NCBI GenBank assembly: GCA_027066455.1 | Contig: JAMONT010000037.1 | Location: 1 to 41,308 of the forward strand | Length of the DNA: 41,308 bases | From: Candidatus Altimarinota bacterium | GTDB lineage: Bacteria; Patescibacteriota; Gracilibacteria; BD1-5; UBA6164 | Direction of reading: 5' to 3' | Part shown: in pieces, positions 1-41,308 of the stretch | Layout: each line of letters opens with the position of its first letter | Position numbering within the stretch: the first letter of the stretch is position 1 | The notes under the pieces: model-generated | Database searches by the model: none | The model's input: only the letters and a program-made list of their open reading frames with translations | Told to the model about the DNA's origin: nothing | Position numbers and translations under genes: made by a program

Positions 1-93
1 GTGTCTATTTGCCATCTTTAAATCTAGTTCTATTTTTTCTCAAGGATTAAGTAAATCTCAAGCTATAAGAATTTTTTTAGTTTCTTTTTTCAT
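1..93 (-). CDS. Unknown protein, N-terminus only
   Basis: Only the first 31 codons lie in the window; the gene runs off the left edge. It starts MKKETKKILIAGD and has no recognisable domain. Its ATG lies inside the last codons of the upstream gene (17-base overlap in another frame), so it is probably the third gene of the operon beginning at 1809. Function unknown. The reading depends on TGA = Gly at codon 12. Confidence 0.6.
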
Positions 94-673
94 AATTTAA
101 TTTATTTTTCATATTTAAAATAATATTTTTAATCAGAAGTACTAAACTATCATTTATTTTATTTTTTGTTCAATCTGGTTCTATTAATTTTTTATGTTGT
201 AATTCAAAATATTCAAGTAATTTTTCATAATCTCAATCTATTTTTCTTTTTGGAATATTTCTTAATCTATTTTTATTTTCATTAATAAAAGATATAAACT
301 CTTCCCTATTAGAAAAACTTTTTATTATTATTCATATTTCAGCAAGTGAAAAATATCTTTGTGTTGTTTTAAAAACTTCTATTAAATCTTTTGGATTTTG
401 ATTAGCTATATTTTGTTTTTTTTCTTCTTTATTTTTTAAAAAATCTTTTATTTGTTCTTTATATCCTTTTATAGTATCTTTAAAAAAACGCTCTGTATCT
501 TTTATATTTCATTCTTCTTTGCTTTTTTTTATTTTTTCTTCTATTTCTTCTATTATTTTCATAACTGAATTATTAATTCCAAACTTTATTTTATAAGCCA
601 ATTTTCATATAGATAATCTTAAACTTATTATATCTTCATTTATATCCCCACCCATTATATTTTTTTCTTTCAT
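77..673 (-). CDS. Unknown hydrophilic protein, 198 aa
   Basis: An open frame of 198 codons under code 25, with TGA read as Gly at several points. The protein is Lys/Glu/Ile rich with long predicted helices, including a charged stretch around residues 45-90 that could be coiled coil. It has no signal peptide or clear membrane segment. I recognise no family. It starts 29 bases after the cupin-like gene ends and overlaps the next gene by 17 bases, so the three are probably co-transcribed. Similar Lys/Glu-rich unknown proteins occur at 31086-31925 and 39206-40909; whether they are homologous cannot be judged by eye. Confidence 0.65.
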
Positions 674-702
674 AATTTATTTTATTAAATTTTAATATTT
701 TT

Positions 703-1809
703 TTAATTCTCTAAAAAAACAGAATATATTACTCAATCTTGATTTAATGATTGAATATCAAAGCTTTTATCTACATCTAAAATGATATTATCTCATTGAG
801 ATAAACTATTTCTTCTATTTTCACCTTCAAATTTTCAAATAAAATCTCACTTAACTATATAAAAACAAGATTTTCTATTTTCAGAATCTAATTTTATAGA
901 ACCTTCTATTTCAGAAAAATTAAAAATTTTTATATAATAAGGAACTCATTCTTTTTCAAAAGTAGCTTTATAAACTCATTTTATATTTGTTTCTTTTGGT
1001 TTTCTAATTTCCCCTTTTCAAGGTCTATTATCAATTTCTTCTCATCTATCTAAAAGTGCAGAAGGTAATTTTATAGAAATATTCATTAATGCTTCATCTC
1101 AAGGGTTATATATAGTATGAATAGTATTTGGTGGAAAAATTATAAAATCTCAAAAATTAGCTTCTAAATCATAAGTTTGTCAATTATTTTTATATTGTGC
1201 TATAGATTTTCAGGTATAAAAAGTTATTTCATAATTATTCTCATGAGTATGTTCAGGTTGAGTATATTTAGCAGGAGTTAAAGCTGTTACTATAGAAGGA
1301 GAATCAAGGTCAGAATAAGCTTCAGGATTTATTCAAATATATTCTCTTGGCTCTAAAACTTTTTTGTCTAGCATATCATTATTATTTAAATAATTTTCAT
1401 TTTTATGTCAATGCTTTTTAACTATTCAACTTGTATTTGGTAATATTTGTCTTGCAAAATTTTCAAGTAAAATATTTTTTAATAATTGTTTTATTTGTTT
1501 ATAATCTTCTTCTTTAAAAATATCTTTTTTATCCTCAAGTAAAAATATTAATTTTTGAGCTTGATTTCTTCTAGTTTTTAGATTTACAAAAGAATTCATA
1601 TCTTCCCTAAAACTCATTTCTCTTAATTTTATAGTTCAATCTATTATTTTTTTCTTATTCATACTTTCTACATTATCTAATATACTTAATAAACTATTAC
1701 AAAAACCCTTTATAAAATTTATCTCCCCCCCCCTTTGATTTTTTAATACTTCTGTATTACACTGAATATATTCTTTTATTCAATCTTGTTGCATTTTAGT
1801 ATTTTTCAT
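703..1809 (-). CDS. Cupin-like protein, 368 aa, with G9 tract
   Basis: The centre carries a cupin-type pattern. An H-x-H pair (PEHTHENNYE) is followed about 35 residues later by GDFIIFPPNTIH, matching cupin motif 1 (HxH..E) and motif 2 (PxxxxH..N). These are usually metal ligands in a small beta-barrel. A second, weaker barrel-like stretch near the C-terminus (GDFIGKFEG...LSQGDNI) suggests a double cupin, but its metal ligands are not obvious. The N-terminal 150 residues are helical and unknown. The substrate cannot be inferred; sugar or small-ligand binding is usual for the family. Codons 25-29 contain nine consecutive G, extraordinary in this genome and able to switch the frame by slippage. 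It is first in a three-gene operon. Confidence 0.7.
1725..1733 (-). repeat. G9 homopolymer inside coding sequence
   Basis: Nine C on the + strand, which are nine G in the cupin-like mRNA, at codons 25-29. I saw no other G or C run this long in the window. A gain or loss of one base would end translation soon after and leave a short peptide, unless translation restarts at the internal ATG at 1617. It has the form of a contingency locus, but one sequence cannot show variation. Confidence 0.6.
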
Positions 1810-1877
1810 ATTATTATATTTATTGAAATTATTATATTTTAATTATATTATATATTTAAAATATAATCAATATTTTT

Positions 1878-4250
1878 TTACCTCAACTCTCCACCTTTTT
1901 TTTCTACTTTTTTTATAATATTTTCTATTAATTCATTTTTTATTTTATCATCTAAAGTTTGGTCTAAAGAATTTATAAAAATTTTGAAGCTTAAACTTCT
2001 TTTTTGTGGAATTTTTTCTTCATTTTCATAAATATCAAAAAGTTCAACTCTATCAATTATTTTTTTATCAGTATTTGAAATTGCTTGTTTTATATCAGCT
2101 CATTTCACTTTTTTATCAACAAGAAAAGATAAATCAAAATTATTTTCTTGATAAATACTTATTTCTTTTGCTTTTATTATTTTATAAACAGCTCATAATA
2201 TTTTATCAATATTTATTTCAAAAAAACCAATTCTATTTTCAATATCAAATCTTTTTGCAATTGTAGGGTGAATTTCTCATACAATTCAAACTTCTTTTCA
2301 TCTAACAAGAATTTTTGCAACTCTCCCAGAATGTGCATATTCTGGAATTTTTTCTAAAATATTAAAAGAAAAATTATCAACTCAGATAAAATTAAAAAAA
2401 TCTGAAATTATATTTTGAATATCAAAATAAACTAAATTTTTATTTTTAACTATTACTCAAGCTAAAGAATAATTCTCATTCATAGCTCCTTCTCCCTGTA
2501 AGGGAGAGGGTTGGGGTGAGGGTGAGGTTTTAAAAACTTTTTCAAATTCAAAAGTTTTTAAGTCAGAAAAGTTTTTAATATTTTCTCCAATTCCTGCAAT
2601 TATATTAGGAATTAAAGAATTTCTTAAATGACTAGAATCAAGACTTAAATAATTTTTTAAAGAAACACATTCTTTCAAATCTAAATTTAATTTTTTATAT
2701 AATTCTTCTCAAACAAATGAATAATTATAAGTATCAAAAAATCATTTTGAAACAAAAAAATTTCTAGCATCATTTTTTAAATTATAAATATTATCTTGAA
2801 TAACAGCTCCAGAATTCACTTTTGGAACACTTGATTCTATATTATCATAACCATCAATTCTAGCTATTTCTTCAGCAATATCAGCTTTATAATTCAAATC
2901 TTTTCTCCAAAAAGGTATTTTTAATTTTTTTCATACTAATTCTAATCAAAGTTTTTTTAAAATTTCTAAAACATAATCATTTTCATATTTTTTTCCTATT
3001 AAATTATTTATAAATTCTAAATCATAATCTACAAAAATTTCTTTTTGCTTAACTTCATAAGAATCTCAAAAAGCTTCTATTTTTAAATTTTTATTATATT
3101 CTTTTAATTTTTTAAATATCAAACTCATTCCATTATAAGCCATTTCTGCTAATAATCATTTTTCAAAAATATTTAAACTATCTGTTCTAACTCAATGTTT
3201 TTTTCCTGTTTTTCTAAGAATTGCTTGATCAAAATTAGCTGATTCAATTATAATATTTTTTGTATTTTCTGAAATACAACTATTTTTTCCACCAATTATT
3301 CAGGCTAAAGCTAATATTTTTTCAGAATCACTTACAACTATATCTTCACTTGTTAATTTATATTCTTTATCATCTAAGCCAATAAAATTTTCTCAAGATT
3401 TAGCAAATCTAAGAGTTATATTTCAATTAATTTTATCAGCATCAAAAATATGAGTTGGTTGTCAATAATAATATAAACTATAATTTGATAAATCTACCAA
3501 AAATCCTTTAGATTCTACATAATTAGCACTTAAAATATCTAAAATTTCTTCATCAGTATTTTCAGAATTTTTTACTCCAGAAATTTTTAAAGCCATATAT
3601 CTAGCTACTTTTTCAGGAATTTCATTATTTATTTCCAATTTTTTAGCTGTTAAAAATTCAGTTTCAGATAAATATTTTTCTAAAAAATCTTTTTTATAAA
3701 TTGTAGAAATTTCCCTTTTAATTCAAATATGTGAAAATAAATCTGGTCTATGATTAATTGCTTTATTGTCAATTTCTAAAACAATGGAATCTTTTTTTAA
3801 ATAATCCATTAAATTTTGTCCATTTTTTGCATCACAAGCCAATTCCATAATAGTGGCTTGTCTTTCAGAAACAAGTCATAATTCGTCCTCACTACAAATC
3901 ATTCATTCACTAGTTTCTCATCTAATTTTTGATTTTTTAATTTCAAAATTTCAAGGTAAAATTGTTCAAACTAAAGCAACAGGAACTTTTAAACCAGTTT
4001 TTATATTTGGGGCTCAGCAAACTATAGGATATTTTTGTCAATTAACATCAACAATTGTACAATTAAGTCTTTCACTTTCTGGGTGTTTTTCACATTTTAC
4101 AACTTCTCAAACCAAAACATTTTTTAAAAAATCTGATTCATAAATTATTTCTTCAACTTCAGCTGTATGGGAAATTAATTTTTTTGCAACTTCATTTTCA
4201 TCTCAAATAAAATCAAGAGTTTTTTTCAAATTATTAAAGGAAATTTTCAT
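1878..4250 (-). CDS. pheT: Phenylalanyl-tRNA synthetase beta subunit
   Basis: A 790-residue PheT, close to the usual length. The N-terminal EMAP-II-like tRNA-binding domain is clear ([19 protein letters not shown], then the PIVCGAPNIK region). The B3/B4 editing region follows ([29 protein letters not shown]), then the B5 region ([25 protein letters not shown]) and a C-terminal FDX-ACB anticodon-binding domain ending KKGGELR. It pairs with PheS to charge tRNA-Phe; pheS is not in the window. Residues about 574-589 ([14 protein letters not shown]) are not PheT sequence. They encode a GC-rich palindromic repeat inserted in frame, apparently in a surface loop of the core domain. The start ATG at 4250 fits the family N-terminus. 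Confidence 0.97.
2484..2527 (-). repeat. GC-rich palindromic repeat R1, inside pheT
   Basis: A GC-rich island in AT-rich coding sequence. Two arms (TCTCCCT and AGGGAGA) form a hairpin, followed on the + strand by a G-rich tail (GGGTTGGGGTGAGG). It is read through in frame as [14 protein letters not shown]. It belongs to the nine-member family R1-R9. Confidence 0.85.
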
Positions 4251-4300
4251 ATATTTTTTGTTAAAATTTAATAATGTTTTAAATATATAAAAAAACTCAT

Positions 4301-4355
4301 AAAAATCAAGTTATTTAGTCTTAAAAAAAAATTCTAATAAAAAAACTTGATTTTT
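4301..4355. repeat. Inverted repeat in pheT/rpmF divergent spacer
   Basis: Arms AAAAATCAAGTT (4301-4312) and AACTTGATTTTT (4344-4355) are perfect 12-base complements around a 31-base AT-rich loop. The spacer separates divergent pheT and rpmF, so a terminator would be unusual here. It may fold in either leader transcript. Role unknown. Confidence 0.5.
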
Positions 4356-4413
4356 CTAAAAAAAAACTTAAACTCTCACTTGAATTTAATTTACATATAA
4401 TAATAAAAGGAAA

Positions 4414-4626
4414 ATGACATTTGCTCCAAGGAAAAAAACTTCTAAAAGTAGAAGTAAAAAAAGAACTAGTAACTGGATTAATTTAACAGCAAAAAAATTA
4501 CAAGCTAGAGTTGTTTTGAATGCTGAAAAAAATGGTTTAGCTCATTTTGTTGCCACTGATGGTACATATAAAGGTAAAAAAGTTTTAAAAATTAAAGTTA
4601 AAACTAAATCTACTACTAGAATATAA
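4414..4626 (+). CDS. rpmF: Ribosomal protein bL32
   Basis: 70 residues. The N-terminus PRKKTSKSRSKKRTSN matches the basic signature of bL32 (APKxKTSKSR..RR), and the C-terminal YKGKKVL matches the family's YYKGREV. In most bacteria a zinc knuckle of four Cys lies between these; here there is no Cys at all, so this is a zinc-free form. A GG lies only three bases before the ATG, too close for a normal ribosome binding site. A TATAAT box stands at 4396-4401 but I see no matching -35. It heads the run nusB, rnc, yggT, ftsW, although a hairpin at 4662-4692 separates it from nusB. Confidence 0.85.
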   Translation: MTFAPRKKTSKSRSKKRTSNWINLTAKKLQARVVLNAEKNGLAHFVATDGTYKGKKVLKIKVKTKSTTRI

Positions 4627-4661
4627 AAATTTTTTATTTGAGAAAATAAATAAAAATTATT

Positions 4662-4692
4662 AGGCTGTTTATTTTTAATAAGTAAACAGCCT
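4662..4692 (+). terminator. Hairpin after rpmF
   Basis: A 10-base perfect stem, AGGCTGTTTA / TAAACAGCCT, with an 11-base loop. The tail that follows is only partly T-rich (GTTATTTGTT). It probably acts as a terminator or attenuator between rpmF and nusB. Confidence 0.6.
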
Positions 4693-4716
4693 GTTATTTG
4701 TTAAAAAATTAAAATA

Positions 4717-5190
4717 ATGAAACTTTATAGGAAAAAAACTAGAAAAATAATTTATCAACTACTTTTTTCTAAAACTTTTTGAACTGAAAAAGATATAATT
4801 CGGGATACTTTTTTTTCTGGAGATTTTTCTTCAAATGTAGATGTAGAATTTTTGAAAACAATTTATAGTTTAGCTTTAGAAAATGAAAAAGTATTAATTT
4901 TTTTAATAGAAAAATATGCTCCAAAATTTAATATAGAGAAAATGCCTTTACATTCAACTTTACCAATTTTTATTTCAATAGTAGAAATGTTTTTTTTGGA
5001 AGAAGAAATGCCAGCTAAAGTAAGTATAAATGAAGCTATTGAAATTTCTAAAATTTTTGGTGATGATTCTAGTAAAAAAATAGTTAATTGAGTTTTGAAC
5101 AAAATTTTTATTGATTCTGAGAATATTAAAAAAGATATAGAAAGTAAAGAATTTTTAGATTCAATTCCTGAAAAAAGTATTTTTAAATAA
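4717..5190 (+). CDS. nusB: Transcription antitermination factor NusB
   Basis: 157 residues, the normal NusB size, starting KLYRKKTRKIIYQLLFS, which matches the family opening R..aR..alq.Lf. The C-terminal half has the conserved helix in which VSINEAIEISKIFGDDSSKKIVNGVLN aligns with the NusB pattern vaInEaVelAK.fg...s..fvNGvLd. The Gly in VNG is TGA. NusB binds boxA RNA with S10 in rRNA antitermination. It lies 27 bases upstream of rnc, a sensible pairing because both act on rRNA transcripts. The family can be called with good confidence from the C-terminal motif. Confidence 0.88.
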
Positions 5191-5217
5191 AAAAATAGTT
5201 TTCTAAAAATAAAAAAT

Positions 5218-5949
5218 ATGATAGTTACAAAAGCAATTAAAAATGAAATTTATATAGAAAAATTTTCTAAACTTTTGAATTCTTTAGATATAAAATTTAA
5301 TAATATAGAAGATTATATTTTGGCTTTTATTCACAGATCTATTGTAAATGAAAGACCAGATTTTGCACCAAAACACAATGAAAGAATAGAATTTCTTTGA
5401 GATGCTGTTTTGGAATTAATAATTACTGAAAAATTATATTTGGATTTTTCAGAAAAACCTGAATGAGAATTAACTGATATTAGAAGTTCTTTGGTTAGAT
5501 GAAGAAATTTGGCAAAAATTTCAAAACAATTGAATTTTCAAGAATATTTAATTTTATGAAAATGAGAACAACTTTCAGGTTGAAAAGAAAAAGAATATAT
5601 TTTAGCTAATGTATTTGAAGCCTTTTTGTGAGCTTTATATTTGGATTTATGATATGAAAAATCTAAAGAAATAATTTTTAAATATGTTTATTCTACTCTT
5701 GAAAATATTATAGAAGAAAAATTGATAAAAGACTATAAATCATTAATTCAAGAATATGCTCAAAGTGACTTTTTAATAACTCCTAGATATGAAGTTTTAG
5801 ATCATATTTGACCAGATCATGATAAAAAATATGTTTCTTGAATCTTTTTGGAAGACAAAAAAATATGAGAATGAGAAGGTTCTAGTAAGAAAAAATCTCA
5901 AGAAAAAGCAGCAGAAAATGCATACAAAAAAATATTTCCTAAAATTTAA
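5218..5949 (+). CDS. rnc: Ribonuclease III
   Basis: 243 residues. The catalytic signature NERIEFLGDAVLE (Gly61 is TGA) is complete, with the second acidic cluster in NVFEAFLGALYLD. A dsRNA-binding domain follows (about residues 165-243), ending GSSKKKSQEKAAENAYKKI. It cleaves double-stranded RNA, including rRNA precursors. This gene is one of the best proofs of TGA = Gly, because under the standard code it stops at residue 60 in the middle of the active-site motif. It lies between nusB and yggT with short spacers and is probably co-transcribed with them. Confidence 0.97.
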
Positions 5950-5951
5950 AA

Positions 5952-6209
5952 ATGGTAACTTTAATAACTACAATATTAATTTTTTTTAAAATTTTTTACT
6001 GGTTAATAATAATAGATATAATTTTATCTTGGATTAGTTTAATTTCTCCAAATATTAGACCAAAGTTTTTGGCTGATTTAATTGACCCAATTTATTCAGT
6101 TATAAAAAAATATATTCCTACAACTATTTGAGGTTTAGATTTTACACCAATAATTATACTTTTAGTTATAAGTTTTATTATTCATAATATAAGTAATATA
6201 ACTATTTAA
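5952..6209 (+). CDS. YggT family membrane protein
   Basis: 85 residues with two hydrophobic segments (about 3-24 and 66-83), separated by the YggT-like turn in which ISPNIRPKFLADLIDPIYSVIKKYIP resembles the family pattern of P..l..l..lt.P.l.piR..iP. YggT proteins are small integral membrane proteins linked to cell division, shape or osmotic tolerance, with no known reaction. The ATG follows the rnc stop by two bases, and ftsW starts 12 bases after this gene, so translation is probably coupled along the operon. Confidence 0.8.
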
Positions 6210-6221
6210 AAAAAATAAAAA

Positions 6222-7478
6222 ATGAAACAAATAGATTATAAGTTATTTTTTACAATATTTGCACTAATTATTTTTGGTTCTATTACTATAAGCTCAGTTT
6301 CTGTTTATCCATCACATAATGTTACACAAAAAATGGTTGATAGATGAGAAATAGAACAAGCTTATAATTATTTTTATGTTATAAAAAATATTATTCACGT
6401 AATTATTTGATTAACTATTATATGAATTTTTTCGAAAATACATTACAAAATTTATGAGAAAAATTTCAAATATATTTTTATTTTAGCATATGGTTTATTG
6501 TTAGCTGTTTTTATTCCTTGAATTTGAGTAGAAATAAAATGAGCAACTTGATGGATTGATTTAAAATTTTTACCTTTTTTTATTCAACCAACAGAATTTA
6601 TGAAAATTGCTTTAATTGTATTTTTAGCAGCATTTTTCAAAATATACCAGAAAAAATTAAAAAGTTTTAAATATTGATTTTTAGCATTTTTAGGAATTAT
6701 TTTTGTTGCTATTTTACCTATTTGAATGCAACCAGATTTTTGAACAATACTTGTCCTTTTCCCTATTTCTGTAATAATGTTTTTTTTAGCTTGAGCTAAT
6801 TTAAAACATTTATGAATTACTTTTTTGATATGATTATTTATAATTTTTTGAGTTTATTTCTCTGGAAAATATGACAAAGAAAATCCTGAAACTAGAAATA
6901 AACTTAGTTATATTACAGAAAGATTTGATATTTTCTTGCAAGATAATAAACTTTTATTTGACAAATGACAAATTACAAAAGATAATAATTATCAAATAAA
7001 ACAAGCTTTAGTTACAGTTTGAAGTTGATGATTTTGATGAGTAGGTTTCGGAAATTCTATACAAAAATTTTGATATTTACCAGAAGTTCAATGAGATTTT
7101 ATTTTCTCTGTAATTGTTGAAGAATTAGGTTTTATGTGAGCATTTGTTTTATTAAATATTTTTTTATATATTTGATATAGATGATTTTTAATCTGATTTT
7201 TGACCAAAGATATTTTTGCAAAATTAACAGCATATTGAATAACAAGTTGGATTTTGTTACAAGCTTTTATTAATATTTGAGTAAATTTGAATATTCTCCC
7301 ACTGACCTGAATAACCTTGCCTTTTATAAGTTATTGAGGTTCTAGCTTACTTGCTCTTAGTATTTGAGTCTGAATTCTTTTAAATATTTCAAGATGAGTT
7401 GATTTTTCTCAATCTATTTTTGATTCAAATCATAGAAAAACTATAAGAAAATCCAAACTAAGAACTAGAAGTTTATAA
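6222..7478 (+). CDS. ftsW: FtsW/RodA peptidoglycan glycosyltransferase
   Basis: 418 residues with about ten membrane segments. SEDS-family hallmarks are present: GATGWIDL near residue 105, QPTEFMKI, the loop VTVGSGGFGGVGFGNSIQ (five of its glycines are TGA), QGDFIFSVIVEELGF, and LPFISYGGSSLL near the C-terminus. SEDS proteins polymerise lipid II into glycan strands together with a class B penicillin-binding protein; such a partner lies at 33140-35467. The glycine-rich loop and the SYGGSS motif favour FtsW over RodA, but the two cannot be separated with certainty here. Confidence 0.92.
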
Positions 7479-7510
7479 TATTTTTGAAATAAAATAATTT
7501 TTTTTAAAAA

Positions 7511-8344
7511 ATGAAAAATATAAAAAAACAAAATAAAATAAGAAAAATTATAATTATTATTTTTATAATCTTTTCTCTTGTTTTTATAACTTTTTTTATA
7601 CAAAATAAAAACTCAAAAGAAAATTTTTTAGCCAAAAAAATAATAATAACTAAAGAAAAGTTTTTAAAAAATCCTGAAAAAATCTCAAAAATAATTATAA
7701 ATAAAAATGCTGAAAAAATAGTAAAAATTATTTCAAAAAAAAAATTTACTATCTATAAAAATAATGATTATTTTCAAACTCCTATAGAAAATTATATAAT
7801 AAATAATAAAATAATTAATTGATTTTTTATAACAAATAATTGAATTATTTTGACAAATAAACATATTTTAGAAGAAGAAAATATTCAATATATTTGAATT
7901 ACAAATGATAAAAAAAAATATAAATTAAAACTTTTATGGTTTTCAAAAAATGAAGATTTAGCTATTTTCAAAATTTCAAATATAAAAAATAATTTTTTTT
8001 CTGAAAAAGTAGAATTTGTAGAAAATAATAAAAAAATTAAAAATAATGATTTTATTTTTAGCTTAAATTCAAATAAAAAAATTTTTAGCTGAAAAATAAT
8101 AAATAAAAATTCTACTCAAGAAATAATAGATAATTTTTATGAAAAAAATATTATAAAAAATCTTTTAGAAACTAATTTAAAAAATAATTTATGAGATAGT
8201 GGTTCTCCTGTTTTTAATCTAAATCAAAAAGTTATTTGAATAAATTCTTTTATAAAAAATAATAAAACTTATTCTATTTATTTAGATGATGAGAAGATAA
8301 GGAAAATTTTAAAAGCCCTCTCTCTTGAATTCTCTCTCCCTTAA
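7511..8344 (+). CDS. Trypsin-like serine protease, membrane-anchored
   Basis: 277 residues. One hydrophobic segment at about residues 12-31 would anchor the protein with its domain outside. The chymotrypsin-fold catalytic triad is visible: His118 (TNKHIL), Asp149 (EDLAIFKI) and Ser230 (GDSGSP, whose first Gly is TGA). This resembles the protease domain of HtrA/DegP-type enzymes, but there is no PDZ domain. The last nine residues (ALSLEFSLP) and the stop codon's context come from palindromic repeat R2, so the original C-terminus appears to have been replaced or trimmed by the repeat. It lies 32 bases after ftsW. Surface quality control is a plausible but unproven role. Confidence 0.85.
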
Positions 8345-8363
8345 AGGGGAGAAAGAGGCTACA
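8315..8363 (+). repeat. GC-rich palindromic repeat R2, at protease 3' end
   Basis: Starts CCCTCTCTCTTGAATTCTC and continues through a hairpin (CTCCCTTAAAGGGGAG) to GAGGCTACA. It supplies the last protease codons and the spacer before the MetX-like gene. R2, R5 and R6 are nearly identical in their first half. Confidence 0.85.
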
Positions 8364-8390
8364 AAAATAAAATAAATAATTTTAAAAAAA

Positions 8391-9653
8391 ATGAATAAAA
8401 AAGATTTAGTAAATAATAGTTGTATAAAAAACTTTTTAGAAAAAAATAATGATATTGGAAATATTAATTGATTTATTAGAATATGAGATTTTGACTTGAA
8501 TAAAGGAGAAAATGAAAAAGTAATAAAAGATGCTAAAGTTTGATTTAGTATTTATTGAATTAATTCTTTAGAGGAGCTAAAAAATTCTAAAAAAAATATT
8601 ATTATTGTTATTCCTGCTTTAACTTGAAATGCAAAAATTTTTTCACAAACCTCTACTCAATGAGATGGTTGGGCAAATACTTATTGAAAAAAATGAAATA
8701 TTTTAGACCCAAATAAAAATATAATTATTGGTTTGGATTATTTTGGAGGACCTTATGATAGTTCTTGTCCAGATAAACATAATCTTGATTTTTTTCCAGT
8801 TTTTGCCATAAAACAAGTTGAAGCTTGGAAAAAAGCTATAAAAATATTATGAGTAGAAAAAGTTTTTGCTCTTTTTTGAGGTTCCAATTGATGATGACAT
8901 ATTCATAATTGGCTTTTTGATACAGAATTTTTTCCTGAATATTTGATTTCTATAGCTTGACCAATTGCTCCAACTAATGAAGCAAAAGAATTTTTTAGTT
9001 TGCAAACTGATTTTATAAAAAATAAAGAAAATGTTTCTGAAAGACTTGAAAAAAATTTGGAAAAATTTTTATGAATTTCAAAACTTTATGATTTTTTAGT
9101 TTCAAAAACTTTTGAAGAAATAAAAAATTGTGTAGAAAATTGGGAAAATAAAAAAACCATAAAAATAACTAGACAAATATGATTTTTAAAATTTCTAAAT
9201 CCAACTTTTTTTGATAAATTTTATTTTGATAAAAATTGAAAAAAATTAAATGAAAAACAAGCAGAAAAAAATATGATGAATTATTTTGAAAATGAAGGAA
9301 AAAAATTTGAAAAAAGATTTTCTCTTTCAAGTTTAGCATTACTTTCAGAAAGTATTGCTTTAGCTGAAAGAATAAGTCCAGAAGAATACACAAAAAAAAT
9401 AAAACAATCTAGTGTAAATTTACTAATACTTTCAATAGAAGATGATAATTTATTTAAAACAAAACCGATGCAAAATTATTTTGAAGAAATAAAAAAAATA
9501 AGAAAAGAAAAATGATGTAGTTGACAAACTAATATTATTATGTTAAAATCTAATGAAAATACAAAAATAGCATGACATGATGCATTTTTATGGCCAGAAG
9601 AAATGCAAAAAATTAGTGATTTAATAATGGTAAAATTAAAAAATATTTTTTAA
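8391..9653 (+). CDS. MetX-like alpha/beta hydrolase acyltransferase
   Basis: 420 residues with the homoserine O-acetyltransferase layout: IVIPALTGNAK (cf. PALTGdaH), NIIIGLDYFGGPYDSSCP (cf. GSTGP), and the nucleophile elbow FGGSNGGG with Ser165. The later triad parts are Asp352 (EDDNLF) and His396 (GHDAFL). MetX enzymes acylate homoserine or serine using acetyl- or succinyl-CoA. Here the elbow GGSMGG of canonical MetX is GGSNGG, and a region of about 120 residues before the Asp is Lys/Glu rich. No other methionine or cysteine synthesis gene is nearby. A related acyltransferase or hydrolase activity is therefore as likely as methionine synthesis. Confidence 0.8.
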
Positions 9654-9662
9654 AAAATTTTT

Positions 9663-10832
9663 ATGAATAGAGCAGAAGAACATAAATTTAAATGAAAAAT
9701 AATAGATTGACTCAAATATTGAAGAGCACATTTAAAACATAATAAATGAAAAGACTATAGTATTTTTATTAAAGAACAAAGAGAACTTATAACATTATTT
9801 TGAAAAATTTTTTGAAGAACAGAATGGCAAACAGATTCTTATTATTATAATGATTCAGAAACAAAATTTTTTTGAAAAATATCTAATGAAAATAAAAAAA
9901 ATATAATATCTTTTATAAAATGAAGAAAATTAAGTCCTGAAATAAAAAAAGAAGTTATAAAAAATTGAAAGAATATTTTTGCCTTATTAACTTCTTTAAA
10001 TCCTAATATTCCTAATAAAAATATTAATGATTACATTATAAAAGAGCTTAATAATAGTTGAAAAGCATTAGAAATTTTTATTCTTTATTCTATAAATGAA
10101 TTTTGAAATAATGAAAATATAACTGTAGAAAAATGAAAATATAATTTTGAACCAAATAAAATAGATTTTATAACAGAATATATAAAGACAAGTGTAAATG
10201 TAAATATAGCAGTTCAAGTAACTACAAGTGAAAATTTAAATAAAAATTATAAAGAGGAAGATATGAAAAATCTATCATATATTTTAGATAATCCTTGAAA
10301 AACTTTTGAGTCTAGAGGTGAAAAACATAAAAAAATATTAGATGAAAGAAAACTAGATATTATTAACTATAGAAAAGAAGATATTCCAGATATACCTGTA
10401 CTTTTTATTATAAATTCAACTATTTGAAAAACAGTAAAAGAAGAAAAAAATTCTAAAAATAATTCTTTCAAAGAGGCTTATAAAAATATTTGAAAATGAG
10501 AATTATTAAAAAATTTAGAAAATAAAGAAAATAAAAAAGAGTTAGAAATAATTTGAAAAACTTATCCTATTTTAATAGAAAAAGCTATAAAGGATTTAAA
10601 TAAAATTGATTTAAATGAAAATTTTCAATCAGATATAATAAAAGAAGATTATGAGACAAAAATTTGTTATAATTCTGGAGATAATATTTATAAAATGGAC
10701 TTTTATAAGAAAATAAATAATGATAAAACTTTTTTATATTCACTAGATTTTTTTATAACAAATAAATTTTTAAAAAAAATTTGAAAGCAACAAGAAATTC
10801 CTAAAAGAAAATATATACATAAAAATAATTAA
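9663..10832 (+). CDS. Unknown hydrophilic protein, 389 aa
   Basis: Open for 390 codons only with TGA = Gly (more than 20 in-frame TGA). There is no signal peptide or membrane segment. The N-terminus (MNRAEEHKFKGKIIDGLKYG) is basic. The middle section INVAVQVTTSENL-like stretch followed by charged residues (FESRGEKHKKILDERKLDI) gives the impression of an alpha/beta fold with an acidic/basic pocket, but I cannot assign a family. It starts nine bases after the MetX-like gene and ends 13 bases before the HAD-like gene, so the three probably share a transcript. Confidence 0.7.
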
Positions 10833-10845
10833 TAATAAAAATATT

Positions 10846-11484
10846 ATGAAAAATAATTTAAAAAAATTTTTTTTAGAAGAAATTTATAAAAAAATTTCTT
10901 TAGAAGAATTAAAAAAATTAGAAAACTTTTTAGAATTAGAAATAAAAAAAATATCAGAAAAAAATAATAATTTAGAAAAAAAAGATTTGAAAATAATTGT
11001 TGCAGATTTAGATGATACTATCTTTTCTACAAAAAAAATTAGAACAGATGATTTTATGGGATGAAAAAGATGAGATGAAGGAAATGATTTTTTAAAAAAT
11101 ATTTATGGACTTGAAAAATTAATAAATAAATATTATAAAAATAAAACTTTTCTAGAAACTATTTCTTCTAAATTAAAAGAAAATAAAGATTTGATTTTAA
11201 CAGCTTGACTTGAAGAATTACAAATAATGAAAATAAAAGAATTATGACTTGAAAAAATTAATTATATTATAACTGAAAAAGCTCAAGATAAAATTCTTGA
11301 ACTTATAAAATATTTTTATTTTGACCTGAAATTTTTACCAAAAAAAATAACTATTTATGAAGATAGACCTCATTTTTTTATTTATTTTAAAGATTTTTTA
11401 GAAAAAATTTTAAAAACAAAAATAGAAATTATTTATGTAGAAATGGATTGAAATGAAAAAGAACCAAAATTATTTAATTTATAG
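10846..11484 (+). CDS. HAD-like phosphatase/hydrolase domain protein
   Basis: 212 residues, ending in TAG. A charged helical N-terminus (1-45) precedes HAD motif I, IIVADLDDTIF (DxDxT form, nucleophile Asp about residue 53). Motif II is probably the Thr in LILTAGLEE, and the acidic motif IV is ITIYEDRPHFF. The conserved order Asp-Thr-(Lys)-Asp fits a small cytosolic HAD enzyme acting on a phosphorylated compound; the substrate is unknown. Similar "EDRP"-type HAD proteins often act on nucleotides or RNA ends, but this is only a suggestion. It is last in the rpmF-to-HAD run. Confidence 0.7.
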
Positions 11485-11500
11485 GAAAATTAAAAAAATA

Positions 11501-11520
11501 CAGAAGCTTAAAACCTTCTG
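11501..11520. terminator. Small hairpin between convergent genes
   Basis: CAGAAG / CTTCTG with an 8-base loop. It lies between the end of the HAD-like gene and the convergent end of the rluD-type gene. There is no strong T-run, so it is a weak call. Confidence 0.35.
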
Positions 11521-11528
11521 TTAACGGT

Positions 11529-12470
11529 TTATATTATTTCAGTTTTCAAATCAATATCTCACAAAATTATTTTTATATCTGATTTTAATTTTCAATAAAA
11601 AGTTTCTTTTTTTCAATATAATTCAATTTCTAATTTATAAGAATGCAAAGCTTGCCTTTTTATTCTATATTTTGTTGCAACTTCTTTATTAACTTTTGGA
11701 TTTCCATAAACTTCATCTGCTAAAATTGGATATCAAATAGAGGCCAAATGAACTCTTATTTGGTGAGTTCTTCCTGTTTCTAATTTTAATTCTACAAGAG
11801 TATGTTTAGAATCTATATATTTTATAACTTTTCCGTGAGTAATTGCAAGTTTTGGATTTATAGGATTTTGAGTTGTCATTTTAATTTTATTTGTAGGATG
11901 TCTTCAAATAAAACTTTCTATTTTAAAATCTTTTTCTTTCAAAATCCCACTAACAACAGCTAAATAATATTTTCAAACTTCTTTATTTCTTATTTTTTCT
12001 TGTAAATAAGTCATCATTTTATCAGTTTTTGCAACCATAATTAACCCTGAAGTATTTTTGTCTAATCTATGTACAATTCCAGGTCTTTCAACTCAATTTA
12101 TAGAACTCAAATCTTTTATATGGTACAAAAGTGCATTTACCAAAGTTCCACTTTTTCATCATTCTCAAAGAACAGGGTGAACATTTAAATTAGAATTTTT
12201 ATTAATAATTACTATTTCTGAATCCTCATAAACAATATCTAAAGGAATATTTTCTGCTTTTAAATCAAGTTTTTCAGTTTTTAAATTTATTTCAATTTCA
12301 TCTTTATTAAAAATTTTTGCATTCTTTTTGATAGTATTGGAATTTATTTTAACTTGTCCTAAATCAATTATTTTTTGTACATAAGATCTAGAGAACTCAG
12401 GAAAAACCTTTGTTAAATAAAGGTCTAATCTATCTTTTTTTTCTATAAAACAACTAAATTTGTAATTCAT
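11529..12470 (-). CDS. rluD: RluA/RluD family pseudouridine synthase
   Basis: 313 residues. An S4 RNA-binding domain at the N-terminus ([30 protein letters not shown]) is followed by the catalytic domain. This has the motif [18 protein letters not shown], whose Asp is the nucleophile, and later the [19 protein letters not shown] motif. It isomerises uridine to pseudouridine in 23S rRNA (RluD) or related RNAs; RluC/RluA specificity cannot be excluded. It is divergent from the ncRNA at 12531, with the ncRNA promoter only 26 bases from its start codon. Confidence 0.92.
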
Positions 12471-12495
12471 TTTTTCTTTTTGTTAAAATTTAAAT

Positions 12496-12524
12496 TTGAC
12501 TTTTTTGTTTATTTTGTATATAAT
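12496..12524 (+). promoter_or_regulatory. Near-consensus sigma-70 promoter of small RNA 1
   Basis: -35 TTGACT at 12496-12501 and -10 TATAAT at 12519-12524, spaced 17 bases. This is the best promoter in the window with optimal spacing. The predicted start is A at 12531, giving a transcript that begins ACAAAAAA. Confidence 0.85.
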
Positions 12525-12530
12525 GTTTAT

Positions 12531-12605
12531 ACAAAAAAGGTGTGTTGGCCTGTGGAGAGTGTAGCGTATGCGCACTCTGTGAAGCAGGGGAAACCCCTTT
12601 TTTTT
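12531..12605 (+). ncRNA. Structured small RNA 1, partner of DUF3800 gene
   Basis: A 75-nt GC-rich island between a near-consensus promoter and a run of eight T. The RNA folds as one long imperfect hairpin. The lower stem is AAAAAAGG...CCTTTTTT. Next come CCTG/CAGG (12549-12552 / 12585-12588), an internal loop TGG / GTGAAG, then a perfect 6-bp stem AGAGTG/CACTCT (12556-12561 / 12573-12578), topped by a small GC-GTAT-GC hairpin. It shares the blocks GCCT(A)GTGGAGA and TCTRTGAARC(T)AGGGGA with the RNA at 27858-27937. Both lie tail-to-tail with a DUF3800 gene. It codes for no credible peptide. I considered 4.5S SRP RNA, but the Ffh-binding loops are absent. Confidence 0.8.
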
Positions 12606-12606
12606 G

Positions 12607-13227
12607 TTATTCTAAAATTATAAAACTAATTTCTTCATTTACAAAATATTCTATAAAATCACTATCTATCTCTTCTCTTTTAGTAATATAAACATTATTT
12701 AATTTTCAAGCAACAAAATCAGAAAACTTAATTCATCAATATTTTTTTGAATTACCAAAAGTAAAAGTAAATTTACTTTTTTTTATTAAACTTTTTTTCT
12801 CATTTAAAAGTTTTTTTATTTTTTCTTTTTTATAATCAAGCTTTATATTATCTGCAATAATATTTATTGTTTCAAATTTTTTATTCAAAATATTAGAATA
12901 TTTTAATGTATGATAAATTAAAATTTTTAAAGATTCAAAATAATTTTTTCAACTTTCCTTATAATTTTTAGCAAAAATTCAAATAAATTGAATTTGTTTA
13001 GAATATTTACTATATTTTATAAAATTATAAAAATACTCTATTTTATCTCTATAATTTCTATCATAACTTTTTATTTCTCAACCTTTTTCTTTTATTCAGG
13101 TATGGTTCAAAAAATCACAATAAATTTTATCAATAGTTCAAGGTTTTAAACTTGTAACCAAACCTGCTAAAATAAATTTTCATCATTCTTTATGTAAAGC
13201 CTTACTCTCATCTAAGAATATATACAT
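12607..13227 (-). CDS. DUF3800 family protein, copy 1
   Basis: 206 residues. It opens MYIFLDESK, the DUF3800 N-terminal signature (hhhDESG) with Lys for Gly, and ends with the family motif GGIKFSDFVAGKLNN (cf. lqlADlvAg). The spaced acids Asp6, Glu7 and the C-terminal Asp suggest an RNase H-like metal site; this is inference. It is paralogous to the protein at 27221-27859, sharing SGTIDKIY..FL, K(G)EIKS.DR.Y..KI and the C-terminal motif. The stop codon lies one base from the end of small RNA 1, encoded on the opposite strand. DUF3800 proteins are common on mobile and defence islands, with no settled activity known to me. Confidence 0.85.
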
Positions 13228-13245
13228 TTTTTCTTTTTTTTAAAA

Positions 13246-14691
13246 TTATAAAACTAATTCTCACTTTAAAACATATTTATCTAAATCAGTAATTTTTACT
13301 TTTACTATATCTCAAATTTTCAAACTAGGTTCCATTTTAAAAAACACTTCTTTAAAATTTCTAGTTCTTCCAAAAAACTGTCATTCCTTTTTTCAAGAAA
13401 TCAAAATTTCTTCTATTTTTCATAACATTAATTTATTCCTTTTTGTAACAGATTCTAGTAATTTATCATTTAAAATATGCCATCTTTCAGCTTTTACTTT
13501 TTCAGAAATATCATCAGGAAAAAGTTTTGCAGCAATAGTTCAAGTTCTAACAGAATATCTAGCATTATAAACAAAATCAAATTCACATTCTTCAAAAGCT
13601 TTTTTCGTGTCTTCAAACATCTTATCCGTTTCACCTGAAAAACCAAGAATTATATCTGTTGAAATAGAAAAATTTGGGTCTTTTTTTCTCAAATAATCAA
13701 TCATTTCTTTGAATTTCTTATAAGAATGTTTTCTATTCATTTTTTTTAATATTTCATCATTTCAGGATTGTAAAGCAAAATGCAAGTAATTACAAGTTTT
13801 TTCCAAATCAAAATGTGCATCTAAAATATCCTGAGTCATATCATGTGGATTACTAGAAGTAAACCTAATTCTATCAAGTTTTTCTATTTTATTTAATTCT
13901 TCTAATAATTTTCTAAAAGGAGTTTTAAAATTTTCTTTCCACTTCCCTTCTTTTTCATTCCAATATTTTTTACCTAAAAAATCTTTTCAGTAAGAATTTA
14001 CATTTTGTCAAACAAGGGTTATTTCTTTTGCTCAATTTTTTACAACTTCTCTAGCTTCTTTTATAATTTCTTCAATAGTTCTTGATTTTTCTTTTCCTCT
14101 TGTATAAGGTACAATACAGTATGTACAATAATTATCACAACCTGTTTGAATAATAATTGTAGCTTGAGATGGATTTTCTCTTAATTGTTTTGATTTCAAG
14201 TAATCATCAAAATTATAATCTTTTCAAATTGTTTCTCATAAAATATGAGTTAAAATAAGGGCTAAATATTTTATATCTTCTATTCTCAAAGTAAAGTCTA
14301 GCTTATTATCAAACCTAGGAAATAATTTATCATCATTATTAAAAATTCACTTTTCATCTTTTAAAATATTTATTTTTTTTGCCTTATTTTTATCTCTTTT
14401 ATAATCTTTTAAATATTTAGAGTTCAAACCTGTTTTTCTGACCATACAGCCAGTTATTCAAAGAAGTATATTTTTTTTATTTTTTTCATTTTCTTTTTTA
14501 ATTTCCTGAGCAAATCAAAAAACTCTGTCTTCTCATTTTTGTCTAACAGAACAAGTATTCAAAATAACCAAATCAGCTTGTTTCCAATTATTTGTTTTCA
14601 TAAATTTCCCTTGCAACAAAATCATATTAATTTTTTCTGAATCTGCTTTATTCATTGCACAACCAAAAGTTTGAATGAAATATTTTTTCAT
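13246..14691 (-). CDS. miaB: tRNA methylthiotransferase MiaB
   Basis: 481 residues. An N-terminal UPF0004 domain with the three cluster cysteines (TFGCAMN, LNTCSVR, TGCMVR) precedes the radical-SAM core. There CDNYCTYC supplies Cys181, Cys185 and Cys188. [29 protein letters not shown] and [13 protein letters not shown] follow, and a C-terminal TRAM domain ([17 protein letters not shown]...) ends the protein. It adds the 2-methylthio group to i6A37 of tRNAs. The pattern of the first Cys and the MNRKHS motif fit MiaB better than MtaB or RimO. It ends 18 bases before the DUF3800 start and begins 29 bases after mutL. Confidence 0.95.
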
Positions 14692-14720
14692 TTATTTTTT
14701 AAACTTAAAAATTAAAATTT

Positions 14721-16583
14721 CTACCTTTCATATTTATTTTTCAATTCATCTAAATTAATTTCAAAAATCACAGGTCTTCAATGTGGACAAGTTGCTGAAT
14801 AATCTAAAGAAGCATCATTTAGAAGTTTATTTATTTCAAATAAATTTAATTTATCTCAGAATTTCACAGCACTTCTACAAGCAGTATAAGCCAAAATTTT
14901 GTTTCTAACTTCTTCTAGAGTTTTTGATTTTTTTATTCAAAGTTCTCAAATATCTTCTATAACTCAAAGAAAAAGTTCTCTCAAATTTTCTTTTTTAACT
15001 AAATCAGGAATAGAATTTATTAAAACCAAATTATTTCACATTAATTCTATTTCAAATCACATTTCAAAAAAAATATTTTTATAATTTTCTACTATTTCAA
15101 ATTCTTTTGGAGTTAGAGAAAAGCTTTCTGCCAACAAAAGTCCTTGAACATTAGGTTTTTTAAAATTTTTTAATAATTTTTCATAAATAACTCTTTCAGC
15201 CAAAGCATGTTGGTCAAGAATTTTCAATCAAGTTTCAGTTTCAACAACAATATAAGAATTAAAAGTTTGACCAATAATTTTTCCTAAACTAGTATCATGA
15301 AGATTAGAAGATTTTTCAAAAACAACATTTTCTTCTCCCCTTCCCTTAGACTTAAGGGAAGGGTTAGGGATGGGATAATTATTTCCTAAAATTTCTTTAT
15401 TAAAATTTATAGAATTTTTTATTTCCCCTTGTTTTGGATTAAAATTAATTTCTTTATAAGGAGAATAATTTTTAAATTTTGTTCAATTTCAAGTATAATA
15501 TTTTTTTTCTGTAGCCCCTTTCTCCCAACAAGGGAGAGAGGATTCAGGAGAGAGGGATTTTTGAGGAAATTGTTCAGAAATCAAACTAACTCCTCCTAAT
15601 TTTTCTTCTATAGAATGAAAAAAAAGTCTAAAAACAGAACTTTGCGAAGCAAATTTTATTTCTTGTTTTCTAGGATGAACATTTACATCTATTTCAGTTG
15701 GATTTATTTCTAAATTCAAAATATATCAAGCAAAATTATTATGTGGAATAAATCTATTATAAGCATTAGAAATAGCTTTATAAATAATTGGAGATTTTAT
15801 TAATCTTTTATTTACAAAAAGAATTTGTCTATTTCTATTTGGAAAACTAACTTTTGGATCAGAAGTAAATCAAGTCACTTTTAATCATTCAAATCAAAAA
15901 TTTATTTCAAGTAAATTTTCTGAAAAATCTTCTCAAAAAATATTATAAATTCTAGTTTTTAAATTTTCTCAATTTCTAAAATTAAAAATTTCTTTTTTAT
16001 CACTTATAAATTCAAAAGCAATTTCTGGATAAGCCAAACTCATTGAATTCAAAAATTCTAAAATATGGTTATATTCAGTTCTTGGTTTTTTCAGATAATT
16101 AAGTCTAGCTGGAGTATTATAAAAAAGATTTTCTATAATTATTTTTGTTCCAGTTTCACTTGCAATTTCATAAATTTCTTTTTTTTCTTGAGAATTATCT
16201 GGAATTATTTCTAAACAATTTCAAAAATTTTCTCAATTAATTTTTGAAATAATTTTCATTTTTGAAACAGAGGAAATACTTGCCAAAGCCTCTCATCTAA
16301 ATCAAAAAGTCATAACATTATAAAGGTCTTGCAAAGATTTTATTTTTGAAGTTGTATATTTTTCTGTGCAAATTTCTAAATCTTCTTTTATTATTCCACT
16401 TCAATTATCACTCACAATTATTTTATCTATTCATCAATTTTCTATTTCTATTTTTATTCTACTAGCACCAGAATCTATAGAATTTTCTAATAATTCTTTT
16501 ACAACAGAAACAGGTCTTTCAACTACTTCTCAAGCTGAAATTTGGTTCGATAATTGCTTAGATAATTTTATTATTTTTTGCAT
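14721..16583 (-). CDS. mutL: DNA mismatch repair protein MutL
   Basis: 620 residues. The GHKL ATPase motifs are intact: [28 protein letters not shown] and [15 protein letters not shown]. The transducer domain ends in [13 protein letters not shown]. The C-terminal dimerisation domain has [12 protein letters not shown] (about residue 455), matching the endonuclease motif DQHAx2Ex4E, plus [10 protein letters not shown] and CPHGRP, so this is a nicking-type MutL. The linker carries two palindromic repeats read in frame: residues about 342-358 ([16 protein letters not shown]) and 402-417 ([15 protein letters not shown]). Both fall in the flexible linker, where they should be tolerated. mutS is not in the window. 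Confidence 0.96.
15331..15377 (-). repeat. GC-rich palindromic repeat R3, inside mutL
   Basis: CTTCCCTTAGACTTAAGGGAAG forms a hairpin (CTTCCCTTA / TAAGGGAAG), followed on the + strand by GGTTAGGGATGGGA. It is translated in frame within the MutL linker. It is more diverged than R1 and R7. Confidence 0.8.
15510..15558 (-). repeat. GC-rich palindromic repeat R4, inside mutL
   Basis: On the + strand it runs TGTAGCCCCTTTCTCCCAAC to AGGAGAGAGGGA. Read in the mutL direction it matches the intergenic copies R2, R5 and R6 (CCCTCTCTCNTGAATYCTCT). It is the link showing that the coding and intergenic copies are one family. Confidence 0.85.
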
Positions 16584-16660
16584 TTTTTTATTAATTAAGA
16601 ATCAGTTTTATAAAAATAATGGATTGATAAAAATTTTATATTTACAAGTTTTTATATTTA

Positions 16661-16680
16661 CAAGGGTCTTTAACCCCTTG
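16661..16680. repeat. Short hairpin upstream of mutL
   Basis: CAAGGG / CCCTTG with an 8-base loop, beside an imperfect direct repeat of TTTATATTTACAAG (16634-16662). T-rich sequence follows on the + strand, where no gene would need termination. Role unclear; it may be a decayed repeat. Confidence 0.35.
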
Positions 16681-16703
16681 CTTATTTTTTGCATTTTATT
16701 TTC

Positions 16704-17306
16704 CTAATCCTTATAACTTTTTTTATATTTTATAAAAAAAGTATTAATAATTTTTGTTTGAATTTTATAAGCAACTTTAGATACAAATTTAAAAATAATT
16801 CAGCTAGAATTTTTATCTAAAAGTCAAAAATCAAAAAGATAAATATCATTTCATATTACCATTAAATTGTGTATAGAATTGGTATCATAAATAAAATCTG
16901 TTCATAAAATATCTAAAAATAATCATTTTTCTTTATACAATTCTTCATTTATAATCATAAGTTTTTTGAATTTTTCTTTTATTACTCTATTTTCTCTAAG
17001 AATTGATTTGCTCAAAAATTTTCAATCAACTTTTTTTTGTTTAATTACATAACTTCCCTTTTTATATTCAACTATTTTTGTGTCAGGAATTACAAAAACT
17101 TCTCAAAAATATTTTTTAATAATTTCAAAAGATTTTTTTACTTCTTCAAAAGAATTTTTTCCAGAATAAAAAATGGTTTTTGCTACAATATTTGGCATTT
17201 TATAAAAATATCATTCGTGTTCAAAAACAAAATTTTCTCAAAAAACTCTAAAAGATTTTTTTTCTTTTTTTATTGCAATTATTTTTTTTAATTCTTTATT
17301 ATCCAT
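16704..17306 (-). CDS. Protein kinase-like protein, 200 aa
   Basis: The C-terminal half reads SIHNLMVIGNDIYLFDFGLLDK. This resembles the kinase catalytic and metal-binding loops, where an Asn following a catalytic-loop-like stretch is followed by DFG. Upstream, YKKGSYVIKQKKVDGKFL resembles the hinge region. A Gly-rich loop is not visible and the catalytic Asp of HRD is uncertain, so it may be an atypical or inactive kinase (lipopolysaccharide-kinase or RIO-like). Ends in TAG. It lies between ruvC and mutL with 33- and 120-base spacers. The C-terminus is basic and aromatic. Confidence 0.55.
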
Positions 17307-17339
17307 TTTTTTTTAATTATTAATTTTAAATTATTTTCT

Positions 17340-17813
17340 TTAATATTTTTTTATATTTCACATATAAGCAAGTCAAATGGCATCTGCTGCATCATCTGGT
17401 TTTGGAATTTCATCAAGTTTAAAAATTATTTTTATTGCATTTTGTAATTGAATTTTATTTGCTTTTCCATTTCCAGCTACAGCTTTTTTTAATTGCAGTG
17501 GTGTATATTCTTGAATTTCTATTCACTTTTTTATAGCTTCGTACAAAATAACTCATCTAGCATGACTAACATCAATTCAAGTTTTTATATTTTGTCCCCA
17601 ATATAATTTTTCAACAACAACTAAATCTGGTTTATATTTTTCAAGTAAACTATTATAATCTTCTCAAATTTCAAGTAATTTATATTTTAACTCAATTTTT
17701 GGAGTTGTTTCAATAATTCAATAATCTATCAAATTAAAATCAGAAAAACTTTTTTTTTCTACAATTGCAAATCAAGTGGTTGTTGTTCAAGGATCTATTC
17801 ACAAAATTATCAT
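17340..17813 (-). CDS. ruvC: Holliday junction resolvase RuvC
   Basis: 157 residues. The four RuvC catalytic acids are present: Asp7 (ILGIDPGT), Glu68 (VVVEKLYWG), Asp141 and Asp144 (PDDAADAIGLA). The central helix GNGKANKIQLQ and the end HARGVILYEA also match. It cuts Holliday junctions made during recombination, normally with RuvAB, which are not seen here. A promoter lies just upstream (17843-17870), so ruvC may lead the minus-strand run ruvC, kinase-like, mutL, miaB, DUF3800. Confidence 0.96.
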
Positions 17814-17842
17814 AATAGTTTTTAATTATTTAAATTAATTGT

Positions 17843-17870
17843 ATTATACATTTTTTTTATTTTTTGTAAA
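17843..17870 (-). promoter_or_regulatory. Probable promoter of ruvC
   Basis: On the minus strand, TTTACA (17870-17865) and TATAAT (17848-17843) are 16 bases apart. The predicted start is about 25 bases before the ruvC ATG. Confidence 0.6.
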
Positions 17871-17977
17871 ATATTTTTTTTAAGATTTTTAGGAAAAAAT
17901 AATAAAAAATTTGCAATTATCATAATTATTATTAAAATATTGTTTAGATAATAATTAAAAATTTATAAAAAAAATAA

Positions 17978-18226
17978 ATGAAAAAGATTGAAAACAAATT
18001 TTTTGATATTATTTCTCTTATTATTAGTTTTATAGCTTCTGCTTTTAGAAGTTTTATTTTACTTGTTACAAATAAAAAAAGTATAAAAAAATCATATTTC
18101 TTTAAAACTTTAGATTTTATTTTTGTATTATGGCCAAAATATTTTTGGAAAAAACCAAATACTTTAAAAATTTTTAATTATTTTGCTGATTTTATAGATT
18201 ATGTATTTTATAATAAAAAAATATAA
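17978..18226 (+). CDS. Small unknown protein, 82 aa
   Basis: 82 residues. The first half is hydrophobic (IISLIISFIASAFRSFILLV, about 12-31) and could form one membrane helix. The rest is aromatic and basic (LWPKYFWKKPNTLKIF). It contains no TGA codon. Its stop overlaps the next ATG by one base (TAATG), so it is translationally coupled to the pseudopilin gene and may be an accessory factor of that surface system. No family recognised. Confidence 0.6.
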   Translation: MKKIENKFFDIISLIISFIASAFRSFILLVTNKKSIKKSYFFKTLDFIFVLWPKYFWKKPNTLKIFNYFADFIDYVFYNKKI

Positions 18227-19359
18227 TGAAAAAAAATAATTCTTGATTTACACTTATTGAAATAATTATTTGAATTTTAATTTTTTCAATTATATTAATT
18301 TGAAGTTTTCAAGTTTTAAGTCATCTTTGAATTGCTAGAGCAAAATTGATGATAAAAACAGATATAGAAAAAAAAGCTTTTTATTTTTCTGAAAAACTTT
18401 TTGAAGAAATAAAATCTTGATGAGTAATAGATTATGAAGAATATTTTAACAGAAAAGTTTTTAACAATGGTTCACCTTTATATTTAAGCTGACATTATGT
18501 AAATAATTCTTGATTTTGAAATGAATGAAACTATTATGTTTGTAAAAGTGATTCTATAACAGATAAAATGTTGCAATGAATTCCTTGAAACTATTATAAT
18601 AATTGATGTATTTCTCCAACTTTAAATAATTTATCAACTACTCAAAGTTGAGCAAAACAAAGATATTGACAATATACTTTGCAATTTGTAGATTATAATT
18701 CTGATTGAATTTGAAATTATGATGATAATACAAATGATGATGAATTTTTAGGAAGATGACCAGAAGCATTTGAATTAGATAAAAATTTAACAGAATTATA
18801 TTTGATTTCTTGAGATAAAAAAATTAGAACTTATTTTAGATATTCTGTAAAACAAGACCCAAATATTGATTCAAGTACTTATGATTGTATTAGCTGAGAT
18901 TCTTGAAAAACTTATACTTGAACTTGATGTTTATGAACAATAGAATTTTTAAAATTAACTTGAAAAGATTGGTGAGAAAATCATAATGCAACTTTTACTT
19001 GAGCTTTTGACTGAAAAACAGATACTTGGATTATAAATAAAAGATTTTCTTGAGAAACAAATGTTGATCCTTCTAATTCAGTTATAGCTTGAACTTGAGC
19101 TACACAAGAAGAAAAAAATAAATATTGGCAATCACTTTTTGATGATTCTATAAATGTAGAAAATGTTAAATTTTTACTTTTTCCAAATAAAGATACTAGT
19201 CTTACTTGGAAAGAAAATAATTTTTCTGATACAGCTCCTTATTTGAGATTACAAATGACTTTGAAACCTAGTTGGAAAAGTAGAAAACAAATAAAAGGAA
19301 AAATTCCTGAAATTCCTATAAATATGACTATTAGTTTAAGTGATATTTTGAGTAATTAA
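18226..19359 (+). CDS. Type IV pilin-like (pseudopilin) protein
   Basis: 377 residues. It starts MKKNNSG-FTLIE, a type III prepilin signal. Cleavage would follow Gly7 (encoded by TGA), leaving N-terminal Phe8 and the conserved Glu12, followed by a hydrophobic helix (to about residue 30) and SHLGIARAKL. The large C-terminal part is rich in Trp, Thr and Gly (more than 25 TGA codons) with paired Cys, and looks like a secreted beta-rich domain. Major pilins are usually near 150 residues, so this is more like a tip or minor pilin/adhesin. The PilC-like gene at 21778 may belong to the same machine; no ATPase or prepilin peptidase is in view. Confidence 0.82.
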
Positions 19360-19380
19360 AAAATTATCCCTATCTATTTA

Positions 19381-19430
19381 CCTCTCTCTTGAATTCTCTC
19401 TCCCCTTTTTGGGGGAGAAAGAGGCTACAA
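19381..19430 (+). repeat. GC-rich palindromic repeat R5, intergenic
   Basis: Starts 21 bases after the pseudopilin stop: CCTCTCTCTTGAATTCTCTC, then a hairpin (CTCCCC TTTTT GGGGGAG), then AAAGAGGCTACA. It has the same orientation relative to the upstream gene as R2 and R6. Confidence 0.85.
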
Positions 19431-19465
19431 ATTAAAAATTAATTAAAAATTAAAATAATAAAAAA

Positions 19466-20197
19466 ATGAATAAAAATCTTTATGAAATTTTGTGAGTTTC
19501 TAAAACTGCAAATGATGATGAAATAAAAAAAGCTTATAGAAAACTTGCAATGCAATATCACCCAGATAGAGCTAAAGGTGATAAAAAAGAAGCAGAAAAA
19601 AAATTCAAAGAAATTTCTGGTGCTTATGAAATTTTGAGTGATTCAAAAAAAAGAAAAAATTATGATACTTTTTGAAGTGCTGGAGCAAGTCCTTTTTGAT
19701 GATGAAGTTCTTCTTGATATTCAAGTGCTTGATTTTGAGGTTTTGAAGACCTTTTTAATAATTTTAATTCAGGACAAACTAAAAAATCTAGCACTAGTTC
19801 AAGTTCTCAATTTGATTTTAATTTAGAAGATTTATTTTGACAAACTTCTTGAAATAATTCTTATTCTCAAACAAAATGATATAATAATTCTTATTCTCAA
19901 AAACAAACAGAAAAAAAACCTGAAACTTTAGATTTTGAAAAATCTTATGAAGTTCCTATTTTTGATTTAATTTTAGGTTGTAAAATAGAAGTTTCTGGAG
20001 TGTATGGGAAAAAAGTAAAATTAAAAATTCCAGAAAATACAAAACCTTGAACAAAATTTAGAGTAAAAGAATTATGAAAGAAAAGTTGATGAAAAACTTG
20101 AAATTTAATAATAAAAATTGATACAAAAATGCCTAAACATATTTCTGAAGTTGATTTACATATGCTTGAAAGAATAAGAGAAAATGTGTCTTATTAA
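19466..20197 (+). CDS. DnaJ-like co-chaperone (CbpA type)
   Basis: 243 residues. The J domain (about 3-66) has the HPD motif at 32-34 (YHPDRAKG) and the helix IV region [18 protein letters not shown] Gly/Ser/Phe-rich linker (about 70-150, many TGA glycines) follows. The zinc-finger cysteines of type I DnaJ are absent. The C-terminal substrate domain ([36 protein letters not shown]) is short; a full DnaJ has about 375 residues. It stimulates DnaK and delivers clients. It is followed by a strong bidirectional terminator shared with the gene on the other strand; hsp20 lies 1 kb away. Confidence 0.92.
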
Positions 20198-20206
20198 AAT
20201 TATTTA

Positions 20207-20244
20207 AAAAATGGTTATTTGTCTTAAGGCAAATAACCATTTTT
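20207..20244. terminator. Bidirectional terminator
   Basis: A perfect 15-bp stem, AAAAATGGTTATTTG / CAAATAACCATTTTT, with an 8-base loop. A-run and T-run ends allow use in both directions. It serves dnaJ-like (+) and the secreted protein gene (-). The last codons and stop of the latter (20224) lie inside the loop and right arm. Confidence 0.9.
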
Positions 20245-20943
20245 AATTTTCACCTTCCATTTAAAAGCAATTCTTTCTAAATAAGAAATATTTATATCAA
20301 AAAGTTTTAATAAATAAGAATAAGATTTTCTAATATCTTGCATAAAAACTGTTCTATTATCTCTTCTTAATTCCAATTTATTTAAAAGTAAATGATTATA
20401 AGCAACTCTCTTATAGATATTTAATTTTATTTTTGCCAAACTCATACAATCTTGATTATCCCATCATTTTATAGTTACTGGACTACTAGCATCATTACAA
20501 GAACCAAATTCTTCAATTAATGTTTTATCACAAATTGTTTTATATCTAAAATAATATTTTCACAAAATTCCAAAATCTGAATCAATATTATCTACACCAT
20601 TTAAAAAATTGGGAGCTTCTTCTCATTCAGCTGGAGTTTTAAAATAATAATCTTTATTTGTTTGCATAAAAATAAGACTATTTTTAGCATCAACATCAAC
20701 TTTTTTAAATAAATCATCTAAAATTATTTGAAAAAGTTGCACATCAGATTCACTTTGAACACAAATAAAATCAAGACTTTTATAAGATCAAGTCATAATA
20801 GCTTTTTTACATTCTACAAGTTTTTTCATATAATCAGAATTACACTCCCCTGCTTTTACTGATGGAAAATTAAAAATAAAAAGTAAAAAAAATAAACTCA
20901 AAAATATTTTTTTTATCCTCAAAAATTTTATTTTATTATACAT
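20224..20943 (-). CDS. Secreted unknown protein, 239 aa
   Basis: A basic start (MYNKIKFLRIKKIF) followed by a hydrophobic core (LSLFFLLFIFNFPSVKA) forms a Sec signal peptide, probably cut near residue 32. The mature part has about seven Cys (ECNSD, VECKKA, FICVQ, TICDK, GSCND, QDCMS), suggesting disulphides in an extracytoplasmic protein. Its Cys-rich, helical character recalls the proteins at 35631-37280 and 37290-38717, although I cannot claim homology. It ends inside a shared terminator. It lies five bases after a tiny hydrophobic protein gene and is probably last in the hsp20 transcript. Confidence 0.75.
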
Positions 20944-20947
20944 AATT

Positions 20948-21154
20948 TTATTTTTTCTTATTAAAAATATTCAAAACACCAACTAAAACTTTTCAAGTAT
21001 TTTCTTTCAAAATTCAAAAAAAAGTTTTTTTATTTGTTTTATTTTTTTCTCATCTTAATTTTTTAGAAAGTCAAAAAATAGATGCTAAAGCTCATCAAAT
21101 AACAACTCCTGTTATTAATTTATCTATTTTTTTTCATCATTTTTTAAATAACAT
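20948..21154 (-). CDS. Small YtxH-like hydrophobic protein, 68 aa
   Basis: 68 residues. After a basic start (MLFKKGGKKIDK) comes a glycine-rich hydrophobic segment (LITGVVIGGALASIFGL, about 13-29) and then a basic tail with a second amphipathic stretch. The layout resembles YtxH/gas-vesicle-like small stress proteins, a weak resemblance based on composition. It lies between hsp20 (18 bases) and the secreted protein gene (four bases), so it is probably part of that transcript. Six glycines are TGA, so it is hidden under the standard code. Confidence 0.6.
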
Positions 21155-21172
21155 TTTTTATTTTTGTTAAAA

Positions 21173-21640
21173 TTATATTGTAACTTTATCTATTTTTATA
21201 GTTTTTGAATCAAACTGAAGTTTTGGAATTTTTATAATTAATAAATTTGTATCCATATATGCTTTAATTTTATTCATTTCAAGATTTTCTGGTAAAATAA
21301 CATTCCTTATAAATTTTCACCAAAAACATTCTTTATTTTTTATTTTAATATCTCAAATAAAATATTCTTTTGGTTTTTTTCTAACTCATTTTATAGTTAA
21401 AACTGTTTTATTTAAAGTTAAATCAATATCATCATATTCAACTCAAGCAATAGGAGAAATAATAATTATTTCAGTATCAGTTTCCAAAACATCAAGAGCA
21501 ATTTGTCCAGTTTCTTCTTCCAAAGTTTCATTTTTTGTATCATTTATTTCATTTATTTCTACCTCAGTTTCCATTTCAGGGTTGATATTTTCATTATTAT
21601 CTCAATCTTTTTTTTCTCAAAGTCCAAAAATTTTAAACAT
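21173..21640 (-). CDS. Small heat shock protein, Hsp20/alpha-crystallin
   Basis: 155 residues. An acidic N-terminal arm (about 12-45) precedes the alpha-crystallin domain. ALDVLETDTEIIIISPIAGVEYDDIDLTLNKTVLTIKG follows the family pattern ..d..e.vv..elPGv..edi.v.v....L.I.G. The C-terminal beta-strand ends NLLIIKIPK, and an I-x-I-like tail (TIKIDKVTI) is present. It is an ATP-independent holdase. The position divergent from the pilC gene, with the chaperone dnaJ-like gene nearby, is compatible with stress regulation; no CIRCE-type repeat was seen. Confidence 0.88.
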
Positions 21641-21708
21641 ATTTTTTATATTAATAATTAAATATTTTTTTTATTCTACTTATAATTTTTTTTTTTTCAA
21701 TTAAATTT

Positions 21709-21737
21709 TTGAATTTTTTTCAATTAAATGATATAAT
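21709..21737 (+). promoter_or_regulatory. Promoter of the pilC-like gene
   Basis: TTGAAT (21709-21714) and TATAAT (21732-21737) are 17 bases apart. The start would fall near 21744, 34 bases before the ATG at 21778. Confidence 0.7.
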
Positions 21738-21777
21738 TAATTTATATAATTATTTTTTAAGATGAAAAACATAATTA

Positions 21778-23022
21778 ATGACAACAAAAGAATTATTTTC
21801 GGAAAAATTAAATTTAGGTAAATTACCTAACTTTAGTCTTTTTAATTCCAAAAAAAATAAAATAAATTCTAATGTTTGACAAAAAAATAAAATAAATAAT
21901 TTTCTAAAAAATAAGATAAATTCTTTAAAAAAAATTTTTGCAAAAAAAAGTAATAGTAATATAAAAATTTCAGCTAAACAAAAAATAGAATTTTTAGACC
22001 AATTTTCTAATCTTATAAATTCTTGAATTCCAATTATAAATACACTTAAAATAATGCTTTTTCAAACAAAAAATAAAAAAATAGATATAATTTTGAAATC
22101 TATTTTAGAAAATTTGAATTCTTGAAAAAAATTAAAACAAGCTTTTTTTGTTTTTGAAAAAGTTTTTACAAATTTTGATTTATCAATAGTAGAAATGTGA
22201 GAAACTACAGGAGAAATGTGAAAATCTTTAGATATAATCAGAGAAAGAGAGGAGAAAGCAAAAGAATTAAAGTCAAAAATAGTTTGAGCTTTGATTTATC
22301 CAATAATAATTATTTTTTTATCAATTGCAATGATAGTTACTTTTTTGCTTTTTGTAATTCCAAAAATTCAAAAAATGTATGTTGATGCTAGAGTAAAATT
22401 ACCAGAATTAACAACTTTTGTAATAAATGCTTCTGATTTTTTAAAGGCAAATATTTATTATATTGTATGATGATTTTTTATTTTTATAGTATTTTTTACT
22501 TGGCTTAGAAATAATAAAAAAACAAAAATTCATTTTGATTATTTTATATTAAAAATACCATTTTTTTGATGACTTATAAAAAGAAAAATTTTAGTTTCAT
22601 TTTCTAGGACTCTTTGAACTCTACTTTCTAGTTGAGTTTTGATAAGCAAATCACTTGAAATAACTAAAAAATCACTTGAAAATGATTATTATGAAAAAGA
22701 ATTGAATAAAATAATTTCTTGAGTTTGAGACTGAAAAGCACTTAGTGATTTGATGTGAATAGGACTTTTAAAACAAAAAAAAGAAAGTTTTTATTTTCCA
22801 ATAGAATTAGCTTCTGTTATAAGAATATGAGAACAAACCTGAAAAACTCCAGAACTTTTATTAAAAGTCTCTGAAAAGTTTAATAAAGAACTAGATGGAA
22901 TTACAAAAAATATTTGAACTGCTATAGAACCAATTGTAATAATTTTTGTAGGTTGAATAATTTGAACAATAATTATGGCCATTTTAATGCCTTTTTTCAA
23001 TATGGTAAATGTTGTTTGATAA
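21778..23022 (+). CDS. pilC: Type IV pilus / type II secretion platform protein (PilC/GspF)
   Basis: 414 residues. Two T2SF repeats are visible. The first has FLDQFSNLINSGIPIINTL ... VEMGETTGEMGKSLDII, the second FSRTLGTLLSSGVLISKSLEI ... VIRIGEQTGKTPELLLKVSEKF. Both carry the E-x-G-E-x-t-G hallmark with TGA glycines. Three membrane segments stand after each repeat and at the C-terminus (about 180-205, 225-245, 385-410). This inner-membrane platform links the assembly ATPase to pilin. It has its own promoter, and a secreted beta-propeller gene follows after 32 bases. The start at 21778 is preferred because the ATG at 21762 opens only a 19-codon frame. Confidence 0.9.
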
Positions 23023-23054
23023 AATAATTTTAATTTAATTTTTAATAAAAAAAT

Positions 23055-25319
23055 ATGGATAAAAAAATAAAAGTATGAGTTTGAATTTTAGTTTTATTTT
23101 TAGTTTACTTTTTCTTTTTTAGATGAGAATCACAATATAGTTTTTCTGCAAAAGATTTAGAAGTAAAAAACATAACAAACAAATCTGATTTTGAAAATAT
23201 TATTGTAAAATGACTTTATGATAAAATAGTAAAAAGTTGTAAAAAACCTGAACCAGATAGATATTATTGATGATGAGGTGGTTGATGATTTGGTGCTTCA
23301 ATAAAAGAATCAGTTAAATGAAATAGTGGTTGATGATGAATAAGATGGTGAACAGAAGAAGTTAGATCTTGAATAAAATGAAATGATTGATGATGAGGTT
23401 CTTTTTCAAGTTTTTCTTTTAAAGGAAAAGAACAAAAAATTGAAACAACAAAAAAAGTTGGTTTTTCAAAAACAAATCTTCAAAAATTAAATGTTGATGA
23501 ATGAGATATTTTAAAACAAACAAAAGATTATATTTTTTATTTTTCAAATTCTGAATCAAAAATTTTTATAATAAAAGCTCCTAATTGAAAAAATAAAAAT
23601 TTGGAAAATGTTGAAATATTAACAACAATAGAAATTCCTCTAGATTTAAGAAAAAAAGCTGAACTTTTTGTGAGTGAAAATAGACTTGTTTATTTGGCTT
23701 CAAAAAAAGATTATGAAAATAATAGTACAATTGTTTGAATTTATGATATTTCTGATTTGAAAAATAAACAAATAAAATTAGTAAAAATTTTTGAAACAAA
23801 ATGAGAATATTTCAAATCAAGACTTATAAATGATAATTTATATATAATTAGTGATTATTCTTTAGAACCTCTAAAAGATGCAATTTGTGGTAAAATAAAT
23901 GATGAAGAAAATTGATTTGGAGAATTTGTAGAATATTTTACTTGAATAGATTTTAGTTTTAGAGATAAAAAATTATATGAGGATTTCAAAGAAAAATTGG
24001 AAACTTATTCTTATAAATTTAACCAAGATGAATTATCTTCTGAAGGTAAATCAGAAAAATTAGAAAAAATAAATTTATTTTATACAAAAAAAGATTTTGC
24101 TTGAGATATTTCTAACTTGAATTTTAATATAATTTCAGTTGTAAATATAGAAAAAAAAGATACAAAAAACACTCAACATTTATTATTTTGAGATTTGAAA
24201 TGAGGTGAAATTCATATGACTTTAGATAATTTATATTTAGTTAATTCATATTTTAATAAAGAAAAGTGGAGTTGTAATTTTAAAAAATTATGTTTTATAG
24301 AAGATTTTGAATCTTGAAATTTTACTTCTGTTTCAAAATTAGGACTTTTAGACAAAAAATTGGAATATAAAAAGACAAAAATTATTCCTTGAAAGCCTAT
24401 AAATCAATATTCTATGGATGAAGATAAGTGATATTTTAGGATTTTTACAACTTCTTGAAGAAATAGAACTGGAACTAATTTATATGTTTTTTCTAAAGAA
24501 TTTGAACTAACTTGAAAAATAGAAAAAATAAAACCTAGAGAAGAATTCAAGTCTTCAAGATTTATTTGAGATAAAGCATTTTTAGTAACTTTTGAACAAA
24601 TTGACCCTTTTTTTGTAATTGATTTACAAAATCCTGCTAAACCTGAAATAATCTGAGAATTAAAAATTCCTTGATATTCTTCATATTTACATCCATATTG
24701 AACTTTTTGAGATAAACAGTATTTAATCTGATTATGAAAGGAAAATGGTTCTGTAAAAATAGATTTATATGAAGTAGATTATTCTAAAAAAACTTTGTGA
24801 TGATATATTTGAACAACACAAAAATTTACAAAAATTTTATCAAAATGAAAAAGTGAAACACCAGCTGAAAAAAATCCTAGAGCTTTTGTTTGGGATAAGC
24901 AAGAGAAAAAATTATATTTACCATTTTTTGAAAAATATAATTTTAATTGAATTTTATGAATAAAAATTGATAAAGATGAATGAATAAAAGAATTTTTTAG
25001 AGAAAATTATAGAGATTTACATAGTCTTAATAAGAATAATACTTATAATGCAAATTCAAGAGTTTGATATTATAAATGAAAAACAAATAAAACAACAGCT
25101 TTTTATATAAATCCTTATTTTCTAGCTTTTAAAAATATTATTTTTGATACAAAAATAAAAGAAAATAAAAAAATATTTTTTAATGAAAAAATGCAAAGAA
25201 GGTATTTGAAAATGCAAAAGATATTAGAAGAAAGAAAAAAACAAAAAGAAGAAAGAATAAGAAATATCGGAAAAAATAATAAATTTTGAACTGGTTCTTT
25301 AAGAGATTTTACTAACTAA
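23055..25319 (+). CDS. Large secreted beta-propeller protein, 754 aa
   Basis: An uncleaved-looking signal/anchor (about 5-24) is followed by a short extracellular stem. Residues about 70-130 form a low-complexity section with three glycine tracts (YYGGGGGGFG, SGGGGIRWG, DGGGGSF), mostly TGA codons. The rest matches the secreted Beta_propel family (PF09826): NLQKLNVDEGDILKQTKDYIFYF, NRLVYLASKK, YLVNSYF, GKPINQYSMDE, NLYVFSKEFELTGKIEKI and FFVIDLQNPAKPEIIGELKIPG. The C-terminal 60 residues are a charged helix (ILEERKKQKEERI). The propeller probably binds a surface partner; its function is unknown. It follows the pilC-like gene by 32 bases, suggesting export or attachment linked to pili. Confidence 0.82.
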
Positions 25320-25322
25320 ATT

Positions 25323-25374
25323 TCCCTCTCTCTTGAATTCTCTCTCCCCCCTTATAGGGAGAAAGAGGCTACAA
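25323..25374 (+). repeat. GC-rich palindromic repeat R6, intergenic
   Basis: Begins four bases after the beta-propeller stop: CCCTCTCTCTTGAATTCTCT, then a hairpin (CTCCCCCCTTATAGGGAG), then AAAGAGGCTACA. Nearly identical to R2 and R5. Confidence 0.85.
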
Positions 25375-25406
25375 AAAAACATTTTAATTTAATAACTTAC
25401 ACTATT

Positions 25407-26006
25407 ATGCCTTTACTATTTTTAATAGCTTACCCACTTTTTGCTTGGTATTTATTTAAAACAACAAAAAATCAAGTAAAAAATATCCCTTGAAATATAA
25501 AATTTTTAGGAATTATGGGTTTTGTTTTTTTGTATTTATTTACATTATATAACAATATTATTCAAAATGATTTCATAAGATGAGAATGAGAAGAAATATA
25601 TTTTTATACTTTATTAATAATTTGTATAACTTATATTTTCACATTTTTTATTTACAAATCTAAGTATAAAGATATTTTAGAAAATGATGTAGATTTTTAT
25701 TTAAATCAACAGTATATTTCAAAAAAAGAATTTATAATAAATTTTATTTTTTTTCTAATTCCAATTTGAATTTCACTTTTTTGGTTTTTTAAAATATGAG
25801 ATAAAATTTTTCAAGCAATCTTTATGGATCAAATATCTTTAGTTGAAATATTATATGTTTATTTAATTTTTTATTTTTTCATAGCTTCAATTTATTGATT
25901 TTTTGCTACAATAGAAAAATATACTCAACAAGGAATTATAAAAAAAATTAAAAAAGAAATTGGATTTGAAGAAAAAGTTAGAGAAAAATTAGAAGAAAAA
26001 AAATAA
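25407..26006 (+). CDS. Five-helix membrane protein, tandem copy 1
   Basis: 199 residues with about five hydrophobic segments (3-17, 33-49, 68-84, 112-133, 150-175) and a charged C-terminal helix (IIKKIKKEIGFEEKVREKLEEKK). It shares long identical stretches with the next gene, including KYKDILENDVDFYLNQ and YISKKEFIIN, and both end ASIYGFFATIEKY plus the charged tail. The spacer before the ATG is also duplicated (TTTTAATTTAATAACTTA). No family recognised; a membrane accessory or immunity-like role cannot be distinguished. Confidence 0.72.
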
Positions 26007-26046
26007 AATTAAGAAATTTATTTTAATTTAATAACTTATATTTATT

Positions 26047-26667
26047 ATGTCTTTACTATTTTTAATAATTTACCCACTTTTTGCTTGGTATTTATTTAAA
26101 AAAACAAAAAATAAAGTAAAAAATATTCCTTGAAATATAAAATTTTTAGGAACTATTGGTTTTATTCTTTTAACTCTTTTTGTGCTTTATAATAATAAAG
26201 ATCTTTTTATATTTGAAAATGATAGTGTTTTTAGGAGTATGTATCACGATAGTATTATGTATCCTTTTAGTTTTCTTGTGATTTTAATAGTTTATATTTT
26301 TACTTTTTTCTATTATAAATTTAAATACAAAGATATTTTAGAAAATGATGTAGATTTTTATTTAAATCAACCATATATTTCAAAAAAAGAATTTATAATA
26401 AATCTTGTTTTTTTACTTACTGTAGCCTTAACTTTTAGTTATTCAATACTTCAAATGGGTTTTAAAAAATTTCTTATTTTCTCTTTAAGTGCTGATACTT
26501 TAATAGATTTACTTTTTATATATATACTTATGTTTGCATCAATAGCTTCAATTTATTGATTTTTTGCTACAATAGAAAAATATAATAAACAAAGAATTAT
26601 AAAAAAAATTAAAGAAAAAGTTGGATTTGAAGAAAAGATTAGGGAGAAATTAGAAGAAAAAAAATAA
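26047..26667 (+). CDS. Five-helix membrane protein, tandem copy 2
   Basis: 206 residues, a clear paralogue of the preceding gene with similar ends and a more divergent middle. The loop after helix 2 (LYNNKDLFIFENDSVFRSMY) and the segment after YISKKEFIIN differ most. The ends and the upstream spacer remain nearly identical, so this is either a recent duplication with fast loop evolution or gene conversion of the ends. Only two glycine codons are TGA here. The gene downstream is a decayed endonuclease on the other strand. Function unknown. Confidence 0.72.
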
Positions 26668-26718
26668 AAAAAATTTCTTATTTTTTATTATAATATTTTT
26701 TTTGATCTTTAGTTTTTT

Positions 26719-27093
26719 TTATAAATTATCTTTTCAAATCGAATCAGCTCATTTATCTCAAACTCAAATAGTTGTTTTTACTTTAAAATCTAATTTATTA
26801 AATAAATTTGTAATATATTCTTCAAAATCCCGAGGATCTATTTTTTGTAAATTTGAAATTCTTTTATAAGTATTCAATGATTTTATTTTATATGAAAAAT
26901 ATTAAAGTTGTAATAAAATCATAAAAAAATAAAAAAATAAAAAATTCCAAAAGATAAAAACATAATTTCTTTCAATATTTTTTGAACAATTCTTTTCTTA
27001 TTAACTTCTTTTTTTTCTAGAAAAAGATTTATCTTTTGAAATTCTATTCTTTTTAAGCCAATAATGTTGATTTCTTTTTATGTATTTAGCCAT
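26719..27093 (-). pseudogene. Decayed Mrr-like restriction endonuclease
   Basis: Three short pieces lie in different frames. First, an ATG at 27093 opens MAKYIKRNQHYWLKKNRISK and stops at codon 31, right after an A8 run. Second, a piece in another frame encodes a membrane helix (IMFLSFGIFYFFIFLGFYY). Third, yet another frame encodes KIDPRDFEEYITNLFNKLDF followed by GVGDKGADSIGKDNL and a stop. The third piece matches the start of the Mrr/REase fold (dphdFEe.va.ll...Gy.v..t....D.GvD), but the stop comes before the catalytic [EQ]xK. Two frame breaks plus truncation make this a remnant, unless A-run miscounts in the assembly explain part of it. It fills most of the 553-base gap between genes. Confidence 0.65.
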
Positions 27094-27220
27094 AATTTTA
27101 TTAGGAATTATTTATTTTAATTTTACTAAAAAAATTTAAAAAAGCAAAAACTAAAAAACTTTTTTGCAAAAGAAAATATTATTTATATAATTTAATAAAA
27201 ATAATTTTTAAAAATAAATA

Positions 27221-27859
27221 ATGATAATTTATTTAGATGAATCAAAAAAAATAAATAAATGAAAAAAATGACAATATATTTTTTGATGATTAATTACAAC
27301 ATATAAATCATGAACAATTGATAAAATATATAATGAATTTTTAGAATATGCTTGAATAAAATATAAATGAGAGCTAAAAAGTAATGATAGATTTTATAAA
27401 GAAAAAATAGATGTTTTTTATGAATTTTTAGAATTAAAATGATATATGAAAAATATTGAGTTTTGTTGAATTTATATTGATGAATACAAAGAAAATTGAG
27501 AAAATTATATTGAAATGTTAAGTATTTTATCTGAATTTATTATTGAAAAAAGTAAGTTTAAAGGTAATTCTTTTTCAAAAATTCAAATAATGTCTGATAT
27601 TATAAAACTAGATAAAAAGGAAAAATATATAAATAAACAATTGAATTGTAATTTAGTTAATTTAAAGAAAAAATATTGTATAAAAAATATTTTGATTGAT
27701 TTTTATAATTCAAAAAATTATTGATGAATAAAATTTTCTGATTTAATTGTTTGAATTTTAAGAAAACAATATATAAATAATAAAGAAAAATTAGATTATG
27801 AATTTACTCAATATTTCATAAATAAAGAAATAAAAATTATAAAATATTTAAATAAATAA
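27221..27859 (+). CDS. DUF3800 family protein, copy 2
   Basis: 212 residues. Opens MIIYLDESKK (DUF3800 signature, Lys for the usual Gly) and closes with YGGIKFSDLIVGILRKQYIN. Shared with copy 1 are FGGLITTYKSGTIDKIYNEF, GELKSNDRFYKEKIDVFYEF and the C-terminal block; the middle (about 100-160) is more variable. The acids near the N-terminus and in FSDL are candidates for a metal-binding nuclease-like site (inference). The stop codon overlaps the poly-A/T tract that terminates small RNA 2 on the other strand. It sits beside a dead Mrr-type endonuclease, a typical defence-island setting. Confidence 0.85.
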
Positions 27860-27937
27860 AAAAAAGAGCATCCCCTAGTTTCATAGACTACAGAATCACT
27901 CCATGATCTCCACTAGGCAAAAATCTCTTTTTTTTGT
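27858..27937 (-). ncRNA. Structured small RNA 2, partner of DUF3800 gene
   Basis: An 80-nt RNA read from the minus strand. It begins ACAAAAAAAAGAG and ends CTCTTTTTTTT, so its ends pair. Inside are CCTAG/CTAGG (27917-27913 / 27878-27874), an internal loop TGG / ATGAAA, then AGA/TCT and an apical hairpin (ATCA tggag TGAT). Blocks GCCTAGTGGAGA and TCTATGAAACTAGGGGA align with small RNA 1 (GCCTGTGGAGA, TCTGTGAAGCAGGGGA). RNA 2 has one extra A on the left arm and one extra T on the right, adding exactly one base pair. That paired change argues for a conserved fold rather than chance. Confidence 0.8.
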
Positions 27938-27943
27938 ATAACT

Positions 27944-27971
27944 ATTATATTAGACTTTTAAAAAATTGCAA
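27944..27971 (-). promoter_or_regulatory. Promoter of small RNA 2
   Basis: On the minus strand, TTGCAA (27971-27966) and TATAAT (27949-27944) are 16 bases apart. The seventh base past the -10 is A at 27937, giving ACAAAAAA as for small RNA 1. Confidence 0.75.
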
Positions 27972-28017
27972 ATTTATTTTTTAGAGTTTTTTTAGTTAGG
28001 AATTATTTTTTTATATT

Positions 28018-30993
28018 TTATTTCCTCAAAGCTTCTCAAGTATAACTTTCTTTACATTTTTCAATATCTTTAACAGTTCAAAAAACCATAACCTCTCCTC
28101 AAGCATCTCATCATTCTGGTCAAATATCTATTATGTGGTCAGCATTTTTTATTACATCTAAATTATGTTCAATAACTAAAACTGTATTTCAAGAATCTAC
28201 TAAAGAATGCAAAATTTTTAAAAGTCTGTCTACATCTTGAAAATGCAAACCTGTTGTTGGTTCATCTAAAATATAAAAAGTTTTTCCAGTAGATCTTTTT
28301 GATAATTCTGTAGAAAGCTTAATTCTTTGAGCTTCTCAACCTGAAAGAGTTGTTGAAGATTGTCATAATTTTATATATCATAATCAAACTTGTCCTAAAG
28401 TATTCAAAACTTTATTTATTTTTGGGTGATTTTCAAAAAATTTAAAAGCTTCTTCTACTGTCATATTCAAAACATCTGAAATTGTTTTTCATTTATATTT
28501 TATTTGCATAGTTTCCTTATTATATCTTGTCCCATTACAACCTTCACATTCAACATAAACAGGTGGCAAAAAATGCATTTCTATTTTTTTAACTCAATCT
28601 CAATCACAAACATCACATCTTCCTGTTTTTGTATTAAAAGAAAAATTTCCAGGAGTATAACCTCTAATCTGGCTTTCCTCAGTCATTGCAAAAACTTCTC
28701 TAATTGGTGTAAACACTTGAGTATAAGTTGCTGGATTACTTCTTGGAGTTTTTCAAATTGGTGATTGGTCAATAATAACTGTTTTGTCCAAATTTTCTAG
28801 TCCTGTAATTTTTTCAACTTTTCCAACCTCTCTTTTTGCTCTATTCAAATGATTAGCTAAATAATTAGCTAAAATATCATTAACCAAACTAGATTTTCAA
28901 CTTCCAGAAACTCCAGTTATAACAACTAAATTTGATAAAGGAATAACTACATCTATACTTTTTAAATTATTTTGTTTGGCTCAAAAAATTCTTATAACTT
29001 TATTATTTTTTTCTAAATCTTTATATTTTGGTCTAAAATTTTTTTCTACAATTACTTTTCTTAAATGTGATAAATAAGGTCCTGTTACAGATTTTGGATT
29101 TTTTATAATTTCTTCAATATTTCCCTCAGCAACTATTTCTCACCCATGAATTCAAGCTCAAGGTCAAATATCAATAATATGGTCAGAATGTTTCATTATT
29201 TCCTCATCGTGTTCAACAATTATCAAAGTATTTCAAATATCTCTAAGATTTTTCAAATTTTCTATAAGCATATCATTATCTCTAGGATGAAGTCAAATAC
29301 TAGGTTCGTCAAGTACATAAATTATTCATTCTAATTTTGTTCAAATTTGTGTTGCAAGTCTAATTCTTTGAGCTTCTCAACCTGAAAGAGTTCCAGATTT
29401 TCTAGAAATACTAATATAATCAAGTCCAACTCAAGCTAAAAATTCTAGTCTTTCCCTTATATTTTTCAAAACTTTTTTAGTTATTTTTTCCTCTACTTTA
29501 TTTAACTTAAAGAACTTAAAAAATTCTATAGCTTTTTTTACTGATAAATTAGATACTTCTCAAATATTTAATAATTTTTCTGTAGCTACTCCCTCTCCTC
29601 TCAAAGAAGAGGGTTGGGGTGAGGTTAAATATACACTCAAACTTTCCTGATTTAATCTATGTCAATTACAATCAAAACAAACCAAATCAACTACAAAATC
29701 ATCATAATGTCATTTTTCAGCTCCATTATCAAAATATCTTCTTTCTAAAGTATTTATAACTCATTCAAATTTGGAATTATAGATTTTTTCTTCAGAGTAT
29801 TCATTAGTAAATTTTACTTTATAAACCCTTTCTCCAGTTCAATGTAAAATAATATCTTTTTGTTTTTTAGATAATAAAGACCAATTAGAATTCAAATCAA
29901 TTTTTCTATGTTTAGCAATTTCTTCAAGTAAAGCAAAAAAATAATTTCCTCAAAATCAAGGAGCTTTTACAGCTCATTCAAGTAAAGTTAAATTAGGATT
30001 AAAAATTTTTTCCTCCAAAAAAACTTTTTTTATTCAAAGTCCGTGACAGTTTTTACAAGCTCCTGAATGACTATTAAAAGAAAAACTAGAAATACTTAAA
30101 TTTGCAGGAATATGATTACATTTTGAACAAATAAAAATATTAGAAAATTGTTTTATATTTTGTTTTTCTCCCTTTCTCCCTTGGGGGGAAAGGGCTGGGG
30201 ATAGGGGAATTACTTCTATATTAACCAAACCTTTTCCAACTTTAAAAGCCAAACTCAAAGAATCTTTTAATCTTTTCATATCAGCAGAATTTTCATCAGA
30301 ATAATCTTTTTTAACTAATCTATCAACTATAATATTAATATTTTCTAGATTTAATTTTTCTAATTCTTTTTCTGAAATTTCATCATTTACAGTAAAAATT
30401 TTTTCTCAAATACTAAATCTAATAAATCAAGCTTCTAAAACTTCTTTTTTTATTTTTGAGAAAATTTCTTCTACTTCTTTTTTTTTGCTTCCCTCTCCAG
30501 AAAGGGGAGGGATTGAGGGAGGGGACAAAGGAGCTTTTACCATAAACTTAACACCTTCTTCTAAATTTTCTAAATATTCTATAACAGAATTTATAGAGTC
30601 TTTTTTTATGATATTATCACATTTTATACATTTTCTTTTTCAAATATTCAAATATAATAATTTATAATAATCATAAATTTCAGTAATTGTTCCAACTGTT
30701 GATCTAGGATTTTTGTTTGTAGTTTTTTGGTCAATAGAAATAGTTGGAGAAAGTCATTTTATTTCTTCAACCAAAGCTTCTTCTTTCATTCATCAAATAA
30801 ACATTCTAGCATAACTAGACAAACTTTCTAAATATTTTTGTTGTCAAACATTATAAATAGTATTAAAAGCCAGAGAACTTTTTCAGCTTCCTGAAACTCC
30901 AGTAATCACAGTCATTTTATTTTTTGGAATTTTTACATTTACATTTTTTAAATTATGAGTTTTTGCTCAATAAATTTCTAAGAATTTTGACAT
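28018..30993 (-). CDS. uvrA: Excinuclease ABC subunit A
   Basis: 991 residues. Two ABC ATPase halves each have a Walker A ([16 protein letters not shown] at about 31-46 and [16 protein letters not shown]), a signature ([26 protein letters not shown]) and a Walker B with DEP. Zinc modules are present: CSKC/CKNC (Cys289, 292, 313, 316) and CDVC/CEGC. It detects DNA damage with UvrB in nucleotide excision repair. The second signature has LSGS for LSGG. Three palindromic repeats lie in frame: about residues 154-169 ([15 protein letters not shown]), 261-276 ([14 protein letters not shown]) and 455-470 ([15 protein letters not shown]). All fall between conserved blocks, so the enzyme should remain functional. 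Confidence 0.97.
29582..29627 (-). repeat. GC-rich palindromic repeat R7, inside uvrA
   Basis: On the + strand: GTAGCTACTCCCTCTCCTCT, hairpin, then GAAGAGGGTTGGGGTGAGG. The most similar copy is R1 in pheT; both share the tail GAGGGTTGGGGTGAGG. It is read in uvrA as [15 protein letters not shown]. Confidence 0.85.
30164..30210 (-). repeat. GC-rich palindromic repeat R8, inside uvrA
   Basis: TCCCTTTCTCCCTTGGGGGG then AAAGGGCTGGGGATAGGGG on the + strand. It is read as [15 protein letters not shown], in a codon phase shifted relative to R1 and R7. It lies just before the first zinc module of UvrA. Confidence 0.85.
30488..30530 (-). repeat. GC-rich palindromic repeat R9, inside uvrA
   Basis: CTTCCCTCTCCAGAAAGGGG then AGGGATTGAGGGAGGGGAC on the + strand. 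It replaces the segment that in other UvrA reads roughly P(V)VRGRKGE, right after VKFMVKAP. Confidence 0.85.
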
Positions 30994-31039
30994 AATTTTT
31001 TTTTAGAGAATATTTATCATATTCATTGTAAGGATTAAA

Positions 31040-31070
31040 AAAAATATACAAATTTTTTTTGTATATTTTT
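31040..31070 (-). terminator. Terminator of the 31086-31925 gene
   Basis: AAAAATATACAAA / TTTGTATATTTTT, a 13-bp stem with a 5-base loop. On the minus strand it is followed by more T, and it stands 16 bases after the gene's stop. Confidence 0.75.
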
Positions 31071-31085
31071 TATTTTTAGGCTTTT

Positions 31086-31925
31086 TTAAACTCTAATAGT
31101 ATCTAAAATTCATTTTATTCTATTATAATTTTTTTCTATTAATTTTTTTAATCAATTTCTTATATCTCATTTTTCTATTAAAATTTCTAAAGAATCAAAA
31201 GAAGTATAACCTTTTGGTGATTGAATCACTTTTTTAGAAAATAAATAAGTTCCTAACCAAGTTAAAATTCAATATTTAATAGAAGTTTCTAAATCATTTC
31301 ACATAGAATAAATTAAAATTGATGTAATAAATGACCAAAAATTAGCTGAATCTATATTATTATTAGAAAGTACTTTTTTAGCTTTTTTATAATTTTCTTC
31401 TAATTCCATAACTATTTTTTGAATTTCTTCTTTATTTTTTCATTCTAATTTTTCTAATAAATCATCTTGTAAATCTTTAGGTAATTTTTCAAAAAATTCT
31501 TTTTTAGTATAGTATACATTTTTTTCAAATTCTATAGTTTGAGTGATTTTTTTTCCTTTACTTCTTCAATAATCAGTATCACCTATATCAAGTTTATCTT
31601 CATTAATAACTAGATTTATAGAATCATTTTCAATACATATATGTTTAGAATCTATTATTTTTACTATTTCTTTAAAAATAATTTCATCTTTTTTTTCTAA
31701 ATTACTTTTACAATAAGTATCTAAAATTTCAGGATATTTTTCAGTCAAAATATTTAATAGAAAAAAAGCATCATCTTCAGGAAACTCATTATCAATATTT
31801 TTTAATAAATTAGCTATTAATTCAGTATCAAGAGTTCAATCTAATTTTTCTATTATTTTACCTGCTTGTTCAGTAAAATTATTTTCTTCTAAAATATCAG
31901 ATTTATTACTTATTTCTAAACTCAT
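31086..31925 (-). CDS. Unknown protein, 279 aa
   Basis: 279 residues. An acidic N-terminal half (DILEENNFTEQAGKIIEKLD...) with helical repeats is followed by a Lys-rich middle. One moderately hydrophobic region (about 195-230, NFWSFITSILIYSMG ... YGILTWLGTYLFSKK) may associate with the membrane. No family recognised. It is transcribed alone: a promoter at 31961-31988 and a terminator at 31040-31070 bracket it. The style (acidic, helical, no signal) resembles the unknown genes at 77-673 and 39206-40909. Confidence 0.68.
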
Positions 31926-31960
31926 TTTTTTATTAAAATTAAAAATTAATTATTAAAGTA

Positions 31961-31988
31961 ATAATAAATAAGAATTACCTTTTGTCAA
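31961..31988 (-). promoter_or_regulatory. Promoter of the 31086-31925 gene
   Basis: On the minus strand, a perfect -35 TTGACA (31988-31983) and a -10 TATTAT (31966-31961), 16 bases apart. The start would lie about 30 bases before the ATG. The rest of the 208-base spacer to 32133 holds nothing I can identify. Confidence 0.75.
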
Positions 31989-32133
31989 AAATAAAACTGA
32001 GAAAATAAAAGTTTTAAAAAGAATCAAAATTATATTATTTAAAAAAAATGAAAAAAAACTTTTGAATAAATTTTTAACAACCTTAGTAATTAGAAAAATA
32101 TTAATTGATAATGTTTTTACAAATAAGAAAAAA

Positions 32134-33123
32134 TTATTTTTTCCTTAATCAATTAAAAATTAAAAATAATAAAAAAAATACAAATGATAACATAGTTAAA
32201 ATTCTAGTAAAATCTTTTTTTTCATTTCAAACTCATTTAGAAATGATATTTTTTTCTAAATTATTTAAGTATTTTTCTATTTTTTGTAAATCTTTTTCAT
32301 TTTTTGCATACAAATATTTTCATGATAAATTACTAGAAATATTTTTTAAATTTTTTTCATTTAATTTAGTAAAAACATATTCTCACTTATATTTTTGAAA
32401 AACTTTTTCTCAAAAAACATCTGTTCAAATAAAAATTCTTCCTCAATTTTTTGTTCAAATTCAAATTATAAAAAAATTAATTTTAGAATTTTTAGATAAT
32501 CTTTTTATTTTTTCATAATCAATTTTTGTATCTCTATCAGCTCAATCTGAAATTAAAATAACTACTTTTTCTTTATTTTCATCATTTCAAAATCTTTTTG
32601 TTGCAAGTAAAAGTCATTTTGAAAAATTACTTCATTGTTCATTTAAATTTCTATAATTTACATTTTCTAAAAAAGTTAAAAATGTAGAATAATCTGTAGT
32701 TAATGGACTAGAACTAACAGCATCTCAAGCAAAAATTATAAGTCAATATCTATTATTCAAATTAGTTGAAATATAATTTGCCATCATTTTTTTTGCCAAA
32801 TTCAATCTTGTTTTTCAATTTATATCTAAAGTGTTCATAGATTTACTAACATCTAAAATAAAAACTATATCTAATCATTTTACATTAGTATTTATTTTTT
32901 CACTAGAATATTTTATTTCAAAAATTCATAATAATAAAATTATAAAAGAAAATGCTAAAAAAATTTCTTTTAAAAAATATTTATTATTATTTTCAAATAA
33001 TTTTATATATTTTTTTTCTAAAATTTTTATTTTATAAATCTTAAAAAAAAGCAAAAAAATTATTATTCCTAAAATTAGAAAAAATATTAAAAAACTATAA
33101 ATGTTCAAGTTTGTAAATTCCAT
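32134..33123 (-). CDS. von Willebrand factor A domain membrane protein
   Basis: 329 residues. N-terminal helices at about 9-28 and 53-66, and a third at the C-terminus (about 305-324), flank a VWA domain. The MIDAS metal site is complete: Asp91-x-Ser93-x-Ser95 (LDIVFILDVSKSM), the Thr in PLTTDYS, and Asp in LISDGAD. The layout (two TM, VWA, TM) matches BatA/BatB-type proteins, linked to MoxR ATPases and cell envelope stress; no MoxR gene is visible. It lies 16 bases after the penicillin-binding protein gene and is probably co-transcribed, suggesting an envelope role. Confidence 0.88.
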
Positions 33124-33139
33124 ATTAAAAAAGTTAATT

Positions 33140-35467
33140 TTATTGTTTCAAATTTTTTGAAATTCAGTAGTAATCAAGTAAATATTTAGATAAATCCGCA
33201 AACATAAAAGCTGAACTTTCTCAACCATATTGAACTGTTCTTGGTCTTCTTAGTTTTACTAAAATTACAAATTTTGGATCTTGAGCTGGGCCATATCAAA
33301 CAAATGATGCATTAGTTGATCAAACTCATTTTTCATATGTTCATTTTGAAGCTATATCTGATGTACCAGTTTTTCAAGCAATTAAATATCCAGGAACTTT
33401 TGCATTTTTTGCAACTCAAATATTTATAGAATCAACTAACATTTGTGTCACAATTTTTGATGTAGATTCTTTTAAAACTCTTCTAACAGGATCTGGTTTT
33501 GGTTCTACAATTATTTTTTTTCAATTATCATTATAACTTATAGATTTCAAAATTTTTGCTCTATAAAGTATTCAACCATTTGCAATTGCAGCATAAGCCA
33601 TAGTCATTTGTAAAGGAGTTACAGAAATTCAAAGTCAATAAGAAGTTGTAAATAATTTTGCTTTAGTCCATTTTTCATAAGGAATAATTTTTCAAGAAAC
33701 TTCTCATTCTAAAGTAATTCTTGTTAATTCTCAAAATCAAAATTCTTTCAAATAATCATGAAATAATGATTTACCCATTTTTCTTGCAATATCTATCATT
33801 CAAACATTACAAGAATAATTCAAAGCATTTCAATAAGTTTTATTTCATAAACAAGCAGCAGAAACATTATAAATTTTAAATCTTCAAACTGTAACAAATC
33901 ACTTATCATAATAAAATTCATTTGCTTTTATTTCTCAAGTATCTATTCAAACAGCAACTGTTATAGCTTTCATAATACTTCAAGGCTCATATAAACTAGA
34001 AATTGCTTCATTTATATAAACTCAAGCTCAAAATTTGTTCAAATAAGTATATTTTGCAACTCAAGGTCTAAAAAGAATTTTATTATTATCTTTTACTTTT
34101 TTTAAATAAAGTTGTTCTCATTTAAAATAATGTGGTTCTCATTCAACTCTATCTGGAACTAAAATAGGAATTCATCTCAAATCAGTTGCAGGATTTGAAT
34201 ATTTTCTCATTTTTAATCTTTCCAAATCATAAACATCTCAGTAATTATTTGGGTCATAAGTTGGGTAATTTGCCATTGCAATTATTTCTCAATTTTTTGG
34301 GTTTACAACAATAATAGTTCCTTTATTTGCTTTATATTTTTTTACTCATTTTTCTAATATTGCTTCAACTTCTTGCTGTACATTTCTATCAATTGTTAGC
34401 TGAATATCTTTTCAAAAAACAGTAGATTTTTTTTCTTTATCAGAATAAGAAATTCATAATTCCCTACCTTTTGAATCTTTTTTTACTTTTATTTTCATAG
34501 CTTCTCATTTCAAATCATTTTCAAAAAATCATTCAGCTCAATAATGTCAAATTCAACTATTATTTACAAATCAAATAACTTGTGAAGCTAAAGTATTTTC
34601 AGGATAAAATCTAGAAGGATGAGATTCTAAAATAAAGCTTGGTCAAATTAAATCTTTTTTTTCTTTTATAATTCATTGTTTTAATAAATCTATTTCATTT
34701 TTTTTAAATTCTATAATTTTATCATATAAAGAAAATTTTATATTCTTTATTATAGGTAAATATCTTTTTTCCTTTTTTTGTGTTCTTAAAAGAATTTTTT
34801 TATTCTCTATATTTAAAATATTAGAAATTCTAGAAGCAACAATATCTCTGTCTACAATATTTTCAGGGTTAAAATATAAATTATTTCTGATAATAAAAAC
34901 TCATTCTAAAGCTAAGTTTTCTATTTTAAATTTTTGTTCATTATTAAGTTCTTCTTGAACTAAAATGCTTGTAATTTTTTTATTTTTTAATTTTTCTTTT
35001 AATCATTCTTGTATAATTTCTTTTAAATATTCTGGCTCAGAATAAAATTCTGTTTCTATAAAATCTTTATTTTTTAGGAATCAAGCCATATTTTTTTGAC
35101 ATTGATTATCTTTTTTATGAAGACATAAATGTTCATAAATAATATTTGTAAAAAAATCTATAAATCTTTTTTCATCTCAAAGAGAAGTTGGATCAATTGC
35201 AAAATTATAAAAACTTGTTGAAACAGCTGAAGTTTGTGGAGAGTTTTGTGTCATATCATAATTATAAATTGTTCACCTAGTTACTTTTAAAGTTCTTTCT
35301 CTATTGTGTTGAAAATCAGCTTTTTTTACATAAAATGAATGATTAGTAATTGTGTAGGAAAAAATTGTTTTAATTATTATTCATACAGAAATTAGAAAAA
35401 AAATAATAACTATTAATTCTCTATGATTTTTTTGTTTAAACCTTTTTATTTTACTTAAATAAGACAT
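33140..35467 (-). CDS. Class B penicillin-binding protein (transpeptidase)
   Basis: 775 residues, longer than a typical FtsI (about 580). One N-terminal membrane anchor (about 21-38) precedes a PBP dimer domain (LESHPSRFYPENTLASQVIGFVN, TIDRNVQQEVEAIL) and the transpeptidase domain. Active-site motifs are intact: SxxK with Ser497 (YEPGSIMKA), SxN (NYSCNVG) and KTG (GKTGTSD, about residue 699). It cross-links peptidoglycan; with FtsW at 6222 it would form a synthase pair. The N-terminal region (about 60-230) contains extra Lys-rich sequence. FtsI, MrdA and SpoVD types cannot be told apart from sequence reading alone. Confidence 0.94.
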
Positions 35468-35520
35468 TATTTTTTTTTATTAAATTTTAAAAACTTTTTA
35501 TTTTTTTTATAGAATATTTA

Positions 35521-35568
35521 AAAAAGTAAAAAAGTAAAAAAAAAATTTTATTTTTTTACTTTTTATGA
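35521..35568. repeat. A/T inverted repeat in divergent spacer
   Basis: Repeated AAAAAGTAAAAAA units pair with TTTTTTTACTTTTT. It lies in the 163-base spacer between the divergent penicillin-binding protein gene and the secreted protein gene at 35631. It could isolate the two promoters or regulate one; the rest of the spacer shows no clear promoter. Confidence 0.45.
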
Positions 35569-35630
35569 TAAGATATATGAAATTAAATATAAAAAATAAA
35601 TAAACTAAATTAAATAAACATATAAAAAGA

Positions 35631-37280
35631 ATGAAAAAAATATTTATTATATTATTACTTCTAACTATTTTCATGGAAAATGGTGTTTTTGCTTTTGAAT
35701 GATGAAGTTTTGATAAAAGTAGTTGAATGTTAAAATGAGACTTAGGAGTAAATTTTTATAAAAAAATAGATGAAAGTATTTGAGAATTGGAACAATGATT
35801 TTTTGAAAGAGAATTTACTGGAAGAAAAAAAGAATGAAAAATAACAACAATTTTAAATAAAGTTGCCAAATCAGAAGGTTTGCCTGAATGTTTTACAAAA
35901 GAAACTAGTTTCAAAGATATTGAATTTTTTATTTTATGAAATATTTGACTTATAAAAAAAATACTTGACGAGGAATGTACAAAAGCTTTACCAGCAAATT
36001 CATATAGACAATATCATAAAGTTATTTTGGAAACTCATAGAATTATGAGAGAAAAAAGTGAAGAAAAATTGGAAAAAACTGCTAGACTAATGAAAGCTTG
36101 AATTTATTCAGATTGAAATTTACAAAATTCTACTTTTGATTTAATAAGTGATATTGATGATATAAATAAAATTTTATTTAATCAGAAAATTGATTATTAT
36201 TGAGATTATAATGAAAATATTTGAGATGGAACTATTTTGGTAAAAGAATTATTAAAATGAAATAATCCTTCAGAAGCTTTTAAATTAGCTACAAAATGAC
36301 AAAATCAAATTTGAACAGATATAAAAATAATAAATCCTTTGGAAAATCTAAGACCAACTTCAATGGTTGATTGAAATACTGTTTTATGTGCTCCTAGTCC
36401 TGAAAATAATGCTTCTGGTTTAAATCCTGAAACTTATGGAGCTTTAACAGAATCTTTAGAATTAGCAAAAGATGATAATAATGATTGAAATAATAATGAA
36501 AATGCTTGATTAGTTGATGCAACAGATGAAGAAATTTGAAAAAGAACTCCAACTGATTATGCTAAAAAAAATGATGATTGAGTTTGGGTTTGGTGTTGAT
36601 GAAGTGAAGAAAATAATGATGATTATAGTTTTGAAGCTGCTTTTTGTATAGATGTTTCATTTAATACTACAAAACATAATCTTTTATGATGATGACAAGT
36701 TCAAACAATTCAATGATTACTTGAAAGGTCTAATGCACATTTAAAACCATTTGCTAATTCTTCACTTGCTGCTAGTAAAATGTGAGTAAATAATTTTGAA
36801 ATATGATTTTTAGATTTGAATTTACCTGATCTATTTCATGTTACAATAAATGTTAGATGGGAACCTGTTCCTATATTAAATTTAAAAAAATCTAATGATA
36901 ATGAAAAAAATTGAGATTTGACAGTTGAAAATATGTTGGAAAAATATTTTAGAAATGCTTGACTTATGTATAAAAGAGAAAATGATTTAAAAATTTATAG
37001 ATGAGTTGATGAAAATAATCAAAATACAAATAAAAGTAAATGACAACCTTCTAATAAATATGCTAATCTTTCTAGAGAATTATCAAGTATTAATAGAGAA
37101 AAAAGAAAAATAACAATAAATAATTTTGATGAGTTAATGAAAAATCAAATTAATGCACAAGAATGAACTGAGATTTATTCTATGTTTACAGAAATAGTAG
37201 GTTTTACTAAAAGAATGCAAAATTACAGTCAAGACTTGAATATTATAATTAAAAAAATGAAAGATATTCCTAGTATTTAA
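35631..37280 (+). CDS. Secreted unknown protein, 549 aa
   Basis: A short signal peptide (MKKIFIILLLLTIFMENGVFA) with likely cleavage near residue 21. The mature protein is Glu/Asn/Lys rich and mostly helical, with six or more Cys (PECFTKET, EECTKAL, VLCAPSP, WCGGSEE, FCIDVSF). The central part (about 265-345) is Gly/Asn/Trp rich and probably a loop-rich exposed domain. More than 35 in-frame TGA glycines hide the gene under the standard code. It lies ten bases before another secreted protein gene; both end in long helices. I recognise no family. It is likely a surface or secreted factor. Confidence 0.78.
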
Positions 37281-37289
37281 AAAAAATAT

Positions 37290-38717
37290 ATGAAAAAAAC
37301 AATTTTATTTTTAATTTTCCTAAGCTTTATTTCTTTAAATAAAGTTAGTTTTTCTGCTGTAAAATGTCCTATAGAAGAAAAAACTCCTGATGTTTTAGCT
37401 AATTATATAAAAAATGTTAGAATTATTGAAAAAAATATGCTTTCTTCTTTACAAAATCTTAAAATGAGAAATTATGATTGAAAAATAGTTGATGCTGCAG
37501 AATATAGATCAAACTTAAAAATTAATCCTATAAATCAGGAAGATTTGGACGAAGTAGTTCCTTTTATAAGATCTCAATATTTCAAAATTTCTAACAGAAT
37601 AACATATTTTTTTAATGAAGCTTCTAATTGGAATGGTTTTAGAGCTGAAACAGTTTATTACTGATTATTAGCAATTTTTCAAGAAATTCCACCTTCAATT
37701 GATAGAGATTTTAGTTTACTAAAAAATGAAAGTAAAAGAATTGATAGAAGATTAAATTATTTAATTAAAAGATGATTTTATAATTGAATAATTAGTCCAG
37801 ATATTTTGTGTGAATGAGTTATTTGAGTTTGTAAATTTCCAAAAACAGCTAGTATTTGAGATGCTTACACTCTTTTAAAAAACAATAATAATAAAATAGA
37901 AGATATAATTATATTATCTCTTAGTTGAGATTTGAACACAATAATAACAAGTATTCCAAATAAAAATGTTTGATCAAATTTATTTTTTGTGCAAAAAAAT
38001 TTTTTAGATGAAATTTCAAAATATTATAACAAAAATACTTTTACAAATTGTTCTATAAATTGAACAGTTTGGAGTTGGTATAAAGATGCTTGGGAGCAAA
38101 TAAAAAATATAACTGATAATGCAAAAATAAGTGATGATACTTGGAAAGAATGGAGAGAAGCTATGGCTTTGGCAAAACAAATGCCAAATGAAAAACTCAA
38201 ATATGAAGAAGAAGAAAGAAAGCTTTTAGAAAGAGAATTAGCTAGAAATTGATTGAGTTCAAATGCTTCAAGAGCTGTTTTGAATAATTTACAAAGGTTT
38301 AATGAAAAATGATGGTATTCTATGGAAAATAATTTTATAACAAATACAGTTTCATATTGAGTAGAAAATGTTAAAAGAGAAGTTTCTAGATTTGATGTTT
38401 TTTGGGAATGAGTAACAAGGCACAAAAAAAATACTATAAATCCTGTAGCTTTGACTCAAACAAATAAAAGGCTAGCAACCTCAATAGAGTTAGAAAAAGA
38501 AATTAATAGAATTTATGAAATAGCTGAACCTTTTACACAAATGAATTTGGAACAAGATGAAAAAATAAAATCTAAATTTATAGTAGCTTATTTGAATTTG
38601 AGAACAACAATAGAAAATCTTCATGAAGTAGAAGATATGGCTTGTAAAGTTTGTGAAGACCAAATGCAAAATATAAAAAATGATTTTTGTTGTCCTAAAA
38701 ATTCTGCTGTAAAATAA
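37290..38717 (+). CDS. Secreted unknown helical protein, 475 aa
   Basis: Signal peptide MKKTILFLIFLSFISLNKVSFSA, cleaved near residue 23. The remainder is helical: AVKCPIEEKTPDVLANYIKN at the start, long charged helices around 280-330 (KYEEEERKLLERELARNG) and 390-450. A Cys cluster closes it (MACKVCEDQMQNI...FCCPKN). Cys pairs at the N-terminus, in the middle (LCEGVIGVCKF) and at the end suggest disulphide closure outside the cell. It is translated right after the 549-residue secreted protein, so the two probably work together. A strong terminator follows. No family recognised. Confidence 0.78.
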
Positions 38718-38718
38718 A

Positions 38719-38745
38719 GAAAAGACTTTTTTAGTCTTTTTTTTT
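38719..38745 (+). terminator. Terminator after the secreted protein pair
   Basis: AAAGACT / AGTCTTT with a 5-base loop, followed by a run of T. The T-run leads directly into the next promoter's -35 (TTGACA at 38744). Confidence 0.9.
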
Positions 38746-38773
38746 GACAAATAACAATTATGTATGATATAAT
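38744..38773 (+). promoter_or_regulatory. Strong promoter of the 84-aa membrane protein
   Basis: Perfect TTGACA (38744-38749) and perfect TATAAT (38768-38773), 18 bases apart. The start would be near 38780, about 24 bases before the ATG. Confidence 0.85.
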
Positions 38774-38803
38774 ATTTTTATCTTATATTATAACTAATTT
38801 ATT

Positions 38804-39058
38804 ATGACAATTTGAAATAAAAATATTATTGCTTTTACACATAAAGCTGAAAAAATTATAGATAGAATTTTAGCTAAAAAAATATATGATTCTAAAAATA
38901 CTTTAAAAGACAGAATTTTTATGTATATTTTTTTATTTACTTCTATTACTTTAACAATGGGAATAGTATGAACTCAAGCTTTTAGTGAGGTACAATTAGT
39001 AAGTAGTGAAGTAATTTCTATAGAAGATACTACTTTTATGAAATTAGCTATAAAATAA
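38804..39058 (+). CDS. Small membrane protein, 84 aa
   Basis: 84 residues: a basic N-terminal 38 (AFTHKAEKIIDRILAKKIYD), one membrane helix (about 40-61, FMYIFLFTSITLTMGIVG) and a short acidic tail (SEVQLVSSEVISIEDTTFM). It is alone between consensus promoter elements and a terminator, so it is probably abundant. The family is not recognised. The charge pattern would place the N-terminus in the cytoplasm. Confidence 0.7.
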
Positions 39059-39091
39059 AATCTAAAAAAAAATATTTTTGTAAAAGATGAT

Positions 39092-39117
39092 TCCTGTATT
39101 CAACAGGAGTTATTTTT
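39092..39117 (+). terminator. Terminator of the 84-aa protein gene
   Basis: TCCTGT / ACAGGA with a 5-base loop (39092-39108), followed by GTTATTTTTTT. The spacer continues to 39205 with a second stem (GCTATTTTT 39168-39176 / AAAAATAGC 39183-39191) that may serve the minus-strand gene ending at 39206. Confidence 0.85.
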
Positions 39118-39205
39118 TTGTGTATTGTTTATTAACAAAAGTATATTAGACTTATTCTTTTGCCAAAGCTATTTTTTATATCAAAAATAGCACACATTTT
39201 ATGTA

Positions 39206-40909
39206 TTAATCCACACTTTTAAATTTTCTATCTAAAGTTTTTAATTCTCTTTTTATAATTTTATCATATTTTTTTATAGCTCAATCTAAATTTTCTGAAT
39301 TATTTAATTTAATTTCTGATATTACATCTTCTCAAAAATTATTTAAAGTTTCAAATAATCATTTTTTTGATGTTTTTTTTAAAGCTTCTTTTATGCTTAT
39401 ATCTTTTTTATAGCTAAGCTCAGTATTTTCAAAAAAACTAGAAAAGTCTATTATTTTGATTCTTTCTAAAAATTCTGAATAACTTTCATTATTTTGTTTT
39501 TTAATTTTATCTAAAACTGAATTAATTTTTTTTGCAAAATGTCATCATCATTTTCAAGAATTATCATTAGTTGATGAAAATTCTTTAGGATTAATTATAA
39601 TTTTTTTTAAAAATTTTTCTATTTCTGTTCAAACTTCTTCTATTTCTTTTGTATTATTTTTACTTAAAAGATTTTCTAAAGATTTATCTAAAGTATGATT
39701 TAAGTTTATTTCTTCTTCTTTATTTTCAGTTATATTATTTTTAGTATTAGGATTAGGATTTTTTTCAGCTTTAGGTTTAGGTTTTTCTCACTTTAATTCT
39801 GTTTTTCTTAGCTCTCAATCAAAACTTATTTTTTCTTTTTCTATTTTAAAAATATTTTTTTCAAACATTTTTATTAAATCTTCTTCTCAAAATTTTGATA
39901 TATTATTGTTTTCAAAAAATTTTAATATTAGCTTAAGTTTTTCTTCATTTTTTATTAAATAATCAAACAGTTTTTGATTATTTATTTTTTCTTCTCACAT
40001 AAATAAATTGCTTTTTAAAAAAACAATTTGAGTAATTTTTTTTCTTTTTTCAAAATCTTTTATTTCATAAAGTTCCTTAATAACTTTAGATTTTATAAAT
40101 TTATTAAATTTTGCTTCATTATTTTCAAAATTAATAAAAAAATTTTCTTCTATAATTTTAAAAATAATATTTTTTTCAACTTCAAAATTTTTTTTCAAAT
40201 GAATAAAACTAATTATTTTTGCTAATTCTTTATTTTTTAATTTTTCTCATTCTTGTAATAAACTCAAATAAATTGAAAATTGTTTTTCTTTTTTCAAAAA
40301 AGTTGGATTTTTTTCTGAACTAATTAAATTAAAAATTTTAAACATAAATCTTCCTGAAAGTTGTTCTTTATTATTTTTTTCTAAATTAATTTCTTCTGGA
40401 AAATTAGGAAATAAAAAAGAAACAGTTTTTAAATCATTAAACAAAGCTAAAAATCATCTTTCAAATTTTTCAAATTTTTTATTTTGATTTTTTGTAAAAT
40501 CTATAGTTTTTTTAGAATTATCATCTTTAAAATTATTTATTCAGTTCAAAATATCTTTTTCTTCAATATCTATAAGATCATCATTATTTAGCTGGGTTTT
40601 CACCTGTGAAAATAATTGTTTTTCAAAAAAAGTTGTTATTTTAGCTAAAATATCTTTTTTATTAAAAGAAATATTTTCATCTATTTTTTCATCTAAAAAG
40701 TCTTCTCTTAAATTAGAAATTTTCTTCTTATTAAAAAAATTTAATCTAGAAAAAATATTATCAAAAAAAACTGTTGAAAAAATATCTTGTAAAATTTTAT
40801 AATTAATTTGTTGTTTTCACTCTAAAATATCAGAAACTTGTCCATTAGTTTCTATTTGATTTTTTTCAGCTTTTTCAGGTATTTTTTTTGGTTTCAATAT
40901 TCAAAACAT
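39206..40909 (-). CDS. Unknown long charged protein, 567 aa
   Basis: 567 residues, very rich in Lys, Glu, Asn and Phe, mostly helical with no signal peptide. A low-complexity linker (KPKPKAEKNPNPNTKNN, near residues 380-397) divides a helical N-terminal part from a C-terminal part (about 400-567). The C-terminal part carries a short Gly patch (NSGKGGGHFAKKIN, TGA codons). The composition suggests a cytosolic scaffold. No family recognised. A TGA at codon 3 hides its start under the standard code. Confidence 0.68.
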
Positions 40910-41002
40910 ATTTTTTTTTTAGATTTTTATTAAAATAATTTTATCATAAAAATTATTTTAAGTCAATTAAAAAAATAAAATGAAAATGCAAAAAAATATA
41001 AA

Positions 41003-41308
41003 CTATTTTTCCACACAAGCTTTTATTTTTTTTGTATGATTTTTTATTAAAAAGTATTTTTTATCACTCTCATTTTTTGCAATTTTTTTTCTTACTTCAA
41101 GTCTTTTGCTATTTTCTATTTCAGTTTCAGCTAATTCTAATTTTCTTGTTTGACTTGCAAAATAAGTTTGAGCTAAAGAAATTTCTACTTTTCTACTATC
41201 TCAATTTTGAGCAATTAAATAACAAACATATCTAGTAAGTAAAAAATCATTTATTTTTCTTTTACTTCAAGAACCTAACTCAACCATTTTGTCAGAGGAG
41301 ACAAAATG
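41003..41308 (-). CDS. dinD: DinD-like DNA-damage-inducible protein, partial
   Basis: The reading frame enters from the right edge as HFVSSDKMVELGSGSKRKINDFLLTRY, then VCYLIAQNGDSRKVEISLAQ and TYFASQTRKLELAE. This is the conserved core of DinD / Bro-N-type damage proteins (..K.v..GSGakR.i.Dy.LsRYACYLIaQNGD.rK..ia.aQ.YFa.qTr..E). The 5' end lies outside the window. The 3' end stops (TAG) only about 25 residues after RLEVRKKIAKN, much earlier than in full DinD proteins (about 270-290 residues), so the C-terminal half is missing. It may be a truncated or decayed copy. Confidence 0.8.

What the first reader, a model, noticed from the sequence alone, without database searches (positions are those of the whole stretch)
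12496..13227. Small structured RNA locked tail-to-tail with a DUF3800 gene (locus 1)
A 75-nt GC-rich RNA has its own TTGACT-17-TATAAT promoter and an eight-T terminator. It points at the end of a DUF3800 gene on the other strand, with one base between the RNA end and the gene's stop. The RNA folds into a long hairpin with a conserved-looking internal loop (TGG / GTGAAG). The layout suggests an RNA-protein module in which the RNA is a cofactor, antitoxin, guide or substrate of a nuclease-like protein. I recall that comparative work (Weinberg and colleagues) named several RNA motifs after DUF3800 because they neighbour such genes. I cannot tell whether this RNA matches any of them, so it may be a new member in a code-25 lineage.
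Basis: partly seen in the sequence, partly recalled or inferred. Interest (0 to 1): 0.9.

Follow-up and report, generated by a model that had tools for sequence, protein, structure and literature searches.

The report
Kink-turn RNA paired with DUF3800 nuclease
A roughly 75-letter RNA that bends into a kink-turn is encoded tail-to-tail with a nuclease-like gene of unknown role in tiny Gracilibacteria, and the two recur as a pair, which suggests a nuclease controlled by its own RNA, possibly a toxin with an RNA antidote.

Summary
In detail: TTGACT-17-TATAAT, a ~75-nt GC-rich RNA (12531-12605, +), T8, one base, then the stop of a code-25 DUF3800 gene. The "TGG/GTGAAG" loop is a textbook kink-turn. 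Relatives show a conserved two-part unit: 17 of 17 DUF3800 loci of this protein clade (9 Gracilibacteria genomes) have the RNA tail-to-tail. In the 16 measured, the RNA 3' end lies -14 to +7 nt from the stop codon. Structure is supported by covariation (14 of 19 pairs change on both sides; 89% of cells paired against 35-47% when slid), and the kink-turn core is nearly invariant (17 RNAs). An independent RNA-model search found 18 credible copies: those 17, plus one solitary copy beside a different DUF3800. No Rfam 15 family matches. The known DUF3800-IX motif has the same layout, so this is a new RNA class in a known group; RNA class follows protein clade. One low-confidence protein model resembles RNase HII. 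Best reading: a toxin-antitoxin-like ribonucleoprotein in which the RNA binds and restrains a DUF3800 nuclease. The pairing is well supported; the antitoxin step is inferred. Rivals: active RNA cofactor, antisense control of the mRNA 3' end. Nothing was tested in cells.

The parts
12496..12524 (+). Promoter of RNA 1: TTGACT-17-TATAAT
   Evidence: exact TATAAT in 11 of 15 RNAs, TATACT in 1, TAATAT in 2, none in 1 (L007)
12531..12605 (+). Kink-turn RNA 1 (P1, internal loop, P2, kink-turn, P3, apical hairpin, U-tract)
   Evidence: covariance model hit 12533-12607, 60.9 bits, E 6.8e-12 (a training member)
12549..12588 (+). P2 (12549-12553 with 12584-12588), kink-turn non-bulged strand GGA (12554-12556) and bulged strand UGU-GAA (12578-12583), C-helix P3 (12557-12561 with 12573-12577)
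   Evidence: same core conserved in 17 distinct RNAs
12598..12605 (+). Eight-T terminator tract; outer helix P1 = A6GG 12533-12540 with the C-C-T run
12607..13227 (-). DUF3800 gene 1 (206 aa, code 25), DESK motif
   Evidence: Pfam PF12686 2.2e-7, over cut-off; alignment A1
27221..27859 (+). DUF3800 gene 2 (212 aa, code 25)
   Evidence: Pfam PF12686 3.4e-5, over cut-off
27860..27935 (-). Kink-turn RNA 2, tail-to-tail with gene 2
   Evidence: 63.7 bits, a training member; fold z -3.24
27944..27971 (-). Promoter of RNA 2: TTGCAA-16-TATAAT

Best explanation
Each unit of ~750-780 bp encodes an RNase H-fold (RNase HII-like) DUF3800 protein and, convergently, its own small kink-turn RNA made from a separate sigma-70-type promoter. 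The RNA folds as one bent hairpin whose kink-turn and helices are recognised by the cognate DUF3800 protein, forming a ribonucleoprotein. Most likely the RNA keeps the nuclease in check, as an RNA antitoxin acting on the protein does in type III-like systems such as AbiF/RCd22, so the pair behaves as a toxin-antitoxin or abortive-infection module. Shown here from sequence: the RNA structure, promoter, tight tail-to-tail coupling and joint inheritance. Inferred: expression, binding, nuclease activity, toxicity and neutralisation.
For: Pairing: 17 of 17 loci of the clade carry the RNA; stop-to-RNA distance -14 to +7 nt in 16 measured. Structure: 14 of 19 pairs with changes on both sides, score 0.632 against at most 0.140 when slid. 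Kink-turn letters GGA/GAA: 16, 17, 17 and 17, 17, 17 of 17. Joint inheritance: RNA and protein distances correlate, r 0.93, 11 loci; DNA similarity between copies in unlike contexts is confined to gene plus RNA plus promoter. RNA class follows protein clade: kink-turn group one side of a branch, 91/94 support, 0 of 500 shuffles. Enzyme: acidic D6, E7, E51, D126, D170 invariant in 7 rows; dN/dS 0.16-0.29 in six pairs; one model matches RNase H2 structures, Z 8.2-6.8 in the top 14 rows. TA-like habits: patchy (13 of 48 family genomes have any DUF3800 match), several copies per genome, 6 of 17 genes broken or truncated while 17 of 17 RNAs remain detectable, neighbours PemK and AbiE in G030 and PemK in G022. 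Precedent: AbiF RNA RCd22 binds and neutralises its protein (PMC12373285, abstract and passages).
Against: No transcript, binding or toxicity data. The RNA is a single convergent gene, not an array of repeats upstream of the toxin as in type III TA. Both protein models are low confidence (pLDDT 57.9 and 56.9); the window protein's own model matched nothing, and Z near 8 can occur by chance (note). One paralogue pair has dN/dS 0.61. Broken genes with intact RNA may reflect target size (620 against 75 nt) or draft-genome errors. Enrichment of TA neighbours is not shown statistically. PADLOC has no match for the window proteins.
Confidence: 0.45

Rival explanations
1. The RNA is an active cofactor or substrate: DUF3800 is functional only as an RNP (for example in defence or RNA processing) and the RNA positions or activates the nuclease rather than inhibiting it.
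For: Same pairing evidence as the main reading. DUF3800 joined to Cas12a2 systems was suggested to act in interference or crRNA handling (PMC10910872, passages). RNAs with broken genes could serve other copies in trans.
Against: No free guide-like segment: the RNA is almost fully folded and ends in its terminator; no recurrence of RNA sequence beyond shuffled level in 8 loci.
Confidence: 0.28
2. Type I-like antisense control: the convergent RNA pairs with the 3' untranslated region of the DUF3800 mRNA and limits its translation or stability.
For: The two transcripts must overlap if the gene has no terminator before the RNA; gap -14 to +7 nt.
Against: Unpaired kink-turn letters and compensatory pairs are conserved, which antisense pairing does not need. 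A solitary RNA in G002 (L051) keeps the fold with no overlapping DUF3800 gene.
Confidence: 0.15
3. Plain bidirectional terminator between convergent transcripts, without an RNA function.
For: A-run before and T-run after the stem can end transcription on both strands.
Against: Promoter placed upstream in 14 of 15 RNAs, strand-specific kink-turn in 17 RNAs, RNA class tied to protein clade.
Confidence: 0.04
4. Transposon-type RNA-guided system like IS607 TnpB with its RAGATH-18 reRNA.
For: Best Rfam neighbour is RAGATH-18 through the shared kink-turn; RNase H-like fold; unit found in different contexts.
Against: Far below RAGATH-18's cut-off (21.0 against 44.9 bits); RNA not downstream on the same strand; no guide; no TnpB family among 20 window ORFs scanned.
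Confidence: 0.05

Closest known systems
DUF3800-IX RNA (Rfam RF02968) with DUF3800 genes
   Same: Small RNA of about 70 nt, tail-to-tail with a DUF3800 gene: 10 of 17 RNAs in the phylum sample, 2 head-to-head, 3 with none found, 2 at contig ends. Solitary extra copies also occur.
   Different: Three-way-junction type fold without a kink-turn; partner proteins belong to the DESGD/DDSGD clade, not the DESK clade.
RAGATH-18 RNA (RF03064) / IS607 TnpB reRNA
   Same: Same kink-turn rules: -1b:-1n C:G, 3b:3n A:G, 4b:4n G:U (PMC8191799, passages); partner of an RNase H-fold nuclease.
   Different: Sub-threshold score, different outer helix, no guide, different protein, opposite-strand layout.
AbiF/RCd22 and type III toxin-antitoxin systems
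   Same: Small structured RNA beside a nuclease-like protein; RNA-protein neutralisation is the proposed action (PMC12373285, abstract and passages).
   Different: There the RNA lies upstream, with repeated motifs and an Abi_2-family protein; here a single convergent RNA and DUF3800.
RNase HII (RNase H2)
   Same: Best structural match of one DUF3800 model and a similar order of strands and acidic residues; the D-E-D-D comparison with RNase HII is recalled.
   Different: No sequence match to a relevant solved structure; function untested.

Membership tests
DUF3800 (PF12686) | Score over the curated cut-off | tested here: met
   32.1 and 25.0 bits against 21
DUF3800 (PF12686) | RNase H-like fold with acidic active site | tested here: inconclusive
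   Acidic residues conserved; one model RNase HII-like, Z up to 8.2 at pLDDT 56.9; the other model matched nothing
Rfam DUF3800-associated RNA motifs | Match to a family's covariance model at its gathering score | tested here: not met
   No DUF3800 family at any listed threshold for the window RNA or the RNAs of 13 loci; motifs of the 2017 paper that are not in Rfam could not be tested (paper not held)
Rfam DUF3800-associated RNA motifs | Consistent neighbourhood of DUF3800 genes | tested here: met
   18 of 18 credible RNA hits, 17 tail-to-tail and 1 head-to-head with a different DUF3800
RAGATH-18 (RF03064) | Gathering score 44.9 bits | tested here: not met
   21.0 bits, E 0.069
RAGATH-18 (RF03064) | Kink-turn consensus | tested here: met
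   against the rules in PMC8191799
RAGATH-18 (RF03064) | Position next to IS607 TnpB | tested here: not met
   None among 20 window ORFs scanned with Pfam
Standard kink-turn | 3-nt bulge, tandem G.A pairs, C-G at -1 | tested here: met
   GGA/NNNGAA in 16 of 17 distinct RNAs (the other has AGA); G-C at -1 in 16 of 17, G-U in 1
Standard kink-turn | Folding on metal ions or L7Ae binding | not testable with these tools
   No experiment; no L7Ae-family match in 47 family genomes, control found in 8 of 14, weak because of code 25
Type III toxin-antitoxin | RNA antitoxin as tandem repeats upstream of the toxin | tested here: not met
   Single convergent RNA
Type III toxin-antitoxin | RNA neutralises toxin by binding the protein | not testable with these tools
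   Needs expression and pull-down
Type I toxin-antitoxin | Antisense pairing controls toxin mRNA | not testable with these tools
   Layout compatible; conservation pattern argues against it as the sole role

The most novel reading that the evidence does not exclude
DUF3800 proteins are a broad family of RNase HII-like toxins or defence nucleases, each clade locked to its own class of tail-to-tail RNA antitoxin; the DESK clade of Gracilibacteria has evolved a kink-turn RNA, defining a new kind of RNA-antitoxin system and explaining the long-orphan DUF3800 RNA motifs.
Probability: 0.35. Interest if true: 0.82.

Novelty: new variant of a known kind. Interest (0 to 1): 0.62.

Why it matters
DUF3800-associated RNAs have been listed for years; six literature searches of the held library showed no functional study of a DUF3800-RNA pair. 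A compact unit with a predicted kink-turn, a sharply defined partner clade and several natural pairs in one genome makes RNA-protein specificity directly testable in E. coli. If it is an RNA antitoxin system, it adds a nuclease fold not recalled for such systems.

Tried and rejected
Empty-site test: the 29 other miaB loci held (39 other genomes had a match) showed no rluD, mutL or DUF3800 beside miaB, so gene order is too shuffled to find an empty site. Pfam and Rfam family searches of the own genome missed the window's own genes, probably because of code 25 and divergence; protein and alignment searches replaced them. The own-genome RAGATH-18 search gave two weak hits elsewhere (17.5 and 14.3 bits) and did not list the window RNA.

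Phages, plasmids, viral contigs: no relative of the window proteins in phages or viral contigs; none for the distant relative L037 in viral contigs, and two weak plasmid matches for it; no DNA match of the module in plasmids. The genome-contig scan found only two of the known loci. The RNA model found nothing outside this genome in a phylum sample (1 of 379 genomes, the own one).

Solitary and spurious RNAs: L054 (E 0.007) lies inside a coding frame and was dropped before counting. L051 is kept but is not tail-to-tail with a DUF3800 gene. L007 lacks a recognisable -10 box.

Structure: the window protein's model (pLDDT 57.9) gave no fold match; a relative's model was used instead. The solved-structure sequence search gave only chance hits. 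TA enrichment: PemK 3 of 121 neighbour ORFs (the 121 include DUF3800 ORFs); in 84 control ORFs it is not among the 25 families shown of 98, so a single control match could be hidden; PADLOC matches occur in both sets. No enrichment is claimed.

Full report
What is there. The RNA is GC-rich in a 20.8% GC window and folds better than all 200 shuffles (z -2.87). The gene is DUF3800 by Pfam, above cut-off, in code 25. A second pair sits at 27221-27935 with the same tail-to-tail layout.

The internal loop is a kink-turn. The 5' side U-GGA-G and the 3' side C-UGU-GAA-G give 4n, 3n-1n, -1n and -1b, L1-L3, 1b-3b, 4b. These are the pairs reported for the RAGATH-18 kink-turn: C:G at -1, A:G at 3, G:U at 4 (PMC8191799, passages only). 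Rfam's nearest family for the window RNA is indeed RAGATH-18, but far below its cut-off (21.0 against 44.9 bits, E 0.069). At gathering thresholds the whole window has no Rfam hit.

Relatives. A protein search of 194 relatives found matches in 7 genomes; a profile search found 18 of 386 at E up to 0.01, the weakest being chance-like or distant. Merged with the RNA search, the close clade has 17 loci in 9 genomes, four of them in this genome. All 17 carry the RNA, tail-to-tail. Two relatives are named records of Candidatus Gracilibacteria. In the 16 loci measured, the RNA 3' end lies between 14 nt inside and 7 nt beyond the stop codon.

Covariation. On 15 RNAs, 89.1% of cells are paired against 35-47% for slid controls, 13 of 19 pairs change on both sides, score 0.641 against at most 0.150. 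On 17 distinct RNAs, including two found only by the model, the figures are 89.2%, 14 of 19 and 0.632 (that alignment is fitted to the model). The kink-turn letters are near invariant while the three loop bases vary.

Reverse test. The RNA model searched 289 relatives and hit 11 genomes with 19 places. One (L054) is inside a coding frame and was dropped. Of the other 18, 17 are the known loci (one, L062, with a degraded gene) and one (L051, genome G002) is solitary: it faces the end of a ribonucleotide-reductase-like gene (named by eye, not by a family search) and lies head-to-head with a 249-aa DUF3800 of another type. In a phylum sample only the own genome of 379 matched, so this RNA class looks confined to one family of Gracilibacteria.

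A known sibling. In other Patescibacteria, DUF3800-IX RNA (RF02968) has the same layout. Of 17 RNAs in 13 of 239 genomes, 10 are tail-to-tail with a DUF3800 gene, 2 head-to-head, 3 have none within about 1.5 kb, 2 lie at contig ends. Within the window's own family, three DUF3800 genes of the DESGD type have tail-to-tail structured stretches; one is DUF3800-IX above cut-off, and two look similar but are not detected by Rfam. On a tree of 25 proteins the kink-turn group (12) is one side of a branch (91/94, 93% of bootstrap trees, 0 of 500 label shuffles). RNA class therefore follows protein clade. This is my strongest reason for a physical partnership, together with the distance correlation (r 0.93, permutation p 0.0001, 11 loci); common descent of linked sequences contributes to both.

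Unit of inheritance. DNA similarity between copies in different contexts spans the gene, the RNA and its promoter and stops there (for example 87.5% over 785 bp within this genome, 93.5% over 771 bp between genomes G004 and G030). Three pairs (L007/L011, L023/L024, L017/L021) share some flank, so vertical descent occurs as well. No terminal repeats were seen by eye. An empty-site test failed.

The protein. Acidic residues D6, E7, E51, D126, D170 are invariant in seven rows. A low-confidence model of a relative (pLDDT 56.9, pTM 0.62) matches RNase H2 structures best (Foldseek E 2.3e-4 for the top row; Z 8.2 to 6.8 in the top 14 rows, all RNase H2 or H3). The window protein's own model matched nothing. 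An RNase H fold for DUF3800 was reported earlier (PMC10910872, passages). Selection keeps the protein (dN/dS 0.16-0.29 in six pairs), except for the in-genome pair at 0.61.

How it may work. Shown: structure, promoter pattern, pairing, joint inheritance. Inferred: the RNA is transcribed, binds the protein and restrains it. Hints toward a toxin-antitoxin habit are patchiness, copy number, broken genes beside intact RNAs, and toxin-antitoxin neighbours in two genomes: a PemK gene and an AbiEi/AbiEii pair next to two tandem modules in G030, and PemK next to the module in G022. A wider neighbour count does not establish enrichment. The nearest worked-out precedent is AbiF with RNA RCd22, where the RNA binds and neutralises its toxic protein (PMC12373285, abstract and passages). 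Guide function is disfavoured.

Verdict. A real RNA class absent from Rfam 15, of the known DUF3800-associated kind. I put about 0.9 on an RNA-protein module and 0.45 on the restraining role.

Noticed in passing
window 8317-8365, 19381-19431, 25325-25375: Dispersed intergenic repeat of the form CTCTCTCTTGAATTC...hairpin...AGAGGCTACAAA, also just upstream of two other DUF3800 genes of this genome (L011, variant in L012). Possibly a REP-like element.
   Followed up: partly
L015, L016: Another repeat (CCCCCTTACTAAGGGGG...GGCTGAAAGC) lies directly upstream of RNA promoters in two relatives.
   Followed up: no
L051:2386-2430: The 249-aa DUF3800 of genome G002 has its own, different hairpin right after its stop codon; it may be a further small DUF3800-linked RNA.
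   Followed up: no
L115 and L116, downstream of the DUF3800 genes: Structured tail-to-tail stretches resembling DUF3800-IX but not detected by Rfam.
   Followed up: partly
L016:758-6605: Row of defence and toxin-antitoxin genes (DUF4143 ATPase, PemK, AbiEi, AbiEii) followed by two DUF3800-kink-turn modules in tandem.
   Followed up: partly
L025:952-1023, L108, L109: Extra DUF3800-IX RNAs just upstream of, and head-to-head with, DUF3800 genes.
   Followed up: no

What the first reader, a model, noticed from the sequence alone, without database searches (positions are those of the whole stretch)
27221..27971. Second DUF3800 gene with a second RNA of the same family (locus 2)
Fifteen kilobases away the same arrangement recurs on opposite strands: a DUF3800 paralogue and an 80-nt RNA, tail-to-tail, with promoter TTGCAA-16-TATAAT and the same first bases (ACAAAAAA). 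The RNAs share GCCT(A)GTGGAGA and TCTRTGAARC(T)AGGGGA. Relative to RNA 1, RNA 2 has an added A and an added T that pair with each other (CCTG/CAGG becomes CCTAG/CTAGG). The apical parts differ in sequence but both form a hairpin. Two independent protein-RNA pairs with a paired change make chance unlikely and suggest that each RNA is matched to its own protein.
Basis: seen in the sequence. Interest (0 to 1): 0.9.

Follow-up and report, generated by a model that had tools for sequence, protein, structure and literature searches.

The report
Nuclease genes paired with kink-turn RNAs
In a group of tiny uncultured bacteria (Gracilibacteria), a predicted nucleic-acid-cutting enzyme is always encoded tail-to-tail with its own small bent RNA, and enzyme and RNA are inherited together as matched pairs, which points to an uncharacterised RNA-controlled nuclease module.

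Summary
The window (genetic code 25, TGA=Gly) holds two DUF3800 genes, each abutting, tail-to-tail, a 75-80 nt RNA gene with its own promoter and terminator. The whole genome has four such RNAs and four such genes, all paired; one gene is frameshifted. A covariance model finds 18 RNAs in 10 of 288 class genomes, all in one family. Seventeen lie tail-to-tail with a DUF3800 gene of this subfamily (11 intact, 6 decayed). The eighteenth, a blind hit, lies beside a DUF3800 gene of another subfamily. No gene of this subfamily lacks the RNA. Stems P1-P3 covary on the RNA strand, and RNA types track protein types (Mantel r 0.87). New here: the conserved GGAG/RUGAA core matches a Kt-7-class kink-turn, and the protein model is closest to RNase HII, with a conserved D-E-D-D set. 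No Rfam family matches the RNA, although DUF3800-associated RNA motifs are a known kind. Best explanation: a two-component ribonucleoprotein in which the kink-turn RNA binds and controls its cognate RNase H-fold nuclease, probably like a toxin and its RNA antitoxin. Binding and toxicity are inferred, not shown. I found no guide sequence and no mobile-element ends.

The parts
27221..27859 (+). DUF3800 gene 2 (212 aa, TGA=Gly), RNase HII-like nuclease fold; conserved D6, E7, D126, D174
27858..27937 (-). RNA2, predicted 80-nt transcript, tail-to-tail with gene 2; outer stem P1 ends in the U-tract
   Evidence: covariation
27944..27971 (-). RNA2 promoter, TTGCAA-16-TATAAT
27909..27911 (-). RNA2 kink-turn, non-bulged strand GGA
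   Evidence: coordinates; conservation
27880..27885 (-). RNA2 kink-turn, bulged strand L1-L3 (UAU) plus GAA
   Evidence: coordinates; conservation
12607..13227 (-). DUF3800 gene 1 (206 aa, TGA=Gly), 47% identical to gene 2; starts 18 bp after miaB
12531..12605 (+). RNA1, predicted 75-nt transcript, tail-to-tail with gene 1
12496..12524 (+). RNA1 promoter, TTGACT-17-TATAAT
12554..12556 (+). RNA1 kink-turn, non-bulged strand GGA
12578..12583 (+). RNA1 kink-turn, bulged strand L1-L3 (UGU) plus GAA

Best explanation
Each unit is a two-component ribonucleoprotein module: a ~200 aa RNase H-fold (RNase HII-like) nuclease of family DUF3800, plus a dedicated ~80-nt RNA transcribed towards it from its own promoter. 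The RNA is one closed rod (P1, P2, kink-turn, P3, apical loop) whose outer stem is also its terminator. The kink-turn bends the rod sharply, and the variable P2/P3/apical sequences give each pair its own identity. Most likely the RNA binds its cognate protein and keeps the nuclease in check, like a toxin and its RNA antitoxin, with release under stress or phage attack. Shown here: the pairs, the RNA fold and its strand, and co-inheritance. Predicted: the protein fold (model) and the kink-turn (sequence rules). Inferred: transcription, binding, inhibition, toxicity and the trigger.
For: Obligate pairing: 17 of 17 loci of this protein subfamily have the RNA, in 9 genomes, plus a blind RNA hit beside another DUF3800 subfamily. 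Conserved RNA fold on the non-coding strand: 190/208 pairs canonical against 167/208 on the gene strand; covariation. Promoter-like and terminator elements at each RNA. RNase HII as best fold match (1eke, E 1.8e-6, probability 1.00) with D6, E7, D126, D174 conserved. Matched types (Mantel r 0.866). Kink-turn consensus GAA 16/16 and GGA 15/16, with RNA1 meeting the published folding rules (PMC8191799). Precedent for the mode of action: the structured abiF RNA neutralises its neighbour toxin by direct binding (PMC12373285). Decayed genes keep their RNA (6 loci), as an antitoxin would.
Against: No expression, binding or toxicity data. The RNA is single, not repeated, and convergent, unlike known type III antitoxins. 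The decayed-gene pattern is no test: the gene is about 8 times the larger mutational target, so 6:0 is expected with probability about 0.49, and some frameshifts may be assembly errors. Co-inheritance alone could give the matched types. The protein model is of middling confidence (pLDDT 68).
Confidence: 0.45

Rival explanations
1. RNP effector: the RNA is a required subunit or specificity factor of the nuclease, activating or targeting it (a defence or RNA-processing complex), rather than an inhibitor.
For: All the pairing and co-inheritance evidence fits equally well. RAGATH-18, whose kink-turn region aligns with RNA1, is the guide-RNA scaffold of the RNase H-fold nuclease IS607 TnpB (PMC11061315). 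DUF3800 occurs as an accessory nuclease in CRISPR loci (PMC10910872, PMC12669027).
Against: No guide: the RNA ends at its own terminator and has no variable tail; apical loops are only 3-8 nt. RNA persists where the gene is decayed, though that is weak evidence.
Confidence: 0.3
2. Antisense control: the RNA acts mainly by base-pairing with the 3' untranslated end of the convergent DUF3800 mRNA, as in convergent type I toxin-antitoxin pairs.
For: Tail-to-tail arrangement; if gene transcription runs past the stop codon, the mRNA would hold the full complement of the RNA.
Against: The RNA's own fold is what is conserved, with G.U pairs on the RNA strand that become A.C on the mRNA strand. A kink-turn is conserved although antisense pairing does not need one. 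The RNA types follow the protein types, and the protein is not a small hydrophobic peptide.
Confidence: 0.1
3. Homing or mobile element: the DUF3800 nuclease and its RNA spread as a cassette into intergenic sites of conserved genes.
For: Patchy occurrence (10 of 288 genomes). Four loci adjoin ribonucleotide reductase or thymidylate synthase genes and two adjoin an Elp3-like gene, as free-standing homing endonucleases of phages often adjoin nrd and thy genes (own knowledge).
Against: Comparison with cassette-free nrdA loci of the same genus shows no common ends or clean empty site, only variable DNA after the nrdA stop codon. No match in the phage, plasmid or viral collections, though those searches read TGA as stop.
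Confidence: 0.1

Closest known systems
DUF3800-associated RNA motifs (Rfam DUF3800-I RF02969, DUF3800-IX RF02968 and others; Weinberg et al. 2017, doi 10.1093/nar/gkx699)
   Same: Structured RNAs found next to DUF3800 genes; the association with putative ncRNAs is cited in PMC10910872 and the families are listed in PMC11701678.
   Different: No DUF3800 family of Rfam 15 matches these RNAs even at E up to 10. [quoted passage not shown]), so not in a DUF3800 motif. The Weinberg paper itself was not held, so its gene orientations were not compared.
RAGATH-18 RNA / IS607 TnpB reRNA (RF03064)
   Same: Best sub-threshold Rfam hit of RNA1 (21.0 bits, E 0.039), aligned on CCUGUGGAG/UGAAGCAGG, the kink-turn region; partner protein is also an RNase H-fold (RuvC) nuclease (PMC11061315).
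   Different: Far below the gathering score of 44.9; no 3' guide; partner is DUF3800, not TnpB; convergent orientation.
Type III toxin-antitoxin and the abiF/RCd22 system
   Same: A structured RNA beside a toxic protein gene, neutralising by direct binding (PMC12373285): the proposed way of working.
   Different: Antitoxin repeats are described as a key feature there, and the RNA precedes the toxin gene on the same strand; here the RNA is single and convergent. Toxicity not tested.
RNase HII
   Same: Fold (first 13 PDB hits are RNase HII/H2) and an adjacent D-E plus two further D residues.
   Different: No significant sequence match to RNase HII in Pfam or PDB; extra conserved E-L-K-S and N-S-K blocks; a dedicated RNA partner.

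Membership tests
Pfam PF12686 DUF3800 | Profile score above the curated cut-off (21 bits) | tested here: met
   25 and 32.1 bits for the two window proteins; 34.4 and 24.1 bits for G011 and G027
RNase HII-like nuclease (RNase H fold) | RNase H fold | tested here: met
   Predicted model, pTM 0.71; Foldseek 1eke E 1.8e-6, probability 1.00
RNase HII-like nuclease (RNase H fold) | D-E-D-D catalytic residues | tested here: inconclusive
   D6, E7, D126, D174 conserved, but their geometry was not superposed on RNase HII and no activity was measured
Rfam DUF3800-associated RNA families | Covariance-model score above the gathering threshold | tested here: not met
   None at gathering; no DUF3800 family at E up to 10
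Rfam DUF3800-associated RNA families | Conserved structured RNA located next to a DUF3800 gene | tested here: met
   18 of 18 RNAs
[quoted passage not shown]
   Sequence and paired flanking helices: GAA 16/16, GGA 15/16, with P2 and P3 covarying
Standard kink-turn (Kt-7 class) | Kinked fold in Mg2+ or with an L7Ae-type protein | not testable with these tools
   RNA1 meets the published rules (-1b:-1n C:G, 3b:3n A:G, 4b:4n G:U; PMC8191799)
RAGATH-18 / IS607 TnpB reRNA | Score above gathering (44.9 bits) | tested here: not met
   21.0 bits
RAGATH-18 / IS607 TnpB reRNA | Variable guide at the RNA 3' end | tested here: not met
   The RNA ends in its own U-tract
Type III toxin-antitoxin | Tandem-repeat RNA antitoxin | tested here: not met
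   Single unrepeated RNA
Type III toxin-antitoxin | RNA upstream of and co-transcribed with the toxin gene | tested here: not met
   Convergent, own promoter
Type III toxin-antitoxin | Toxic protein neutralised by RNA binding | not testable with these tools
   Needs expression and binding assays
Type I toxin-antitoxin | Small hydrophobic toxin with antisense RNA | tested here: not met
   The protein is a 206-212 aa soluble RNase H-fold model; the RNA's own fold is conserved
Known anti-phage defence (PADLOC) | Match to a PADLOC model | tested here: not met
   No match up to E 1 for four proteins

The most novel reading that the evidence does not exclude
A new type of RNA-protein toxin-antitoxin or abortive-defence module: an RNase HII-like nuclease held in check by a convergent kink-turn RNA, with several mutually orthogonal pairs coexisting in one genome. 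It would give a function to DUF3800 and to its associated orphan RNAs in general.
Probability: 0.35. Interest if true: 0.8.

Novelty: new variant of a known kind. Interest (0 to 1): 0.62.

Why it matters
DUF3800 proteins and their neighbouring RNA motifs have been known for years without a function. This set shows a tight one-RNA-one-protein linkage: several RNA-protein types in one bacterial family, up to four loci per genome, an RNA whose core matches a well-understood structural motif, and a protein with a recognisable nuclease fold. That turns 'what do DUF3800 RNAs do' into a small set of binding, toxicity and cross-reactivity tests on two pairs from one genome. It also adds another RNA with a kink-turn serving an RNase H-fold nuclease, as in RAGATH-18/TnpB.

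Tried and rejected
Rfam membership: none at gathering, and no DUF3800 family at E up to 10. Phylum-wide search: the only hit outside the family, G135 (27.8 bits), lies inside a ribosomal protein S4 gene and is a false positive. Protein relatives in viral contigs, phages and plasmids: none; these searches read TGA as stop, which weakens the negatives. The curated PF12686 search of the genome found nothing, probably because TGA is not read as glycine; alignment queries solved this. Genome contigs gave only three loci, all Gracilibacteria. Guide-RNA idea rejected: no variable tail. Mobile-element ends or a clean empty site: none recognisable at nrdA. The argument from decayed genes to toxicity was judged not significant on target size. 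Weinberg 2017 was not held.

Full report
WHAT IS THERE. The window comes from a genome with TGA=Gly (code 25). With that code gene 2 is 27221-27859(+) and gene 1 is 12607-13227(-). Both are DUF3800 by Pfam (25 and 32 bits, cut-off 21) and are 47% identical. RNA2 (27858-27937, -) and RNA1 (12531-12605, +) abut the 3' ends of the genes on the opposite strand, each with a sigma70-like promoter and a U-tract. In this AT-rich DNA a single promoter match is weak evidence, but promoter-like elements precede the RNA at all 16 loci listed.

CENSUS. A pattern from the shared blocks finds four places in the 1.49 Mb genome (contig C37 twice, C17, C5), with none for the reversed control. All four lie tail-to-tail with a DUF3800 gene, and these are the only four DUF3800 genes of this subfamily found there. 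The C5 gene is frameshifted. A first covariance model from six RNAs (R1) was searched over 380 genomes of the phylum and 288 of the class. Outside the family the only match was a false positive inside a ribosomal protein gene. Inside the family it found, blind, G008:C155, which abuts a decayed, divergent DUF3800 gene. Reading the 3' flanks of the other protein hits showed an RNA of the same plan at every one. A second model (R2, 14 RNAs) gives 18 RNAs in 10 genomes and nothing else in 288 genomes; 14 of the 18 were used to build it. Seventeen sit tail-to-tail with a DUF3800 gene of this subfamily: 11 intact, and 6 decayed by frameshift or truncation (C5; G030 copy II; G004:C36; G008:C189, C155 and C206). 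The eighteenth, G002:C21, was not found by the protein profile. It lies about 30 bp after nrdA and about 60 bp from the start of a DUF3800 gene of a different, longer subfamily (Pfam E 2e-17), head-to-head. Such long genes were found in only 3 of 48 family genomes. One of those, in an HsdM/HsdS locus of G035, has no such RNA, so the RNA is tied to this subfamily and not to all DUF3800 genes.

RNA STRUCTURE. Aligned on 14 sequences, the RNA is P1 (outer stem, whose 3' arm runs into the U-tract), P2, an asymmetric internal loop, P3 and a short apical hairpin. Changes on both sides of a pair are spread over P1, P2 and P3; one P2 pair occurs as CG, UA, AU and GC. 88% of cells pair, against 43-53% for slid partners; 53 cells have changes on both sides, against 16.5 in shuffles; the covariation score is 0.609 against 0.312 (0/500). 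Relatedness inflates the shuffle control, but the slid control keeps relatedness and stays far below. The constraint is on the RNA strand: 190 of 208 pairs are canonical there against 167 of 208 on the gene strand. The conserved internal loop reads 5'-GGA on one strand opposite 5'-NNN-GA-A on the other, which fits the standard kink-turn: three-nucleotide bulge, tandem G.A/A.G, then A.G at 3b:3n. GAA is present in 16/16 and GGA in 15/16 tabulated cores. For RNA1, -1b:-1n is C:G, 3b:3n is A:G and 4b:4n is G:U, the combination shown to fold in Mg2+ and crystallised for RAGATH-18 (PMC8191799). Independently, the best sub-threshold Rfam hit of RNA1 is RAGATH-18, aligned exactly on this element. The kink-turn itself remains an inference from sequence rules.

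PROTEIN. An AlphaFold model from four homologues (pLDDT 68, pTM 0.71) matches RNase HII first (1eke, E 1.8e-6, probability 1.00; the first 13 hits are RNase HII/H2). The conserved residues D6, E7, D126 and D174 could form the D-E-D-D set of RNase HII (own knowledge of that family; the geometry was not checked). Others have described DUF3800 as an RNase H-fold nuclease in CRISPR loci (PMC10910872, PMC12669027).

MATCHED PAIRS. Over 16 loci, RNA identity and protein identity correlate with Mantel r 0.866, p 0.0001. RNA1 and the C5 RNA are 95% identical and their proteins 61% (over the aligned fragment); RNA2 and the C17 RNA 98% and 77%; RNA1 and RNA2 only 64% and 46%. Pairs therefore travel as units. 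This is what cognate binding predicts, but co-inheritance alone would also give it.

MECHANISM. Shown: obligate association, the RNA's own conserved fold and strand, and co-inheritance. Predicted: the nuclease fold and the kink-turn. Inferred: the RNA is expressed, binds its protein and controls the nuclease. I favour inhibition (antitoxin-like; 0.45) over activation or targeting (0.3), because there is no guide and because abiF, another structured RNA beside a protein gene, proved to be a type III-like antitoxin (PMC12373285). The persistence of RNA beside six decayed genes fits inhibition, but the gene is an eight times larger target, so 6:0 is expected with probability about 0.49 ((8/9)^6); I do not count it as a test. 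Antisense control (0.1) and a homing element (0.1) are less likely; the nrd/thy neighbourhood of four loci keeps the latter open.

NOVELTY. That RNAs sit beside DUF3800 genes is known. This RNA matches none of the Rfam models, carries a predicted kink-turn, and forms several protein-matched types in a code-25 lineage: a new variant of a known kind.

Noticed in passing
G027:C15, G011:C23, G002:C21 (L045, L046, L062) and G008:C155 (L032): Four of the 18 RNA loci adjoin ribonucleotide reductase or thymidylate synthase genes (three just after nrdA, one between thyA and nrdB), a neighbourhood often used by phage homing endonucleases.
   Followed up: partly
L008 (G000:C5) and L027 (G008:C189): Two type-I loci in different genera both adjoin an Elp3-like gene, and in both the DUF3800 gene is decayed while the RNA is intact.
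   Followed up: partly
L062 1501-1578(-) and 1636-2385(+): An RNA of this family stands head-to-head with a DUF3800 gene of another, longer subfamily; its own tail-to-tail partner is absent. Replacement, or a second kind of partner.
   Followed up: partly
L083 (G035:C14), just downstream of the DUF3800 gene: A DUF3800 gene inside a type I restriction-modification operon (HsdM, DUF3800, HsdS) is followed by a different-looking hairpin region (ACAACTGG...CCAGCTGT) without a DUF3800 match in Rfam.
   Followed up: no
L002 and L003, flanks of the DUF3800 loci: A dispersed element with AATCCCCC and a CCCCCTTA...TAAGGGGG hairpin occurs in several copies around the DUF3800 loci of G022 and G030.
   Followed up: no
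L003 399-1109(+), L029 549-1166(-), L037 4035-5591(+): Mobile-element or defence-type neighbours by eye: an AbiEii-like nucleotidyltransferase, a tyrosine recombinase and an IS66-like transposase next to DUF3800 loci in three genomes (not run against family libraries).
   Followed up: no
window 25407-26006(+) and 26047-26667(+): Two tandem paralogous membrane proteins of unknown function lie just upstream of DUF3800 gene 2.
   Followed up: no
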